From Calothrix sp. PCC 7716 (lineage in GTDB: Bacteria > Cyanobacteriota > Cyanobacteriia > Cyanobacteriales > Nostocaceae): a stretch of DNA of 64,000 nucleotides. The DNA lies in contig NZ_AP025018.1 of assembly GCF_019977735.1 (NCBI RefSeq), positions 5,274,580 through 5,338,579 of the forward strand, written 5' to 3'. A program made the position numbers and the translations under genes. The notes beneath the pieces are model-generated. The model ran no database searches. It saw only the letters and a list, made by a program, of their open reading frames with translations, and had not been told where the DNA came from. Below are positions 1 through 64,000 of this stretch, in pieces (the first letter of the stretch is position 1; each line of letters opens with the position of its first letter).

Positions 1-1
1 T

Positions 2-1108
2 TCTCAATCTTTATTTGTTCTACCGCAGCAAGTAACAGCATTTAACGCAACATTGCTGCCATCAAGATTTTTAAATATAGATTTGGGAAACAAGAAATCA
101 GAACCAGCACGTACTGATGCTAAAGCACCGAATAATCGGTTCTGTTCAGCGACAGCTAGTAAAAACGAATCTTCAGCAGTTGAACTAAAAGCTTTGAATG
201 CAGTCAAAACAAGAGTTTCATCAACACCGCAGTTACTTAAATCGAACGACTACGACAGTGACTTCCCGAACAAGATTTTACGAAGCATACGGGAAGGACT
301 ACCTCCCACATTACGAAACTTGTTCCGTTTGCCGATTTCCTTCAAGTCATCAGAACGCTCATCGAATTTGTCTGTTGTAACCGTTCGTCGCGATGAAACG
401 AACTATGAAGTTTGGATAGATAATCATCTAATTGCCAACTTGCCAAACCAATTACAGGCAAGTGTTATGCAGCAGCGCTTGAGTAAACTGCTTCAGTCCA
501 AAGTCTCAGACCCATCTCAATTACGACTTGCTACTGTAGACGGCGCCCCAGCGGTAATGGCAGGTAATCGTTTTTTATTGGGAGTTAACAAAGAAATATC
601 TACAAAAACAACCCGAAGCGCTGATTTGATAGCTATTGACTGGGTGAATAACCTTCGGAGTGCATTGAAGGCGCCAAAACTTTCACTTACCGAAGGGCAG
701 CAAGATATGTATGGTTTGGTATATTCCAATCAGAAATTATCTGGTTTAGCTTCTTGGTACGGTGGCTATTTTCACGGTCGTACAACAGCCAATGGTGAAA
801 CTTATAACCAGAATGACCTAACGGTTGCTCATAAGACATTGCCATTTAACACCTATTTAAAAGTCACTAGTAAAGAAACAGGAAAATCAGTAATAGTGCG
901 CGTCAACGACCGAGGTCCATATATTCCACCTCGTAGTCTTGATTTATCACTTGCTGCCGCGCGCTGTGTTGGTAGTGAAACCGCTGGTGTTGTTAGCTAT
1001 GAAGCAGTTATTATGCAGCCCAATCAACCCAAGATGACTTTAAATGCAGCACTAGCATTGAGAGACAACAAAAAACATCAACAATTGGCTGTTGTCTCAG
1101 AATTATAA
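2..1108 (+). CDS. RlpA-like double-psi beta-barrel protein (5' end outside window)
   Basis: The reading frame is open from base 2, so the true start lies upstream; the first possible internal start is a TTG at 53. The C-terminal third (about 745-1020) carries the double-psi beta-barrel signature of RlpA proteins: SWYG, then H-x-x-LPFNT, then VRVNDRGPY and a final R-S-LDLS. RlpA proteins are exported cell-wall proteins that bind or cleave denuded glycan strands, often at septa. The upstream half has no motif I recognise. No signal peptide is visible because the N-terminus is missing. The gene converges on the aspartate kinase gene. The RlpA fold call is strong; enzymatic activity is not established. 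Confidence 0.85.
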   Translation, partial: SQSLFVLPQQVTAFNATLLPSRFLNIDLGNKKSEPARTDAKAPNNRFCSATASKNESSAVELKALNAVKTRVSSTPQLLKSNDYDSDFPNKILRSIREGLPPTLRNLFRLPISFKSSERSSNLSVVTVRRDETNYEVWIDNHLIANLPNQLQASVMQQRLSKLLQSKVSDPSQLRLATVDGAPAVMAGNRFLLGVNKEISTKTTRSADLIAIDWVNNLRSALKAPKLSLTEGQQDMYGLVYSNQKLSGLASWYGGYFHGRTTANGETYNQNDLTVAHKTLPFNTYLKVTSKETGKSVIVRVNDRGPYIPPRSLDLSLAAARCVGSETAGVVSYEAVIMQPNQPKMTLNAALALRDNKKHQQLAVVSEL

Positions 1109-1112
1109 GAGT

Positions 1113-1198
1113 AGAAAGTACTGAGTGCTGAGTGCTGAGTACTCTCTACTTTACTCAGCACTCAGCACTCAAAACTCAGCACTCAGCACTCAGCACTT
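1113..1198. repeat. Heptameric repeat hairpin between convergent genes
   Basis: Several tandem copies of a GTGCTGA-type heptamer (about 1118-1142) are followed by copies of its reverse complement TCAGCAC (about 1152-1198). The two halves can fold into a long stem, and the block fills the whole gap between two convergent genes, so it may work as a two-way terminator. The same heptamer recurs at 52394-52428 and 53082-53140. Short tandemly repeated repetitive sequences of this kind are known from filamentous cyanobacteria. Confidence 0.7.
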
Positions 1199-1199
1199 C

Positions 1200-3005
1200 T
1201 TAAGCTGGAACTACAAATTTTTCGCTACCAGCTAAACCAAATGCTTCGTGAATGACTTGCAAAGCTTTAACACCTTGCTCTTGTTCAACAACGCAGCTAA
1301 TTTTAATTTCAGATGTAGCTATCATTTGAATGTTAATTTTGTTTTGTGCTAAGGCTTCAAACATTTTTGCTGCTACACCAGGTTGCCCAACCATGCCGGC
1401 GCCTACTATACTGACTTTTGCGATGGCACTATCTAAAACTACTTCGCCCCAATCATATTCTACTGCTGCTTGTTGAAGCTTTAGTTGGGTACTTTCAGCG
1501 TCAAGACGTGCGACGGTAAAAGCAATATCTCGTCTCGGCGCCCCATCTATAATATGGCAACGCTGTGATTGAATAATCATATCAACACTAACATTGTGTT
1601 CTGCGAGTAACCCAAATAACTTTGCTGCCATCCCTGGTTTATCAGGAACGTTACGAATTGCTAAACGTGCTTGGTTTAGGTCGAGTGCAACACCACGAAC
1701 TGGAGAGTGTCCGAGTGGGAGGGTATTTGAGGAGGGGAGGGGGGAAGTAGTAATATCAAAAGCTTTTGCTAGGGAGGTGACGGCTTTTTCGCAGTCGGTT
1801 TCGTCTACTACACAGCTAACTTTTACTTCGCTAGTAGAAATCATTTGAATGTTTACACCTGCTTCAGCTAGTGTTGCGAACATTTTTGCTGCCACACCTG
1901 GGCGCCCAATCATCCCGGCACCTGCGATACTAACTTTAGCAATGTTTTGTTCTACTAATACCTCAGCTTCTTCTGATTTTGTTGGGGTGCTGCGAAGTAC
2001 TGGTGCTATTGCTGCTGCTACTGCTTCAGCTTTTTTTAAGATTGGTGTCATTACAGTAAAAGCAATGTCATTACTGTTACCGTCATGAATCGATTGAATA
2101 ATTAAATCGACATCGACCTTTTGATGTGCTATTTCTCTAAACAAGCGCGCAGCAACTCCTGGTTTATCAGGAACACGCAGTAAAGCTATTTTGGCTTGGT
2201 TTGCATCAAATTCAATTGCATCAACTGGACGAGCTATTTCTAAATTTATGAGCGAACGCTCTTCGTGTTTGTTTGAAGTTACCCAAGTACCCGGTTGGTC
2301 ACTCCAACTTGAACGCACTACTAAAGGCATACTGTAATTACGGGCTATTTCTACCGCACGCGGGTGCAGCACTTTTGCCCCTAAACTGGCTAGTTCCAGC
2401 ATTTCATCACAGGTTATTTCGTCCATTAACTGCGCTTCGGGAACTAATCGTGGGTCAGTAGTAAGAATACCTGGTACATCTGTATAAATTTCGCAAAAAT
2501 CTGCCCGTAATGCCGCTGCTAATGCTACTGCTGAAGTATCTGAACCACCCCGTCCCAAGGTCGTAATTTCTAACGCTTCAGTGCTGCTAATACCTTGGAA
2601 CCCAGCAACTACAACTACTTTACCTTCTTTCAGGTGACGCTCTAATCGTTCTGTTTCTATATGTAAAATTCTTGCGCGCGTGTGGTGAGCTTCGGTGACA
2701 ATTCCTACCTGGGCGCCTGTCATCGAAATCGCTGGTTGCCCAATTTCCTGTAAAGCCATACTCAACAAGGCAATAGTAACCTGTTCCCCCGTCGAAAGCA
2801 GCATATCCATTTCTCGACGGTTAGGAGTTCTAGAAATTTCATGCGCTAACTTCACAAGTCCATCTGTAGTTTTACCCATCGCAGAAACCACCACTACAAG
2901 CGAATTTCCAGCTTTGACAGCTTTACTGATACGCTGCGCTACCGTTTGAATACGTTCAACCGAACCGACAGATGTACCACCGTATTTTTGTACTATTAGC
3001 GACAT
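1200..3005 (-). CDS. lysC: Aspartate kinase with four ACT domains
   Basis: This enzyme phosphorylates L-aspartate, the first step towards lysine, threonine, methionine and diaminopimelate. The kinase domain covers roughly residues 1-245, with KYGGTSV at 7-13 and GRGGSDTSAVALA near 151-163. The rest holds two tandem pairs of ACT domains (about 265-425 and 440-600), so the protein is 601 residues against about 400 for the common two-ACT form. The doubled regulatory region is known from cyanobacteria and implies feedback control by amino acids. The two ACT pairs are joined by a Ser/Pro-rich linker (near residue 430). The start ATG is well placed and the N-terminus matches the family. It is not in an obvious operon. 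Confidence 0.95.
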   Translation of the reverse strand: MSLIVQKYGGTSVGSVERIQTVAQRISKAVKAGNSLVVVVSAMGKTTDGLVKLAHEISRTPNRREMDMLLSTGEQVTIALLSMALQEIGQPAISMTGAQVGIVTEAHHTRARILHIETERLERHLKEGKVVVVAGFQGISSTEALEITTLGRGGSDTSAVALAAALRADFCEIYTDVPGILTTDPRLVPEAQLMDEITCDEMLELASLGAKVLHPRAVEIARNYSMPLVVRSSWSDQPGTWVTSNKHEERSLINLEIARPVDAIEFDANQAKIALLRVPDKPGVAARLFREIAHQKVDVDLIIQSIHDGNSNDIAFTVMTPILKKAEAVAAAIAPVLRSTPTKSEEAEVLVEQNIAKVSIAGAGMIGRPGVAAKMFATLAEAGVNIQMISTSEVKVSCVVDETDCEKAVTSLAKAFDITTSPLPSSNTLPLGHSPVRGVALDLNQARLAIRNVPDKPGMAAKLFGLLAEHNVSVDMIIQSQRCHIIDGAPRRDIAFTVARLDAESTQLKLQQAAVEYDWGEVVLDSAIAKVSIVGAGMVGQPGVAAKMFEALAQNKINIQMIATSEIKISCVVEQEQGVKALQVIHEAFGLAGSEKFVVPA

Positions 3006-3701
3006 AACTTTAATAGAGGTATTACCAAAACCTGTTTTTTCTTTGCAGTGCTTTAGATTACTAACTTATCAGAATCCGATGCTATCTAAAAGAAAAACTT
3101 TACATTTTTTTGATCAGTTTTGTAGTATCTTTCAATATTTAAAAATTACTACTTAATACGGTGTCTAAATTAATACGCATCAAGTATTCGTGCCGCGATA
3201 ACCATTGGTAAAAGATAGTACATTGGCAAAGACCCTACTTTTACAGTTGAGATGGGTGATGAGTTAGCCAGTATGTTTACAGATAAGAATCATTAGCATC
3301 TCAAAAATTCCGGACATTTGGTAATGGCTGAATGTTCGGAATTGGTAAATGCTGCAATTGCTGATTGGGTGAAAAAGCTGGCAACCCATGCAACCCATGT
3401 AACGGATGATTCTTTGATTTAGTGCACGCGGACTCTGATGATAGACTTTGGGATTATTTCAAACCTGGTGCTGAAAATTATCTTGTGGAGCAGGCATCCC
3501 TGCCTCCTCTATATAAAGAGACGGGGCTTGCGATGCGAAATTTAATGACATAAAGCACTAAAAAATTTATACATTTTTTTTGACCTGTACTTTAAGTGTG
3601 ATTAAACGCATTAGTAATTAAGTATATAGTAACTGATTCAATTTGTAGTAATTTAGTTCTAAATGATCGGTCTTACTGCCGCTTGCGTCTGGGAAGAATA
3701 C
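3006..3701. other. Gene-poor gap with possible coding debris
   Basis: The gap holds the upstream region of the aspartate kinase gene and short open stretches without a credible start. One example is the plus-strand run at about 3424-3549, which reads like the tail of a protein and runs into a copy of the TGTGGAGCAGGCATCCCTGC-type repeat (3484-3503). None of these stretches could be assigned. The position just before two toxin-like cassettes suggests remains of a larger surface-protein gene, but that is inference only. Confidence 0.4.
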
Positions 3702-4115
3702 ATGAGCAATTACTATGAAATCTTTGAGAATCAACTGCCTGAACGTTTAAAAGCTGAATTGGATTCAGCAAAAAAGCTTGGTGTTAAACCGATTAAAATA
3801 GGAGAACCGGGATTTGACGCTGTAATTAATGAAGGAACTATTAAATGGGCAGTAACAACTAATAGGGACTTAGTGGTAATTCCGTACTTAGTTGGTAGCA
3901 TAGAAGTAAATCATACTGTTCTAACTAATGGAGAACCAGTTCTGGCAGCAGGAGATGCAGAAATTGCAGGTCACGAAGGTCAATATTTCATGATATCGAT
4001 TAGTAATCGCAGTGGTCATTACCAACCAAGCCCAGATAGCCTCAATATAGGAATGGAAGCCTTTAAAGAGCGAGGGATTGATCCAACAGATGCTGATAAA
4101 ATTATTGAAGGATAG
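3702..4115 (+). CDS. Small protein resembling a polymorphic-toxin C-terminal module
   Basis: I chose the ATG at 3702 (137 residues) because the 13 residues encoded from 3663 look unlike coding sequence and a GGGAAG stretch sits just before 3702. The protein is a single soluble domain with no signal peptide or membrane segment. Its centre and end read as HTVLTNGEPVLAAGDAEIAG followed by SGHYQPS, a pattern I associate with C-terminal modules of polymorphic toxins and hemagglutinin-like proteins. The next gene starts nine bases after the stop, as expected for an immunity partner. The exact toxin family and activity cannot be named from sequence alone. It could also be an ordinary housekeeping protein of unknown function. 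Confidence 0.55.
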   Translation: MSNYYEIFENQLPERLKAELDSAKKLGVKPIKIGEPGFDAVINEGTIKWAVTTNRDLVVIPYLVGSIEVNHTVLTNGEPVLAAGDAEIAGHEGQYFMISISNRSGHYQPSPDSLNIGMEAFKERGIDPTDADKIIEG

Positions 4116-4124
4116 TAAAGCATT

Positions 4125-4691
4125 ATGAATCAATTAGAATCAACAAAACTACTGAATGAATTACTACAAAAAGATGCTTGTAATGTCCTAACTTGGGTAA
4201 AACAGGTAAGGGAAGGAAAACTGCAATCGCCAATTAATTTCAACTGGCATGGTTTGGCTGAGGCTGCTGCTATGGAAGCTCGATTAAATGATGGTGATAA
4301 TTCACCAACTCTAAATCTTTCTTGGGCAGAGGTTGCAACATCAATTTATGATTATTTGGCGAAGTTAGCCCACGAGCCAGCAGGAGAGTCTTTCCTTGTA
4401 TCATCAATGCTACTGCGCGCCGCAATGATAGCAGATTTAGGCGCCGTACCAGGACATCCTGTTCTTGATATTGACCGAGTTATTAATTGGTTTTTTGATA
4501 ACTTGAGTATGTCACCGGATGAAGCTAAACAAAAGGCGCCTAATTGGAGGAATTGTAGTATCAATGAAATTCGAGAATTAAGGAAAATTAAGAATCGTTT
4601 AAAGATTATCTCTGTGTTAGTTGACAGTAGCAAGCTTGTTCCAAATGTTGAACTTAGTACCTGGCTTTCTCTACGAAGTCAACTGCCTTAG
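4125..4691 (+). CDS. Unknown protein, candidate immunity partner of the preceding gene
   Basis: A 188-residue soluble, mostly helical protein with no motif I recognise. It starts nine bases after the preceding stop and so is almost certainly co-transcribed with it. There is no signal peptide or transmembrane segment. The immunity role is inferred only from the toxin-like neighbour and the tight spacing; immunity proteins diverge fast and are often unrecognisable. The downstream DNA is a repeat-rich spacer before a second pair of similar layout. Confidence 0.5.
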   Translation: MNQLESTKLLNELLQKDACNVLTWVKQVREGKLQSPINFNWHGLAEAAAMEARLNDGDNSPTLNLSWAEVATSIYDYLAKLAHEPAGESFLVSSMLLRAAMIADLGAVPGHPVLDIDRVINWFFDNLSMSPDEAKQKAPNWRNCSINEIRELRKIKNRLKIISVLVDSSKLVPNVELSTWLSLRSQLP

Positions 4692-4864
4692 TAGGTATTA
4701 CCTTATATTCGCGCTTCTGTATCCTATAAAGAGGAGAAAATTTAGTCCTCCTCTCCCTACAAGGAGGGTTGAAGGAGAGGTTTTTAAACCTGTGAAAAGT
4801 CAATACAGCATAGTTTATAATTAAGAATAGTAAATTCTTGTAGTATTTATACTAAGAACGGTTT

Positions 4865-4970
4865 AGAAATGTCATTCTGAGCGTAGCGTAATGCGGAGCA
4901 TTTGCCGCAGGCTAGAATCTCTAAGATGCTTCACTGCACTGCGTTTCGTTCAGCATGACAAAGTTTATAT
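4865..4970. repeat. Interspersed hairpin repeat (TCATTCTGAGCG ... TTCAGCATGACA)
   Basis: The element begins with GTCATTCTGAGCG and ends with GTTCAGCATGACA, which are imperfect reverse complements and so can pair as a stem. A related element lies at 26784-26864 with partial tandem copies of its right end, and a shorter relative at about 11880-11906. It separates two toxin-like gene pairs. Its mobility is not shown here. Confidence 0.6.
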
Positions 4971-4990
4971 TTAACCCGTTTGCAGTATAG

Positions 4991-5332
4991 ATGAATCATG
5001 GTAGTAAAGGTGAATCTACTCAGCCTGAGTCAACAGACCCTTATGAAGAAATTTTATTTAAAGGATATACAGAAGCTGAGGTAGCAGAGATTAAAATTCT
5101 TATGGAAAATTGGGATAAGGCAACTTATGTGACTTTAGCCAATAGTATTGTAGACCATGCTAATAGACATGATTTTGAGGATAATTATTTAAAATACTTG
5201 AGAAAAGCAAAGAATTTTAACAAAAAAGGGGCACGCAATAAAATACTAAGTGATGGTGCAGTTAGGTGGAATAAAAGTGATGAATTCCTAATTGAAAGGA
5301 ATGGTAAAATAGTATCATACGGTCAAAATTAA
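4991..5332 (+). CDS. Small protein resembling a polymorphic-toxin RNase tip
   Basis: A 113-residue protein. The second half has the order H-x-x-RH, then YLKYLRKAKNFNKKG, then G-x-VRW and FLIERNGKIVSYG. This spacing resembles the C-terminal toxin domains of contact-dependent and other polymorphic toxins with a barnase/EndoU/RelE-like (BECR) fold, which cut RNA. No N-terminal delivery part is present, so the gene looks like a displaced or orphan toxin tip. It is followed 15 bases later by a small acidic protein, the expected immunity gene. The fold assignment is an inference from motif spacing, not a proven match. Confidence 0.55.
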   Translation: MNHGSKGESTQPESTDPYEEILFKGYTEAEVAEIKILMENWDKATYVTLANSIVDHANRHDFEDNYLKYLRKAKNFNKKGARNKILSDGAVRWNKSDEFLIERNGKIVSYGQN

Positions 5333-5346
5333 TTACTATAAAAGTT

Positions 5347-5760
5347 ATGTACAATCTAACAGAAAATCTTCCAAATAACTCTAATACTTCAAAAGAGTAT
5401 ATTAATAAAGTCTTAAATCAATTACTGATTGATTATAAAAACACGCGAGAAGAGCGTCGTAAACTTCTGAACTGGGAAGAATCTAAAGATTTTTCAATTC
5501 TAGGTGAAATCGAAATTTTTACAGATAGTATTAGAGGGTATGCATCTCAATTAACAACCGATAGTACTATAGAAAATCCTCAAGAATCTATAGAAAAATT
5601 GAAGCAAATACAAATATTTAATATCTCTGAGTTTGTAAAATGGTATTTTACGTATGATACAGAGTATCCCCAACTGAAAAACTATATTGAAAAACTTAAC
5701 TATTTGCGATTGCTTATTATCGAGTATATTACTCAATATCAATTAGTTATGGCTGCATGA
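5347..5760 (+). CDS. Unknown small protein, candidate immunity partner
   Basis: A 137-residue protein rich in Asn, Glu, Ile and Tyr, predicted all-helical, with no signal peptide or transmembrane segment and no motif I recognise. It begins 15 bases after the toxin-like gene and has the same low GC content, which suggests the pair arrived together. The immunity role rests on context alone. A GTGGGCACTGCCCAC hairpin repeat follows at 5770-5787. Confidence 0.5.
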   Translation: MYNLTENLPNNSNTSKEYINKVLNQLLIDYKNTREERRKLLNWEESKDFSILGEIEIFTDSIRGYASQLTTDSTIENPQESIEKLKQIQIFNISEFVKWYFTYDTEYPQLKNYIEKLNYLRLLIIEYITQYQLVMAA

Positions 5761-5920
5761 GAAGCGTAGGGTGGGCACTGCCCACCTTACCCTCCAAATC
5801 ATTGGTGCATTCAGGTCAGATTACTCCGCTTGTTATGCATGATATTATGTATCGATAGAATTAATCATGGTTGTATTTTTTTGCTATCGCGCGCGCTTGT
5901 TTTATATGTAGATATTTTAG

Positions 5921-7231
5921 CTATAAAACATGTGTAGTGTATACAGGCTTTTTAGTTAATGCCAATTGCTCTAGTAATTCTGTTGCCAGAGTGGGTGTAT
6001 CATAGCGATTAATTTCAGCTTTAAAGCTTTCTGCTCTTTCTTTATACTTCGGTGAGCTAAGAATCTTCATTACAGCGTTTCTAATTTGCTGAGGTGTCGG
6101 TGTACTAGTTTTTAAGTCTATTCCAGTTCCAGTCCATTGAACTCTGGCGCCAATTTCAGGTTTTTCTTCGGTTTGACCAGCAGTTACCATTGGCACACCA
6201 AAAGCTAAAGCTGTCTGTACACCATTAAATCCACCGTTTGTTACCATCACATCTACATAAGGTAACAGATAAGCATGAGGAATAAATCTTTCTAACCTAA
6301 CGTTTTTGGGAATTGGATTAAGCTGTAAATTTTCTATCGGTTGTCCTCCGGTTGTCACAATTAATAATACATCTTCGTTTGCAAAAGCTTCAATTGTTGG
6401 CAGAATTAAATCTTTCACTTCTGTTGCGACTGTTCCTTGAGTAACATGAATTATAGGTTTATCTAATTTCAAATCATCCCACCAAGTAGGAGGTGTAAAT
6501 GCAGGCGCCGGAGGTAAAAAAGTACCAATGAAGTGAATTTGTGGTGCAAGGTCGCTACGAGGATATTCAAACGATGGTGTAGTACCTTGTAGATACAAGA
6601 ATGGAGATAAAGCAGCAGTGAAAAAGTCCTGTGATTTCTTTGGTAGTCCAACACTTTCACGGGCACGGTCAAGATGAAGTTTTACATCACGCATTAAGAC
6701 GTTCTGTGATAAGTAATTAAGAAATCGATTTCGTAATTTTTCCACCCAGGAATTACCCGGTGGAATTCCTAGCCCAAAAGGCGCCGTATCTCGGCTATTA
6801 AAAGGTAGTGCTGACATGCCAAACGCTGCCCAAGGTAAGCCTGTTTTTTCATGTAACCATGAGATACCAAGGCAGAAAACATCACATAGCAAAACATCAG
6901 CCGGAAATTCATTCAATATATTAGTTAAATCTTCCAGTTGCGTTACTGCCGAATCAATAAACCCGTGTTTGAGATAATATTTAAATTGCGCTACTCCCTT
7001 TAAAGCATCTTTTTGTTCTATCCAAGACTGGGGAATAGTATTAACGTCAGTGTAATCTATGCCTGTGCGGATGGGAACGTGACGGGCGCCTGTTGCTTCA
7101 ATTTTTTCTTTAAAACCTTTTCCTGTGTACCACCATACTTCGTGACCGCGTTCAACAAGCTTACGCACGATTGGTAAAGCTGGGTTAACATGACCAGCAG
7201 CAGCAATTGTAGCAATTAGAAAGTTAGTCAT
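5921..7231 (-). CDS. UDP-sugar glycosyltransferase, MGT/UGT-like (GT1)
   Basis: A 436-residue GT-B enzyme of the family that attaches a sugar from a nucleotide-sugar to small lipophilic acceptors (macrolide, sterol, flavonoid or carotenoid type). The N-terminus MTNFLIATIAAAGHVNPALP is the typical acceptor-domain start with the GHVNP motif. The C-terminal half carries the donor-binding signature VTNGGFNGVQTALAFGVPMV. It lies 77 bases downstream of the broken P450 gene on the same strand, so the two may once have modified one metabolite. The divergent TetR gene at 7880 is the likely controller. The acceptor cannot be deduced. Confidence 0.85.
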   Translation of the reverse strand: MTNFLIATIAAAGHVNPALPIVRKLVERGHEVWWYTGKGFKEKIEATGARHVPIRTGIDYTDVNTIPQSWIEQKDALKGVAQFKYYLKHGFIDSAVTQLEDLTNILNEFPADVLLCDVFCLGISWLHEKTGLPWAAFGMSALPFNSRDTAPFGLGIPPGNSWVEKLRNRFLNYLSQNVLMRDVKLHLDRARESVGLPKKSQDFFTAALSPFLYLQGTTPSFEYPRSDLAPQIHFIGTFLPPAPAFTPPTWWDDLKLDKPIIHVTQGTVATEVKDLILPTIEAFANEDVLLIVTTGGQPIENLQLNPIPKNVRLERFIPHAYLLPYVDVMVTNGGFNGVQTALAFGVPMVTAGQTEEKPEIGARVQWTGTGIDLKTSTPTPQQIRNAVMKILSSPKYKERAESFKAEINRYDTPTLATELLEQLALTKKPVYTTHVL

Positions 7232-7308
7232 GATTGGTTAGTTTTATATTTGTAAAGTAAAATTTGACAGGCAGGATGCCTGTTTCACAAGAGTTAGTAA
7301 TTTTGAAC

Positions 7309-7749
7309 TCATTGTTTGAATTTTTTGTTATACGTACGTAATTGATTTTGAGTTTTAGGAGGAACTAACACAGGCGCCAATGCTGAATATTCTGGTGTTA
7401 CGGAAAAACGGTAGTGACGCAGTAAGGTGGCTAGAAAAACTTTAATTTCTAGCAGTGCAAACTCTCGACCAATACAAACATGGGCGCCACCTCCAAACCC
7501 TAATAATGAAAACGGGACTTTTTTGTCTTCTTCGCGTCCTCTTTCTTGCTCAACAAGTACTAACTTATTTGCCTCGGCGCCTATTAAAACTGCACACTTT
7601 TGACCCAAAAGTCGCATTTTAAAGACCTCTCCATAGCGTTGCCAACTTTGCAGTAAAGAATAACCTTCATTGAAAGCAAACTGAAGGTCGCCAATAATTG
7701 GTACACCAAAACTACCCGGCATGTTTTGAGCCGATTTAAGTTGCTGCAT
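7309..7749 (-). pseudogene. Cytochrome P450 with a large in-frame internal deletion
   Basis: The first 65 or so residues match a P450 N-terminus of the CYP120/CYP26-like kind (PGSFGVPIIGD ... GEVFKMRLLGQK). The protein then jumps, at about residue 68, to the C-terminal heme loop FGGGAHVCIGREFALLE with its cysteine ligand. The substrate-recognition sites, I-helix threonine and ExxR motif are gone, leaving 146 residues against about 440. The frame is intact across the joint, so this is a clean deletion. Monooxygenase activity is very unlikely. It sits between a glycosyltransferase and a divergent TetR gene. Confidence 0.85.
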
Positions 7750-7772
7750 AACCCGTATTGATGAATGAGTTA

Positions 7773-7854
7773 ATGAATTAAAAATTTATTTCATAAATAC
7801 AGCATGAAATAACCGCGCGCTATCTGTCAATAGTTAATTAAAAATTTAATTCAT
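7773..7854. promoter_or_regulatory. Two copies of a palindromic AT-rich operator candidate
   Basis: Between the divergent P450 remnant and TetR gene lie two near-identical 20-base blocks at 7775-7794 and 7835-7854 (18 of 20 positions equal), 60 bases apart. Extended to 7773, the first reads as an imperfect palindrome with ATGAA/TTCAT ends. Placement and symmetry fit a TetR-family operator controlling both directions. Binding is inferred. Confidence 0.5.
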
Positions 7855-7879
7855 ACTTTTAGCCTAAAAGGTGGTAACT

Positions 7880-8578
7880 ATGAGCGAAAGCTTGTACAGT
7901 CAGATAAAAAGCTTGCAAAATGCAATAACTGTGGGCAGTACAGATAATACACAACCATCATCAAAAGTCAACCGGGCAACTCGTGATGCCGAGGTAACAA
8001 AACAGCAGATTTTAGATGCCGGAGAAATTGAGTTTGCGAAAAATGGATTATTTGGCGCTCGAACCGATGCGATAGCCAAAAGTGCAGGAGTGGCGCCGAG
8101 GATGATTTACTATTACTTTCAGAGTAAGGAAGGGTTGTATCAAGCAGTGTTAGAACGACCAGCATTAGAGTTTCAAGAAATGCTGGAGCAAATGAATTTA
8201 GAAGAACTACCAGCAAAAGAAGCTCTACAAGCGTTTTTGCGAACTGTAATTGCTTATGAAATTAAGCATCGTTATCAAGGGATGTTGTTATTTCAAGAAG
8301 CGAATCAAAATCAAGGTAAATATTTTCAGCAAACGAATTGGTCGCAACCACTTACATATGTTACCAAAATATTAGAAAAGGGAATGCAAGAAGGGATTTT
8401 TTGTAAGCAAGACCCATATATGACAACACTGACGATAGCGGGAATATGCGTTTTTTATGCCAATGCTTATGAAAATTTAAAACACCTTACCCCAGATGTC
8501 GAGTTACTAAGTGATGAAATGATTGAACGTTACACCCAAGCTGCTATTAACTTAGTGTTAAATGGTGTACTTGCTTAA
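7880..8578 (+). CDS. TetR/AcrR family transcriptional regulator
   Basis: The N-terminal helix-turn-helix (about residues 38-85) contains the family pattern G-x-x-x-F-A-x-x-G followed by TDAIAKSAGVAPRMIYYYF and a SKEGLY stretch. The C-terminal part is the variable ligand-binding domain. The ATG at 7880 is preferred over the GTG at 7871 because AAAGGTGG directly precedes it. The gene is divergent from the P450 remnant and glycosyltransferase, with paired palindromes between them, so it probably represses them and itself. The ligand is unknown. Confidence 0.9.
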   Translation: MSESLYSQIKSLQNAITVGSTDNTQPSSKVNRATRDAEVTKQQILDAGEIEFAKNGLFGARTDAIAKSAGVAPRMIYYYFQSKEGLYQAVLERPALEFQEMLEQMNLEELPAKEALQAFLRTVIAYEIKHRYQGMLLFQEANQNQGKYFQQTNWSQPLTYVTKILEKGMQEGIFCKQDPYMTTLTIAGICVFYANAYENLKHLTPDVELLSDEMIERYTQAAINLVLNGVLA

Positions 8579-8740
8579 ACACATGCCAATATTCCTAACT
8601 TCTTAAAAAAGTCGGAAATCTTATTTTTTAAATTAATCAAAAAGAGAAATTACATCAATACTTGTTACTCGATGCATAGGCTTTGTTCTTTTTTCAGTTG
8701 TGATTAATTATTCTGCACCGACTTATAAGATACTAAAACC

Positions 8741-8770
8741 TTGACCAATCGGTTTAAGTAATGTTATGGT
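8741..8770 (+). promoter_or_regulatory. Sigma70-type promoter with overlapping operator candidate
   Basis: TTGACC (8741-8746) and TATGGT (8765-8770) are separated by 18 bases and lie just before the TetR start at 8777. The -35 region overlaps a near-palindrome, ACCAATCGGT (8744-8753), related to the palindrome in front of the SDR gene at 9384. The position suits autorepression. Confidence 0.45.
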
Positions 8771-8776
8771 GTGTAC

Positions 8777-9367
8777 ATGAGTCGAGGACCAGATAAACAG
8801 TTTGACCCTGAAGTTGCTCTCTCAAAGGCAATGGACGTATTTTGGGCACGCGGGTATGAGGGAGCTAGTCTCTCTGAACTGCTCGAACAGATGGGCATTG
8901 GCAAAAAGAGTCTGTACGATACGTTTGGCAACAAACGCGCGCTCTTTCTCAAAGCACTCGAATATTATGCCAAGACAGAGGTGAAGTTGATGCGAGACCA
9001 ACTTTTAGCTCCGGGTTCCCCCGTGGAGAATTTGGAGACGGTACTCCAAAATTTGCAACAGATGCATTCCTTGCCAGGAAGCAAAGGCTGTATGCTTGGC
9101 ACGAATATTGCTGACTTTGATACCAGTGACTCGGAGATTGCAGCGACCTTACGCGGCTACCTGCAAGACGTTGAGGATGCCTTTTGTACTGCGATTACCC
9201 GTGCTCAAGAAGTTGGAGAACTTAAGCAGCAAGCGGCGCCTCGTGATTTAGCACGAATGTTGCTTTGTACTACACAGGGAATGGCTCTGTTGGGTCGAAC
9301 GGTTGACACTGAAGCGCTTTTACTAAGTACCGTTCAGGCAATAATGGCACTTCTCAAGCAATCCTAA
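8777..9367 (+). CDS. TetR/AcrR family transcriptional regulator next to an SDR gene
   Basis: The start at ATG 8777 gives MSRGPDKQFDPEVALSKAM, a typical beginning for this TetR subgroup, rather than the GTG at 8771. The helix-turn-helix includes GYEGASLSELLEQMGIGKKS and LYDTFGNKRALF. The C-terminal region has a conserved cysteine in KGCMLG, seen in a subgroup that often senses reactive or electrophilic compounds. It lies 66 bases upstream of the SDR gene on the same strand; palindromes precede both genes. It most likely represses itself and the SDR. Confidence 0.9.
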   Translation: MSRGPDKQFDPEVALSKAMDVFWARGYEGASLSELLEQMGIGKKSLYDTFGNKRALFLKALEYYAKTEVKLMRDQLLAPGSPVENLETVLQNLQQMHSLPGSKGCMLGTNIADFDTSDSEIAATLRGYLQDVEDAFCTAITRAQEVGELKQQAAPRDLARMLLCTTQGMALLGRTVDTEALLLSTVQAIMALLKQS

Positions 9368-9383
9368 TTTTTTTTACCTTAAT

Positions 9384-9401
9384 TTAGACCATTCAGTCTA
9401 A
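9384..9401. promoter_or_regulatory. Palindromic TetR operator candidate upstream of SDR
   Basis: TTAGAC and GTCTAA are perfect reverse complements separated by six bases (CATTCA). The site sits 33 bases before the SDR start and 17 bases after the TetR stop. It resembles the degenerate palindrome in the TetR promoter at 8741-8757. Confidence 0.5.
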
Positions 9402-9433
9402 GTTTATGTTCACACTTACCAGGAGGTATTTCT

Positions 9434-10183
9434 ATGGCACGATTGCAGAACAAAACAGCGGTGATAACAGGGGGGACGACAGGTATCGGATTTGAAACTG
9501 CCAAGCAGTTTGTTGCTTCGGGTGCGCGAGTGATTATTACCGGACAAAACGAGGAGAGGTTGCAATCTGCTGCCCAAGAACTAGGTTCAAAGGTAATTCC
9601 TGTTCTAGCAGATGTACGAGTGCTTTCAAACCTGAACACTTTGGCAGAACGAGTGAAAGTAGAATTTGGTGGGTTAGATGTTCTATTTGTAAATGCCGGA
9701 ATCGGACTTTTCGCACCCCTGGAAGCAATTGACGAGGCATTTTACGATGACCAATTCGATATCAACGTTAAAGGCACCTTTTTTACTGTACAGAAACTTG
9801 CTGGACTGTTGAACAAAGAAGCAAGCGTCATTTTAAATGCTTCGGCAGTCCATGAGAAAGGAGCAGCAACAGGCAGCGTGTATTTTGCAACGAAGGCGGC
9901 TGTACGTTCGTTTGCCCGAACCCTAGCTACTGAACTTGCATCTCGTAGAATTCGAGTGAATACAGTTAGTCCCGGTTTTATACCTACTAATTTTCAGAGC
10001 AAAATAGGATTGTCACCAGAAGCACTCGACAGTTTTGGAGAATATGTGAAGCAGTCCGCACCGCTAGGACGTTTTGGGAGACCAGAGGAAATTGCCTCTG
10101 CTGTTGTTTTTCTAGCTAGCAATAAATCATCTTACATAACAGCGGCAGATATCGTTGTTGATGGTGGCTATATGAACGTTTAA
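9434..10183 (+). CDS. Short-chain dehydrogenase/reductase (classical SDR)
   Basis: A 249-residue NAD(P)-dependent oxidoreductase. The cofactor loop TGGTTGIG is at residues 13-20, NAG lies near residue 88, and the catalytic Ser, Tyr and Lys are seen in NASAVHEKGAATGSVYFATK. VNTVSPGFIPT follows, as in classical SDRs of the quinone/ketoacyl-reductase-like group. A strong AGGAGG ribosome site at 9421-9426 fixes the start. It is probably controlled by the adjacent TetR protein. The substrate is unknown; a role in detoxifying carbonyl compounds is plausible but not shown. Confidence 0.92.
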   Translation: MARLQNKTAVITGGTTGIGFETAKQFVASGARVIITGQNEERLQSAAQELGSKVIPVLADVRVLSNLNTLAERVKVEFGGLDVLFVNAGIGLFAPLEAIDEAFYDDQFDINVKGTFFTVQKLAGLLNKEASVILNASAVHEKGAATGSVYFATKAAVRSFARTLATELASRRIRVNTVSPGFIPTNFQSKIGLSPEALDSFGEYVKQSAPLGRFGRPEEIASAVVFLASNKSSYITAADIVVDGGYMNV

Positions 10184-10201
10184 GCACCACAAACATTGAT
10201 A

Positions 10202-10822
10202 TTATTCTCGGTGTAACCAATTCAAAATACCTAAACCCGCAACTAAACCTACAAAGTTTCCAGTAATACCATTCATATTTGCTAATGCAACAAAAATATC
10301 AAGTGCGCGGATAATACGATTAGGGTCAACTATAGCAACACCTTGAGGTACAGCGATTGATTTTGCTAGTAGTACTGCGAGAGTGATGCCACCTCCTATA
10401 ATTGTTGCGAGCATTCCTACCAAACTCGCAATAATACCCCATCGCACAATTTGCATCACTTCAGATTTCTTCGGATGCGTGCTAATATCACCATTACGGA
10501 GTCGTCTGGCAAGTCTTGTTTGTCGAAACGCTAAGTAAACATTAAATAGCAACAGTAATATTCCACAACCTGCCCAAAATATACCAATTCCAAGGCCTGG
10601 TGTAGTAGATTGAGTGTAATTAACTGCTGCTCCTGGTACAGATGTAGGAGATGTAATAGTTTGGTTGAAACTGCGTCCGGTAATGGCAAATAACAAGGTC
10701 AGTCCCCCAGCTACAGCAAATCCAAGCTCCACCCAAAAACCAATCCATCCTGCAAGCCGCAAGATATTGCCAATTTGTTCTAGTTTCCGCTCTATAACCT
10801 GTGTATTTGACCTTGTTTCCAT
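10202..10822 (-). CDS. DUF3611 family membrane protein
   Basis: A 206-residue protein with four hydrophobic segments (near residues 22-46, 80-98, 127-150 and 172-200). The N-terminal helix and the LRLAGWIGFWVELGFAV segment match the DUF3611 family of cyanobacteria and plastids, whose function is unknown. It converges with the SDR gene, ending 18 bases from it. It has no operon partner. Confidence 0.8.
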   Translation of the reverse strand: METRSNTQVIERKLEQIGNILRLAGWIGFWVELGFAVAGGLTLLFAITGRSFNQTITSPTSVPGAAVNYTQSTTPGLGIGIFWAGCGILLLLFNVYLAFRQTRLARRLRNGDISTHPKKSEVMQIVRWGIIASLVGMLATIIGGGITLAVLLAKSIAVPQGVAIVDPNRIIRALDIFVALANMNGITGNFVGLVAGLGILNWLHRE

Positions 10823-10889
10823 TTTATCAGGTGGTGTTGCTAATTTAATGTATGAAAAATATTTTGTTTATGCACAAAACGTTGTTGTA

Positions 10890-10911
10890 GAGACGCGATT
10901 AATCGCGTCTC
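10890..10911. repeat. 22-bp perfect palindrome of the GAGACG...CGTCTC family
   Basis: GAGACGCGATT is followed directly by its reverse complement. It belongs to a family with larger members at 14295-14344, 58959-58986 and 59821-59852. It lies upstream of the DUF3611 gene, and the stem could form in RNA or single-stranded DNA. Confidence 0.75.
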
Positions 10912-11197
10912 CACATATAATTAGGTTATTTAATTATAAATAGCTTCTATCTGCGGTATTAAAAAATCACAATTTTAAACTATTTTTATTGAAATTTAGT
11001 TTAAGTTTGTAAATATAAATTATTATACGTGATTATAAGTTTTACAACTTAACAACAGCCAAATGACGTAAAGATAAATAATAAATTATCTCCATCGCGA
11101 GGAAGATGGAACTATTACCATAAGTTTCTAGCCTGAGAAGCAGATAATTCTTGTTCTCTATCTCAATATTCATATTATCGAAATAAAAAAGGACTAA

Positions 11198-11449
11198 TTT
11201 GCAGCAGAAATAATTTACTTCTCTGATTGTGTTTTAAATAATAAAGAACCCGAACCATCAGGAGAAGAAGGACTTGCCGATGTTCGCATCATTCGTGCTA
11301 TCTACGAATCTGCACAAACACGTAAGCCAGTGCAACTAGGTACATTTAAACGACAACTTAGACCAGGCACCGAGCAAATTATTGAGCGTCCAGCCACACA
11401 GCAAAAACCAGAATTAGTCCACGCCGCCGACCCATCAGGTAAATCATAG
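11198..11449 (+). pseudogene. C-terminal remnant of a Gfo/Idh/MocA-type oxidoreductase
   Basis: An open frame of 83 codons without a start, directly preceded by a TAA at 11195. It encodes YFSDCVLNNKEPEPSGEEGL, then ADVRIIRAIYESAQT and KPVQLG. This matches the C-terminal end of glucose-fructose-oxidoreductase-like proteins (Gfo/Idh/MocA), where DC-x-x-N-x-EPEPSG-x-EGL-AD is conserved. The NAD-binding N-terminal domain is absent. It is a decayed fragment, not a working gene. Confidence 0.65.
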
Positions 11450-11467
11450 TTAAAACAAACAGCTTCT

Positions 11468-11590
11468 TGTGGGGTGGGCATCCTTGCCCGCTTAGTTGGA
11501 ACGGGCAAGGATGCCCATTCCACTTTTAGATGCCCATTCCACTTTTAGATGCCCATTCCACTTTTGGATGCCCATTCCACTTTTGGATGG
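11468..11590. repeat. Inverted GGGCATCC repeat followed by four tandem 19-bp units
   Basis: A hairpin of the TGTGG-GGGCATCCNTGCCCG family (about 11468-11515) runs straight into four tandem copies of a 19-base unit beginning GATGCCCATTCCACTTTT (11510-11585), differing only in the last base. The unit is the right end of the hairpin element, so the tandem array seems to have grown by slippage of that end. Confidence 0.8.
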
Positions 11591-12531
11591 TTAATTAATT
11601 TTTGGCGCCTATACAACTACTGACCTACATCATCAAGTTAACGAGTACCCAGTAGCCAACAAGCACGGAAACTACGCCTACCCACAATTTAGCTTTATCC
11701 ATAAGTCAATATCAAAGGTAAATTTTACAGATTGAGTACAAAAAATTCAGACGAGATAATTTGAAATGAATCAGTTTGTTAAATCTTTCTGTAGTTTTGA
11801 TTACTATTTTCAACTGTCAAACTGCACTTAAGGTAATATTCACTATCTGTGACTCGAAAACGTTGATTAAGTATCGAATGTGTCATACTGAACGGAGTGA
11901 AGTATCTTTAACGCTACGGTAAAAGCTACTTTAAGCAAAACGCCTATGTCCTGCGTACTGTTAACATTTTATACATAAATTCGATAAATAAACATCTTCG
12001 TAATCATCCAATAAACTATCAGTGATTACAACGCAGAAATAAGCAGTGTGAGGTTTTTACTGATTCATGACAACTATACAGCTTTCTTTAAAAACTTAAT
12101 AAACGGGTATAGTATTACTCTCATAGAGTAAATACTAATTATACGTTTACCAGCTTGTTTATATAGCTGTATTAAATGCTTACTATTATTGTAGCAATTA
12201 TAGTAGTATTAAAACTCTTACGTATGGTAGTTGTCAGTTTTAAAAAGCTTTATCTAAAACTGAACAACACTTGAAGTGTCTGGTTTAAGCAGTCTTTAAC
12301 AGTAGCTATCTAAAGGTATATTCCGATAAAAATATTTCTTGTGGTAGGATAACTTCAATACTTCGGGTAGATAAGGTTTTGATTTTCAAACCCTTAAAGT
12401 TCTTATTAGAATCTCGAATGCACTTTTAAATATCAGCTAAATCGGCTTGACGTTTATTAACACAATTAAGACTATCACAGGCGCCCTAAAAAAGGTGCAG
12501 GTGTGTCTAAATCACATTTAAGGAGAAAAAA
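11586..12531. other. Long gene-poor region upstream of the GT4 gene
   Basis: Almost one kilobase of AT-rich DNA. It contains a possible 25-codon membrane peptide (11625-11702, minus) and a short relative of the TCATTCTGAGCG repeat at about 11880. The remainder shows no convincing frame. A TTGACG box near 12447 could be part of the promoter of the glycosyltransferase gene at 12532. Confidence 0.4.
11625..11702 (-). CDS. Possible 25-residue single-span membrane peptide
   Basis: The frame encodes MDKAKLWVGVVSVLVGYWVL plus five more residues: a charged start, one hydrophobic helix with a tryptophan at each end, and a stop. This shape is typical of the tiny membrane subunits of cyanobacterial photosynthetic complexes, but it matches none that I know. 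There is no clear ribosome-binding site. It may be chance. Confidence 0.25.
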   Translation of the reverse strand: MDKAKLWVGVVSVLVGYWVLVNLMM

Positions 12532-13620
12532 ATGCGGATTGCTCAAGTTGCTCCATTATGGGAAAGAGTACCACCACCAGGTTACGGTGGCACTGAGTTA
12601 GTGGTGGGGTTGCTGACAGATGAATTGGTTCGACGCGGACATGAAGTAACGCTTTTCGCTTCGGGAGACTCGCTAACTTTAGCGAAGCTCGAATCAGTTC
12701 ATCCCCGCGCTTTGCGGTTGGACTCAAACGTTAAAGAGTACGGCATTTATGAAATGCTGCAACTTAATTGGGTCTACGAAAGGGCTTCGGAGTTCGATGT
12801 TATTCATTCTCATGTCGGCTTTAGCTCCTTACCTTTCGTTAATTTAGTTTCAACGCCCACAGTTCACACCCTCCACGGTATTTTTACGCCTGACAATGAA
12901 AAGATGTTTAAGCACGCCAAGCGTCAGCCGTATATCAGCATTTCAGATTCACAACGTGAACCAAGATTAGATTTAAATTGTGTTGCAACGGTTTATAACG
13001 GTATAGATGTTGCCAGCCATAAATTTTTCCCTCAACCATCTGAACAACCTTATTTAGCCTTTGTTGGTCGTATATCTCCAGAAAAAGGCCCACACCACGC
13101 TATAGAAATTGCCAAGCGTTCTGGATGGACGTTAAAAATGGCTGGTAAAGTTGATGTGGTAGACGTTGAATACTTTGAACGCGAAATTAAGCCCCGTATA
13201 GACGGTGAGCAAATTCAGTATTTAGGTGAAGCAAACCACATTCAAAAGAATGAACTTATGGGACGCGCGGCAGCAACGCTATTCCCAATAACCTGGCGTG
13301 AACCTTTTGGCTTAGTAATGGTTGAGTCAATGGCTGCTGGTACACCAGTTATAGCGATGAAGATGGGTTCCACACCTGAAGTTATCGCGCATGGTAAGAC
13401 TGGTTTTGTCTGTGAAAGCGTTGATGAATGTGTCGAAGCTATTGACAAAGCTATTGCTCTTGACCGCAACGTTTGCCGTGACTATGTTTGGCAAAACTTT
13501 AGCGCGGCTAAAATGGCTGATGGTTATGAAGCTGTGTACCGTAAAGTTATTGCCGAGCGTTTAGGAAAGACAAACGGACACTTCAAAGGTTCAGTTATTG
13601 CAGCAAGCAGCATGAATTAA
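12532..13620 (+). CDS. Glycosyltransferase family 4
   Basis: A 362-residue GT-B retaining glycosyltransferase. It shows the N-terminal PPPGYGGTELVV loop, the donor-domain start FVGRISPEKGPHHAI and the E-x7-E motif in EPFGLVMVESMAAGTPVIA. AAGGAGA directly precedes the ATG. GT4 proteins that begin with PLWERVPPPGYGGTE are widespread in cyanobacteria and are usually linked to cell-surface or storage glycans; the acceptor is not predictable. The gene stands alone and is closed by a good terminator. Confidence 0.9.
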   Translation: MRIAQVAPLWERVPPPGYGGTELVVGLLTDELVRRGHEVTLFASGDSLTLAKLESVHPRALRLDSNVKEYGIYEMLQLNWVYERASEFDVIHSHVGFSSLPFVNLVSTPTVHTLHGIFTPDNEKMFKHAKRQPYISISDSQREPRLDLNCVATVYNGIDVASHKFFPQPSEQPYLAFVGRISPEKGPHHAIEIAKRSGWTLKMAGKVDVVDVEYFEREIKPRIDGEQIQYLGEANHIQKNELMGRAAATLFPITWREPFGLVMVESMAAGTPVIAMKMGSTPEVIAHGKTGFVCESVDECVEAIDKAIALDRNVCRDYVWQNFSAAKMADGYEAVYRKVIAERLGKTNGHFKGSVIAASSMN

Positions 13621-13624
13621 GAAG

Positions 13625-13653
13625 AAGGTGGATAAGTTCAATCCACCTTTTTT
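13625..13653 (+). terminator. Rho-independent terminator
   Basis: AAGGTGGA and TCCACCTT (13625-13632 and 13642-13649) form a perfect eight-base-pair stem with a nine-base loop, followed by a T run. It starts five bases after the GT4 stop codon. Confidence 0.75.
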
Positions 13654-13672
13654 ATTAGTTTCGTTATCAAGC

Positions 13673-14176
13673 TTATGCCTCTGCATACCCTTGCAGATTC
13701 TCTGGTTCATAGAAGCGTAGAATCCGGGTTGCCGTATTAAGTAATTCTTGTGTACCGCGAACAATCACAAGATATTTGCCTGCATCTAGGCGGTTCCGAT
13801 AGGGTAAAGCGTCGCCACTACCCACTGTTAAGCCAACTCCACCACCTACGAAGTACGCACCCAAGGCGCCGGATAATGCTCCTAATACTCCACCGAAAAC
13901 GTGATTTCCTAGATGACCAATAGGAAGTATTTCAATACCCGTTAAAACATTAAAAGCATAACCAGCAACATAGCTGAAGGGAATTAGCCACAGCGACAAA
14001 CGTTTAAAACCTTTTTTAGCTTGCTGTTCAGGATTAATTAACCCAAATTCATCAGCACTTTTATAACCTTGTCCCAAGATATCAATTTGATTTGTAGGCA
14101 AACCTTCTTTCTCAAGTGCAGTATATGCTGCTTCTGCCTGAATTCTATCTGGTAATACTGCGACAAGATAATTCAT
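13673..14176 (-). CDS. Small glycine-rich membrane protein, function unknown
   Basis: A 167-residue protein. The first 45 residues (MNYLVAVLPDRIQAEAAYTA ...) look like a ferredoxin-like sensing or binding fold similar to the N-terminal part of general-stress-protein-17M-like proteins. Two hydrophobic segments follow, near residues 60-80 and 93-118; the second is a glycine-zipper run (GGVLGALSGALGAYFVGGG). The C-terminal tail returns to a soluble fold. The function is not known. A Fur-box-like site and a 50-bp palindrome lie upstream. Confidence 0.6.
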   Translation of the reverse strand: MNYLVAVLPDRIQAEAAYTALEKEGLPTNQIDILGQGYKSADEFGLINPEQQAKKGFKRLSLWLIPFSYVAGYAFNVLTGIEILPIGHLGNHVFGGVLGALSGALGAYFVGGGVGLTVGSGDALPYRNRLDAGKYLVIVRGTQELLNTATRILRFYEPENLQGYAEA

Positions 14177-14255
14177 ATAATTATTACCTCAAAATACCCT
14201 AAAATAAGTTTTATCTAAAAATTTAAACTCGCACGCCTCTGCAAACCTCATTCTT

Positions 14256-14274
14256 GAGAATGATTTATATTATT
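14256..14274. promoter_or_regulatory. Fur-box-like sequence
   Basis: GAGAATGATTTATATTATT matches 13 of 19 positions of the classical Fur consensus, and the partly overlapping TCATTCT-TG-AGAATGA (14248-14263) is a perfect palindrome. The site lies about 80 bases upstream of the small membrane protein gene and 140 bases upstream of the Rieske oxygenase gene. Iron control is inferred only. Confidence 0.3.
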
Positions 14275-14294
14275 AGTAATATGGCGCCAGAAAT

Positions 14295-14344
14295 ATACAC
14301 ATGTTGTAGAGACGCGATATATCGCGTCTCTACAACATGTGTAT
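14295..14344. repeat. 50-bp perfect palindrome
   Basis: Left arm 14295-14319 and right arm 14320-14344 are exact reverse complements with no loop. The core is the GTAGAGACGCGATA type shared with 10890-10911, and the outer parts extend it. It lies 70 bases upstream of the Rieske oxygenase start, so it may influence that transcript or be a mobile repeat. Confidence 0.85.
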
Positions 14345-14414
14345 TTTATAAATGACGCGCGAATAGCCATATTATTATGGTGTAAATTCTTTAAAATATT
14401 AGTCGCTGGTATTT

Positions 14415-15389
14415 ATGGAGAAAGACCAAGTATTGCTCAACGACTGGCATGTTATCGCGCGCGCTCAAGAATTAAAACCAGGCGCCGTTCTGCCAAAAAA
14501 GTTGTTAGGAGAAGATATTGTTGTTTGGCATGATGGTACTTCTATTCACGCATGGCAAGATTATTGCCCACATCGAGGAGCGAAACTTTCATTAGGATGG
14601 GTTAATAATAATACTTTAATTTGTCCGTATCATGGTTTGGTATTTAATACAGAAGGTAAGTGTGTAAAGGTTCCAGCAACTCCAGAAATAACAGTTCCTG
14701 CTAGACTTTGCATTAAAAGATACCAAGTAAAAGAACGTTATAGTTTAGTTTGGGTTTGTCTTGGAACTCCTCAACATGATATTCCTGATTTACCAGAGTG
14801 GGATGACGCAGATTATTCTAAATTTGTTTGTGGTCCTTATAGTTTTCAAACTAGTTCGCTACGTGTTATCGAAAATTTCTTCGACCCCGCACATATACCG
14901 TTCGTACATTCACGGACTTTTTCTAATCCAAATTTACCAGAAGTTGAGCTAGGAGAAGCTATAGAACATCCCGATAAACTTATCTTTAAGTTTGGGTTAT
15001 GGGAATTAGATATTGAAACAGCAAAATCAGAACTTAGCAAAACTTTTTCTAACTATGAGTTACATATATTCCGTCCCTTGTTACCATACTACAAGCGTGG
15101 GAATCCTGAAGTTAACATGACGAGTTTATTTGCCGTTACACCCGTTTCAGAGCAAGAGTGTATTGCTTGGTCACTAACAGCATTCAAAGGCGTACATAAT
15201 ATGACATATGAACAATGGTGTACTACAGAGGCAAAAATTTTGTCTGAAGACCGCATGATTATTGAGTCACAAAGACCATCTCGCCTTCCTCTTGATTTAC
15301 AAGCAGAGGTAAATCTCCCAACTGACCGTTACTCGATAGTTTACCGTAAGTGGCTGAAAAAACAAGGCGTGACTTTTGGCTGTATTTAA
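14415..15389 (+). CDS. Rieske [2Fe-2S] non-heme iron oxygenase
   Basis: A 324-residue oxygenase. The Rieske cluster ligands are in CPHRG (near residues 52-56) and CPYHGL (near 71-76). The mononuclear iron site is visible as ENFFDPAHIPFVH (near 153-165). Such enzymes hydroxylate or demethylate rings and side chains; the family includes pheophorbide-a-oxygenase-like and vanillate-demethylase-like proteins. There is no transmembrane anchor, which argues against chlorophyll breakdown. A TetR gene and a FAD/Rieske oxidoreductase follow on the same strand, and the three probably form one functional unit. The substrate is unknown. Confidence 0.88.
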   Translation: MEKDQVLLNDWHVIARAQELKPGAVLPKKLLGEDIVVWHDGTSIHAWQDYCPHRGAKLSLGWVNNNTLICPYHGLVFNTEGKCVKVPATPEITVPARLCIKRYQVKERYSLVWVCLGTPQHDIPDLPEWDDADYSKFVCGPYSFQTSSLRVIENFFDPAHIPFVHSRTFSNPNLPEVELGEAIEHPDKLIFKFGLWELDIETAKSELSKTFSNYELHIFRPLLPYYKRGNPEVNMTSLFAVTPVSEQECIAWSLTAFKGVHNMTYEQWCTTEAKILSEDRMIIESQRPSRLPLDLQAEVNLPTDRYSIVYRKWLKKQGVTFGCI

Positions 15390-15441
15390 AGTTAAGTTTA
15401 AGATGGCGCCGTTTGTTCTATAATTACTTAGGAATATTTAA

Positions 15442-15459
15442 CTACCAAACGTTAGGTAA
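15442..15459. promoter_or_regulatory. Operator copy 1 for the TetR regulator
   Basis: CTACC-N8-GGTAA, a near-palindrome matching the site at 16083-16100 in 14 of 18 positions. It overlaps the ribosome-binding region of the TetR gene, so binding would block its expression. Confidence 0.55.
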
Positions 15460-15466
15460 GTTTACA

Positions 15467-16066
15467 TTGACTGAGGCGCCACTCTCTAAGTTATCAAGTA
15501 CTTGTAGTGGACGTTCGCGTGTGATTGATGCGGCAGAGCGATTGTTTCGTGCGCGCGGGTATAGTAATGTAACAATGCGAGATATTGCTTCATATGTGGG
15601 AATTCGGCAAGCTTCACTGTACTATCATTTTGAGAGTAAGGAGCATTTATATGTAGCTGTTACTGAGCTTGAGTTTGAGCATCATCATAAAGGTTTACAA
15701 AATGCAATAGAACAACAAGATAATTTACGCGCACAACTAAATTGTGCGGCAAACTGGTTTCTCTCTCAACCACCCGTGCATCTCTTGAGTATGTTGCACA
15801 CCGATATGCCATGTTTAAGTGAAGAAAATCTTAAAAAGTTATCGGCGAGTTCTCGTAGATGTATATTTATCCCTATACAGCAAATGTTTGAAGTAGCACA
15901 GCAAAAAGGAGAAATTCGTAGTTGTTGTGCAAATGTACTGGCTGGTTTTTTCTTATCGGTAATGGAAAGCATTCCAATGGTGATATCTGGTTCAGGAGTT
16001 GAAGCGAAACAAGTCATAGTTAATGAAATGATAGATGTTTTGTTAGATGGACTGACTCCGAAATAA
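15467..16066 (+). CDS. TetR family transcriptional regulator
   Basis: I chose the TTG at 15467 (199 residues): the frame is open further upstream to 15350 and overlaps the Rieske gene, but that stretch is not TetR-like, and TAGGTAAG lies just before the TTG. The helix-turn-helix reads VIDAAERLFRARGYSNVTMR, then DIASYVGIRQASLYYHF and ESKEHLY. The C-terminal ligand domain has several cysteines. Matching operators flank the gene, one at its own start and one before the FAD oxidoreductase. Confidence 0.85.
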   Translation: MTEAPLSKLSSTCSGRSRVIDAAERLFRARGYSNVTMRDIASYVGIRQASLYYHFESKEHLYVAVTELEFEHHHKGLQNAIEQQDNLRAQLNCAANWFLSQPPVHLLSMLHTDMPCLSEENLKKLSASSRRCIFIPIQQMFEVAQQKGEIRSCCANVLAGFFLSVMESIPMVISGSGVEAKQVIVNEMIDVLLDGLTPK

Positions 16067-16082
16067 TTTTTTTCGCCTTTAC

Positions 16083-16100
16083 CTACCAACTGATAGGTAG
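16083..16100. promoter_or_regulatory. Operator copy 2, upstream of the FAD/Rieske gene
   Basis: CTACC and GGTAG are exact reverse complements separated by eight bases. The site is 53 bases before the FAD oxidoreductase start and matches 15442-15459, pointing to TetR control of that gene. Confidence 0.6.
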
Positions 16101-16152
16101 ATTATATTTGTTGAAATAAGTACAATACACCATGAAGCATAATAATTAATCT

Positions 16153-18105
16153 ATGACTACACTTTCAAACTTGCCAGAAACTCCTATTTCTCGTAGAACT
16201 TTATTAAAATTATTTGGTGTTGGTACTGTTGCAGGGGTAATGGGATATTCAAGGTTTGTTAAACCCAAACCAACGGTATTTCAAAAAGATAATCTTTTGT
16301 TACCATTGACTTTAACTCAACCTAAGACTGCTGTGATAGTTGGTGGGGGGTTAGCTGGTTTAGCTTGTGCATACGAATTGAGTCAAAGGGGATTTGCGGT
16401 AACAATACTCGAAAAATCTCCGCAGTTTGGAGGTAAAATTGCTAGTTGGCAGGTTAATGTCGGCGCCGATAAGTTTAGAATGGAACATGGTTTTCATGGA
16501 TTTTTTCCACAGTATTATAATTTAAATAGTTTAGTTAAAGATTTAAACGCTACAGATAACTTTCAATCGTTAAATTTTTATTCGCTTGTTTACCGCGAAC
16601 ACTATAAACCAGAGGTATTTCGTCCCAGCAGTTCAGCTTTTCCTTGGAATATAGTTGATTTGGCAATTGCTTCACCAAATCGCTTGCAGTGGGGAATAAA
16701 TTTAACAAAAATAAAACATTTACAGGTATTTCAAGCAATAGGTGGATTTGAGCGTGAAAAGAATTACCAACGTTTTGATAAGATTTCGGTAGCTGATTGG
16801 GTAGCAAAAGATTTTCCTCAAGGTTTGTATGATTTATACTTTCTACCTTTTGCCAAGTCAAGTTTGAATGCACCTGATTTAATGAGTGTGGGAGAATTAA
16901 TGCAGTTCTTCCACTTTTATTTTTTTGGCAACCCCGAAGGTTTAGCTTTTAATGGTACTAAAAATGATATGGGTACTAGTTTAGTGCAACCTATTATTGA
17001 TGCAATCAAAAGTAAAGGTGGTCAAGTTGTTACGAATGCAATTGTTAGTCAAATTAAAGTCGAAAATAACAGCGTCAACTCACTCACGTATCAAGTAGGT
17101 AGCGGCGCCAGTGATGTACCATTTTCTGTAAAGCGTAGTCATATTGTTGCCGATAATAGTAACATAGAATATTTTGGCGCCGCAGACGAGGTGTTCGCAG
17201 TGGCAGAAAATAGTACTGAAGCTATCTCGCTAACTTGTACTCACCAAGGGTGTACCGTAAAAATGGCAGACGATGGTAAATTTCACTGTCCTTGTCATGG
17301 TGCAGTATTTGCAGCAGATGGTAAAGTTTTGAAAGGGCCAGCAGAAAGAGATTTAGCGAAGTTTGATATTATTGGGCGCCAAAAGATTGGTTACAGTGAC
17401 GACGAGTTACAATTAGTTGCAATTAAACCAGAATCTGTGAAACCAGAGACGGTTGTAGCAGATTACTATATATTTGCCACTGATGTACCTGGGGTGCAGC
17501 AGCTTTTCAAGCGTTTAGATGGAGACGTTAATCAAAAAGCACGTGAGCAAATCGAAAAGTTGAGCATCGCAGACCCCTTTGCAGTATGTCGCTTTTGGTT
17601 CGACCGTGATTTTGCTTGGGAACAAAGCAATTTTACATCGCTATCTGGTTACGCACTCACAGACAGCATTACTTTATATCATCGCATTCAACAGCAATTT
17701 ATCGACTGGTCGCAACGTACAGGTGGTAGTGTCGTTGAGTTACACGCTTATTGCTATAAAGAAAAAGAGTTTCCGACTCAATCCGCACTGCTCACGACTT
17801 TTGAGCAGGAACTGTATAATATTGTTCCTGAACTCAAACAAGCTAATATCCTGCACCGTGAACTAGTCAACCAAAAAAACTTTTCTGGATATCCACCTAA
17901 TAGTTACGCAGAACGTCCCGAAACTCGCAGTAATATTAATAACTTAATTTATGCAGGCGATTGGGTTAAAATGCCTTTTCCGTGCGGGTTAATGGAGCGT
18001 GCCGTCAGTAGTGGCTTGTTAGCAGCGAATGAAATTTTACACAGCGAGGGTCTACAAAGACGTGAGATTCTATCGGTAAATCCAGAGGGTTTATTAGAAA
18101 TTTAA
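16153..18105 (+). CDS. FAD-dependent oxidoreductase with an internal Rieske domain, Tat-exported
   Basis: A 650-residue protein. The N-terminus has a Tat motif (SRRTLLKLFG, residues 13-22) and a hydrophobic stretch. It is followed by the FAD-binding start AVIVGGGLAGLACAYELSQR of the amine-oxidase/phytoene-desaturase superfamily and a second dinucleotide-fold piece, GGKIASW. Inside the substrate-binding half sits a Rieske [2Fe-2S] insertion with CTHQGC and CPCHGAVF (near residues 360-385). The FAD domain then resumes and ends with YAGDWVKMPFPCGLMERAVS. The cluster could pass electrons from the flavin. The substrate may be a carotenoid-like or other lipid molecule, by family resemblance only. 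The upstream Rieske oxygenase is a likely partner. Confidence 0.85.
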   Translation: MTTLSNLPETPISRRTLLKLFGVGTVAGVMGYSRFVKPKPTVFQKDNLLLPLTLTQPKTAVIVGGGLAGLACAYELSQRGFAVTILEKSPQFGGKIASWQVNVGADKFRMEHGFHGFFPQYYNLNSLVKDLNATDNFQSLNFYSLVYREHYKPEVFRPSSSAFPWNIVDLAIASPNRLQWGINLTKIKHLQVFQAIGGFEREKNYQRFDKISVADWVAKDFPQGLYDLYFLPFAKSSLNAPDLMSVGELMQFFHFYFFGNPEGLAFNGTKNDMGTSLVQPIIDAIKSKGGQVVTNAIVSQIKVENNSVNSLTYQVGSGASDVPFSVKRSHIVADNSNIEYFGAADEVFAVAENSTEAISLTCTHQGCTVKMADDGKFHCPCHGAVFAADGKVLKGPAERDLAKFDIIGRQKIGYSDDELQLVAIKPESVKPETVVADYYIFATDVPGVQQLFKRLDGDVNQKAREQIEKLSIADPFAVCRFWFDRDFAWEQSNFTSLSGYALTDSITLYHRIQQQFIDWSQRTGGSVVELHAYCYKEKEFPTQSALLTTFEQELYNIVPELKQANILHRELVNQKNFSGYPPNSYAERPETRSNINNLIYAGDWVKMPFPCGLMERAVSSGLLAANEILHSEGLQRREILSVNPEGLLEI

Positions 18106-18195
18106 TAGTTTTATCGCTTAATTTTAAGAGAGATTGGAATATTATGTTTACATAAAAACCGTTCTATTAAATCGACTGAAGTCGATATTACAATA

Positions 18196-18720
18196 ATGGC
18201 ACTTCAAATTAGTGACATTTTATATATTCTCTTGATTCCATTAGCTCTCTGGTTGATTTTCAACTTGGCAATGGGAAGGATGCAAGCTGGTCGGTTACTG
18301 CTAACGGTTCCAAACCGTGGTAGATATATCGGTCAAGTATTAGCTTTCTTAGCTGGGATACTGTTTGTAGTGTCAGCAGCAATATCTATTCGCTCATTTA
18401 TTACAGATAACAACACTTCTGAAGGAATAGCTGGTATCTCTCGACTCATTTTTGGCGTTTACATGTTGTTAAATGGGTTTACATATCAACCCTCACTCAT
18501 GGAAAATGGCATTTGGCTGGGGGATGGGGTGTTTATTAGGTGGGAAAAAATTCTATTCTATGAATGGAATGTAAATCCTTCGGAACCAGATGTTGATGTA
18601 TTGGCTGTAAGAAGTTCGAGTCGTTTGGCTAAAAGAGTTTCTAACTTAATAGTCAAATCTTTACAGCGTCAACCTGTTGATGATTTGTTGCGTCAGTATG
18701 TTCCTACTATAAATGGGTGA
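18196..18720 (+). CDS. Membrane protein of unknown function
   Basis: A 174-residue protein with three hydrophobic segments (near residues 7-25, 44-66 and 78-96) and a soluble C-terminal half containing GVFIRWEKILFYEW. The W-E-K-I-x-x-Y-x-W pattern resembles the DUF5673-type domain of bacterial membrane proteins; that resemblance is tentative. It follows the FAD oxidoreductase by 90 bases on the same strand and may be co-transcribed. Confidence 0.6.
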   Translation: MALQISDILYILLIPLALWLIFNLAMGRMQAGRLLLTVPNRGRYIGQVLAFLAGILFVVSAAISIRSFITDNNTSEGIAGISRLIFGVYMLLNGFTYQPSLMENGIWLGDGVFIRWEKILFYEWNVNPSEPDVDVLAVRSSSRLAKRVSNLIVKSLQRQPVDDLLRQYVPTING

Positions 18721-18772
18721 GCCAATTGTAATTTTAAAAACGTTCTAGCTCAGGCAAATGTGGTATTAATAC

Positions 18773-19108
18773 CTATGCGCGTATAATAATTACAGAACGA
18801 CCTTTGGAGGTTGTTGCCGTTTTAGTTTCTAAACGGTCTATAAAAGCGGGTGCATTTGTGCGTCGGTCGAACACAAACAACCAACCATAATCTGCCTTTA
18901 TCCGCTCTAAATAAGCTTCTAATTGTTCTAAACCTTTTGCTTCTGGGTCTTTTATTTTATCTCGCCATACTTTTATCTCTATTCCTAGAGTTACACTTTT
19001 ATAACTCAAGCATAAATCCATGCGACCAGAACCAATAGCATACTCTCGCTCTAAAGTACCACCACCATTTACTACACGATGTAAAAATGACATTAGTACT
19101 ATATGGGG
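18773..19108 (-). pseudogene. C-terminal fragment of an AAA-ATPase-like/PD-(D/E)XK nuclease protein
   Basis: The fragment matches the end of the large 'AAA-ATPase-like plus nuclease' proteins: LMSFLHRVVNGGGTLEREYA, then SGRMDLCL and GIEIKVWRD with the catalytic E-x-K, followed by QLEAYLERI. The frame is open upstream of the ATG at 19093 right up to the terminal repeat of the ISKra4-like element at 19109. This shows that the gene was cut by that insertion. The N-terminal ATPase half is not on the other side of the element, so it has been lost or moved. Confidence 0.75.
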
Positions 19109-19539
19109 GGGAGCAATGCGATTTTGTTAAATCAGCCGACACTAAATGCGATTACTATTTTTCATACTTAGAAAGAAAGCTATATTTATTACAATTATTT
19201 TTCAATTTGCACACCAAGTTTATCCTTTTGATGAGAACAAAAAGATTGACAGCAAATAGTTTTAAATTTGTTTAAGTAAATTAACTACATACGTAGCTAA
19301 ATTTTAATGTATATTTTCTCACTCAAACCGCTTTCAAAATATACATTAGGTATAAAATTTATCCACCATATTAAGGATTGATAAAAGAGGTGAAAATTGA
19401 ATTGCAGAAAGAATCCCAATTTCCAGCTATCCATTGGCAACGGAGATGTAACATAATTTCTGCATTATTTTTTAACCAAAATTTACTATTTCCTTTAATT
19501 CTTAAATTTACAACCTGTCGAATTAAACTTTCAATCGCT

Positions 19540-19594
19540 CCCTTCGGGTTCGCCAGTTTGGCGGGACGGAAGCCGACACCGCCAAGTGGACTCA
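19540..19594 (-). repeat. 55-bp hairpin element, copy 1 (splits the SGAxE motif)
   Basis: On the minus strand the insert runs from TGAGTCCACT to CCCGAAGGG and sits between AGTGG and AGCGATTGA. Deleting it restores GSGAIES. Near-complementary arms around GGCGG/CCGCC form a hairpin with the loop TGTCGGCTTCCGTCC. Confidence 0.85.
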
Positions 19595-19945
19595 CCACTA
19601 CCGATTGGTAGTTTTTTCTCTATAATTTCAGGATAATTTAAACGACCTTCACGGTACGCGCGTAGTAAATAATCTCTCTGTTTTATCATAGTATTATATC
19701 GCTCTCCAGAAGCTTCATTAATAAATTTATTCATCTTTTTTATTAGCGGCAATGCACCACGTTTTTTTAAAGTTTTTCGTGCGTTTTTAAACCAATCTTT
19801 TCGCTCATTTTCTTTTGTGAAAGCCGCATCTGCAAATAGTTGTAAGTGTTCTGTAACGTGATAAAAATCATATAATTGATAAGTTTCATTTGGACATCCT
19901 AAACGCTCTAAAAGCGGAGGAATATGTAACCATATCCACTCAGCG

Positions 19946-20000
19946 CCCTTCGGGTTCGCCAGTTTGGCGGGACGGAAGCCGACACCGCCAACTGGTCTCA
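19946..20000 (-). repeat. 55-bp hairpin element, copy 2 (splits the second DG motif)
   Basis: Same length and orientation as copy 1, inserted between GACGG and CGCTGAG on the minus strand. Deleting it restores ADGAEW. The arms CCAGTTGGCGG and CCGCCAAACTGG pair apart from one bulged base. Confidence 0.85.
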
Positions 20001-20264
20001 CCGTCCGCAATTAATAAAACTTGCTTTGCTTGGTTAATTCCTAAACTGACTAAATACATTTCCAAAATTTCTAAAAATGGTTTATGTCCATGATATGTAC
20101 CATCATTAGTAATAGGAATTTCATTGTTTTTTATTTTTTTACCTTGCTCATCAACAACATAAATTGTTAATAATTTTGGCTCTACCCATATTCCATCAAA
20201 GCCATATCGGTTTGTTTTTTCATTTTTTTCATCTGATTTGTTAATTCTTATTTTACTTCTGCCT

Positions 20265-20319
20265 CCCTTCGGGTTCGCCAGTTCAGCGGGACGGAAGCCG
20301 ACACCGCTGACTGGACTCA
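20265..20319 (-). repeat. 55-bp hairpin element, copy 3 (splits the first DG motif)
   Basis: Inserted between GACGG and AGGCAGA on the minus strand; deleting it restores VDGGRS. Its arms read CCAGTCAGCGG and CCGCTGAACTGG. They differ from the other copies on both sides in a way that keeps pairing. Confidence 0.85.
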
Positions 20320-21412
20320 CCGTCTACAGCAATTACAACACGTTGTCCTTGAAAAGTATTTCCAGGTTTTAAATTATTATTTTTTATACTCTCTATTTTT
20401 GATTGTCGCAAGTTGATTCCTATTTGACCAAATTTATATGCAAGTCGTTCAATTCTTTTTTGGCTTATGTTGATGCCCCAATCTATTAAAGTTGTACATG
20501 CTGCTTCAAATGAACTAGCAATTGCACCACCTCCACGCAATTATTGACCAGGCTAAAGGAGTTACACCTTCTTCCATTCCCAACCATTTTAAAAATGGGC
20601 TGAAGCCCTGATGCTCAAATTTATTTTTTTCTTTTTTCCCATTATTCAATTTTTCACTTTTATCATTCCTTATTGTTACATAAGGCAATAATAAAGTTAT
20701 TAAAACATTTCCAACTGTTAATATTTGTCTTCGACGACAACCATGTTTTCTTGTTTTTAACTCCCAATACCCCTGAGTTTGAATCATTGCTGTATCTAAA
20801 GCTTCCTGAGATTGAGACAAATTATGTAATAATATTGCGACACATTGCCCAGCTAGTATCAGCGCTATGTCTCTAATTTCTTGTTCACGAGCTTTAAAAA
20901 TCCGACCGTCCCATTCTTTAACATTATTCAATTCTAAAAGTTTCGTAACCGAATCTTTAAAATCTTGCAAGGATTTGCTTAAATCTAAAGTTGGATATAT
21001 ATATTTTGTCACGGTAGGCGCATCCGAGTTATTAAACTATTGGTACTCGGTAATCCTACCTTTTTTTATGAACACTTTTAATAAAGCATGGTCGCTTCCA
21101 TCATATACGCTTACAATTATCGCAAATAGTGCGCTTATAATTTTTGATTCTAACGGCGCCCGTGCGCTCGGCATGGCTGCGCTATGCCATCACTTTTTAG
21201 TGTGTTTTTAGTATTTATATATTGTTTTGTATATTCATTCAATTTAGTTTATTTGCTTATTAGTAATGTAGTAATATAGTTAAATAATTTATATTGAATG
21301 TTTTTTAAGTATTAATACTGCTAATAGTGTATTAGATAAAAGTTTGTACTGAGAAGTTTTTTTTGTATGCACCTACTTTTAAGCTAATTTAACAAAATCG
21401 CATTGCTCCCTG

Positions 21413-21910
21413 CTGGCTCTAAGAAAGAATGATTTATACTTAGTTGGTTCTGGTTCTAACAAAGACAACTTAGTATTTCCTCAAAACGAAAAGCTTTTAA
21501 GCTACATAGACGAAAGCCTTAACTTTAATAGTCCAGGTCTTCTAACGGGGCTAAAGGAACTGAGGGAGGGGAAACTTGTAAAAAAAGCAAATGATCGTTT
21601 AGTTATTGGTAATGGTACACGCTTATTTGCTAACTTAATTAGCGAAGCCGCGCGATTTGGCGTTATCCGGGAAAACTTTGCTCGGCGCCTAGCCACACCT
21701 AAAGGAGATATAGATGTTAACAAGTTTCTTCCGTTAGTTAAGGATTGGGAAAAATTGTATAAGGCAGTTAACAAAGTAAATGGAACTGAACCAGTCGATA
21801 AAAAGCTCGTTGGTCTTAGTGATGAATTGGTGGAATATGGTGGTGATGGAGTCAAGTACAACAAATATTGCCAGTGTAAAAATGGCATGTTGGGCATAAA
21901 TTTACCTTAA
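21413..21910 (+). pseudogene. C-terminal gene fragment truncated by the ISKra4-like element
   Basis: A frame of 165 codons with no usable start begins right at the insertion-sequence end and stops at 21910. It reads KNDLYLVGSGSNKDNLVFPQ and continues through FANLISEAARFGVIRENFAR to an end near KNGMLGINLP. The steady codon use shows it was coding. I recognise no family. Its N-terminus was removed by the element at its left, and an IS4-like element begins 21 bases after its stop. Confidence 0.6.
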
Positions 21911-21931
21911 ACATATCTAATAAGCAAGACC

Positions 21932-23353
21932 CTAACTCATATCTTGCACCTGGAAATTTGGATGTCAATTCCTTGACTCAGTAGCAAGTCTCTCATCTGT
22001 TCGATATGTTGTAAAAGAAGTAACACTACTAAATGGGGAAATATAGTTTGGAATGCAATTTCTGCTGCTTCACCCCAGTCAGGTAAGTCGCCGTTGGCGC
22101 CCGATGTCGATAAATAAGCCCAATGTGCCAAAACATAAGATATCAGGGACAACACTAACCAGCGATAAACCCCTAGGAGGGTTCCTTGTCCAAAGCGATG
22201 TAATCCAAAACGGTGTTTTGCGGTTTTAAACCAACCCTCTATCTGCCATCTTCGTTTACCCCACCAAGAAATAGTGCTTGCTTTGAGGGCTTTGGTTGAA
22301 ATAACAAATCGTTTCTCATACTTACCGTCATGACGCTTAAAATAATACCAGGATATATAGACAGGAAATTTTAAACCCTGAAGGTAAAGTTGCTGTCCTC
22401 GTTTGTGTAATTGGGCGACACTGCGCCCATCAACTAACTTACGGGTACAAGCTATGCCAGCAATTATGTGAAATTTTTTCTCTCGAACACCGTGTATAAA
22501 TTGGATACTGCCGAAGCCTGTATCTACTAAAACCATTACCTCTTTAAAGTGCTTGGTTAATTTTTTAGGTAAAGATTTAACCATTTTTAATCCTAATCTT
22601 GCTGGGGAAGTGGCGCCTTTCCCCCTCCAAACACGGAAGCTCCAGGGTATTCGCCACCGACCAACAACTAAGTACACCACAACCAAATGCATACCTCGTT
22701 TTCCGTGGTAAACGCTGATTAAGCTTTCAAGCCCCTTAAATTTTCCGGCTTTCTCCAAAGTTGTTAGGTCAATAATAACTTGTAAAAATGGTTGGCGCCC
22801 CAACGAACGCTCAGATAAAATCTCCTTAATAATACGGTTACGGGCAGTGCGAATCACACCTCTAGTTGACCAATTATAAACGTTGAGAAATCTGCTTAAG
22901 GCGCTAGCTGACTTACTTTTACTGTGTTGAGGTAGAGGATAACCTTGTGCCTCTAAAAACATCCCAAACATCGCTTCGAGATTTTCTTGTTGGTAGGTAG
23001 AAGGCATCAATGACAGCAAAGTGTAAACTAGATTTTGGGCGTGGGCAAGAATTGAAACCATATTTCTTGCTTATTCATATAAACTTCAACGCCCTTTTTC
23101 TCATGTTTTGGCGCCACAATGCAAATTAAATTCATTATCACTTACTGCTAACAGTATATTTGTATGTATTTTTCAATTCAATGGCGCCATTATCAAATGA
23201 AAATTCAGCTTTAAAATACGTATTAATATGGTGCCTCGTAGTCAAAAATATGTTCTTTCATACTTAGGTAATAAAATTATCTTTTGGTTATAGTTTTACC
23301 ATCTCTAATTGGCTTTATACGGGTTTTTACGTTAGGTGCAAGATATGAGCTAA
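21932..23353 (-). mobile_element. IS4/IS701-like insertion sequence
   Basis: Ends are a 20-base inverted repeat, with TCATATCTTGCACCT at the left (21932-21951) and its reverse complement at the right (23334-23353); 18 of 20 bases match. The element is about 1.42 kb with one intact transposase gene, whose stop codon lies within the left repeat. Confidence 0.8.
21937..23061 (-). CDS. DDE transposase, IS4/IS701-like
   Basis: A 374-residue transposase. DDE residues are suggested by VIIDLTTLEKAGKFKGLESL, VMVLVDTGFGSIQFIHG, and the Y-REK-like region ISWWGKRRWQIEGWFKTAKH, where the last acid follows W-Q-I. Hydrophobic C-terminal helices follow. The gene appears intact, so the element may be active. 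About 270 bases separate the start from the right terminal repeat, which is long for this group and may hold the promoter. Confidence 0.85.
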   Translation of the reverse strand: MVSILAHAQNLVYTLLSLMPSTYQQENLEAMFGMFLEAQGYPLPQHSKSKSASALSRFLNVYNWSTRGVIRTARNRIIKEILSERSLGRQPFLQVIIDLTTLEKAGKFKGLESLISVYHGKRGMHLVVVYLVVGRWRIPWSFRVWRGKGATSPARLGLKMVKSLPKKLTKHFKEVMVLVDTGFGSIQFIHGVREKKFHIIAGIACTRKLVDGRSVAQLHKRGQQLYLQGLKFPVYISWYYFKRHDGKYEKRFVISTKALKASTISWWGKRRWQIEGWFKTAKHRFGLHRFGQGTLLGVYRWLVLSLISYVLAHWAYLSTSGANGDLPDWGEAAEIAFQTIFPHLVVLLLLQHIEQMRDLLLSQGIDIQISRCKI

Positions 23354-23354
23354 C

Positions 23355-23470
23355 CCGCCAGCACCCTAGGAAGGTGCGGCTAATACAGCAAAGCCCACCT
23401 ACGTGGGCTAATTTTTTTAGCCCACGCAGGTGGGCTTCGTATCAATAGCCCTACCCTTCTAGGGTGTGGC
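23355..23470. repeat. Long imperfect palindrome with a nested 21-bp-arm hairpin
   Basis: AAGCCCACCTACGTGGGCTA (23391-23410) pairs with the inverted sequence ending at 23437 around a T run. Outside it, CACCCTAGGAAGGTG-like sequence on the left pairs loosely with CTTCTAGGGTGTGGC on the right. The whole block directly follows the IS4-like element. It could be a MITE-like repeat or a strong transcription barrier. The rest of the gap to 23882 holds only a doubtful 84-codon frame and a CACAGAGACGCAGAG repeat at 23793-23809. Confidence 0.55.
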
Positions 23471-23882
23471 GATATATCGGCATCAAGCTAAGTCTGCTCC
23501 TTCTAGTCCACAAGCGTTTTCCTTGCATACCAAGGCTTCAACCGCAAGCCACGGTCACTACGATATCTTAGATTACCGGGCACGATTAGAAACGTTTTTA
23601 AAGCTTGGTTATCGCTTTTTGTTTAATCTAATCTCCGTACTAAATATTAGTTTAACAGATTCAATTACGTTTTTCAATATATCTATAATCAAAAAACCTC
23701 TCTATAGTAGGGAGTTTTAGAAAAGTATAGATAAGTTTTAGCGACTAGTAAACATCCTCACAATTTACCAAGGGTATGCTTTGGAATTTTACCACAGAGA
23801 CGCAGAGTTCACAGAGTAAGAGGTAAAAGAGGTAAGAGGACTTGTTATATATATAGATGTAATAAATATATTTGGGCAATTT

Positions 23883-25104
23883 GTGACTATATTACTTCCT
23901 AAACTACCTCTACCATTACCACTTGTCGGCGCCGAAGTTGGTTCTTTTACAGAGTACACTGTTACGCAACGAATGCCTGCTATTGCTCGTCGCGTTATAG
24001 CTGAAAATTCTTTTATTAGTACAGTTAATGATAGTTTAGAACAACTTGCTAGTGCTTTACCGAGTGGGTATATACTACCTTTGGTAGATGACACTGGCGC
24101 CGATTTTAGGAATTGGAATGAATACCTTCAATCTTTTCTTGGGCAACGTTGGGTTGATACTCCCTGGTTTTTTGCTGAAACTTATTTTTATCGTTTGATT
24201 TTAAATATTACTGGTTATTTTGCTCCTGGTGATACTCAAGGTGTTGACCCGTTCGCACTCCAAAAGCGTCAAGGTTTAGAAACTGGTTTTGACGCTATCG
24301 CTACACTATGTCATCAAGTTAATAGCTGGTTAGATAATTCTGAATCAGAAGAAGCATTATTAGGTTTATTATATTTTTGCTTTATGGGGTAATCGCGTTG
24401 ATTTAAGTTTGTGGTCTGCATTTGAAACCGACCGCACTCAATTTGATATTCAGAGTCAGCAAGCACACATATTAGTCAACGATGCAGCTTCGGTAGTTGA
24501 TTTAATTAACAAGAACCAGCAAGGACGTTTTGATGTAGTTGTTGATAATGCTGGGTTTGAGTTGGTTTGCGATTTATGTTTAGTCGATTTTTTACTCGGT
24601 AGCGGTTTAGCTAAACAAATTAAGTTACATCTTAAACCACATCCCACTTTTGTCTCAGATGCCATGATTCTAGATGTACATCAAACAATTGAATTTTTTG
24701 CTAAATCAAATAATTGGGATGTAACATTTTTAGCAAACCGTCTACAAGAATACTTGGAATTAGGAAAACTAGTTTTAAGCAGCGATTACTTTTGGACATC
24801 TCCATTAGCCTTTTGGGAAATGCCCGATGTAATTAGAAATGATTTAGCTGCTAGTAACTTGACAATTATTAAAGGTGACGCAAATTACCGTCGATTACTC
24901 GGTGATAGACACTGGAACTACACCACCAACATCAACGATATTATCTCTTATTTCCCGGCGCCATTACTTGCACTACGCACCCTAAAATCTGAAGTTGCCG
25001 CAGGAATTAAGCCAGAAATCATCGAAAAAGTGGCGCCAAGCGATACAAATTGGTTAACCAACGGTCAATGGGGTGTAATTCAATTAGTCCCCAACCCTGC
25101 ATAA
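23883..25104 (+). pseudogene. DUF89/ARMT1-like protein gene with a +1 frameshift
   Basis: Two overlapping frames (23883-24392 and about 24380-25104) together form one protein of about 406 residues. The second half shows DNAGFELVCDLCLVDFLL and KGDANYRRLLGDRHW, the metal and phosphate-site motifs of the DUF89 (ARMT1-like, metal-dependent damage-control phosphatase) family. The break is in a run of five T at 24374-24378; with four T the sequence reads YFALWGNRVDLSLW, which fits. It may be a real mutation, a sequencing error, or a slippery-run switch. The start is the GTG at 23883. Confidence 0.8.
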
Positions 25105-25141
25105 AAACCAAAAACCTCTTGTAGAACATATTGTGAGACAT

Positions 25142-25210
25142 CTTGTGGAACGGGCATCCCTGCCCGTCTCTTTTATTTTTATAAGGCGGGCAAGGATGCC
25201 CCTCCACAAG
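25142..25210. repeat. CTTGTGGA...GGGCATCCCTGCCCG inverted repeat
   Basis: The left part CTTGTGGAACGGGCATCCCT pairs with the right part ending CCCTCCACAAG across an AT-rich loop, making a stem of about 20 base pairs. Related copies are at 3484, 11468 and 32702. It follows the DUF89 gene and may end its transcript. Confidence 0.75.
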
Positions 25211-25369
25211 AGTGTGTAGCTAATGAGTATCATTATTTACGTAAAAAACGAAATATTTGATGCTTTAACAAAACTTCATATGTAAAAAATAGACAATAAC
25301 TCTTACGACAAAGTTGTTAAAATTTGTTAAGAATAGTGACAGGAATGTCAAAATTAGGAAAACCTTTTT

Positions 25370-26779
25370 ATGGTAGATGCAGTCGATAACCAGCCACCAT
25401 TAAACCAAACGCTGTTTTTAGCAGGGGAAACTCCGGCGCCAAAATGTTCTCACGTTGTAATAGTTGGAGGTGGTTTTGGGGGGTTGTACGCAGCGAAAGC
25501 GTTAAGTCGTGTGAATAATGTTCAAGTTACACTGATTGATAAGCGGAATTTTCACCTTTTTCAACCACTGTTGTATCAGGTTGCCACTGGTACGGTATCA
25601 CCTGCAGATATTTCCTCACCGCTACGTGCGGTATTGAATAAGAGTAAAAATACCAAGGTGTTACTCGGTGAAGTTACGAGTATTGACCCACAGGGACAAA
25701 AAGTCTTTATGGGCGATGATGTAATAAGTTATGATTCGTTGATTTTAGCTACGGGTGCAAAACATTCTTATTTTGGTAAAGATGAATGGGAAGAACACGC
25801 ACCTGGTTTAAAGACGGTTGAAGATGCACTTTCTATGCGGCGCCGTATATTTAGTGCATTTGAAGCAGCAGAGAAAGAAACAGACGCACAAGCTAGACGT
25901 GCTTTATTAACGTTTGTGGTTGTTGGTGGTGGTCCGACTGGGGTGGAATTAGCAGGCGCCATCGCAGAAATTGCTTACCATACAATGAAAGAAGACTTCC
26001 GCAATATTGATACATCTGAAGCGCAAATAATTCTTTTAGAAGGTTTAGACAGAGTTTTACCACCCTTTGCACCAGAGTTATCACAAAAAGCTGCTGCTTC
26101 ATTAAAGCAGTTAGGTGTAACTGTACGTACAAGTACTATGGTGACAAATATCGAAAATAATATAGTCACAATTAAAAGTGGTGATAACGTTGAGCAAATT
26201 CCTGCACAAACAGTATTATGGGCAGCAGGTGTAAAAGCGTCACCATTGGGTAAAACCCTTGCGGAAGCTACATCAGTTGAATGCGACCGTGCGGGACGTG
26301 TTGTTGTAGAATCAGACTTTAGTGTTAAAGGTTATCCAAATATATTTGTAATTGGTGACTTAGCTAATTACTCACATCAAAATGGTAAACCCTTACCAGG
26401 AGTGGCGCCTGTAGCAATGCAAGCAGGTGAGTATGTAGCATCAGTTATTAAAACACGACTCAAAGGAAAAACTCCGGCGCCGTTTAAATATAAAGACAAC
26501 GGTAGTTTAGCAGTGATTGGACGCAATCGCGCGGTTGTCGATTTAGGCTTTACGAAACTTACAGGTTTTGTTGCCTGGGTATTCTGGTTATTTGTCCATG
26601 TTTATTTCTTGATTGAATTTAATAACAAGTTAGTCGTCATGGTGCAGTGGGGATGGAATTACATCACCCGCAATAGAGGTGCAAGACTAATTACAGGTAG
26701 CGAAATGGCGCCAACACCTGTTAAACAAAGTAAAGACGATTACTCAATAGTTAATAGTCCTTCGCCTGTCAACGTGTAG
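25370..26779 (+). CDS. ndh: Type II NADH dehydrogenase (NDH-2)
   Basis: A 469-residue FAD enzyme that passes electrons from NAD(P)H to quinones without pumping protons. The FAD-binding loop GGGFGGLYAAK begins near residue 33, the NAD-binding loop VVGGGPTGVELAGAIAE near 183, and FVIGDLANY near 320. A conserved hydrophobic segment close to the C-terminus (FVAWVFWLFVHVYFLIEFNN) probably attaches it to the thylakoid or plasma membrane. It matches the Ndb proteins of cyanobacteria. The gene stands alone and is followed by hairpin repeats. Confidence 0.93.
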   Translation: MVDAVDNQPPLNQTLFLAGETPAPKCSHVVIVGGGFGGLYAAKALSRVNNVQVTLIDKRNFHLFQPLLYQVATGTVSPADISSPLRAVLNKSKNTKVLLGEVTSIDPQGQKVFMGDDVISYDSLILATGAKHSYFGKDEWEEHAPGLKTVEDALSMRRRIFSAFEAAEKETDAQARRALLTFVVVGGGPTGVELAGAIAEIAYHTMKEDFRNIDTSEAQIILLEGLDRVLPPFAPELSQKAAASLKQLGVTVRTSTMVTNIENNIVTIKSGDNVEQIPAQTVLWAAGVKASPLGKTLAEATSVECDRAGRVVVESDFSVKGYPNIFVIGDLANYSHQNGKPLPGVAPVAMQAGEYVASVIKTRLKGKTPAPFKYKDNGSLAVIGRNRAVVDLGFTKLTGFVAWVFWLFVHVYFLIEFNNKLVVMVQWGWNYITRNRGARLITGSEMAPTPVKQSKDDYSIVNSPSPVNV

Positions 26780-26783
26780 TAAT

Positions 26784-26945
26784 GTCATGTCATTCTGAGC
26801 GCAGCGAAGAATCTCAAAGTTTCGATAGTAAAAGAGATGCTTCACTACGTTCAGCATGACATTGTTTAAATATTAATTAAATGCTTCACTACGTTCAGCA
26901 TGACATTGTTTAGATATTAATTAAATGCTTTACGGGGCGTGACTC
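26784..26945. repeat. TCATTCTGAGCG repeat with tandem right-end copies
   Basis: A copy of the element seen at 4865-4970, followed by a second copy of its right end (ATGCTTCACTACGTTCAGCA, at 26836 and 26881) joined by ATTAATTAA spacers. The tandem growth of one end parallels the 19-bp array at 11510. Confidence 0.7.
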
Positions 26946-26958
26946 ATGACATTGTTTT

Positions 26959-28665
26959 TTAAAATCTAAAGGTAGTACGCACAGTTCCAACGTAGATGGA
27001 ATCGTTGTTGCTGTTATGTTCTGGGTTTGTAATCATTAATACACCAAAGGTGATTCCAAGATTTTTTGAAGCTTGCAATCTATAAAAAGCTTCTAAATGT
27101 AGCGAAGTATCTGAATCCTGATATTTACTGTTGCCAACTGTAAAATCGTTACTTGTTACTTTCGGTGGTTGACCAATTATAAAGCCAGCCAAGCTACCTT
27201 CAGAACCAAAATCAGGCAACGCGAGGGTAAATGCCCAGTTGAAGATATTAGCTGTAGGATTATTTTCTAAGTCAGTAGCTGTCGCGCGTGTGTATCCAAC
27301 CCAACCTCCAACAGTAATATTAGGGTTGAGTTTTATAGTTGATTGAAGTCCAAAAGTGTTTGCAACGATGGCTTCACTTTCATCATCAAACGGGTCGTTT
27401 GCACGCTCGCTTCCAGTTCCGGTATTAACGTTATTGTAAGAGTATATATAAGTTAAACCAAATTCGATATCTTGTGCTGGTTCTAATGTTAATTGCGCGA
27501 TGGCGCCATAATCTGCTTTATTAAATCCAACTTCTGGGTCATCTACATCACTGGCAATAAAACCTACTTCAAACTCAAAAGCATCACTAATTTCATAACT
27601 TAACCCTAAACCAGCACCTCCTCCTTGACGATAAATAGGGTTACGTTGACCAAAACGAGAGATGGCGCCTCTTGAACTTCCACTAATATAAGTGTTGAGA
27701 GGGTCGGTAAAGTCTGCCAGATCACCACCAACAACAGGTATGAGAACTCTTAAATCTTTGCTAATTAGAAAAGAATAATCTAAACCACTGACACGAACTT
27801 GGTGATTATCGCTTCCTTGAAAAGCCAAACGAGCCATATCAGTTCCAGTAACTCTATCAAGTCTAGGAAGATTACTACTTTGCAAGCGAACTCTTAGGTT
27901 ATCTTTACCTGTAAAACTGGTGTTCAAGTTGAGACGAACACGCGAACCTAAAGTAATATTATTATCGTTATCATTTTCTTTATCCTCAACACCAATGACG
28001 GCAAATAATACCTCTCCAGTCAATTTAGTTGTAGTGGAAAATTGATTGAGTTCTCCTGGTGAGCGTTGTTCTAAAAGCTCTACTCTTCTTTGTAAATTAT
28101 CGAGTTCTGTTGCAAACTCTGTTTGTAAGCGCTGCAAAAGTTTTAAGTCTTCTTGCGTTATGTTTTGAGAATTCAGTGCAATTTGCTTATTTATAGAATT
28201 AATTGCAGCACTTATTACCGCAGCAAATTCGTAGCGAGTTAATGAACGATTTCCATCAAACTTTTTGTCAGCAGATAATCCATAGCGGTCTAATAATGAT
28301 TGTAGAGCAGTATAAACCCAGTCTGTAGGATGTATATCTGATAACTCAGAAACCGAAGTAATTTCGTTCTCACAACCTAGCTCACATTTTGCATCATTTT
28401 CAACAGAAGTAACTAAATTAAGTTTTTGAACAAAAGAGGTTTTACTTTGTTTCGTATCCGAAAAACTCAATTCATAAGAGGGATGTAACGTAGGAGCTTT
28501 AGGTTCTAATTTTTCTATATCAGGTTGAAGTTGCATTTGACTCAATGACTGCTCAGGTATATTTTCAGGTAAATGCACCTTAATAGCAGAAACTTGACTA
28601 AAAGGAAAAAGAGAATTAAGTAAAATTACTAAACTCACCTTTAAACCTCGAAAATATTTGACCAT
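26959..28665 (-). CDS. Iron-uptake-type porin with SLH domain
   Basis: A 568-residue outer-membrane protein. It starts with a signal peptide (MVKYFRGLKVSLVILLNSLF). It has an SLH domain near residues 108-165 (DIHPTDWVYTALQSLLDRYG ... SLTRYEFAAVI), a coiled-coil (LQTEFATELDNLQRRVELLE) and then a long beta-rich carbohydrate-selective-porin-like barrel ending in phenylalanine. SLH domains hold such porins to the cell-wall polymer. Homologues are a main cyanobacterial outer-membrane porin class, linked to iron and small-solute uptake. A Fur-box-like sequence upstream fits iron control. Confidence 0.9.
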   Translation of the reverse strand: MVKYFRGLKVSLVILLNSLFPFSQVSAIKVHLPENIPEQSLSQMQLQPDIEKLEPKAPTLHPSYELSFSDTKQSKTSFVQKLNLVTSVENDAKCELGCENEITSVSELSDIHPTDWVYTALQSLLDRYGLSADKKFDGNRSLTRYEFAAVISAAINSINKQIALNSQNITQEDLKLLQRLQTEFATELDNLQRRVELLEQRSPGELNQFSTTTKLTGEVLFAVIGVEDKENDNDNNITLGSRVRLNLNTSFTGKDNLRVRLQSSNLPRLDRVTGTDMARLAFQGSDNHQVRVSGLDYSFLISKDLRVLIPVVGGDLADFTDPLNTYISGSSRGAISRFGQRNPIYRQGGGAGLGLSYEISDAFEFEVGFIASDVDDPEVGFNKADYGAIAQLTLEPAQDIEFGLTYIYSYNNVNTGTGSERANDPFDDESEAIVANTFGLQSTIKLNPNITVGGWVGYTRATATDLENNPTANIFNWAFTLALPDFGSEGSLAGFIIGQPPKVTSNDFTVGNSKYQDSDTSLHLEAFYRLQASKNLGITFGVLMITNPEHNSNNDSIYVGTVRTTFRF

Positions 28666-28742
28666 CCTACTTACTCATACGAACAAGTAGTATTCTTAAG
28701 TATAAGGGTAATATTAGTCAAGCTTTTCCTGATAACTTACAG

Positions 28743-28761
28743 TAAAATGATAGTGATTAAT
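28743..28761. promoter_or_regulatory. Fur-box-like sequence upstream of porin
   Basis: The core AATGATAGTGATTA agrees with the Fur consensus at 13 of 19 positions and lies about 78 bases before the porin start. AT-rich DNA makes chance matches common. Confidence 0.3.
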
Positions 28762-28954
28762 AATTGATGTAATTAATATAACAGATATTTTGATTGTTTT
28801 TGAATATACCTTATAAGAAAATCTCTGTGCAAAGACGCGATTAATCCCTGCGGGACACTACGTGAACGCATCTTTATCTGCACCAGTGTGGTAAAATTTG
28901 TAACGACTTTCTACCACAGAGACGCAGAGAACACAGAGACAGCAGATTGAAGAG

Positions 28955-29998
28955 TTAAACTTTGGATAATTCTTTTGTCGGCGCCTTTTGGCTCATAATT
29001 TCAGGAAGCTCAAGCTTGTGTTTGGGTAGCATAGTCGCATAACGGTCGGTAAGATAACGGTTGAGTTTTCTGTCAAGCTTTTTGAGGAACCTTTTTAAGG
29101 GTTTATTTTCTTGCCCGAAGCTGACTTTACGTACAAAGGGTTTGATAATTGTTGAGATGCGTCTAACACCCAATTTTTTGTACTTGGTTTTAAAATAACC
29201 ATCCTCGCATAAATCCCATTTTTCACGGATGCGTTCTAAAGAAGCCAAAGTCCAAGCATCGCTCCAACGCAACATATAGAAATGTAAATCTGTCCACTCT
29301 AGAGGTGGTCCGGGTACGTAGGTAACTAAGCTAGCTGGCTCAAAATATACCTTACCTCCTGCAGCAGCGACATTCATGCAAAAATCAAGGTGTTCTTTGG
29401 TATTGAGCATCGCTTCATCAAGATAACCAATGCGCTCAAATATATTGGTACGAACTAAAGTACAATGGAATTCTGATAATTCTGTTTCGGTGCGCTGAAG
29501 TTGGGAAAGTAGTTCTACAGCATTATGTCCTTGTTTGTACATTTTTTCGCGTAGATGGCGCCGACCTTTAACGTCAATAACTACATGACTTTCTCCACCA
29601 GCAAAGTGTACTCTTTGGTGGATAGGTTTCTTTTCGCACATCAGAGGCCCAACGACAGCAGCTTCAGTTTCTTCTGCACAGTCAACTAAAGCTTTTAACC
29701 AACCTGGAGAAACCACAACATCGTTATCAACGAAGACTAAGTATTTGGTATCAACGTGACTTAAACCGATATTACGCGCGTGGTTGGGAGAAAGGTAATA
29801 GTCTGTACGAATGAGTGTAAAATCCTTTTCTCGTGCTTTTGTTTCTAAATAGCGACGAACTTTAGCTGGTGAGTTTCCATCAATATAAATTAGTTTGAAT
29901 GGAAAATCTGTATGTTCGTAAATACTTTCTAATGATTCTTGTGTACAGCTAAAACGTTCGCGAGGTACGACAACTAGTGTAACAATTGGTTCTGTCAT
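28955..29998 (-). CDS. Glycosyltransferase family 2
   Basis: A 347-residue GT-A inverting glycosyltransferase. The fold start ESIYEHTDFPFKLIYIDGNS, the DxD-type metal site in YLVFVDNDVVVSPGWL (near residue 97), and a later acidic motif NTKEHLDFCMNVAAAGG are visible. There are no membrane helices, so it acts on the cytoplasmic side. It is the last gene of the minus-strand glycan cluster that starts at 38292 and may belong to that operon. The sugar and acceptor are unknown. Confidence 0.9.
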   Translation of the reverse strand: MTEPIVTLVVVPRERFSCTQESLESIYEHTDFPFKLIYIDGNSPAKVRRYLETKAREKDFTLIRTDYYLSPNHARNIGLSHVDTKYLVFVDNDVVVSPGWLKALVDCAEETEAAVVGPLMCEKKPIHQRVHFAGGESHVVIDVKGRRHLREKMYKQGHNAVELLSQLQRTETELSEFHCTLVRTNIFERIGYLDEAMLNTKEHLDFCMNVAAAGGKVYFEPASLVTYVPGPPLEWTDLHFYMLRWSDAWTLASLERIREKWDLCEDGYFKTKYKKLGVRRISTIIKPFVRKVSFGQENKPLKRFLKKLDRKLNRYLTDRYATMLPKHKLELPEIMSQKAPTKELSKV

Positions 29999-30053
29999 TT
30001 TTTATATACTCCATTATAATTATGATATTTTTGTATGGTGGGCAGTGTTCACC

Positions 30054-31337
30054 CTACTTTGTTGCTACTAAAGGTCTTACAGTTAAATGTTGAGGTAATT
30101 CGTTATTCAGCATTTGCTGATAAATTTCAACTAATTCATCATTCAGCTTGGTCATATCATAATTTGCTTCAACGCGCGCGCGACCTGCTCTACCCATTTT
30201 TGCCCATTCAGAAGAATGTTCGATAAGATAAATTAATTTTTCTGCAATAGCGTCTGCATCATGCTCTGGTACTAAAAATCCAGAAATTGCATCTTGTACT
30301 AATTCGGGGATACCACCGTGTAATGTACTAATTACAGGTAAACCCATTGCCATTGCTTCTTTAAGAGTATTTACTGGTGCGTCTTGATTTCCATCTTTAC
30401 CAGTTACACTAGGAGCAACAAATATATGACATTTATCGAGTATTTCAACAATTTCTTTTTGCTGTTTCCATCCTAGCAGTTTGACAATGTGATTCACATT
30501 GAGTTCGGCACTTAATTTTTCAAATTTTTCTTTAAGCTCACCGTCACCAATTACATTATATTCTAAACATGGGTAGATTTTTGCTACTTGAGCAATAGCT
30601 TTAATTACATATTCTATACCCTTTTTTTCTACAAGGCGCCCTGTAGTTGCAATTCTAATAACTCCATCATTAGGATAATTACGCTCTTGAAAGAAAAACT
30701 TCCTGGTATCAATTCCTGAACCATGAACATGAATCATGTTGGCATCACAACCTAGCGCAACTGCTTTATTTTTGAAAAATTCACAGTTAGCTAAGAAAAA
30801 ATCTGTTTCTTGGAATAATTCTTTATAAACTTTTTCTCCCCATTTCGGTAAAAACTTACTAATGTCTGAACCGCGAAATGTTGAAATTAGTTTACCTTCA
30901 ATTAAACCAAGTTGCCGAAACCACACACCAAACACACCCAAGGTACTAAATTGACAGTGGATAATGTCGTATGATTTCTTTTCCAAAAAAGGTATTGCTC
31001 GGTAGAGCATTTTTAATGATTTAGCTTGGCTAACATATCGAGAAGTATTGAGTAATTGCAGACAAACTGAAGGATTTTTATGAAAGTTTACTAGCAGTAG
31101 ACTTAAGCCTTTAATCCAACGCCATAGTTCATTTTCAGGTCGAGTTGGTGCGTAAATTGTACGCTCTAGCAGATTATATTGCTCTACTAATGGATGCACT
31201 TTTGATGTGTCTTCAGGTGGCCCATCGAGTGAGTAAATATCAACTTCGTGTCCACGCTCTATTGTACCTGCTATTTGGTTTAAAATGAATGGTTCTGATA
31301 GCACAGGGAAGTGTGCAACGAAGAATGCTACTTTCAT
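30054..31337 (-). CDS. Glycosyltransferase family 4 (paralogue A)
   Basis: A 427-residue GT-B enzyme of the colanic-acid/exopolysaccharide type. It shows VAHFPVLSEPFILNQI at the start, HGSGIDTRKF and TTGRLVEKKGIEYVIKAIAQ at the donor domain, and the E-x7-E-like LKEAMAMGLPVISTLHGGIP. It is clearly a tandem duplicate of the next gene upstream (31350-32642), 12 bases away. The pair likely adds two similar sugars to one growing glycan. Confidence 0.92.
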   Translation of the reverse strand: MKVAFFVAHFPVLSEPFILNQIAGTIERGHEVDIYSLDGPPEDTSKVHPLVEQYNLLERTIYAPTRPENELWRWIKGLSLLLVNFHKNPSVCLQLLNTSRYVSQAKSLKMLYRAIPFLEKKSYDIIHCQFSTLGVFGVWFRQLGLIEGKLISTFRGSDISKFLPKWGEKVYKELFQETDFFLANCEFFKNKAVALGCDANMIHVHGSGIDTRKFFFQERNYPNDGVIRIATTGRLVEKKGIEYVIKAIAQVAKIYPCLEYNVIGDGELKEKFEKLSAELNVNHIVKLLGWKQQKEIVEILDKCHIFVAPSVTGKDGNQDAPVNTLKEAMAMGLPVISTLHGGIPELVQDAISGFLVPEHDADAIAEKLIYLIEHSSEWAKMGRAGRARVEANYDMTKLNDELVEIYQQMLNNELPQHLTVRPLVATK

Positions 31338-31349
31338 AATTATTTTAGT

Positions 31350-32642
31350 TTAAACACGAATTAATTCTTGTGTATTTTGTGCCTGCACTTGCTCAGGTAA
31401 GTTAGAAGTTAGCATTTGCTGGTAAATTGCTACTAATTCATCATTGAGCTTATTCATGTCGTATTTTTCTTCAACGCGCGCGCGTCCCGAAGCACCCATT
31501 TTTTCCCAACGTTCAGGATGTTCGATGAGGTAAGTTAATTTTTTCGCAATAGCATCTTCATCACGTTCTGGTACTAAAAAGCCAGAGATATCTTCTTGAA
31601 CTAATTCGGGAATACCACCATGTATGGTGCTAATTACTGGTAAACCCATTGCCATTGCTTCTTTGAGAGTATTAACTGGTGCATCTTGATTTCCATCAGC
31701 AGCAGTAACACTGGGTGCAATAAAAATATGAGAATTATCAAGAATTTCAACAATTTCTTTTTGCTGTTTCCATCCTAATAATTTGACGATATGTCCAATA
31801 TTCAATTCACTAATTAGCTGTTCAAATTGTTGTTTTAATACACCGTCTCCAATTATATTATATTCGATATTTGGGTGTGATGCTGCAATTTTTGCAATGG
31901 CACGAATCGCATACTCAATACCTTTCTTTTCTACCAGGCGCCCTGTAGTGGCAATTTTAATTTTACCATCAACGGGGTAATAACGAGGCTTGAAAGAAAA
32001 TTTAGTGCAATCTAGTCCTGAACCGTGAACTACAAGTCTTTTTGCATCACAACCTAAATTAATCGCGCGGTTACCAAAAAATTCACAGTTAGCAAGAAAA
32101 AATTCACCTTCTTTAAAAAGTTGGTCGTAAACATTGGCGCCGTTTTCTTGAACATACTTACTAATATCAATACCACGAAACGTAGTAATTAACTTACCTT
32201 TAAGTATACCAGCATCGCGGTAAGCAAGAGCAATAGGCGCCAAAGTTCCAAATTGACAATGAATAATGTCATACGAACCATTTTGAAGTAGTGATACAGT
32301 TCGATACAAAGTCTTTAAATTTGCGACTTCATCACCATATTTACTAGAATCCAAAAGCTGCAAAGTCTTAAAAGAACCTTTGTGGATATTTTTTAAAAAC
32401 AAACCCACACCCTTTAAGAAACGTACATACCAGTTTTCAGGAACAATTGGAGGAAAATAAGTACGCTCAAGTAATTTATATTCTTCAACAACAGGATGAA
32501 TTTTACCAGTATAGTTTTTTGGTAAACCATTAACCGGATGAATATGAACATCATGCCCACGCTCAATTAAACCTGTAATTTGATTAAGAATAAAAGCTTC
32601 TGACAATACCGGAAAGCGCCAAACTATAAATGCTATTTTCAT
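31350..32642 (-). CDS. Glycosyltransferase family 4 (paralogue B)
   Basis: A 430-residue GT4 enzyme closely similar along its whole length to the downstream gene: FPVLSEAFILNQITGLIERG, TTGRLVEKKGIEYAIRAIAK and LKEAMAMGLPVISTIHGGIP. It carries an AAGGAGAA-type ribosome site (minus strand) before its ATG. It lies 17 bases after the histidine-phosphatase gene, in the same cluster and presumably the same transcript. Confidence 0.92.
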   Translation of the reverse strand: MKIAFIVWRFPVLSEAFILNQITGLIERGHDVHIHPVNGLPKNYTGKIHPVVEEYKLLERTYFPPIVPENWYVRFLKGVGLFLKNIHKGSFKTLQLLDSSKYGDEVANLKTLYRTVSLLQNGSYDIIHCQFGTLAPIALAYRDAGILKGKLITTFRGIDISKYVQENGANVYDQLFKEGEFFLANCEFFGNRAINLGCDAKRLVVHGSGLDCTKFSFKPRYYPVDGKIKIATTGRLVEKKGIEYAIRAIAKIAASHPNIEYNIIGDGVLKQQFEQLISELNIGHIVKLLGWKQQKEIVEILDNSHIFIAPSVTAADGNQDAPVNTLKEAMAMGLPVISTIHGGIPELVQEDISGFLVPERDEDAIAKKLTYLIEHPERWEKMGASGRARVEEKYDMNKLNDELVAIYQQMLTSNLPEQVQAQNTQELIRV

Positions 32643-32659
32643 CTTCTTCTCCTCAATAA

Positions 32660-33871
32660 TTACTCATTAATCAAAAACTGAAATAACTCTTCTCTTGTCT
32701 TGTCTTGTCTTGTGGAGCGGGCATCCCTGCCCGCCTCATAAACATCACCCAAATTCATCCCTTGTACAATCGGTGGATGATGTTCCCCAGGATACTGAAT
32801 ACTACAAATAGTTCCTTTTTCCACTTGCAACCGCTCTACTTGATTTAAATCCATACCAAGAGCTTGACCAATCAAGTTTTTGATAATTTGTTCTTTCGCT
32901 ACAATTAAACCAGTCACTAAACTATTTGTATTTGCAGTAATTTGATTAATAATTCCTGTTTGCCAAACTTCTGGTAATTCATCTTCAAACACTTCTGAAT
33001 ATACTGTTTCTGAATGATGTTGAATGACTTTTTGTACTATGGTGTGCGAATCATCAACTATACTACTTAAACAAAACCGAATTTTAACTGAGTTAAGTTG
33101 TTCTGCTAAACTATTGATTTGTTCAGCACTGGCGCCCGAAGATATAAGCAGAAGACGTAAACCTTTACCACCTTCTTGAGGTTTAGGAAGATATTCCCCA
33201 ACATGAGAAGCCAAATTCATTATCTCCAGGCGCCCTGATTCTAAAGTACCATCAGGAAAATTTAATACGCTAATACCGCAGTTTGATTGTTGAATACAGT
33301 GGTAGCGGTCGGGAGTAATGCCAAGGGCTGTACTAATTAACGCACGATTTGTACCACCATGAACTACTAGTAAAATAGTCTCACCAACGTGACGTGGTAG
33401 TACTTGCCGCCAAAATTTATGTACTCGGTCGTAAAGGTCTAATGCAGGGTGTATATAAGTATTTTGATTAGGAATCTCCATACGAAATTCATGAGGAAAC
33501 TGTTTCCAAGTGCGATACTCTTGAGGAAAGTTTTCTTTCACATATTGAAACGCTTTTCCTTGCCAAGCGGGTAAATCTGTTTCTCGTAATAATTCGCTTG
33601 CACAAATGCTTTCAAAATTCAATGAAGGCGCCATTACCCCTAAAATTTCTTTAGCAGTTTGTTGCGCGCGCTGCAAAGAACTGGTGTACATTGCATCAAA
33701 TTTTAACCCTTTGAGGAAATTTCCAGTTTTACGAGCATCGCTGTATCCAAGTTCAGTTAATACAGATTCGTCACTACAACCTTGATACAATCCCAGAGAA
33801 TTATAAGTGCTTTGCCCGTGACGCACTAAAATAACACGGGTTGCTTTGCATTCCTCAAGCTTCAAGTGCAT
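32660..33871 (-). CDS. Histidine phosphatase (phosphoglycerate-mutase-like) with extra C-terminal domain
   Basis: A 403-residue protein. The catalytic RHG motif is in RVILVRHGQSTYNSLG (near residues 13-28) and the second catalytic histidine in VVHGGTNRALI (near 168-178). The first 215 residues are a full phosphatase; the remaining part is a separate domain of unknown role. It starts within the end of the ABC-exporter gene (17-base overlap), so the two are translationally linked. It could remove phosphate from sugar intermediates. The last residues (AGRDARSTRQDKT) are encoded by a dispersed repeat at about 32700-32740. Confidence 0.85.
   Translation of the reverse strand: MHLKLEECKATRVILVRHGQSTYNSLGLYQGCSDESVLTELGYSDARKTGNFLKGLKFDAMYTSSLQRAQQTAKEILGVMAPSLNFESICASELLRETDLPAWQGKAFQYVKENFPQEYRTWKQFPHEFRMEIPNQNTYIHPALDLYDRVHKFWRQVLPRHVGETILLVVHGGTNRALISTALGITPDRYHCIQQSNCGISVLNFPDGTLESGRLEIMNLASHVGEYLPKPQEGGKGLRLLLISSGASAEQINSLAEQLNSVKIRFCLSSIVDDSHTIVQKVIQHHSETVYSEVFEDELPEVWQTGIINQITANTNSLVTGLIVAKEQIIKNLIGQALGMDLNQVERLQVEKGTICSIQYPGEHHPPIVQGMNLGDVYEAGRDARSTRQDKTREELFQFLINE
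32695..32742. repeat. TCTTG tandem plus GGGCATCCCTGCCCG repeat inside a coding end
   Basis: Four TCTTG-type steps lead into TGTGGAGCGGGCATCCCTGC, the same repeat as at 25142 and 3484. It lies in frame within the last codons of the histidine-phosphatase gene and has changed its C-terminus. Confidence 0.75.
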
Positions 33872-35699
33872 AAGTATCCCCCTTAGTAATAATAGTTTGC
33901 ATACGGTATAGAGTTGAGTAACGACTACCCAAACGCATAAGCTCTCTATGAGTACCTTGCTCTAAAATACGTCCACCCTCTACATACAGAATAATATCTG
34001 CATTTTCTACCGCTCTCAGGTCATGAGAAATAACAAATGTCGTTCGACCTTCGGTAAGTTTTGCGAGTGCAGCGTTAACAGTACGCTCACTCGCATTATC
34101 TAAACCAGTGGTTGGTTCATCTAAAATAATAATCGGCGCCTGACGAATTGCAGCACGAGCAATTGCGATGCGTTGCCTTTGTCCCCCCGAAAGTGTACCA
34201 CCCCGTTCGCTTAAAATTGTGTCGTAACCTTGGGGTAGTTTCATTATAAAGTCGTGAGCATTAGCTAGACGCGCGGCTTTTTCTACTTCTTTGTCGGTGG
34301 CACCAAGTCTACCATGAGCTATATTTTCTTTAACACTTGCAGCAAATAACACGCTGTCTTGTAAAACTACGCTAATTTGTTGTCGTAAAGAATCTATTGT
34401 ATATTCTCTAATATCTTGACCATCAATTAAAATTCGACCAGATAAAGGGTCATATAAACGTAGAATCAGACTAAGTAAAGTTGATTTGCCGCTTCCAGAT
34501 GGTCCGACTACTGCGACTTGTTGCCCTGGTTGAACAACAAAGCTGACATCTTGTAATATTTCTGTACCTGTATCGTAGCCGAAAGAAACGTTTTCAAATC
34601 GTACTGTACCAAAGAAGGGATGTGCTTTTTTGGCACTAGGGTTATCGCGTACATTCGGTTCATAGTCCAAAAGTTCTACTACCCGTTCTCCAGAAGCTGT
34701 TGCTTTCGCTATTTGTCCGACTTGGTTGGAGAGTTTCCGCATCGGTTCAAACGCATTTCTGAGGTAGGTCATAAATACCAATAGTTCCCCAGGACTAAGT
34801 TCCTTGTGCAAAACTACATGGGAACCGCGCCATAATACTATAGCTATAATAATTGCCATCAAAATTTGGACAATTCTTTCTAGCGCTGCTGATAGTCTTA
34901 GAGATTCGATAGCTTCGTCTAGACTTTTTTGGTTTTGCTGTGAAAAAATGCCGTGTAGCATTTTTTGGAGAGATAGAACTTGCACTACTTTGATGGCGCC
35001 TATTGTCTCACCAGTCGTAGCAGCTAAAACACCTTCTGAGTCACGATGTTGTTTTGCGAATTTGCGTATACGACTAATCATGTTTTTTGTCAACAAGGTT
35101 AGTATCGGGAAAATGGTCATTGCTACTAACGCTAATTCCCAGTTCAGAAAAAACATAATTACTAGCATCCCCACCAGAGATAGAACGTTAGTAATTAAAG
35201 GCAAAGCTGTTTTAACAGTGACAGTCCGCATCTTTTCAATATCAGATGTGACGCGGGTAATTAAGTCACCACTTTTAGACTTCTGGTGGAAAGAAAGGGA
35301 GAGACTTTGTAAGTGGTTGAATACATTACCTCGTACCTCTGATAACACTCGAATTACAGCTAAGGACATTCCGTAAGTACTTAGGTATGCAGCCATGCTA
35401 CCCACTCCAGTTATAACTACAATTGATATTGCTAATAAAGTGAGCAATGCAATTGGACTAAGACCGAAGTGATTTGCAGTGTTCGCGGTGTTGTTATGAG
35501 CAGGTATAAGAATATAGTCAAAAACGTATTTTAAGGGCCAAGGCTCCAATAAACGTAAACCAGTTTCAAGTAATAGTGCAAAAAAAGAGCCAACAATTAA
35601 AAGTCTTTCTTTACGGATATATGGAGAAAATTTCCGCAAAATCTTTGTGATTCCTGGTATAACTCCTTTTAAATCTTTTTCTTTGGAGCGCTTACTCAT
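33855..35699 (-). CDS. ABC exporter, fused permease and ATPase (MsbA-like)
   Basis: A 614-residue half-transporter. Six membrane helices lie in residues 30-330. The ATPase domain has Walker A GPSGSGKST, signature LSGGQRQRIAIARA and Walker B IIILDEPT. Homologues move lipid-linked or polymeric glycans, lipids or peptides out of the cytoplasm as dimers. Its position among glycosyltransferases points to export of the glycan or lipid-linked product made by this cluster. Its end overlaps the phosphatase gene by 17 bases. Confidence 0.92.
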   Translation of the reverse strand: MSKRSKEKDLKGVIPGITKILRKFSPYIRKERLLIVGSFFALLLETGLRLLEPWPLKYVFDYILIPAHNNTANTANHFGLSPIALLTLLAISIVVITGVGSMAAYLSTYGMSLAVIRVLSEVRGNVFNHLQSLSLSFHQKSKSGDLITRVTSDIEKMRTVTVKTALPLITNVLSLVGMLVIMFFLNWELALVAMTIFPILTLLTKNMISRIRKFAKQHRDSEGVLAATTGETIGAIKVVQVLSLQKMLHGIFSQQNQKSLDEAIESLRLSAALERIVQILMAIIIAIVLWRGSHVVLHKELSPGELLVFMTYLRNAFEPMRKLSNQVGQIAKATASGERVVELLDYEPNVRDNPSAKKAHPFFGTVRFENVSFGYDTGTEILQDVSFVVQPGQQVAVVGPSGSGKSTLLSLILRLYDPLSGRILIDGQDIREYTIDSLRQQISVVLQDSVLFAASVKENIAHGRLGATDKEVEKAARLANAHDFIMKLPQGYDTILSERGGTLSGGQRQRIAIARAAIRQAPIIILDEPTTGLDNASERTVNAALAKLTEGRTTFVISHDLRAVENADIILYVEGGRILEQGTHRELMRLGSRYSTLYRMQTIITKGDTYALEA

Positions 35700-35733
35700 T
35701 AACTATCTCTCCCTTGTGTTTAAATTTGTTGAT

Positions 35734-35850
35734 CCCCCCCTAACCCCCCCTTAATAAGGGGGGGAACAAGAGTTGTCATTTTTTATTAATAGAAGTGCAG
35801 GAAACCTTCTTAAAGCCCCCCTTATTAAAGGGGGTTGGGGGGATTTTATC
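35734..35850. repeat. Two CCCCCTTATTAAAGGGGG-type repeats, one entering a gene end
   Basis: One copy (about 35734-35766) lies in the spacer between two genes. The second (about 35815-35845) encodes the residues IPPTPFNKGG near the C-terminus of the MurG-like protein. A related copy lies at 49378-49434. These are common hairpin repeats of filamentous cyanobacteria. Confidence 0.75.
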
Positions 35851-37026
35851 AAGATACTCTTTCAAAAAATTCTTTGTATTTTCGGCGCCACTCATATCAA
35901 AAACTGGCTTATTGTCGGTGTTAGCAGCTTTTTTACTGAGGCATTCAAGAATTTTTTCGGCTAGATAAAATGGTTTCAAATTGTCAGGATGAATAAAATC
36001 AACGAGACCCATTTGTTCTAGCTTGATAGTCCGCACTAATTGTTCTTTATCTTGATTTTCGTGACCAATTGGAACAACTATCGCGCGCACTCCTGTACTA
36101 AGAAGGTTCATAGTAGTATTATACCCACTTAAGCTAATAGATATATCAGCTGTTTTCATGTAGGCAAGTAGCTGTGAAGTATATCTTTCTATCTGAATAT
36201 TATCTATATTAGAAGCAGCTTGTTTTAATTTTTCTACTTTCTCTTCTGGCATGAAAGGTCCAGTAAATATTTTGACTATGTGAGGCATTCCTTTGTCAAA
36301 AATAGAACTAGCTTCCACAACATTTTCTAGAAGCTCATGTCCAATTCTACCACCGCCAACGCTAACTAATATTTTTGTTTTTTTGGAATTACTGGCGCCC
36401 CAAAGTTTGTTAACATCAATATCGTTATCGTTGAAAGTAGGCGCCTGTGTAACAAACCCAGTATGTACAATATCGCTTTTTATATCCTGATGTCTAGAGA
36501 AGCTTTCTGTAAATGTTTGGAAATTTGAGTCAGAGTGGAACAGTAATAAATCAAAGAAACGGTTCATTAAATAACAAATTATTTCCTCTTCTTCTACATC
36601 ACTTTCTTTGCCAATAACATCACGTAAACTACTAGCTATTTTAGTATTAGGACTTGTAGATTTTATATGCTCAACAAAAGGAAGTAATTCAAACAAAAGC
36701 TTGTGTCTACCAAAAGGGAAAAATTCAGTAATTAAACAATCTGGTTGAATTCTATCAAATTCAGAAATGAGAAGATTTTTTCTGAACTCTTTAACTTCCT
36801 CAACACTTAAAGAACTATCACCAACTGTGAATTTACCATTTTCTAACCACAGCGCAGGTAATCTAATAATTTCCACTTCGGGTGGCATTTCAAACCCTTC
36901 AATAACAGGGCCACCATTGATAAAATAAACTTTAAAGTCTTTAACTAAACTGCGTACAATTTCTGTACTTCTAACTAAATGCCCCATACCACTTAGGTAT
37001 TGGCAGTAAAACATAATTTTTTTCAT
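35776..37026 (-). CDS. MurG-like glycosyltransferase (GT28-type), paralogue A
   Basis: A 416-residue GT-B enzyme. The N-terminus reads MKKIMFYCQYLSGMGHLVRS with the glycine-histidine loop. The C-terminal half has VSVGGGRIGHELLENVVEAS and SISLSGYNTTMNLLSTGVRA, the donor-binding motif of the GT28 C-terminal domain. It is a paralogue of the gene at 37051-38292, 24 bases upstream. The final 23 residues include the repeat-encoded PPTPFNKGG and are probably not part of the fold. It is likely to work in the same glycan pathway. Confidence 0.85.
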   Translation of the reverse strand: MKKIMFYCQYLSGMGHLVRSTEIVRSLVKDFKVYFINGGPVIEGFEMPPEVEIIRLPALWLENGKFTVGDSSLSVEEVKEFRKNLLISEFDRIQPDCLITEFFPFGRHKLLFELLPFVEHIKSTSPNTKIASSLRDVIGKESDVEEEEIICYLMNRFFDLLLFHSDSNFQTFTESFSRHQDIKSDIVHTGFVTQAPTFNDNDIDVNKLWGASNSKKTKILVSVGGGRIGHELLENVVEASSIFDKGMPHIVKIFTGPFMPEEKVEKLKQAASNIDNIQIERYTSQLLAYMKTADISISLSGYNTTMNLLSTGVRAIVVPIGHENQDKEQLVRTIKLEQMGLVDFIHPDNLKPFYLAEKILECLSKKAANTDNKPVFDMSGAENTKNFLKEYLDKIPPTPFNKGGFKKVSCTSINKK

Positions 37027-37050
37027 GGATAATTTCTCCTTAGTTATTAA

Positions 37051-38292
37051 TTAATGACTAACAACTAGAGATGGTGCAGAATATTTTTGGTATATTTTTT
37101 TGAGTTGACGGTTGTAAACTGTTTGAGACATTAACATTAAAATTTGGTCACTAACGCGCGGTAAACCGTTCATATCTAACTGATAATCTGAATTTTTCTC
37201 AGTTTGTAACTGACTTAAAATAGTATCAAGTAAAATTTGAGAGTCAATATTATCTGGGTGAACTACTTTAAATAAACCCAGTTTTGCCATTTTTTCGGCT
37301 CTAATTAATTGTTCTTGAGATGGCTTACTGCGCGGTATAATTACAGCAGGTTTACGAGCAGATAAAATTTCACAAACTGTATTGTAACCTGCCATTGATA
37401 CAATTGTGTCTGCTGCTTGCATGTAGCTCATTAAATCATCTGTAAATTCCCCAATGTGTACTCTTGGATTATTTTCTGCTGCCTGCAATACGAGTTGCTT
37501 TTGGTCAGCAGGCATTTCCGGTCCACAAATTATTAAACTTTTGATGCTATTTTGCGCTGGAAGCAATGCTAAAGCTGATAAATATGAGTCAACTAATTGA
37601 TAACCGTCTTCACCACCACCTGGAGTTACCAAAATCAAACTTTCTTCTTTAGATACATCTAATTGCTTTCTGATGAAGCTTGGATGTACGAAACCTGGTT
37701 GACGACCGATGTAACCACAATAGCGAGTTTTTTGAGTAAGAATTGGAGAAAATTGATATTCTTTAACTACATCAAAAACATCTGGTGTTCCGACAACAAG
37801 TATCTGATGGTAGAACCTTTCTATCGTTTCTTGATAGTAGTGTTTTTGCCACTCGCTTATAGTTTTTTCAGGAGAATCAAGAATATCTCGTAATAGTAGA
37901 ACAAGTTTGGTATCTGGAAGTTTATCCTCAAAATATTTGAGCGTACTAGTTAATTCGTTCTTTAACCCGTAAGGCTTTTTGTCTACTAAAAATAAATGTG
38001 GTCTAAAGTTAATTGCTGCTGATAAAATTAACTCGGAACGGAGTTTAACTGTTTCCTCAACACCCATACCTAAATACTTAACAGCAACTTCACCTGTTTC
38101 ACCTCTGTTTAAACAAGGAAGTTTAATGTAATCTAAACCTTTAGGTAAGCGAAAACCTTGAAGCATAGGTGAACCAGACAGCAACAAAATCGAAAGTTCT
38201 GGAATTTCACTTAGCAGGTGTTCACAAATCGCTAACATTCGACGGATATTGCCAAGTCCGTATGCGTCGTGGGAGTAGACCAGCAGTCGCAT
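37051..38292 (-). CDS. MurG-like glycosyltransferase (GT28-type), paralogue B
   Basis: A 413-residue GT-B enzyme: MRLLVYSHDAYGLGNIRRML at the start, VTPGGGEDGYQLVDSYLSAL and VSMAGYNTVCEILSARKPAV in the donor domain. Proteins of this pattern occur beside ABC exporters and GT4 enzymes in cyanobacterial surface-glycan clusters. It is the first gene of the cluster, and the conserved direct-repeat motif at 38361-38405 lies about 70 bases before its start, so control of the whole operon probably enters here. Confidence 0.85.
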   Translation of the reverse strand: MRLLVYSHDAYGLGNIRRMLAICEHLLSEIPELSILLLSGSPMLQGFRLPKGLDYIKLPCLNRGETGEVAVKYLGMGVEETVKLRSELILSAAINFRPHLFLVDKKPYGLKNELTSTLKYFEDKLPDTKLVLLLRDILDSPEKTISEWQKHYYQETIERFYHQILVVGTPDVFDVVKEYQFSPILTQKTRYCGYIGRQPGFVHPSFIRKQLDVSKEESLILVTPGGGEDGYQLVDSYLSALALLPAQNSIKSLIICGPEMPADQKQLVLQAAENNPRVHIGEFTDDLMSYMQAADTIVSMAGYNTVCEILSARKPAVIIPRSKPSQEQLIRAEKMAKLGLFKVVHPDNIDSQILLDTILSQLQTEKNSDYQLDMNGLPRVSDQILMLMSQTVYNRQLKKIYQKYSAPSLVVSH

Positions 38293-38360
38293 AATTTTTT
38301 ACCTTTCTTTTGAATTTGCATTAATTCTGTTGTTTACTTATATATAGTTTGTGTGATGCA

Positions 38361-38405
38361 GATGAGTCCTTTATGAAGTTTGTATGAGAAACTTCTCACG
38401 AAAAT
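38361..38405. promoter_or_regulatory. Regulon motif, site A (glycan operon)
   Basis: This 45-base block matches the block at 41566-41610 in 39 of 45 positions. In the gene direction it contains four CAT cores; three of them are spaced 11 bases apart, in TTCATAAA-like units. That is the layout bound by OmpR/PhoB-type regulators. It lies about 70 bases before the first glycosyltransferase gene. Confidence 0.65.
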
Positions 38406-38451
38406 AGTAAAAATGCCAAAATAACAAGCAAAATATGTAATGATAACAATT

Positions 38452-40002
38452 CTATTCATCTAAGGGCACTTGTTTAGCAGAATCTTGGGGCACGACAATC
38501 GTAAAAGTAGAACCTGTTCCTAATATACTTTTGAGATATATTTTACCACCATGAGCTTGAGCGATAGCCCTAACGATAGATAACCCTAAACCAGCACCTT
38601 CCGAACGTCTGCGACTGCCTGATGCGCGCGCAAATCTTTCAAATATTCGCTTTTGGTCGTCGGTTGCAATTCCTTCTCCTGTATCCTGTACCCAAAAACG
38701 TACTTTGCTTTTGGATACACCCGAACCAATCGAAATAGTATCACTTTCCTTAGTATGCTGTGTAGCGTTTTGTGCCAGGTTCATAACAGCCTGCGTTAAT
38801 CTTTGGCGGTCTACAACCATTGTACCAGTGGCAGATGTATCAAATTGCCAATTCCTAACCGCTAAACCCTTAGCTTTAGTAAAAAGTTCCTCAGTTAAAG
38901 TGGCAATATCCACCACCTCTAACTTTAAAAAATCAGGTCGTTCCGCCCTTGCTAGTAAAATCAAATCATCAACAAATCGAGATATGCGGTCAAGCTCATC
39001 CATTACTATCGCTAAAGTCTCCCTTTGTTCTTCTGGGTCATCTCCCATGAGTTCCAAGTGTCCGCGAATAATAGTAATGGGAGTACGAAGTTCGTGACCT
39101 GCATCATTCAAAAAATCGCGCTGAGTACTAAACGCGACTTCTAACCTATCCATCATCGCGTTGAATGCAGTTGTGAGTTGAGCAATCTCACCACTCCCTT
39201 GCACGGGAATGCGTTTAGTTAACTCAGACTCGTTAATTTCTTGGGCCGTTTTTACTAATAGACGTAATGGAGACAATATTTTACCCGATACCAACCACGT
39301 TAATAATAGTACAGCAATCAGTACAAATATCTTAACCTCAAATACAATTTGTATGGCTTTTAAAGCCTCTTCGCGCTCACCCGCAGTCGTGTGTGCGACT
39401 ACAAATACACCTATAATTTCGTTGTTGATTTTAATCGGTTCGGCTATGTAGAGAACACTGTCGATATCTTCATCATCAAAGTCTTCTTCTGCTTGGGACG
39501 GTTTTGTTAATTTTTTCCAGCGCTGCATTAACGGAGAATCAAAATCCATGACATCAGGTAATCTTCGCGGACTTGACTGATAAAAATCACCGTTAATAAT
39601 GGCGATGTAAAAAACATCATCATCTGGTAGTTCATCTGTAAGATGAATATCCACGACCCTAGTTAATTCATTAATATTTTTTGGCGCCTCCCAATCAATA
39701 ATATTATTTCTACGGCTCAATCGCTCTTTATCATCGTCATCTGCGCTTTTAAAACCAAGTGCGACGATACTTTTAAACTCTTCTATTTCTTCGATTAACT
39801 CACCCTGCACTCGCGCTTGAACTTGTGCAAACAAGCGCTGACGAATCAGTGGTAACGCGACTGAAACAAAAAACCCGAGTAATATTAAGTACCATATCAA
39901 AATCCGAGTACGCGCTTCGCCGAAAAATATGAACCACCGATTGAGATTCATAAATAAACTATTTACAGTAAATTTGCTAAATAATAGTATTATTTTACTC
40001 AC
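38452..40002 (-). CDS. Sensor histidine kinase (HAMP-HisKA-HATPase), paralogue A
   Basis: A 516-residue membrane kinase with two transmembrane helices (near residues 34-54 and 228-247) enclosing an extracytoplasmic sensing region, then HAMP, then the phosphorylated His in AGHELRTPITII. The ATP site shows NLAQNATQHT, DTGEGIATDD and GAGLGLSIV. It is paralogous to the kinase at 42207-43766. The start may be the ATG at 39951 (MNLNRWFIFF), which has a cleaner N-terminus. It lies just upstream of the glycan operon but with the regulon motif between them. Confidence 0.9.
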   Translation of the reverse strand: MSKIILLFSKFTVNSLFMNLNRWFIFFGEARTRILIWYLILLGFFVSVALPLIRQRLFAQVQARVQGELIEEIEEFKSIVALGFKSADDDDKERLSRRNNIIDWEAPKNINELTRVVDIHLTDELPDDDVFYIAIINGDFYQSSPRRLPDVMDFDSPLMQRWKKLTKPSQAEEDFDDEDIDSVLYIAEPIKINNEIIGVFVVAHTTAGEREEALKAIQIVFEVKIFVLIAVLLLTWLVSGKILSPLRLLVKTAQEINESELTKRIPVQGSGEIAQLTTAFNAMMDRLEVAFSTQRDFLNDAGHELRTPITIIRGHLELMGDDPEEQRETLAIVMDELDRISRFVDDLILLARAERPDFLKLEVVDIATLTEELFTKAKGLAVRNWQFDTSATGTMVVDRQRLTQAVMNLAQNATQHTKESDTISIGSGVSKSKVRFWVQDTGEGIATDDQKRIFERFARASGSRRRSEGAGLGLSIVRAIAQAHGGKIYLKSILGTGSTFTIVVPQDSAKQVPLDE

Positions 40003-40080
40003 CTGTAAACAGAACGTACTCGGTAAGAGAAATAAACCACATTCCTGAGCGAAAATTTTTCGCAGGGTAGAAAGTATTTT

Positions 40081-41484
40081 TTAGTGAGTAATTATCAATT
40101 CGGCGCCAACTGATGGTGTTGATGTAATATCTTTGTATGTGGGACGACCTATACCGATATATTGGAAACCTGAAGCAGTTAAAACTTCTGGGTCTAAGAA
40201 ATTGCGTCCATCAATAATAATTTTACTTATCATTTTCTCACCGAGTTTGGCGTAATCTAATTTCAAGAATGATTGCCACTCGGTAATAAGTACTAATGCA
40301 TCACAGCCATCAGCAAGTTGAATTGCATCGCTTTCAACTTTTACGCCAGAAAGTCCATGTGCCATTCCGGTTTGAGCAATTATTGGGTCGTATGCTTTGA
40401 CTTTGGCACCTAATCGATTCAACTGTTCGATTAAAATCAAAGCGGGTGCATCGCGCATATCATCGGTGTCTGGTTTGAAAGTTAAACCTAATAACCCGAT
40501 AGTTTTACCTTTGAGTATTTTCAAAACTTGTTGTAATTTTTCTAACGCAATCAACTTTTGACGTTCGTTGACAGCTACCGCTTTTCTCAATAACTGAGCA
40601 TCATAGCCATAGTCAATTGCGGTATGAATTAATGCAGAAACATCTTTGGGAAAACACGAACCACCCCAACCAATACCAGCTTGGAGGAATTTTTTACCAA
40701 TACGCGAGTCTAAACCAATACCTTGAGCTACTTGAGTAACATCGGCGCCTACTCGGTCACAAATATTCGCAACTTCGTTAATAAAGCTAATTTTCGTCGC
40801 TAAAAATGCATTCGCTGCATACTTAATCATTTCTGCAGATGAAATATCTGTCTCTACCACAGGAACAGGAGGCAATGATTTATCGACTGCAAACGAGCGC
40901 ACGACGATTGGAGCATAAAGTTCTTGCATCATCGCAATTGCTTTTGTGCTGTTGCTACCCAAAACAATTCGGTCGGGGTTAAAGGTATCGAAAACAGCAG
41001 ACCCTTCACGTAAAAACTCTGGGTTACTAACTACGTCAAATCCAGCTATTGTTTGTTGACGTTCGGCAACTCCATCTAACACAATTCTTTTTACCCAGTC
41101 ACCTGAACCAATTGGTACTGTTGATTTATTGACAATTACTTTGTAACCACCGTTGAGATGCGACCCTATACCGCGCGCTACTGCTTCAACATATCGTGTA
41201 TCGCTTTCACCTGTGGGTAATGCAGGAGTGCCAACTGCAATAAATAAAATTTCACCATGCGCGACACCGGCGCCTAAGTCTGTAGTAAATTCTAGGTTTC
41301 CGGCTTGCATCGCCGCTTGCATAATTTCTGCCAATCCAGGCTCAAATATAGGAGATTGACCAGATTGCATGAGGGCGACTTTATCAGCGTTGTTGTCAAT
41401 ACAAATAACATGATGCCCAATATGTGCCAAACATGCCCCTGTAACCAAACCAACGTATCCTGTGCCTATAACGCAAACACGCAT
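40081..41484 (-). CDS. ugd: UDP-glucose 6-dehydrogenase
   Basis: The enzyme oxidises UDP-glucose to UDP-glucuronate, a precursor for acidic exopolysaccharides. The start at 41484 (MRVCVIGTGYVGLVTGACLA) is supported by a GGGAGG ribosome site; an upstream ATG at 41523 would add 13 unlikely residues. Catalytic Cys lies in GWGGSCFPKD and the NAD loop in GTGYVG. It fits the nearby glycan cluster as its sugar-nucleotide supplier. The regulon motif (site B) lies about 80 bases upstream. Confidence 0.95.
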   Translation of the reverse strand: MRVCVIGTGYVGLVTGACLAHIGHHVICIDNNADKVALMQSGQSPIFEPGLAEIMQAAMQAGNLEFTTDLGAGVAHGEILFIAVGTPALPTGESDTRYVEAVARGIGSHLNGGYKVIVNKSTVPIGSGDWVKRIVLDGVAERQQTIAGFDVVSNPEFLREGSAVFDTFNPDRIVLGSNSTKAIAMMQELYAPIVVRSFAVDKSLPPVPVVETDISSAEMIKYAANAFLATKISFINEVANICDRVGADVTQVAQGIGLDSRIGKKFLQAGIGWGGSCFPKDVSALIHTAIDYGYDAQLLRKAVAVNERQKLIALEKLQQVLKILKGKTIGLLGLTFKPDTDDMRDAPALILIEQLNRLGAKVKAYDPIIAQTGMAHGLSGVKVESDAIQLADGCDALVLITEWQSFLKLDYAKLGEKMISKIIIDGRNFLDPEVLTASGFQYIGIGRPTYKDITSTPSVGAELIITH

Positions 41485-41565
41485 TACGGTAATCCTCCCA
41501 ATTATTTTGCACGTCAGAGACACTTAATAGGTGTCTTCTTGCTTATGCACATAATCGCTGTTAGG

Positions 41566-41610
41566 GATGAATCCTTTATGAAATTTTTATGAGAACCTTC
41601 TCATGAAGAT
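41566..41610. promoter_or_regulatory. Regulon motif, site B (ugd)
   Basis: Best-preserved copy of the motif; in the gene direction it reads TTCTCATAAA, AATTTCATAAA, GGATTCATC at an 11-base step. It is placed about 82 bases before the ugd start. Confidence 0.65.
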
Positions 41611-41634
41611 CAATTCTTGACGCAAAATAACTTA

Positions 41635-41659
41635 GTAGGGTGGGCATTGCCCACCCTAC
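41635..41659. repeat. GTAGGGTGGGCA hairpin repeat
   Basis: A 12-base arm, one central base and the exact reverse complement. Relatives occur at about 5768-5790, 49330-49349 and 53009-53027. It lies between the PepSY-like gene and the regulon motif. Confidence 0.8.
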
Positions 41660-41729
41660 GTGTATTTCTACGTGTGTTTCTACGTGTATTTAAAAATCAA
41701 ATAAGCCGTTCAACAGAACCCTTTATAGA

Positions 41730-42191
41730 TCAATCTTCGTATAAATCAGCAGCAGGATTACCTTTTACATCAAAATATAATTCTTCTTCGATTTCACCGT
41801 CGGTAATATCTACTTCGTAAAATATTCCTTTAGGAGTAATTTCAATTTCGTATTTTGTAATAATAAAGTTAGGACGTTGTTTTTTTATTTTTTGTAACAC
41901 AGCTTGAGGAAACTCTTTCTCTGATACGTAATATTCGGTTTCAAACCATTCCCCATTCGCTGAAAATTCTGCTTCGTATTTAATATTATTTTGAATAAAA
42001 ACTGCTTCATAGCCGTAGTAATGTCTTTGCCAAGTTCGAGGTATGTCAGGAGAATACTTGGTGTTGAAGGCTTTTTCTACAGCTATTGGTACTAGAATTT
42101 GCTTTCGCGAATTTTCGAGGTTGCTACAAGCATTAACAAATACAAATAGCAGCGCACTAATTGCCCAAACAAAAATTACTTTTTCTAACAT
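41730..42191 (-). CDS. PepSY-like lipoprotein
   Basis: A 153-residue exported protein. The N-terminal hydrophobic stretch ends in a lipobox-like VNAC (near residues 19-22), so it is probably lipid-anchored. The rest holds two repeats of the PepSY-like fold: a helix with A-V-E-K-A-F followed by YEAEFSANGEWFETEYYV, and a second unit with YEVDITDGEIEEELYFDVKG. PepSY-like domains often sit beside sensor kinases and modulate them. It follows the kinase gene at 42207 by 15 bases, so the two are likely co-expressed and functionally linked. Confidence 0.75.
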   Translation of the reverse strand: MLEKVIFVWAISALLFVFVNACSNLENSRKQILVPIAVEKAFNTKYSPDIPRTWQRHYYGYEAVFIQNNIKYEAEFSANGEWFETEYYVSEKEFPQAVLQKIKKQRPNFIITKYEIEITPKGIFYEVDITDGEIEEELYFDVKGNPAADLYED

Positions 42192-42206
42192 GGCTACTTA
42201 AAGGCG

Positions 42207-43766
42207 CTAATTCTTTCTATCTTGGGGTGCTTTCAAGGGTAACACTATAGTGAACGTGGCGCCTCTGCCAAGTTGGCTATCGAGGGTGATTTTTCCGCCG
42301 TGAGCTTCTGCGATAGCTTGAACTATCGATAATCCTAAACCAGCACCTTCAGAACGACGACGACTATTAGCAGCGCGCGCGAAACGCTCAAATATTCTTT
42401 GTTGGTCAGAAAGTGAAATACCCTCTCCGGTATCGCGCACCCAAAATTTGATTTTACCTTTAGTAATAGCCGACCCAATCGCAATTGTATCTGTGTTTTT
42501 AGTATATTGTGTAGCATTTTGTGCCAAATTCATTATGGCTTGAGTCAAACGCTGACGGTCAGCAACAATTCGACATGAAGAAACGCTTTCTAGTAACCAG
42601 TTACGTTCAGCCAAAGCTTTGGCTTTGGTAAATAACTCTTCTGTTAAAACTTTCACACAGACTGTTTCTAACTGTAAAAAATCTGGTCGCTCTGCCTTTG
42701 CTAGCAAAACCAAATCATTCACAAATCGACTCATTCTGTCAAGTTCATCCATTACTACTACTAAAGTTTCTTCAATTTCCTCTGGGTTGTTATTATCCAT
42801 TAACTCTAAATGACCACTAATGATAGTAATAGGAGTTCGCAATTCATGTCCAGCATCGTTAATAAAATTTCTTTGACTAATAAAAGCAGCTTGCAACCTA
42901 TCCATCATTTCATTAAAAGTTTTCGCAAGTTCCGCTAATTCTCCTTCTCCCTTTACCGAAATACGCTGATTTAAATCGGATTCTCCAATTTGACGGGCTG
43001 TTTTGGAAAGCGCGCGCAAAGGAGCAAGAATTTTTCCAGAGGCAAACCAAGCTAGCACTAAGGCAACGAATAGAGTGAATGAACTGACTGTAATTATGAT
43101 TGATATAGCTTCTAATACTTCCTCACGTTCTCCAGCAGTAGTGTGAGCAACTACAAAAACACCCATGATTACGCCATTAATTTTTACTGGCTTCGCCGAG
43201 TAAATTATGTCACCAACATCACTATATTCCGTTTGTATTTCTCCTTTTTGTGGTTGAGTTATTAGTGCCCAATTTCTAATTATTTTTGAATCTCTATCAA
43301 GTATTGTAGGTCTAGCTCTGGGACTAGATTTATAAAATTTTCCATCTGTTAACACAATCAAGAATGTATCGTCTTGGGGTAATTGATTTCCTAAATATGC
43401 ATCAAAAAATTCTTTTAGCTCTGTTTTATAAGATGGAAATTTAGCAAGACGTTGGTCTGATTCTCGAAGTAACTGAGCAGCTTCTTCAATCTCTTCTTGG
43501 CTTATATTATTATTCGTAGCTGTGTCTTTTTCAGAGATTAATTCCTTAAATATCGCTATTTTTTCTTCTATGTCTTTATGCACACGCTCATTTACGCGCG
43601 TGTACAAAGCTTGACGAAACGCTGGGATAGAAGCTAAAAATATAAAGCTAATTATTACAACGTACCATAAAAGGATACGAGTACGTGCTGCCCAAAAAAA
43701 GCCTTTGCCATTTTTTAAGCGATTGATGACCTCTAATTTTTGTATGCTCAAATTTTTAGACATCAA
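42207..43766 (-). CDS. Sensor histidine kinase (HAMP-HisKA-HATPase), paralogue B
   Basis: A 519-residue kinase, clearly paralogous to the one at 38452. It has transmembrane helices near residues 32-50 and 228-247, a sensing loop, HAMP, AGHELRTPITII with the phosphorylated His, NLAQNATQYT, DTGEGISLSD and GAGLGLSIV. The receiver-only regulator gene lies 44 bases upstream and the PepSY-like gene 15 bases downstream, suggesting one signalling operon that also involves the OmpR-type regulator. Confidence 0.9.
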   Translation of the reverse strand: MMSKNLSIQKLEVINRLKNGKGFFWAARTRILLWYVVIISFIFLASIPAFRQALYTRVNERVHKDIEEKIAIFKELISEKDTATNNNISQEEIEEAAQLLRESDQRLAKFPSYKTELKEFFDAYLGNQLPQDDTFLIVLTDGKFYKSSPRARPTILDRDSKIIRNWALITQPQKGEIQTEYSDVGDIIYSAKPVKINGVIMGVFVVAHTTAGEREEVLEAISIIITVSSFTLFVALVLAWFASGKILAPLRALSKTARQIGESDLNQRISVKGEGELAELAKTFNEMMDRLQAAFISQRNFINDAGHELRTPITIISGHLELMDNNNPEEIEETLVVVMDELDRMSRFVNDLVLLAKAERPDFLQLETVCVKVLTEELFTKAKALAERNWLLESVSSCRIVADRQRLTQAIMNLAQNATQYTKNTDTIAIGSAITKGKIKFWVRDTGEGISLSDQQRIFERFARAANSRRRSEGAGLGLSIVQAIAEAHGGKITLDSQLGRGATFTIVLPLKAPQDRKN

Positions 43767-43810
43767 ACTTTCAACTCTAAAATTAATAATTTTTAATTTA
43801 GCTTTATAAT

Positions 43811-44170
43811 TTATTTTTTTAAATAAGACTTCACTTTTTCTATTAAATCACTAAACCGAAATGGTTTAGTTACATATTCATTGGCGCCTAAACTCAAAGC
43901 AATATCGCGATTACACTCATCATTAATTGCAGTTACAATAATGATTGGTAACTTTTCTCCTTGACTACGAAGTTCTTTTAATACAGCCCAACCATCTTTA
44001 ACTGGTAGACCTAAATCAAGCAATAGCAACTCAAAATCTTCACCTACAGCCATTTTTAACGCCTGTTCTCCATCGGCAGCAACTGTGGTTACAAATCCAT
44101 TTTTCTTAAACCCTTTTTGCATCACAGCAGCCAAACGTTCTTCATCTTCAGCAATTAATATACGGTTCAT
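43811..44170 (-). CDS. Receiver-only response regulator
   Basis: A 119-residue single receiver domain: acidic pair in AEDEERLAAV, phospho-acceptor Asp in LLLLDLGLPVKDGW, Thr in IIVTAI, Lys in VTKPFRF. The first ten residues equal those of the full-length OmpR-type regulator upstream, so it is a duplicate that lost the DNA-binding part. It may act as a phosphate sink or relay between the two kinases. The regulon motif (site C) lies about 230 bases before its start. Confidence 0.88.
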   Translation of the reverse strand: MNRILIAEDEERLAAVMQKGFKKNGFVTTVAADGEQALKMAVGEDFELLLLDLGLPVKDGWAVLKELRSQGEKLPIIIVTAINDECNRDIALSLGANEYVTKPFRFSDLIEKVKSYLKK

Positions 44171-44396
44171 AGTTATAAATAACGATTTTTATCAGAAAAT
44201 TTGACCCTATCCCCTCTATGTTATCATAGGTGTAAACAAGATTAATTTATGCAATTTTTATATAAAAGTACAAAATTTTTTATTTGATTTATTTTTGCAG
44301 CTTTACACACGACTAATAGTGTGAACAATTATTATTGAGACAATAATATCTGTACAACGAAAAAAACATAAGTATAAACATCAATATTCTACAGGT

Positions 44397-44437
44397 GAAT
44401 GAATATCTCATGAAAATCTGATGAGAAAATTCTCATG
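44397..44437. promoter_or_regulatory. Regulon motif, site C (receiver gene)
   Basis: A weaker copy of the motif, with ATGAGAAAATTCTCATG in place of ATGAGAANCTTCTCAYG. It overlaps the stop codon of the OmpR-type regulator and lies upstream of the receiver-only gene, as would be expected for feedback control. Confidence 0.5.
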
Positions 44438-45101
44438 TTCGTAAACGATAACCCATTCCTCGCACAGTTTCAATTATGTTACCGCCAAGTTTTTTTCGTA
44501 AATAGCCGACATAGACATCGACAATATTAGAACCAGGGTCATAGTCGTAACCCCACACCCTATCTAACAACTGCTCGCGACTTAATACTTGCCCTGGATG
44601 ACGGAAGAAGGTTTCAGCTAAAACAAATTCGCGTGCGGGTAGTTCAATTGTTTCTTCGTTCACTTTAACTTTACGTGCGTGTAAGTCTAAAACGATGTTT
44701 CCGAACTTAATGACTGTGCTTTCCGTAGCTTGTCTGCTAGAGTTATTACGTAGCCTTGCCTTAACACGGACTAACAATTCTTCAAATCGAAAAGGCTTGG
44801 TCATGTAATCATCGGCGCCTGCTTCAAAACCTGCAACTTTATCCTGAATGTCATCACGGGCAGTTAAAATAATTACTGGGACATTTTCACCTTGCCCGCG
44901 TAACTCTTCTAAAATCTCCAAGCCATCTTTACCTGGGAGCCCTAAATCTAAAATTAATAAATCAAAAGTACTACCATTAGCCATATCAGCAGCAGATTTG
45001 GCATCAGCTGCCACAGATGTAGTAAAACCATGAGAACGCAAACCTTTTTCAATAAAAGCGGCAATGCGGGGTTCATCTTCAGCGATGAGAATTCGATTCA
45101 T
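44433..45101 (-). CDS. OmpR-family response regulator
   Basis: A 222-residue regulator with a receiver domain (AEDEPRIAAF, phospho-acceptor in LLILDLGLPGKDGL, Lys in MTKPFRF) and a winged-helix DNA-binding domain (ELPAREFVLAETFFRHPGQV ... VDVYVGYLRKKLGG ... VRGMGYRL). It is the only DNA-binding regulator of the glycan island and so the best candidate to bind the 11-base direct repeats. Partner kinases are probably the two nearby sensors. About 260 bases separate it from the receiver-only gene. Confidence 0.92.
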   Translation of the reverse strand: MNRILIAEDEPRIAAFIEKGLRSHGFTTSVAADAKSAADMANGSTFDLLILDLGLPGKDGLEILEELRGQGENVPVIILTARDDIQDKVAGFEAGADDYMTKPFRFEELLVRVKARLRNNSSRQATESTVIKFGNIVLDLHARKVKVNEETIELPAREFVLAETFFRHPGQVLSREQLLDRVWGYDYDPGSNIVDVYVGYLRKKLGGNIIETVRGMGYRLRT

Positions 45102-45799
45102 TGATGCATTCCTCTTCGTAATGGTTCAAGAACAAAGCAATCACAACAGTAAAGGTAATTCCTATTTGACTTTTTAGAAATATTTTATACTAAAAACATT
45201 TTTCCGCTTTAGAGATTGAATTAAAACTCTTGGAAATTGCTAGACCAAGAAAAATACTATCATCTTTCTACGTATACTATGTAGCATTTGTGCCAGATGG
45301 TTAACTGTCCACGTTAGTATATAGCGCTCTTAAGGCATAATTACATATTCCGTACTATTATTGAACTAGAAAGAATTATTTTCACGTATAATTCGTGCTA
45401 TCTCAGAAATTTTGCTTTAATCCCCATAGTTGTTTCGTAAAGAAGTAAGCCAGTTTTTTGGCTTTAGAAAGCAAAATCGAAAGTTTTAAAATATCAGAAT
45501 AAAAGCAATGAAAAATTCAGTAATCAAGTAAAGCAAATAATTTGAGAGATTTTTATGTGAGTTGATGTTAGTAATTTATCTTCTGAAGTTAAAGAATTAG
45601 AGCTTAAGCAAATATTTTCACAATATGGCTCTGTAAAAAGAGTACGATTACCCATCGATAAAAAAACAGGTGAGAAGAGAGGACTAAGTGGATGGGTCGT
45701 ACTCTCAAAGTGAATAAAGCGATTACGAAAGTAGACGTAAGTCCACTGTGGTGTAATTTGTAATATTTATTTAATTTTAATGGCACGGCGAAGTTGATT
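45102..45799. other. Gene-poor gap with an RRM remnant
   Basis: Apart from the decayed RNA-binding gene at 45555-45713 and the promoter region of the OmpR-type regulator, I see no coding or repeat signal in this stretch. Confidence 0.5.
45555..45713 (+). pseudogene. Remnant of an RRM-type RNA-binding protein gene
   Basis: After an ATG and an in-frame TGA at codon 2, the frame reads VDVSNLSSEVKELELKQIFS, then QYGSVKRVRLPIDKKTGEKR and GLSGWVVLSK. This is the first half of an RNA-recognition-motif protein of the cyanobacterial Rbp type: RNP-2-like VSNL, and the G-S-V-K-R-V strand. RNP-1, normally RGFGFVEM, is degraded to RGLSGWVVL, and the rest is missing. It is non-functional as written. Confidence 0.7.
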
Positions 45800-47395
45800 C
45801 TAAATGCTTGAAATGTTTGTAACCAGCATTGATTCATTTCTTAACGTACCTATAGTTAATGGGTCGTAGCCTAATTGTTGAGTTATCCGTTCCTTGGCTA
45901 AAACTCGGTACTCCCAAAAATGCTCTCCTGTAGCGCATAGCCCTAAATACATATTGAGAACTTGGGGCTTTTTGAGCAGAAGCGTCCATAACTGGCGCCA
46001 AAACTGTCCTCGAATATCCGGTCTTCGTAAACCCTGATGCCAAATTAACTGAGCAATAAGGTGCAACTGCTTGCCTTTGGGAAGTTGCATGGTTTGTGTT
46101 CGCCTATAACGAGGAACAATACTGAGGCACTGCTGAAAACATCGCTTTAAATAATTGGCAGGTTCGTATAACTTCCAGAAGCCTTCGACATACTCTTTAG
46201 CAATTTCGGCAATAGGGCGGGTAGGAACAAAATTCATTAAAGTATTCTGGTCGCCCGTAACAATGATATCGGCGCCTGAAATTAAACGCTGCTCTGTTTG
46301 AAGTCGGTTCCAAAGGGCTGTGTTAGGCAACGCTTGGAGAATACCCAGCATAGGTTGAGGAATATTAGTCTGTTCAACAAAGGCTTGAATTCGTTCACCT
46401 GCACCAGAACGTTCTCCATCAAAGCCAAGGATAAACCCGGCATAAATCAGTAGTCCTGCTTCGTTTATCTTGCGGCAGGCATCTACTAACGGGTTGCGCG
46501 TATTTTGCATTTTGCGTGTAACAACAAGGCTATCTTGGTCAGGAGTTTCAATGCCGAGAAAGACAGCATAAAATCCTGCTTCTGCCATAAGCTCTAGTAA
46601 TTCATCATCTTCTGCTAAATTCACAGAAGCTTCGGTCATGAAGGTAAAAGGATAGTTATGTTGCTTCATCCAAGGTATCAATTCTCGTAAGAAGCGTTTG
46701 ACATTACGCTGATTCCCGATAAAATTGTCATCGACAATGAACAGTGACCCCCTAAAGCCTAAATCATAGAGATTTTGTAACTCTGCCAAAGTTTGCTTCG
46801 GTTCTTTAGTGCGCGGTTTGCGACCGTAAAGAGAAATAATGTCACAAAATTCGCAATTAAACGGACAACCGCGAGAAAACTGAATTGCCATCATGAAGTA
46901 AGCATCTCGCTCAAGTAGGTCAAACCTTGGCATAGGGCTAGTAGTTACATCTGGCTTTTCAATGGAGCGAAAAATTCCTTGGGCTTTACCTTGAGCAATA
47001 GCTTCTATGAACTGCGGAACCGTCATTTCCCCTTCATCTAGAATCAAGTAATGCGCTCCACAGTCAAGAGCATCTTGTGGCACAGACGTAGGGTAGGGAC
47101 CACCAACTGCTACTTTTTTGCCTAACTGTACAGCTTTTTTAATTAGGGCATGAAAATCTGGTTTCTGCGCCAGCATAGCAGACAGAATTACCAATTCACA
47201 CCACTCCCAATCTGCCTCTGTTTCTAAACTGACGTTGCGGTCATAAAATCGAATTTCCCAATCTTTTGGTAAAAGTGCTGCAACGGTGATAATTCCCAAG
47301 GGTGGAATAACTGCCTTTAGTCCTGCCATTTCCATCGCGCGGTCATAAGACCAAAAGGACTGAGGAAATTGGGGATAGAGCAATAATGTTTTCAT
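45800..47395 (-). CDS. B12-binding domain radical SAM protein (DUF4070 type)
   Basis: I chose the ATG at 47395 (531 residues; MKTLLLYPQFPQSFWSYDRA) because AAAGGAT precedes it; the longer frame from 47479 adds unlikely residues. The N-terminal half resembles a cobalamin-binding fold. The radical SAM cluster is held by CPFNCEFCD, followed by DDNFIGNQRNVKRFL and GIETPDQDSL. The C-terminal DUF4070 region follows. Such enzymes methylate unactivated carbons or rearrange lipids; the 2-methylhopanoid enzyme HpnP is a relative. The substrate is unknown. Confidence 0.87.
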   Translation of the reverse strand: MKTLLLYPQFPQSFWSYDRAMEMAGLKAVIPPLGIITVAALLPKDWEIRFYDRNVSLETEADWEWCELVILSAMLAQKPDFHALIKKAVQLGKKVAVGGPYPTSVPQDALDCGAHYLILDEGEMTVPQFIEAIAQGKAQGIFRSIEKPDVTTSPMPRFDLLERDAYFMMAIQFSRGCPFNCEFCDIISLYGRKPRTKEPKQTLAELQNLYDLGFRGSLFIVDDNFIGNQRNVKRFLRELIPWMKQHNYPFTFMTEASVNLAEDDELLELMAEAGFYAVFLGIETPDQDSLVVTRKMQNTRNPLVDACRKINEAGLLIYAGFILGFDGERSGAGERIQAFVEQTNIPQPMLGILQALPNTALWNRLQTEQRLISGADIIVTGDQNTLMNFVPTRPIAEIAKEYVEGFWKLYEPANYLKRCFQQCLSIVPRYRRTQTMQLPKGKQLHLIAQLIWHQGLRRPDIRGQFWRQLWTLLLKKPQVLNMYLGLCATGEHFWEYRVLAKERITQQLGYDPLTIGTLRNESMLVTNISSI

Positions 47396-47901
47396 ACTAT
47401 CCTTTTTTTGAAAATGCCTATCAATTATTCGGGCTTTGTAATAAAAATGTATTAATGATGTAATTAAAAAACTATTCATTTGTCAGTTTGTCCCTCAAAC
47501 AGTAATGATTTTCTATTTATTTTGACATCTACTAAAAGGAGGAATAAATATAAATTATTTGTGTAAATATAGCTACATTTTCAGACTTAATATTTCAGAT
47601 ATTGTTTGTTCCAATTCTTCTGTTTATATTTAACCTGGTACTTACATACTTTTGTATTGGTGGTAGAAATTGTGTCACTGCACAGGCAAGATGCCTGTGC
47701 CACAATTAATACAAAAATACTGATAAAAGGTTTTTGAGGGATTTTGAAGTTTATCTATTGAAACTATTGGTGTGTTGAAGATTTTGTAGCGAAATGTTAA
47801 ACAATGTTGCGAATAAGTCAAATATTGTAGCTTCGTAGAGAAATCGAGCGAAAGTACATGATACGATGCTTTCGATGATATAAAAAAGTATGGGAGAAGA
47901 C
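47396..47901. other. Intergenic region with a CAGGCATCTTGCC-type repeat and chlP promoter region
   Basis: A hairpin repeat, CACAGGCAAGATGCCTGTGC, is at 47680-47699, with a relative at about 7268-7285. The remaining AT-rich DNA precedes the divergent genes for the radical SAM protein and ChlP. I found no additional gene. Confidence 0.5.
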
Positions 47902-49125
47902 ATGGCGGCACTACGGGTTGCTGTTGTTGGCTCAGGTCCAGCTGGTTCATCTGCTGCCGAAATCTTGGCAAAAGCTGGCATCGAAACTTATTTGTTTGAG
48001 CGGAAACTAGATAATGCGAAGCCCTGCGGAGGCGCCATTCCCTTATGCATGGTTAGCGAGTTTGATTTACCAAGTAATATCATTGACCGTCAAGTGCGGA
48101 AAATGAAAATGATTTCGCCCTCTAACCGCGAGGTCGATATCAATCTTATAAAAGAAGATGAGTATATAGGTATGTGCCGTCGCGAGGTGCTAGATGGCTA
48201 CCTTCGTGACCGTGCAGCAAAACTTGGCGCCAATTTAATTAATGCGACAGTTCATAAATTAGATATTCCCACAAATAATACAGACCCTTATACCATTCAT
48301 TATGTAGACCATACTGAAGGCGGGGCACAGGGTATCGCCAAAACCCTGAAAGTCGATATGATAATTGGGGCAGATGGCGCCAACTCTCGCATCGCGAAAG
48401 AAATTGATGCTGGAGATTACAATTACGCAATTGCTTTCCAAGAGCGAATTCGTATTCCCGACAGTAAAATGGCGTATTACGAAGATTTAGCAGAAATGTA
48501 CGTTGGTGACGACGTTTCTACTGACTTCTATGCTTGGGTATTCCCCAAATACGACCACGTTGCTGTTGGTACTGGCACGATGCACATTAATAAAGCCAGC
48601 ATTAAACAACTTCAAGCTGGTATTCGTGCGCGCGCTGCAAGAAAGCTCGAAGGCGGTAAAATTATCAAAGTCGAAGCACACCCAATTCCCGAACACCCCC
48701 GTCCACGTCGAGTTGTCGGTCGTGTTGCATTAGTAGGTGATGCTGCCGGTTATGTTACCAAGTCATCGGGTGAAGGTATTTACTTTGCCGCAAAATCTGG
48801 ACGGATGTGCGCTGAAACTATTGTTGAATTATCCAATAACGGCACCACTATTCCAACCGAAGCTGACTTAAAAGTATATATCAAGCGTTGGGATAGAAAG
48901 TACGGATTAACTTACAAAGTACTCGACATTCTACAAAACGTTTTCTACCGTTCCGATGCAACTCGCGAAGCTTTTGTAGAAATGTGTGCTGACCTTGATG
49001 TACAAAGACTGACATTTGACAGCTACTTGTACAAAACAGTTGTGCCGGCAAACCCCATTACTCAGCTGAAAATAACCGCGAAGACCATCGGTAGCTTACT
49101 TCGGGGTAATGCTCTCGCACCATAG
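47902..49125 (+). CDS. chlP: Geranylgeranyl diphosphate/chlorophyll reductase
   Basis: The enzyme reduces the geranylgeranyl group to phytyl for chlorophyll, tocopherol and phylloquinone. ATG 47902 gives MAALRVAVVGSGPAGSSAAE, the usual N-terminus, with GGAGAAG eight bases upstream; ATG 47890 would add four residues. FAD-binding GSGPAGSS, the signature LDNAKPCGGAIPLCMVSEFD, VALVGDAAGYVTKSSGEGIY and the C-terminal region are all present at full length. The enzyme is associated with thylakoid membranes. The gene stands alone on its strand. Confidence 0.96.
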   Translation: MAALRVAVVGSGPAGSSAAEILAKAGIETYLFERKLDNAKPCGGAIPLCMVSEFDLPSNIIDRQVRKMKMISPSNREVDINLIKEDEYIGMCRREVLDGYLRDRAAKLGANLINATVHKLDIPTNNTDPYTIHYVDHTEGGAQGIAKTLKVDMIIGADGANSRIAKEIDAGDYNYAIAFQERIRIPDSKMAYYEDLAEMYVGDDVSTDFYAWVFPKYDHVAVGTGTMHINKASIKQLQAGIRARAARKLEGGKIIKVEAHPIPEHPRPRRVVGRVALVGDAAGYVTKSSGEGIYFAAKSGRMCAETIVELSNNGTTIPTEADLKVYIKRWDRKYGLTYKVLDILQNVFYRSDATREAFVEMCADLDVQRLTFDSYLYKTVVPANPITQLKITAKTIGSLLRGNALAP

Positions 49126-49167
49126 TCATTAATAGCGATTTTCAATGCAGCTAATACCATAAAAACA

Positions 49168-49219
49168 TTTCGCAGTGGCGCCAAGCACGTTTATATAACG
49201 TGGTGGCATCACTGCGAAT
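49168..49219. terminator. Hairpin downstream of chlP
   Basis: TTCGCAGTG (49170-49178) pairs with CACTGCGAA, and inside it GCACGTT pairs with AACGTG. The stem is followed by TAATTTTA. It is suited to end the chlP transcript, although the T run is short. Confidence 0.5.
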
Positions 49220-49540
49220 AATTTTACCTAATACCTAATATTTGTTCAGTTTATTAATTTATTAATATTTATATAATTATTTTTGCAATTCGTTATAAAG
49301 TAATTAATTTAAAAAATATAAGTAGCTGTAAGGTGGGCACTGCCCACCAAAGCTAGACCTCCGCACGGGGGGTGGCTCCCCTTGATAAAGGGGGCTAAAA
49401 ACCGCTATTTTCCCCCCTTATTAAGCCAGGGGGGATCGATTCCGATAAAATCTCTTAACCGAGTAGTATTGCTTATAGTATTTGTTATATATTTAGAGGT
49501 ATATAGACGAATAAACGACTCGATTTGTTTCATTGATAAG

Positions 49541-49580
49541 GATTGACGAAGTTCCCATAAAGATTTCATGAAAAGGGCAC
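49541..49580. promoter_or_regulatory. Regulon motif, site D (PEP-CTERM gene)
   Basis: On the minus strand this reads ATGAAATCTTTATGGGAAC, close to ATGAAATTTTTATGAGAAC at site B. Its orientation relative to its gene is the same as for sites A-C, and it lies about 95 bases before the PEP-CTERM gene. Confidence 0.5.
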
Positions 49581-49673
49581 TTTCGTGTTGGCAATGCTTC
49601 AGTATATTTACTACTTTAAATTAGTTATTCAAAAGAGAAAAACTCTTAGATTGCAATTAATGCGTTCCTAACA

Positions 49674-50414
49674 ATGAAACTAAGTTCGCTTACTAATAAC
49701 GCTTTGTCTGTGGTTGCAATTTCTACCATTGCCGCATTTGGTATCTGTAGTCAGGCAAAAGCTATTGTATTTTCTGGTAATTCTAGCGGTTTATGGGGAA
49801 AACCTGACCCAGGCATTAATTATGACGCACGCTATGAAGGTGTTGGTACTAGCTCATTTACTTGGGGGTTGGCACTTCCTGATGATTCCAACTTTGGTAC
49901 TGAAGCCAACAGTCTAACTTTTCAAGGTACGAAGTTTAACAGTAATTTAAATTCTTTATTTAAAATAGGCGACTTAACTTATTTCAATGGTACAGTGCCT
50001 TTATATACAAGCGTTGAGAAAGTTCCTTTAAAATTACAAGTTGCGTTCGAGAGTCCAACTATAATCAAAGAGAGCTTTAACTTTGACTTTAACTTAATAA
50101 ATGTACTTAATGACCCTAATAAGCCTATAGATAGTATCGATAATGCGGATTATGTGTATATTAGACCATCAACAGCTAGTCGCAGTTTTAAATATAACGG
50201 CGCGAGTTATACTTTAGACCTGACTGGATTTAGTCAAAATGGGGGTTTGACGAGTGTACCTGAATTCCGTGTAGTTGAAGGCGCCACAACAACAGCAGAA
50301 ATTTACGGCAGGATAACTTACGTTCCACCTGCCGAAAAAGTGCCCGAACCGGGAATAGTTATTGGTTTGTCATCACTAGGAGTTTACATGCTCGCTCGTA
50401 AAAACCGTAATTGA
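49674..50414 (+). CDS. PEP-CTERM sorting-domain protein
   Basis: A 246-residue exported protein with an N-terminal signal peptide (MKLSSLTNNALSVVAISTIA ... SQAKA). The end carries VPEPGIVIGLSSLGVYMLAR followed by KNRN: the PEP motif, one membrane span and a basic tail recognised by exosortase systems. The middle is a beta-rich region of the kind found in 'choice-of-anchor' proteins. PEP-CTERM proteins are tied to exopolysaccharide production in many bacteria, which fits the shared regulatory motif with the glycan island. Confidence 0.88.
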   Translation: MKLSSLTNNALSVVAISTIAAFGICSQAKAIVFSGNSSGLWGKPDPGINYDARYEGVGTSSFTWGLALPDDSNFGTEANSLTFQGTKFNSNLNSLFKIGDLTYFNGTVPLYTSVEKVPLKLQVAFESPTIIKESFNFDFNLINVLNDPNKPIDSIDNADYVYIRPSTASRSFKYNGASYTLDLTGFSQNGGLTSVPEFRVVEGATTTAEIYGRITYVPPAEKVPEPGIVIGLSSLGVYMLARKNRN

Positions 50415-50451
50415 GCGTCATTTTTATTATCACTAGATTTACTCTTGTATT

Positions 50452-51195
50452 TTATTCTACTCCTGTTGCGGATACGTTCTCACCTGTTGGAGCAGTGCTA
50501 GGCATTTCTAAACAATAACCCGCACCGTAAACCGTTTTGATGTAACGGGGATGACGGGGGTCTGGCTCAAGTTTAGTTCGTAAGTGACGGATATGGACAC
50601 GAATCGTTTCGATATCATCATCAGGGTCGTAACCCCAAACCTCCCGAAGAATTTCGCTAGGAGAAACAGTTTGACCGTGGCGTTGTAGTAAGCAATGGAG
50701 CAACTCAAACTCTAGATGAGTAAGTTTAACTGTTTCACCAAACCAAATCGCCTCGAAGCGTTCCGGGACTAGTGTCAAAGGTCCGTAATTAAGAATTTCG
50801 CTGTGTTTTGCGGCTTGGGGTATGCGGTCAGTACGTCGCAGCAGCGCCCGAACTCGTGCCAGCATTTCCTCGACTTCAAACGGTTTAGTCAGATAGTCAT
50901 CGGCGCCAGCGTTGAACCCCTCGACTTTATCTTGGGTTTGGCTTAAAGCTGTGAGCATTAGTACCGGAATTTCAGAAGTACGTTCATCTCGACGCAACCG
51001 CTGACAAACAGTAAAACCATCGACTCTCGGCAGCATCAAGTCGAGCATAATTAAATCCGGCTGTAGCTGGAGCGCTAAAGCTTGACCCTTAATGCCGTCT
51101 TCAGCTTGGCTGACATCGTAGCCAGCCATTTCTAAATTGACGGCAACGAGTTCTGAAATTGCGGGGTCGTCATCGATGACAAGAATCCTTGGCAT
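50452..51195 (-). CDS. rpaA: Response regulator RpaA
   Basis: A 247-residue OmpR-family regulator. It has [20 protein letters not shown], phospho-acceptor Asp in [36 protein letters not shown], and a C-terminal winged helix with [20 protein letters not shown] and VRTK-like [20 protein letters not shown]. The whole length closely matches cyanobacterial RpaA, the output regulator of the circadian clock and of phycobilisome energy distribution. It converges with the PEP-CTERM gene. The kinase partner (SasA) is not in the window. Confidence 0.93.
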
Positions 51196-51348
51196 TAGGT
51201 AATCTTATTACTTGTTATTAAGGATAAATAAGAATCTTTGAGTGGTGCAAAGATTGCTGTATTGATTATAAAAAAGTTTTTAAATCTAACATAAATATTA
51301 AGGTGAAAAATTTGTAAATCTTGGCTAAAATCAAAAATCTTGTATATC

Positions 51349-52395
51349 ATGCGTTATCCTGCATACAATCCGTCATGGTTTTTACACAACGGTTTCCTCA
51401 TGAGTCTATACGTCGGCGTATGGATAATGCCGAACTGGGAAAATTTCGTTGTAGATGCTGAACCCCCTTTCCAGCAACATATATTTACAGGCGCCCAAGG
51501 GGTACCTTTGTTTGGTTTATACGCAATTCCTCCTAAACCGCGCGGTACTATAGTGGCAACTTATGGAATAACAGGGAGACTTGAAAATCAATATTCCTTA
51601 CTAATTCTTGCTCGTAAGGCATACGCATGTTCTTATGCAGTCGTTATATTTGATTGGCGCGCGCATGGTAAGTCAATGGAATTATCGCCGACTCTAACTT
51701 CAGACGGGTTATACGAGGGTGAGGATTTTGTGAGAATTGCAGAGCAGGCAGCAGCGTTAGGATGTCCAAGTAAGTTTTGGTTCGTTGGGTTTTCATTAGG
51801 AGGACAACTAGCACTTTGGTCTGGGAAAGTGGCGCCGGAAATATTGGGTGAAAATACGAATTGCATCAGGGATTCAGATATCGGGGGTGTAGTAGCAGTT
51901 TGTCCGTCCTTAGACTCAAACCGCTCATTGAATTATTTAATAAAACATCCTACAGGGAGATACATAGAAAAAGGTATAACGATGCGGTTGAAAGAGTTAG
52001 CTCAGGAACTGCATAATCTGCATCCAGAAGCAATTGATGAAGAAGCCATAAAAAGAATTGATAGTATTTGGGCATTTGATAACGAGTTAGTCATTGAGAA
52101 ACTGGGTTTTCCTTCAGTCGAAGCATATTACGATGCAACAAGTGGTTTACACGTACTACCTGACCTTCGTAAACCAACATTAATTATTTACGCAGAAGAT
52201 GACCCATTTTTTGACCCAACATTAGTAGAAGATTTGAAAATTGCCTGCGAGCAAAATCCAGTAATTGATTTATTGCTCACCCGTTACGGTGGTCATGTTT
52301 TTTACTTCAACAGCAAAAAAGGTCAGGAGCAAGCAGGAGATCCTGACCGTTGGTGGGCGTGGAATCGAGTTCTACAATGGATTGAGAATCAGTAG
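51349..52395 (+). CDS. Alpha/beta-fold hydrolase (YheT-like)
   Basis: The ATG at 51349 (MRYPAYNPSWFLHNGFLMSL) is preferred to the TTG at 51340. The protein shows the nucleophile elbow GFSLGGQ, an FDWRAHGKS loop, and a late catalytic Asp (IIYAEDDPFFDP) and His (YGGHVFYF). The layout matches the YheT/embryogenesis-associated hydrolase group, whose members act on lipids or esters. No signal peptide or transmembrane region is evident. It is a single gene, followed by heptamer repeats. Confidence 0.88.
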   Translation: MRYPAYNPSWFLHNGFLMSLYVGVWIMPNWENFVVDAEPPFQQHIFTGAQGVPLFGLYAIPPKPRGTIVATYGITGRLENQYSLLILARKAYACSYAVVIFDWRAHGKSMELSPTLTSDGLYEGEDFVRIAEQAAALGCPSKFWFVGFSLGGQLALWSGKVAPEILGENTNCIRDSDIGGVVAVCPSLDSNRSLNYLIKHPTGRYIEKGITMRLKELAQELHNLHPEAIDEEAIKRIDSIWAFDNELVIEKLGFPSVEAYYDATSGLHVLPDLRKPTLIIYAEDDPFFDPTLVEDLKIACEQNPVIDLLLTRYGGHVFYFNSKKGQEQAGDPDRWWAWNRVLQWIENQ

Positions 52396-52428
52396 AAAGT
52401 GCTGAGTGCTGAGTGCTGAGTGCTGAGT
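52394..52428. repeat. Tandem GTGCTGA heptamers
   Basis: Three or more direct copies of the heptamer directly follow the hydrolase stop codon; the same unit recurs inverted at 53082-53140. Confidence 0.75.
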
Positions 52429-52604
52429 AATTAATAATACATTTAGCTGTGTATAATTCGTTTTTAGTAATTTATGTACAGTTACAGTATCAATAATTAC
52501 TTTTGCTATGTTAACGTTTTATACGTAGCTGTATATCCCTGACTGTTTTTTAGCACTCAGTAGAAGCGCATTTTTTATTTGCTTTCATCAATTGAGCGTT
52601 TAAT

Positions 52605-53000
52605 ATGAGTAGAGTTGAAAAATTTGAAGATTTAATTGCTTGGCAAAAAGCAAGAATTTTAACCAAATCTATTTATAAAGTGACTGGGCAAGGCAAATTT
52701 GCTAATGATTTCGGTCTTTGTAAACAGATACAACGAGCATCTGTTTCTATTATGTCAAACATTGCTGAGGGATTCGAGCGAAATCGCCCAGGTAAATTTC
52801 ATCAATTTCTATCCATAGCTAAATCTTCATGTGCTGAAGTTCGTTCTCAACTTTATGTAGCTCTTGATGCTGGTTATCTTTTGCAGCTAGATTTTGATGA
52901 ACTTTTAAGTCAGGCAGAAGAAGTTGCTAGGGTGACAGGTGGTTTACGTGCTTCAATTGAACAACGTAAAAATTTACAATCCAGTAAATTACCAAAATAG
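52605..53000 (+). CDS. Four-helix-bundle protein (S23 rRNA intervening-sequence type)
   Basis: A 131-residue protein with the family pattern [11 protein letters not shown], then [20 protein letters not shown], and [20 protein letters not shown]. These small helical proteins were first found encoded in intervening sequences of 23S rRNA and are now known as free-standing genes; their function is unknown. There is no rRNA gene here. It is surrounded by repeats and may be mobile. Confidence 0.9.
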
Positions 53001-53008
53001 TAATAAAG

Positions 53009-53140
53009 GTGGGCACTACCCACCTTAATACTTTTTAGTAATTAACCATTAAATCACAAGCGCTCACTCACTCACTCACTTCCCCTCACTCAGCACTCAG
53101 CACTCAACACTCAGCACTCAACACTCAGCACTCAGCACTC
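53009..53140. repeat. GTGGGCACTACCCACC hairpin and TCAGCAC heptamer array
   Basis: A short hairpin (53009-53027) is followed by about ten heptamers of the TCAGCAC/TCAACAC kind (53082-53140). The block lies between the convergent four-helix-bundle and PstS-DUF4912 genes, like the block at 1113. Confidence 0.75.
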
Positions 53141-53148
53141 AACACTTT

Positions 53149-56100
53149 TTACTTGTTTTGTTCAAAATGCATGTGGATAGTTTTCGCTTTTTCACCGTTT
53201 TTAGCGACTGCGGTCATTACGTAGTCGATTAATTCTTCGGTGAAAGGTATACGCAGGTGGAAAGTTCCATCGGGCTTAAGTTTGACAGATTGACCACCTA
53301 TTGTTACTGATGAACCTGGTTCGGTTGCACCGTGGATAATTAATTCAGCATCAGCTTCAAACCAAAATTCTTGATGAGGACGACTAAATACGCGCACTAT
53401 CTGTGACTTTGCAATTGACAACCACTGGTTGTCTGAATTCAGGTAGCCAATTTCTGCCATGTAATCACGGTCACTACCTGGTATTGCTACGAAGCGGTCA
53501 TCAATTGTTTCCTCACATTCGTATTGCTGTACTAGTTGAGGTGCTTGATAACTTAAATCGGTATCTGTAGTATCGTACAACCTTAATGCTAGTTGCGCGG
53601 TGCCTCCTTGGTTTTTAAGTTGTCTGTCTTGTTCCTCTATGTTCCAAGCTACATATGCCCATTTTGGTGTACGAGCGGTAAAGGTTATTTGACTCGTTGT
53701 ACTTGGTAAGTTGATTGGTGCTGTAGGAGTTGTATCAGCAACAGGTGGTTGAGATACTACGTTTACGTCTGTTTTGTTTCCGTGATTATAGCCTGCGATA
53801 GCTGCTGAGACTCCAGCAATTGCTGCACCACCAGCTACAACACCTGGATTAATATTGAATTTTGGTATCGAGGATGGTTGAGTATTTTCTACTTCCACAG
53901 CTTCGGCTTGAGTTGTTTCTGCATCGCTGTCGCTAGGCGCCCACCATTGACGATTATCAATATCACCCGTCAAAATTACATCACTGTTATCTGTACTATC
54001 AGTAATAGTGGTATCAAATTGTGGTGTATCATTGCTTGCATTATCAGTATCAACTACCTCAGCTACGTTGAATTCTGGTTCATTGCTTGGTTCTTTTGAA
54101 CTACTTTCAGGTGTTGCAACATCTTCAACTTCGATTGAGGGTTCAGTCACACTTGGTTGTTCCAATGTTGGTTGAGCTACTTCTGGAACATCAACATCGA
54201 TTAATGGTACGAACTCCTGTTCGTCGCTATCAACTACTATTTCGTTTGTTTGGTCGGCAGGTTCATTGTTATTATCAACTGCTGCGTCTGTAGCTGCAAT
54301 GTTTCCAAGCCAGCTTGAACTACTTTCAGGTGTTGCTACATCTTCAACTTCTATTGAGGGTTCAGTCACACTTGGTTGTTCCAATGTTGGTTGAGGTACT
54401 TCAGGAACATCAACATTAACTGGTGGTACTAAATTCTGTTCGTCGTTATCAACTACTATTTCGTTTGTTTGGTCGGCAGGTTCGTTGTTATTATCAACTG
54501 CTGTGTATGTAGCTGCAATATTTTCAAGCCAGCTTGAACTACTTTCAGGTGTTGCTACATCTTCAACTTCTATTGAGGGTTCAGTCACACTTGGTTGTTC
54601 TAATGTTGGTTGAGGTACTTCAGGAACATCAACATTAACTGGTGGTACTAAATCTTGTTCGTCACTATCAACTACTATTTCGTTTGTTTGGTCGGCAGGT
54701 TCATTATTATTATTACCGTTAGCAAATCTCGACCACAATCCGGCGCCTGCTGCTACTGCACCACCAGCCAATGCTGCACCACCAGCGATAGTACTTTGCG
54801 ATGCATCCCGAATACTGTCTAGCCAATTTGAGCCAGTTTGTTGTGTTTCCTGGGAATCATTTTGTGATAGGTCAGGTTCTTCTTGGATAATTTCAGGAGT
54901 TTGTATCAATGTGGCAGTTGGTTCTATAGATATAGTCTCAATTATTTCAGAAGAATCTATTTGTAAAGTGGTTTCTACAGGTTGAGTTGGTGGTATTTCT
55001 GTTGTTTGTGCCAACGTCAAGTCAGTTTCTGACTCTTGATTATCATTATTATGCTGTTCACGGTTTGCAAATTGTGACCACAATCCGGCGCCTGCGGCTG
55101 CTGCACCTCCTGCTACGGCGCCAGCACCTGCTTGCGAAATATTGTCAAGCCAATTTGAACCAGTTTGTGTAGGTTCTTCCTCTGTATCTTCCCATACATC
55201 AGGCAATGCCTGTTGGTTTTGCGGTGGAGTTGATAAGTCTACATTTGATACAGTTAATTCAGGTTCTGTACTTACAACATTTGTTGTTTCTACAGGTTCA
55301 CCTACTGCCACGGCACTACCTGCTGCGTTGAAATTATCTAACCAATTTGAGTTACCCTGAGTTAATTCTCTATCAGGGTTAGGAAGTTCAACATCAATAA
55401 CAGCTTCTCTTAATGGCGCCTCGACTGATGCTGTTGACTCTAAATCGACTTGTGGTAGGTTAGATTCTTTCTGTGTTTGCATCACAACTGCGGCAGGTTC
55501 TCTATCTACAGAAATTTCACTATTGCCATTTGCTTGAGTTTGATGAACATCAATATTTTCTGAAGGTTCTTCAACATTACCATTTGCCAAGCGAGGCCAT
55601 AATCCAATACCCGTTGCTCCAGCACTTGCTAATGCGGCGCCAGCTGCTAAATTAGTTGCTGTATTATTTGTGCTATCAACTAAATTAGTTGGCTGTTTTG
55701 CAAACGAAGTCGGTTGTGGTAAGTTAACGCTATTGTCTGGGGCGCCTGTTATTGGTAATGTAGAAGCTCCTTCGAGTGCCTCAGAGCGTTTATTGCCTTT
55801 GCCTAACAACCACCATAAAATACCAGCACCAAGTGCAGCAATTGGAAGCAGTAACCACCAAGGAAAACTGCCAGTTTGGTTATTAGCAGCAGTTGCTTGT
55901 AAATTATTACCTGAAGCTACACTAGCTGGGTCACTCGAAGTCGAAGTTGTGCCACTTCCTTGTAAAGCTGCACCCGTTGCATCGGTAGTTGCTGTTTCTG
56001 CATTTGCTTGGGTTGTAGCTTCGGTTAAAGGAGTTACAGTCGCATTTGGTGTTGCGGTTGTTGCAGTTACTCCAGATGCTACACTTTGTGCTACAGCCGC

Positions 56101-57051
56101 AGCTTCTGCGGTTCTTGCTGCTTCTATAGCTTGTGTGCCAGGTTCGGCACTAGCAAAACCAAGAAAACCAGCGACACCAGGGCTGGGATTTTTTTGGTAT
56201 GCGTAAACTAAAGGTTGTGAGAATGGATATCTTGGGTCATCAGGTAAAGTTTGGTGTAACCTAAGTACACGTAAACCAGGAACCTTCGAGACTTGATTGG
56301 CGATTACATAACCAATTCCATCATTACCTAATTGCTTGACCAACTCTGCGGTATCATCGGCACTGAGTTGGGTGGCATTTGCACCTGTAGCAAATTTAGC
56401 TGTTTTAAATGCAGGATAGTTGCGAAGTGCTTCACGAGTATCGCTTGATGTGGGACGGTCGATAAATCTAATTTTTCCCTTGCTGCCACCAACTTGCGAC
56501 CAGTCGGTAATTTCTCCCCGGAACATTCTCGCAAATTGTTGATTGGTAATGTTGCCTTTAAAAGGATTATTTTCACCAACAACAATTGCTATTTTCTCGC
56601 GTCGTAAGCGTTTTTGCTCTAAACCTTGTGCTTCTTCTTTTGGTGTTAATCCACGACCAATAGCTGCTAAATCGGTTTTGCCATCAATTACAGATTTTAG
56701 CGCTGCATCGGTTCCATTCGTTGCAAGTTCAACCTTGGCGCCTGAAAACTTCTGCTCAAAGCTTTGCTTAAGGCTTTCATTAATTCGAGCCATGCTACTT
56801 GAACCATCTACCCTAACTACAGTATTGTTGGCAATACTTGTGGGTAAAGGGAACTCAGGTTCTTTGTTTGCTTCGGTTTGAGCTACCGCGAGTTGAGACA
56901 CAAACAAAGTTGCTGCTATCGGGGTTCCAGCGAAAGCCAGCAACAAAGCCAAACAGACTATAGGACTATACTTTTTTTGTTTTTGCCACATATGCCGCTT
57001 ATCATGGTAAAGGTTATAGAAAGCAGGCCAGTTATAATCGCGCTCTGACAT
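53149..57051 (-). CDS. PstS-like domain, membrane span, tandem acidic repeats and DUF4912 domain in one 1300-residue protein
   Basis: Residues about 20-50 form a signal or membrane segment. Residues about 70-320 resemble a phosphate-type periplasmic binding protein (VVRVDGSSSMARINESLKQS, TDLAAIGRGLTPKEEAQGLE). A membrane helix (WWLLLPIAALGAGILWWLLG) follows near residue 400. Residues 420-1100 are acidic, low complexity, with GSNWLD/AGGAA-type modules and a 73-residue unit repeated almost three times (DNA 54098-54720). The C-terminal part is DUF4912 (FTARTPKWAYVAWNIEE). The ATG at 56991 is a possible alternative start. It may link an envelope sensor to cytoplasmic partners, but the function is unknown. 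Confidence 0.85.
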   Translation of the reverse strand: MSERDYNWPAFYNLYHDKRHMWQKQKKYSPIVCLALLLAFAGTPIAATLFVSQLAVAQTEANKEPEFPLPTSIANNTVVRVDGSSSMARINESLKQSFEQKFSGAKVELATNGTDAALKSVIDGKTDLAAIGRGLTPKEEAQGLEQKRLRREKIAIVVGENNPFKGNITNQQFARMFRGEITDWSQVGGSKGKIRFIDRPTSSDTREALRNYPAFKTAKFATGANATQLSADDTAELVKQLGNDGIGYVIANQVSKVPGLRVLRLHQTLPDDPRYPFSQPLVYAYQKNPSPGVAGFLGFASAEPGTQAIEAARTAEAAAVAQSVASGVTATTATPNATVTPLTEATTQANAETATTDATGAALQGSGTTSTSSDPASVASGNNLQATAANNQTGSFPWWLLLPIAALGAGILWWLLGKGNKRSEALEGASTLPITGAPDNSVNLPQPTSFAKQPTNLVDSTNNTATNLAAGAALASAGATGIGLWPRLANGNVEEPSENIDVHQTQANGNSEISVDREPAAVVMQTQKESNLPQVDLESTASVEAPLREAVIDVELPNPDRELTQGNSNWLDNFNAAGSAVAVGEPVETTNVVSTEPELTVSNVDLSTPPQNQQALPDVWEDTEEEPTQTGSNWLDNISQAGAGAVAGGAAAAGAGLWSQFANREQHNNDNQESETDLTLAQTTEIPPTQPVETTLQIDSSEIIETISIEPTATLIQTPEIIQEEPDLSQNDSQETQQTGSNWLDSIRDASQSTIAGGAALAGGAVAAGAGLWSRFANGNNNNEPADQTNEIVVDSDEQDLVPPVNVDVPEVPQPTLEQPSVTEPSIEVEDVATPESSSSWLENIAATYTAVDNNNEPADQTNEIVVDNDEQNLVPPVNVDVPEVPQPTLEQPSVTEPSIEVEDVATPESSSSWLGNIAATDAAVDNNNEPADQTNEIVVDSDEQEFVPLIDVDVPEVAQPTLEQPSVTEPSIEVEDVATPESSSKEPSNEPEFNVAEVVDTDNASNDTPQFDTTITDSTDNSDVILTGDIDNRQWWAPSDSDAETTQAEAVEVENTQPSSIPKFNINPGVVAGGAAIAGVSAAIAGYNHGNKTDVNVVSQPPVADTTPTAPINLPSTTSQITFTARTPKWAYVAWNIEEQDRQLKNQGGTAQLALRLYDTTDTDLSYQAPQLVQQYECEETIDDRFVAIPGSDRDYMAEIGYLNSDNQWLSIAKSQIVRVFSRPHQEFWFEADAELIIHGATEPGSSVTIGGQSVKLKPDGTFHLRIPFTEELIDYVMTAVAKNGEKAKTIHMHFEQNK
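54098..54720. repeat. Tandem 219-bp coding repeat
   Basis: About 2.8 copies of a 219-base unit inside the PstS-DUF4912 gene (for example, GAACTACTTTCAGG recurs at about 54098, 54317 and 54536). The unit length is a multiple of three, so copy-number change keeps the frame. Confidence 0.85.
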
Positions 57052-57284
57052 GTGCTGCTTTTTAGACGCGCTAATTATACATCGTTATTATCTTGCTCTT
57101 AAGTTCTAGTAGATACTTATGCCAGCCGATACTTCGTCTTAACTTTACCTCTTTTTAAAGAGATATAAATGTTGTGTTTATCTTTTTTTACTTATTGAAT
57201 AAATCTAGCTATGTCAAGCTTTTCAAGCACATATACCCAATCTTATTAATAAAATTAAATAAAAATTCCGATTTTATTTTTGTG

Positions 57285-57300
57285 TGTACATATATGTACA
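57285..57300. promoter_or_regulatory. 16-bp perfect palindrome TGTACATATATGTACA
   Basis: A perfect palindrome between the ybaK stop and the PstS-DUF4912 gene. The GTAC half-sites recall LexA-type boxes, but the six-base spacing does not fit the cyanobacterial consensus. Its role is unknown. Confidence 0.3.
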
Positions 57301-57325
57301 TATAACCATTAAGCTGTGTCAATGC

Positions 57326-57802
57326 TTACGATTTTTCTTGGGAGATGGCGCCAACAATTCCTTTCACAGCTTGTAAATAATGGGCAGGCGCCAGTAAAAT
57401 TTGTAACCCACGTTTTCCTGCCGAAACAGAAATAACATCAAAAATTTCAATTAACTCATCTACGAATACTGGATAATCTTTTTTACAAGCTAATGCTGTT
57501 ACACCACCTCTAATATACCCAGTTAAAGGCTGTACCTCTTTGAGGGAAACTGTTTCCACTTTTCGGTTACTTGAAAGAGGCGCCAGTGCTTTGAGGTCAA
57601 GCTGAGTATTACCAGGAATAACAGCTAAAATAATTCCTGTACGATCACCTCTTACTACCAAAGTCTTAAATACCTGTTCGGGTGGTAATCCGATTTTTTG
57701 AGCAGCAGTTTCCGCAGATAAATCTTCAATATCAACTTCGTATTCTCGTAACTCGTAAGGTATATTCATACCATCGAGAACACGTACTGCGTTGGTCTTC
57801 AT
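57326..57802 (-). CDS. ybaK: Cys-tRNA(Pro)/aminoacyl-tRNA deacylase, YbaK family
   Basis: A 158-residue editing enzyme that hydrolyses mischarged tRNA. It shows TNAVRVLDGMNIPYELREYE, then VFKTLVVRGDRTG with the catalytic Lys, AVIPGNTQLDLKALA, and GYIRGGVTALACKKDYPVFV with the conserved glycines. Length and motifs are normal for the family. Only two bases separate it from the CopG-like gene upstream, so the two are probably co-transcribed. Confidence 0.92.
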   Translation of the reverse strand: MKTNAVRVLDGMNIPYELREYEVDIEDLSAETAAQKIGLPPEQVFKTLVVRGDRTGIILAVIPGNTQLDLKALAPLSSNRKVETVSLKEVQPLTGYIRGGVTALACKKDYPVFVDELIEIFDVISVSAGKRGLQILLAPAHYLQAVKGIVGAISQEKS

Positions 57803-57804
57803 AT

Positions 57805-57990
57805 CTAATGAATGTTCACAACTTTTGATGAGTTCTTTTGACTACATCGTTCTTGTAATGCTTTATCAATTAATTTCGCGACTAGCCAAGAAACCGAGCG
57901 TTCCTCAACTTTTGCCCATTCCTCTAACTCTTTTTTCAATTCTGGAGGTACATAGGCTACCACTCGCTCTAAATCTGTTTTTCCGCCCAT
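57805..57990 (-). CDS. Ribbon-helix-helix (CopG-type) small protein
   Basis: A 61-residue protein with the RHH layout: strand RVVAYVPPELKKELEEWAKV, then EERSVSWLVAKLIDKALQER. Such proteins bind DNA as dimers and often act as antitoxins. No toxin gene is next to it; instead the tRNA-editing gene follows within two bases. It may regulate its own operon. Confidence 0.75.
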   Translation of the reverse strand: MGGKTDLERVVAYVPPELKKELEEWAKVEERSVSWLVAKLIDKALQERCSQKNSSKVVNIH

Positions 57991-58110
57991 GTTATAGATT
58001 TATAGTTTAATATATTGTTTTCTCAAGTATACAACTTACGTGCCAGCTTGTGTTATGCTGTGCCATGCTGTGCTAGCTTAGAATAGTATCATAAGAATAA
58101 ATGTAATTTT

Positions 58111-58932
58111 ATGAATAATCAAAATGTACTATCAACGATCGGCACACAGCAAGCTCAAAGCCATCAAGGATTAGTATTACTATCTGCTAGAGAATTAGAA
58201 AAAATGCGCCGCGTAGGCAAGCTAGCAGCAAATTTACTTAGCCACCTAGAACCAATGGTGCAACCAGGCGTTAGTACAAAAGAATTAAATGACGAAGCAG
58301 AGCGCTGGACACAAGAAAACGGCGCCAAAAGCGCACCACTTGGATATGCACCTCCAGGACATCCTCCTTTTCCAGGTTCAATTTGCACGAGTGTAAATGA
58401 AGTAATTTGTCACGGAATTCCTAGCGCAAAACATATATTAAAAGATGGGGACATTATTAATATAGATGTAACGCTGATTTTAGATGGCTATCACGGTGAT
58501 ACATCAAGAACGTTTTTAGTAGGCAACCCATCACCAACCGCACGGAAACTAGTGGAAGTTACAAAAGAGTCAATGATGCTGGGTATATCAGAAGTAAAAC
58601 CCGGCGCCAGAGTTGGAGATATAGGCGCCGCAATTCAAGAATATGCCGAAGCAAATGGATACTCAGTAGTACGAGAAATGGTAGGACACGGTATAGGTAG
58701 AAAATTTCATACAGAACCACAAATTCCCCACTTTGGCAGACGAGGTACAGGTCTAAAACTACGTCCGGGAATGGTATTTACAATTGAACCAATGCTCAAT
58801 CAAGGAAAATGTGATATTAAATTTTTACCCGACCGTTGGACAGTAATTACCAAAGATAGAAAACTCTCCGCACAGTGGGAGCATACAGTAGCTGTCACAG
58901 AAGATGGAGTAGAAATTTTAACCCTTCCTTAG
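58111..58932 (+). CDS. map: Methionine aminopeptidase, type I
   Basis: The enzyme removes the initiator methionine. The metal-binding residues are seen in DVTLILDGYHGDTSRTF (two Asp), GHGIGRKFHTEPQIPHFG (His), FTIEPM (Glu) and WEHTVAVTEDG (Glu). CHGIPS carries the substrate-binding His. The length of 273 residues and the N-terminal extension before the catalytic core are typical of cyanobacterial type I enzymes. It is a single gene. Confidence 0.95.
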   Translation: MNNQNVLSTIGTQQAQSHQGLVLLSARELEKMRRVGKLAANLLSHLEPMVQPGVSTKELNDEAERWTQENGAKSAPLGYAPPGHPPFPGSICTSVNEVICHGIPSAKHILKDGDIINIDVTLILDGYHGDTSRTFLVGNPSPTARKLVEVTKESMMLGISEVKPGARVGDIGAAIQEYAEANGYSVVREMVGHGIGRKFHTEPQIPHFGRRGTGLKLRPGMVFTIEPMLNQGKCDIKFLPDRWTVITKDRKLSAQWEHTVAVTEDGVEILTLP

Positions 58933-58958
58933 AGATTTAATAATAATCAAAATGGTTG

Positions 58959-58986
58959 GTAGAGACCGGATTAATTCGGTCTCTAC
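58959..58986. repeat. GTAGAGACCG hairpin repeat
   Basis: Ten-base arms, GTAGAGACCG and its exact reverse complement, around an eight-base AT loop. It starts 26 bases after the map stop codon and may end that transcript. It belongs to the GAGACG family. Confidence 0.7.
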
Positions 58987-59028
58987 GTGGTATCGTTTTT
59001 CATATTCGTCAATACATTAGCGGTAAAT

Positions 59029-59247
59029 ATGAATCTTAAACAGCTAAGGGAAAAGCATCAGCTTAGAACAGTAGATGTTGCCAGTGTTGTAGGAGTTGGT
59101 GAGTCAACTGTTCGCAACTGGGAAAAAGGCAGAACTATTCCAACTCTCAGTGTCTACCAAACGGAAAAGCTCTTAAGCTTGTACAAGTGTAGCTTTGAGG
59201 AGTTTAAAATGGCTGTGGATGAGTCACAAAAGTTAGCGCTCGTGTAG
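59029..59247 (+). CDS. Small XRE-type helix-turn-helix protein
   Basis: The ATG at 59029 gives 72 residues starting MNLKQLREKHQLRTVDVASV; the longer frame from 58987 begins inside a hairpin repeat and is unlikely. It is a lambda-repressor-like HTH: VDVASVVGVGESTVRNWEKG, then TIPTLSVYQTEKLL. It has no toxin neighbour. The target is unknown. Confidence 0.78.
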   Translation: MNLKQLREKHQLRTVDVASVVGVGESTVRNWEKGRTIPTLSVYQTEKLLSLYKCSFEEFKMAVDESQKLALV

Positions 59248-59328
59248 ATGAACTAGCTAGCACTCAGCCAACACCGGATGTATTCAGTCTCTACATGCAT
59301 TTAATTTTGAATAAAGAACAGCTGCTAG

Positions 59329-59637
59329 CTAGCTATTAACATGTTTTTTGATTTCTTCTAGCTTTTGTAAGTCTCGCTGAACATCAATATTATCAACTTT
59401 AATATCTCTTACAGAACGGCGTAAACGTTGCTGTTGCAAAAATCGCACTTCCTGCTCAAGCTGCTCCTGACCTTGCCGAAAAAATTCTCTAGAACTGAAA
59501 GGGTAAAGACCTGGTGTAATTCGCTGAATTTGAGAAGGAGTAAGATTACCTATATTCGGCGCCGTTTGAGCAATAGCATTAGATTGAGCTAGCAACGATG
59601 AAAATCCTGCAATTGCAAGTACACGAACAATTTTCAT
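59329..59637 (-). CDS. Small exported protein of unknown function
   Basis: A 102-residue protein with a signal peptide (MKIVRVLAIAGFSSLLAQSN, cleavage near AIA/QT). The rest is charged and helical, with FRQGQEQLEQEVRFLQQQRL suggesting a coiled coil. A very good AGGAGGTA ribosome site precedes the ATG. Nothing identifies its role. It is divergent from the phosphotransferase gene, with the 59719 palindrome between them. Confidence 0.7.
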   Translation of the reverse strand: MKIVRVLAIAGFSSLLAQSNAIAQTAPNIGNLTPSQIQRITPGLYPFSSREFFRQGQEQLEQEVRFLQQQRLRRSVRDIKVDNIDVQRDLQKLEEIKKHVNS

Positions 59638-59718
59638 TATTTATACCTCCTATTTAATAATACATTCCAAAAAATTATAAATTTATTAATCAACCTTGAG
59701 AGAGATATACTATTTAAT

Positions 59719-59734
59719 TCACCCAGTCGGGTGA
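59719..59734. promoter_or_regulatory. Palindromic operator candidate TCACCC-N4-GGGTGA
   Basis: TCACCC and GGGTGA are exact reverse complements around four bases. The site lies 82 bases before the small exported protein gene and about 210 before the phosphotransferase-TetR pair. The TetR protein at 60832 is the nearest candidate to bind it. Confidence 0.45.
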
Positions 59735-59820
59735 GTGTATTACTATAATTAGCACGTAAACGTGATGAAGTAAGTTTAAAAATAAGTTATTAAATTTAGA
59801 TTAATAAATATTTGATGTAC

Positions 59821-59852
59821 ATGTAGAGACGTAACATGTTACGTCTCTACAT
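59821..59852. repeat. 32-bp perfect palindrome
   Basis: ATGTAGAGACGTAACA and its exact reverse complement with no loop. It is a member of the GAGACG family also seen at 10890 and 14295, in the leader region of the phosphotransferase gene. Confidence 0.8.
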
Positions 59853-59941
59853 CTGATTTTATTGACTGTGGAGTTGCCACTGGTTTATATGATTAATTAT
59901 GATGAGTTATTTAAGTAAATATTTTTGTCTGTATTCTTATT

Positions 59942-60823
59942 ATGTCATTTTCTGCAAAACTAGACCAATCTATACTAACGGCTCGTGCGGTGGCAGCATC
60001 AATAAGTGTTGCCTCTAGTCACGGCATTGATGTTGATGACCCTGATGTACTTGCTTCGGCGTATTCGGTGCGAGTGCATCTGCGACCTGCGCCAATTGTT
60101 GCACGAGTTAGTACAATTACTCCTATACTGCGTTCGCCAATAGACTCATGGCTGACACGTGAAATTAAAGTCGCCCAATTTCTAGCTTCAGTCGGCGCCC
60201 CAGTGGTTGCACCCAGCGACTTTTTACCAGCCAAGCCGTATTATTGTGATGGAGTGACAATGACCTTTTGGCATTATGTACAACCTATCGCTAATATTGT
60301 GCCAGATGCTGCAATGGTTGGAGGAATGCTTGCTGAATTGCACACTGCTCTACGTAAATATCCCGATGATTTACCGCTTTTAGTGGCGCCATTAAACGAT
60401 ATTCCACGTGGACTTCTTCGGCTTGAGCAAATTGGCAATATTATATCTCAAAGTGACTTAACACTTTTACAAGAAACTTACAATCATCTGCAACCTCAGT
60501 TATCAAATCCAAATGCATCGCTACAGCCACTGCACGGAGATGCCCATGCTTTAAATTTAATTCCTACTGCAAAAGGGTGGGTATGGAACGATTTTGAAGA
60601 CACCTGCATGGGGCCTATTGCGTGGGATTGGATGAATCTTAACGAAAAGGGTAGGGTAGCTTATGGAGATGCCCCTGACCCTGAGATAGTGGAACTATAT
60701 AGTCAGGTGCGAAAACTTCATGCAATCGTTTGGGTATATGCTATGCTGCCAGAGTTTTCCGACTGGCTTGAATCTGCCAATACCCTACTTAATGAATTGA
60801 AAAATAGAATGAAAAAAAGTTAA
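59942..60823 (+). CDS. Aminoglycoside-phosphotransferase-like kinase (APH family)
   Basis: A 293-residue kinase-fold protein. The catalytic loop is LHGDAHALNLI (near residues 198-208) and the metal-binding Asp is in VWNDFEDTCMGPIAWDW (near 215-231). A phosphate-binding lysine of the usual kind is not clear. APH-like proteins phosphorylate antibiotics, choline, homoserine or other small molecules. The TetR gene starts nine bases after it, so the two form an operon, possibly involved in resistance together with the ABC-2 exporter nearby. Confidence 0.85.
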   Translation: MSFSAKLDQSILTARAVAASISVASSHGIDVDDPDVLASAYSVRVHLRPAPIVARVSTITPILRSPIDSWLTREIKVAQFLASVGAPVVAPSDFLPAKPYYCDGVTMTFWHYVQPIANIVPDAAMVGGMLAELHTALRKYPDDLPLLVAPLNDIPRGLLRLEQIGNIISQSDLTLLQETYNHLQPQLSNPNASLQPLHGDAHALNLIPTAKGWVWNDFEDTCMGPIAWDWMNLNEKGRVAYGDAPDPEIVELYSQVRKLHAIVWVYAMLPEFSDWLESANTLLNELKNRMKKS

Positions 60824-60831
60824 GTACAAAT

Positions 60832-61419
60832 ATGCCACGCACACAAACAGAAAATGAACGCATTCGACGCGCGACTACCGAGCAAATTCTGAAGGCAACA
60901 ATGAATATGTTCATCGAAAAAGGCTACCACTCAACGTCTATTGATGATGTAGCAAAGCGAGCTGAAATTTCTAAGGGATTGCTATATCACTATTTTAAAG
61001 GAAAAGAAGACCTTCTTGCTGCACTAGTTAAAATACGGCTCAACGATATATTAGTAGTTATGAATACAGCAGCAGCAAAAGAAACTCCTGCCGAACAAAT
61101 AAAGTATATTGCTCTTGGCGCCCTCGAAGATGTCCGGCGCCAGCCTGAAGTGTTTAGATTTTACCTTAACCTGTTCACTCAACCAAAACTTGACCCCGTT
61201 GTTGCCAAATACAGCAAAATGTTAATGGATGAACAAGCTCGCCAATTTGAAGTTCAAACAGAAATGTTTAAGAAGCTTGGAGTACAAAATCCACGACAGC
61301 GTTCACTTTATTTTTCCTCGACGCTTCAAGGCATAATGCTAATGTTTTCAACTTATCCTGAAAATTTTCCACTCGAAGAAGTTAAAGCTCAGGTGATTGA
61401 GGAGTTTTGCTGTTTATGA
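60832..61419 (+). CDS. TetR/AcrR family transcriptional regulator
   Basis: A 195-residue regulator. Its HTH reads ILKATMNMFIEKGYHSTSID, then DVAKRAEISKGLLYHYFKGK and EDLL. The C-terminal ligand domain is normal in length. It is co-transcribed with the phosphotransferase gene (nine-base gap) and converges with the ABC-2 exporter operon. It most likely represses its own operon and perhaps the exporter. Confidence 0.9.
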   Translation: MPRTQTENERIRRATTEQILKATMNMFIEKGYHSTSIDDVAKRAEISKGLLYHYFKGKEDLLAALVKIRLNDILVVMNTAAAKETPAEQIKYIALGALEDVRRQPEVFRFYLNLFTQPKLDPVVAKYSKMLMDEQARQFEVQTEMFKKLGVQNPRQRSLYFSSTLQGIMLMFSTYPENFPLEEVKAQVIEEFCCL

Positions 61420-61549
61420 GGGAGATTCATATTGAAATTATTATAACACTAATTCGCGAAGCGTTTAAAGATTTTGAAGAATGCAATGCATCAAATTTAT
61501 TCTCTGTGAACTCTCGTGGTCTCTGTAGTAAAAATAATTACTAAGAGCA

Positions 61550-62350
61550 TTAACTACCAGTAGAACAATAATATTTTTCTCCTACTTTCCAAAGCTTTAG
61601 GGCAATAATGAGAAAGACAATACCAGCCATTGGAGAAAGGTAACAAAACCATAAAGGTACTGATATATCTTTCCCAAGTACTGCAACTAGAGGAAAATAG
61701 CTGACGCAGCCCAGTGGTATAATAAATGTGAAGAATTGTTGAAACCATTTACTATAAATTCCTAGAGGATATTGAGCAGTTTCCACACCTCCATAAGTAA
61801 GAACGTTCATAATTTCCAGAGACTCAATAGTCCAAAATGTTAGCGTTGCCTGTATAATTACAATGCCTAGAAATAATGCAACTGAGCCAATAAATGAGGC
61901 GCCTAAAAGCCATATTGTCTGTAAATTTAATTTGACATTCAGAGTTGTGAGCGACCAGACCATAACGACGAACCCTTGGAGAAATCGTCCAATTCGCTTC
62001 AAAGTAAATTCTGTACCTAAAAGTTGAAGTATAGTGCTGCGAGGACGAAGCAGCAAACGGTCAAAATCACCATTTTTTATAAATCGCCACATTGAGTCAA
62101 ACCCTCTTCCAAGAGCATCGGCAGTGGCAAAAGATATGTTAATTACTCCGTAAAATAAAGCAACTTCTGGTAATTGCCATGTACCAATACTATTAAAACG
62201 AGCAAAAAGTGCCCAAATGCCAAAGAAATCTATTACAGTTATTAGTAGATGTCCAACAAGTTGAAGGAAGAAAGACGCTTTGTACTGCAATTGCGATTTA
62301 AATGATATAGAAATATATCGTTTGTAAAGGTAAAAAGTATTCATAGTCAT
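61550..62350 (-). CDS. ABC-2 type permease (DUF990 family), subunit 2
   Basis: A 266-residue membrane protein with six hydrophobic segments, starting YKRYISISFKSQLQYKASFF. It contains the DUF990-type pattern around FDSMWRFIKNGDFDRLLLRP. Its ATG overlaps the stop of the previous permease by four bases (ATGA), showing translational coupling. It forms an exporter with the other permease and the ATPase. Confidence 0.87.
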   Translation of the reverse strand: MTMNTFYLYKRYISISFKSQLQYKASFFLQLVGHLLITVIDFFGIWALFARFNSIGTWQLPEVALFYGVINISFATADALGRGFDSMWRFIKNGDFDRLLLRPRSTILQLLGTEFTLKRIGRFLQGFVVMVWSLTTLNVKLNLQTIWLLGASFIGSVALFLGIVIIQATLTFWTIESLEIMNVLTYGGVETAQYPLGIYSKWFQQFFTFIIPLGCVSYFPLVAVLGKDISVPLWFCYLSPMAGIVFLIIALKLWKVGEKYYCSTGS

Positions 62351-63165
62351 CCCCCTTGAATTATCAGCTTTTTTACACCACGGTTGACTAGTAGGCGCCC
62401 AAGAATAATAAAAACCAAAATCCAGAAAGCTTGATGTAGCAATACACTAGGTAGCGAATTAAATGGAAGATTACCAGTAAAAAGGCGAAAAGGTTTATCA
62501 ACTAGTCCAGAAAATGGAAGTGCATTGAGCAAAGGTTTTAGCCATTCAGGGAAAAGTGGCAGAGGCACAATCATACCAGAAAAAACAATAATAAGAGGGG
62601 GAAGGAAATTATTAACTCCATCGCCGGAAATTGTCCACATCATTGATACTGTGAAAAGCATTGTTAATGCAGATGAGAGAAGAATGGCGCCAATAAAAGA
62701 GATTACAAAGGCAATGAAAGCAGCAAACGATGGTGAAAATGTAAGCGACCACTGCCCAATTCCAACAAGGGGAAATACAAACGCTGTTATACATAGTAGA
62801 GGAACAGCACGGAGAATAATAGGCGCCGTGCGAAGTGCCAGTGCGCGAGTTAACCAGAAATTGTAAAGGTCTGTGGGTCGAAGTAAGTCGTATCCTACGG
62901 CGCCGGAACGTATTAATTCTTGAATGTCTTTATCTCCACCCCAAGGAACTACTGCAAATAAAAATGCTTGTCCTAACCATATATATGCTACGGTTTCACG
63001 AAAAGTTATAGGTTGAGCAGAAGTGGTATGGGTGAAGAATGCTTCTAAGACCATGACTTTTACAAAACCCCAAAAAAACTGGGTTGCAACTCCTGCTAGA
63101 GCAGCTGTACGGTATTGAAGTAGGAGTGCAAACCTAGCAATAAACAGTGACCAGTAAGCGTTCAT
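62347..63165 (-). CDS. ABC-2 type permease (DUF990 family), subunit 1
   Basis: A 272-residue protein with about six transmembrane helices; the central region DIQELIRSGAVGYDLLRPTD parallels the DGD-LLRP motif of its partner. It overlaps the next gene by four bases. Pairs of such permeases with an ATPase form exporters for drugs, lipids or polymers. The spacer before it contains two inverted GAAACCGGGTTTC repeats. Confidence 0.87.
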   Translation of the reverse strand: MNAYWSLFIARFALLLQYRTAALAGVATQFFWGFVKVMVLEAFFTHTTSAQPITFRETVAYIWLGQAFLFAVVPWGGDKDIQELIRSGAVGYDLLRPTDLYNFWLTRALALRTAPIILRAVPLLCITAFVFPLVGIGQWSLTFSPSFAAFIAFVISFIGAILLSSALTMLFTVSMMWTISGDGVNNFLPPLIIVFSGMIVPLPLFPEWLKPLLNALPFSGLVDKPFRLFTGNLPFNSLPSVLLHQAFWILVFIILGRLLVNRGVKKLIIQGG

Positions 63166-63168
63166 TCT

Positions 63169-63252
63169 AGAAACCGGGTTTCTTTATGGATAAATTGTAA
63201 TGCAAACAAGATTTGTCTGCGACAATGAATGCGTAGAAACCCGGTTTCTTAA
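63169..63252. repeat. Pair of AGAAACCGGGTTTCT palindromes in inverted orientation
   Basis: Two copies, about 63171-63185 and 63235-63249, each nearly self-complementary and inverted to each other, fill most of the spacer between the ATPase and permease genes. The right copy overlaps the ATPase stop codon. The repeat is known from other cyanobacterial spacers by appearance. Confidence 0.65.
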
Positions 63253-64000
63253 GATTCTGCATTTGCATATAGTTCAGCAACTATTTCCTCAATTGGTGGA
63301 TTTTCTACAAAAAGGTCTTCTACTTCGTGCTTTGAGGTAACATGAGCAATTAGAGATGCAGCAGATATTTTGATTGGGTCGAAGGCAAGTGTTACGGTGC
63401 GACCTTCTTTAGAGATAATACTAACCCCTTCTTGCTGAAACAAAAAATCATCATTTGCCAGATGTATTTTTAAGTAACGACGTGAGGAAACTTGAGAACG
63501 AAGCTTTGCTAAGGAACCATCACAAAGAATCTCACCTCCACCTATAATAATTACCCGTTCGCATAGTGCTTCGATATCATCCATGTCGTGGGTGGTGAGG
63601 ATGGTAGTTACTTGATGCGCTTTATTAAGAGTTTTTATAAATTTTCTCACGGCAAGCTTTGAAACTGCATCAAGTCCTATAGTCGGTTCATCAAGAAAAA
63701 GAATATCAGGTCTGTGAAGCATTGCTGCGGCAAAGTCACACCGCATCCTTTGACCAAGACTTAATTGCCTGACGGGAGTATTAAGAAAACTTTCAAGCGC
63801 AAGCAAATCTATCATTTCATCGCGCGTCTTTGTATATTCTAAATTTGGAACACGATAAATATCTCGAAGCAAATCGAAAGACTCAATAACTGGTAAGTCC
63901 CACCATAACTGTGTTCGCTGACCAAACACAACTCCAATACGACCCACATGTTTAATTCTATCTTTCCAAGGAGTTCGACCGTTAATTATACATTTTCCAC
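63249..64000 (-). CDS. ABC transporter ATPase (5' end outside window)
   Basis: The frame continues to the right edge (GKCIINGRTPWKDRIKHVGR precedes the internal GTG at 63947), so the start and Walker A lie outside. The signature LSLGQRMRCDFAAA, Walker B ILFLDEPTIGLDAVS and the H-loop ILTTHDMDDIEALCERV are present. The pattern is that of the ATPases paired with DUF990 permeases. It is the first gene of the three-gene exporter operon. Confidence 0.9.
   Translation of the reverse strand, partial: GKCIINGRTPWKDRIKHVGRIGVVFGQRTQLWWDLPVIESFDLLRDIYRVPNLEYTKTRDEMIDLLALESFLNTPVRQLSLGQRMRCDFAAAMLHRPDILFLDEPTIGLDAVSKLAVRKFIKTLNKAHQVTTILTTHDMDDIEALCERVIIIGGGEILCDGSLAKLRSQVSSRRYLKIHLANDDFLFQQEGVSIISKEGRTVTLAFDPIKISAASLIAHVTSKHEVEDLFVENPPIEEIVAELYANAES

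What the first reader, a model, noticed from the sequence alone, without database searches (positions are those of the whole stretch)
19540..20319. An exactly 55-bp hairpin element sits beside all three catalytic motifs of one transposase
Three copies (19540-19594, 19946-20000, 20265-20319), same length and same orientation, split the DG, DG and SGAxE motifs of an ISKra4-like transposase. Each is placed straight after GG on the coding strand, and removing 55 bases restores VDGGR, ADGAEW and GSGAIES without error. Hitting all three active-site motifs by chance in a gene of about 480 codons is unlikely, so either the element has a target preference matching these motifs or its insertion there was favoured by selection (for example, it tames the transposon). 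Small dispersed repeats are known in cyanobacteria, but I do not know of this arrangement.
Basis: partly seen in the sequence, partly recalled or inferred. Interest (0 to 1): 0.88.

Follow-up and report, generated by a model that had tools for sequence, protein, structure and literature searches.

The report
Tiny hairpin inserts in transposase active sites
A cyanobacterial jumping gene is interrupted at all three of its active-site motifs by copies of a tiny hairpin repeat that inserts right after a short T/C-G-G target, and related cyanobacteria show the same habit in several kinds of transposase gene, more often than the target alone seems to predict.

Summary
In detail: three 55-nt copies, same orientation, each directly after GG; removing each restores VDGGR, ADGAEW and GSGAIES. 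The element is a small mobile hairpin, probably of the kind known as cyanobacterial small dispersed repeats. In 64 non-redundant sites outside recognised transposases it follows YGG in 46, and a target profile from those sites ranks the three sites 2nd, 7th and 9th of 2936 positions in the transposase. Target choice thus explains most of the pattern. A residue remains: in other genomes 9 of 11 frame-breaking insertions into DDE transposases (ISKra4-like, IS630, IS4, IS701) lie within about five codons of a catalytic residue, against 2.1-2.3 expected (post hoc window). The ADG motif is hit in three organisms by three element variants. The inserts are probably not removed from the message: in ORFs of 350 aa or more outside DDE transposases, 8 of 8 have lengths divisible by three and read through as peptide. 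The interrupted IS exists as two identical copies with different flanks, so it was copied after being broken, probably in trans. Splicing or ribosome bypassing is disfavoured. What is new is the recurrent hit on transposase active sites, not the kind of element.

The parts
19109..21410 (-). Insertion sequence, ISKra4-like, 2302 bp, interrupted; a second 100% identical copy lies at G000:C1:884609-886910 with different flanks
19109..19131 (+). terminal inverted repeat GGGAGCAATGCGATTTTGTTAAA
21388..21410 (-). terminal inverted repeat, other end
20515..21012 (-). N-terminal part of the transposase, 165-aa open frame
20527..20538 (-). extra frame break in the transposase (length differs by one base from PCC 7103)
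20265..20319 (-). 55-nt hairpin element in motif VDG|GR (first catalytic Asp, motif recalled)
19946..20000 (-). 55-nt hairpin element in motif ADG|AEW (second catalytic Asp, motif recalled)
19540..19594 (-). 55-nt hairpin element in motif GSG|AIES (before the catalytic Glu, motif recalled)
21937..23061 (-). Uninterrupted IS4-like transposase ORF next door (type inferred from its likeness to L194, no HMM run on it); relatives of it carry the element at RRW|QIE or HRFG|QGT in other genomes

Best explanation
The three copies are separate insertions of a small mobile hairpin repeat (outer frame TGAG[N]CCA..., ...TGGCGAACCCGAAGGG, variable middle, mostly 53-60 nt). It inserts precisely after YGG, with no target duplication that can be told apart from its own terminal G residues. 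Codons of transposase active sites (Asp-Gly = GAYGGN, Ser-Gly, Ser-Trp and Arg-Trp = NNNTGG) supply such targets, so the inserts fall on catalytic motifs of several transposase families. A 55/56-nt insert breaks the reading frame and inactivates the transposase; 54/57/60-nt forms are kept in living genes as translated peptides. Shown: precision, target, recurrence, in-frame open reading through inserts in long ORFs, and two identical interrupted IS copies. Inferred: mobility by a hairpin (single-strand DNA or RNA) intermediate, loss of transposase function, and movement of the broken IS in trans by a transposase since lost. Not explained: why catalytic sites are hit two to four times more often than the target profile predicts.
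For: Target: 53 of 64 non-redundant sites outside recognised transposases end in GG, 46 in YGG; the own sites rank 2, 7, 9 of 2936. Hits at the same motifs with different element variants: ADG in own, G361 (56 nt, other middle) and Nostoc sp. UHCC 0302; VDG in own and G356. Nested self-insertion after GG (L010, L011). Changes on both sides keep the stem at pairs 9-39, 11-36, 12-35, 13-34 and 20-28 in most of 18 sequences. In one search, 8 of 8 joined ORFs of 350 aa or more outside DDE transposases have inserts divisible by three, against 33 of 106 sites overall.
Against: The profile gives only about 0.19 per insertion for the three own sites together and 7e-4 for exactly this triple, so it does not explain everything. 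No transposase that could move the broken IS in trans was found: a search with the C-terminal 334 aa met only the two interrupted copies at E<=0.001. No mobilising enzyme for the repeat itself was looked for. The length rule rests on a threshold set afterwards; below it some ORFs carry lengths not divisible by three (L098, L150, L167, L172, L193), with the junction near an ORF end or in nested compounds. One of the 18 stems, the own GSG copy, breaks pair 9-39.
Confidence: 0.7

Rival explanations
1. Homing-like specialisation: some element variants recognise more than YGG (a longer DNA context conserved at transposase active sites) and repeatedly colonise those sites, hitch-hiking on insertion sequences.
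For: 9 of 11 frame-breaking transposase insertions in other genomes lie near catalytic residues, expected 2.1-2.3 at a 15-nt window. One 56-nt variant and near-identical forms of it were found at W|LNxxE of IS630 (L230, L233, L234, L289; a second L289 copy carries it with a further insert) and RW|QIE of IS4-like genes (L194, L262). The two UHCC 0302 IS630 copies are only 90% identical to each other.
Against: The window around catalytic residues was chosen after seeing the distances; with a 9-nt window it is 6 of 11 (P 0.0017), and with one row per IS type 4 of 8 against 1.3 (P 0.016). IS701 ERW|WEI and IS4-like HRFG|QGT are not catalytic. Copies also sit in many spacers and tandem arrays. Relatives of the 56-nt variant lie in other contexts too: of 10 elements in 9 plasmid regions read, three (L296, L298, L300) are not in a recognised transposase, and one search lists many places without an annotated transposase.
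Confidence: 0.2
2. The element is removed at RNA level or skipped by the ribosome (intron-like, or bypassing as in T4 gene 60), so the interrupted transposase still works.
For: Three precise inserts of 55 nt in one gene; two identical interrupted copies with different flanks show recent movement; own versus PCC 7103 dN/dS is about 0.15. All 8 frame-breaking inserts with a recognised host were sense and inside a Gly codon.
Against: In ORFs of 350 aa or more outside DDE transposases only lengths divisible by three are found (8 of 8), and in 2 of the 5 proteins scanned (L148, L149) a Pfam domain match runs across the translated insert. Other cases lie after a Trp codon in phase 0, giving an immediate TGA (L190, L194, L230, L233, L234, L262). 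This gene has a further frame break. Other interrupted hosts are truncated or frameshifted (L075, L097, L151, L173). No Rfam match.
Confidence: 0.05
3. Plain chance plus expendability: insertions occur after GG anywhere, survive in IS genes because these are expendable, and the catalytic placement is a coincidence noticed afterwards.
For: Frame-breaking inserts whose host was recognised are in transposases and one pseudogene.
Against: Same motifs hit in several organisms with different element variants; P from 0.016 to 3e-6 depending on window, profile and collapsing.
Confidence: 0.05

Closest known systems
Small dispersed repeats (SDR) of heterocystous cyanobacteria (Elhai et al. 2008, Genome Res. 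18:1484; paper not held, content recalled)
   Same: Short dispersed hairpin repeats of Nostocales, precise insertion, nesting in copies of themselves, compensatory stem changes
   Different: Recalled SDR length is 21-27 nt against 53-60 here; identity with SDR1-8 could not be tested; insertion in transposase catalytic motifs is not something I recall from it
Rickettsia palindromic elements (RPE); seen only in a passage of PMC3733652
   Same: Palindromic repeats kept in frame inside functional protein genes
   Different: Different organisms; here frame-breaking forms also recur in transposases
REP/REPIN elements with RAYT transposases (PMC3116915, abstract and passages)
   Same: Non-autonomous hairpin repeats; that paper names SDR among repeats whose origin its approach might explain
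   Different: No link to a RAYT was tested; insertion after YGG
T4 gene 60 bypass and mitochondrial byp elements (recalled; of PMC11194080 only the listing and start of abstract were seen)
   Same: Hairpin gap of about 50 nt between Gly codons
   Different: Removal not supported; Trp-codon cases and in-frame retention argue against it

Membership tests
Small dispersed repeats (SDR) | short dispersed hairpin repeat of Nostocales and relatives | tested here: met
   49 of 75 genomes of the family match the 3' end with up to 3 mismatches; the plasmid records listed are all cyanobacterial, a few of them unicellular and only partly covered
Small dispersed repeats (SDR) | compensatory changes in the stem | tested here: met
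   18 sequences, own script, no shuffle control
Small dispersed repeats (SDR) | nested insertion into own copies | tested here: met
   L010, L011
Small dispersed repeats (SDR) | unit length 21-27 nt (recalled) | tested here: not met
   53-60 nt in 104 of 106 sites; may be a composite of smaller units, not shown
Small dispersed repeats (SDR) | sequence identity with one of SDR1-8 | not testable with these tools
   paper not held
ISKra4 family transposase (host gene) | match to family model | tested here: inconclusive
   NF033572 E 2e-29, 103 bits, cut-off 205; no Pfam match at E<=0.001
Programmed ribosome bypass / byp | matched take-off and landing codons, length free of frame (recalled) | tested here: not met
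   Gly-Gly here, but Trp phase-0 cases elsewhere and lengths divisible by three in long ORFs
Self-splicing intron | known intron fold / removal from RNA | tested here: inconclusive
   no Rfam match at E<=1 in 19000-21600; no RNA data
Rickettsia-type palindromic element | in-frame insert in living genes | tested here: met
   open frames through the insert, domain matches in 4 of 5 proteins scanned; translation itself not shown
Rickettsia-type palindromic element | sequence relation to the Rickettsia elements | not tested
   no comparison made

The most novel reading that the evidence does not exclude
A family of hairpin elements of about 55 nt behaves as a homing-like parasite of transposase genes. 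It recognises DNA that encodes DDE active-site motifs in several unrelated transposase families, re-colonises the same codon in different species, and uses the insertion sequences it disables as vehicles.
Probability: 0.2. Interest if true: 0.82.

Novelty: new variant of a known kind. Interest (0 to 1): 0.62.

Why it matters
The in-frame forms in long proteins would be a cyanobacterial counterpart of the Rickettsia palindromic elements.

Tried and rejected
Bypass or splicing: considered seriously after (first cases in Gly codons, sense), then disfavoured by Trp phase-0 cases and in-frame retention. dN/dS (up to three HSPs per locus, which can overlap) and polarised changes (own branch 5 nonsynonymous, 5 synonymous; PCC 7103 branch 8 and 6) do not decide whether the gene still works. 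Order-wide pattern searches of the three junctions (388 genomes each) gave, besides the two own copies, only G361:C383 (site 2) and G356:C94 (site 1) as true junctions; L102, L103 and L109 do not look like junctions, L105 is undecided. Of the 16 identical matches in G094 only one place was read (L192 and L287 are the same place); it is not in a recognised transposase. (20 genomes, 2 mismatches, list cut) was too permissive: it drew in an abundant related repeat beginning GGAG and was not used for counts. Phages: no match.

Rows dropped before counts: 68 three-prime ends without a recognised five-prime end; 106 sites reduced to 78 by identical flanks (64 outside recognised transposases, 14 transposase or pseudogene; the split was made by eye, so unrecognised transposases may be among the 64). 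In the 9-of-11 test L065, L097 and L151 were entered by hand with borrowed expectations, L244, L194 and L075 are partial genes, and the catalytic residues were assigned from recalled motifs. Left out of it: L158 (same ERW|WEI site as L190, not catalytic), L166 (transposase not identified by any search), L173 (not a transposase), the in-frame TnpB-like cases L136, L139 and L188, and the later plasmid cases (by eye: L289 twice near, L294 and L295 seemingly near, L290, L291 and L292 far). Family names rest for L190 (IS701), L230 and L234 (IS630), L244 (IS630 model, below cut-off) and L194 (IS4 model, far below cut-off); L233, L262, L151 and L158 are named by likeness. Of 12 plasmid regions opened, L293, L297 and L299 gave no recognised 3' end.

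Full report
Observation. Each is 55 nt, in the coding orientation of a minus-strand ISKra4-like transposase, directly after GACGG, GACGG and AGTGG, and its removal joins VDG-GR, ADG-AEW and GSG-AIES. The nearest named relative, Calothrix sp. PCC 7103 (L062, 92% in its best segment), has no insert at these points. The rest of the gene is not clean: a fourth break lies near 20527-20538. PCC 7103 has two frame breaks of its own.

The insertion sequence. The IS is 2302 bp (19109-21410) with 23-bp inverted repeats. A second copy at G000:C1:884609-886910 is identical over the whole 2302 bp, carries the same three inserts, and has different flanks. So the IS was copied after it had acquired all inserts (gene conversion between two older copies is an alternative). 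A search of the genome with the C-terminal 334 aa met nothing but these two copies at E<=0.001, so a trans-acting source must have been lost or be unrecognised. A 149-bp piece with similar inverted repeats sits at G000:C1:4942474-4942622.

The element. Its 3' end occurs 24 times in this 12.4-Mb genome with at most one mismatch, six of these in the two IS copies. In 75 genomes of the family, 49 have at least one match to a longer pattern with up to three mismatches. From fetched loci I collected 106 distinct insertions with both ends recognised; lengths are 55 (32), 56 (31), 57 (19), 54 (11), 58 (7), 60 (3) and single cases of 47, 53 and 71. The outer frame is constant, the middle varies. In 18 sequences of the 55-nt class the stem is kept through changes on both sides at five pairs, with a few exceptions, among them the own GSG copy at pair 9-39. 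Copies inserted after GG inside another copy are seen (L010, L011).

Target. In 64 non-redundant sites outside recognised transposases, 53 end in GG and 46 in YGG. In the 14 non-redundant transposase or pseudogene sites all end in YGG and 10 in GAYGG. A profile built from the 64 alone ranks the own three sites 2, 7 and 9 of 2936 positions on both strands of the transposase gene (2, 8 and 13 of 4238 for the whole IS, where the IS bounds were set one base off). The profile gives 0.19 per insertion for any of the three and 7e-4 for exactly this triple. This is the main reason why catalytic motifs are hit: their Gly and Trp codons after Asp, Ser or Arg make good targets.

Recurrence. A scan of 67 loci of transposase relatives (L031-L096, some overlapping and partly chosen for split matches, plus L097) found both ends of the element only in own, G356, G361 and Nostoc sp. 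UHCC 0302, each time in VDG, ADG or GSG (G356 VDG, G361 ADG, UHCC 0302 ADG). The elements at one motif differ between organisms, the G361 one in its whole middle part, so these are probably separate insertions. In other families, frame-breaking inserts lie at W|LNxxE of IS630 (L230, L233, L234), WDG|APYH of an IS630-like gene (L244), RRW|QIE of IS4-like genes (L194, L262), HRFG|QGT of an IS4-like gene (L151) and ERW|WEI of IS701 (L190, and L158 with a differently starting element). A plasmid of Nostoc sp. UHCC 0302 adds W|LNQVE of IS630 twice. Of the 10 elements in 9 plasmid regions listed, three (L296, L298, L300) are not in a recognised transposase, and three (L290, L291, L292) are in transposase genes far from catalytic motifs.

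Size of the excess. For 11 insertions in other genomes, 9 are within 15 nt of a catalytic codon, expected 2.1 (P 3e-6), or 2.3 with other transposase sites added to the profile but the same family left out (P 5e-6). With one row per IS type and site the counts are 6 of 8 (P 4e-4 and 5e-4). A 9-nt window gives 6 of 11 (P 0.0017) and 4 of 8 (P 0.016); 21 nt gives 9 of 11 (5.8e-5) and 6 of 8 (0.0026); 30 nt gives 9 of 11 (8.7e-4) and 6 of 8 (0.014). The 15-nt window was chosen after I had seen the distances, and the number of independent events is small.

What it does to genes. In one search, ten hosts have joined ORFs of 350 aa or more. Eight are not DDE transposases (L132, L133, L138, L140, L142, L148, L149, L188), and all eight inserts are multiples of three, against 33 of 106 overall; six are in sense and two in antisense orientation. 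Five of the eight were scanned with Pfam: a PTS HPr/PEP-utilising protein, an FAD oxidoreductase, an AMP-binding/condensation protein and an IS605-type transposase were recognised, one had no match; the domain match runs across the insert in two. Read through, the inserts give peptides such as GEPVAVDGFPGISKLANPKG. The two DDE transposases among the ten (L075, L190) carry 56 nt. Below the 350-aa line, which I set afterwards, some ORFs have lengths not divisible by three: L150, L172 and L193 (junction within 40 codons of the ORF start), L098 (35 codons from the end) and L167; L098, L167 and L172 are nested compounds. If the element were removed from RNA or skipped in translation, its length in living genes should not matter. 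Several hosts of frame-breaking forms show other damage: L151 and L173 (a GMC oxidoreductase) are frameshifted, L075 lacks its end, L097 is a fragment. Others, such as L190, L230 and L262, show a long joined ORF. Insertions after Trp codons put TGA in frame at once. I therefore take the interrupted transposase to be dead.

Literature. Searches listed no title or abstract start on such elements in transposase motifs; the library lacks most subscription journals, and the key SDR paper is not held, so absence from print is not established. Passages seen: PMC4390886 (SDR5 inserts between nucleotides 3 and 4 of HIP1), PMC3116915 (SDR mentioned beside REPINs), PMC3733652 (Rickettsia elements in frame within genes; cyanobacterial REPs).

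Verdict. A real arrangement and, most likely, a known kind of element. The residual excess at catalytic motifs is the open point.

Noticed in passing
L132, L140, L142, L148, L149, L188 (loci from own and related genomes): 54/57/60-nt forms of the element lie in frame inside long open reading frames (PTS protein, FAD oxidoreductase, AMP-binding protein, IS605-type transposase, others), in both orientations, like Rickettsia palindromic elements.
   Followed up: partly
L063 (G058), L080 (G339), L064 (G327): ISKra4-like relatives have a frame break exactly at the catalytic Glu motif (GSGAF TTT TGA..., CTT TGA...), the first two alike in different genomes.
   Followed up: no
G000:C1:4942474-4942622 (L113): 149-bp MITE-like piece with the inverted repeats of the interrupted IS (one end exact, the other with 3 mismatches).
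   Followed up: no
L066, L067 (G187): Two ISKra4-like copies share an insertion of about 100 nt with a hairpin and T run near the C-terminus of the transposase.
   Followed up: no
L289 (Nostoc sp. UHCC 0302 plasmid NZ_CP151102.1, 106500-114500): Two 90% identical IS630 copies about 4 kb apart both carry the 56-nt element at W|LNQVE; one element is 24 nt longer.
   Followed up: partly
G094, 16 places (one read: L192 = L287): A related repeat with the same 22-nt end is present 16 times, on many contigs of one genome; whether a larger multi-copy unit carries it was not checked.
   Followed up: no
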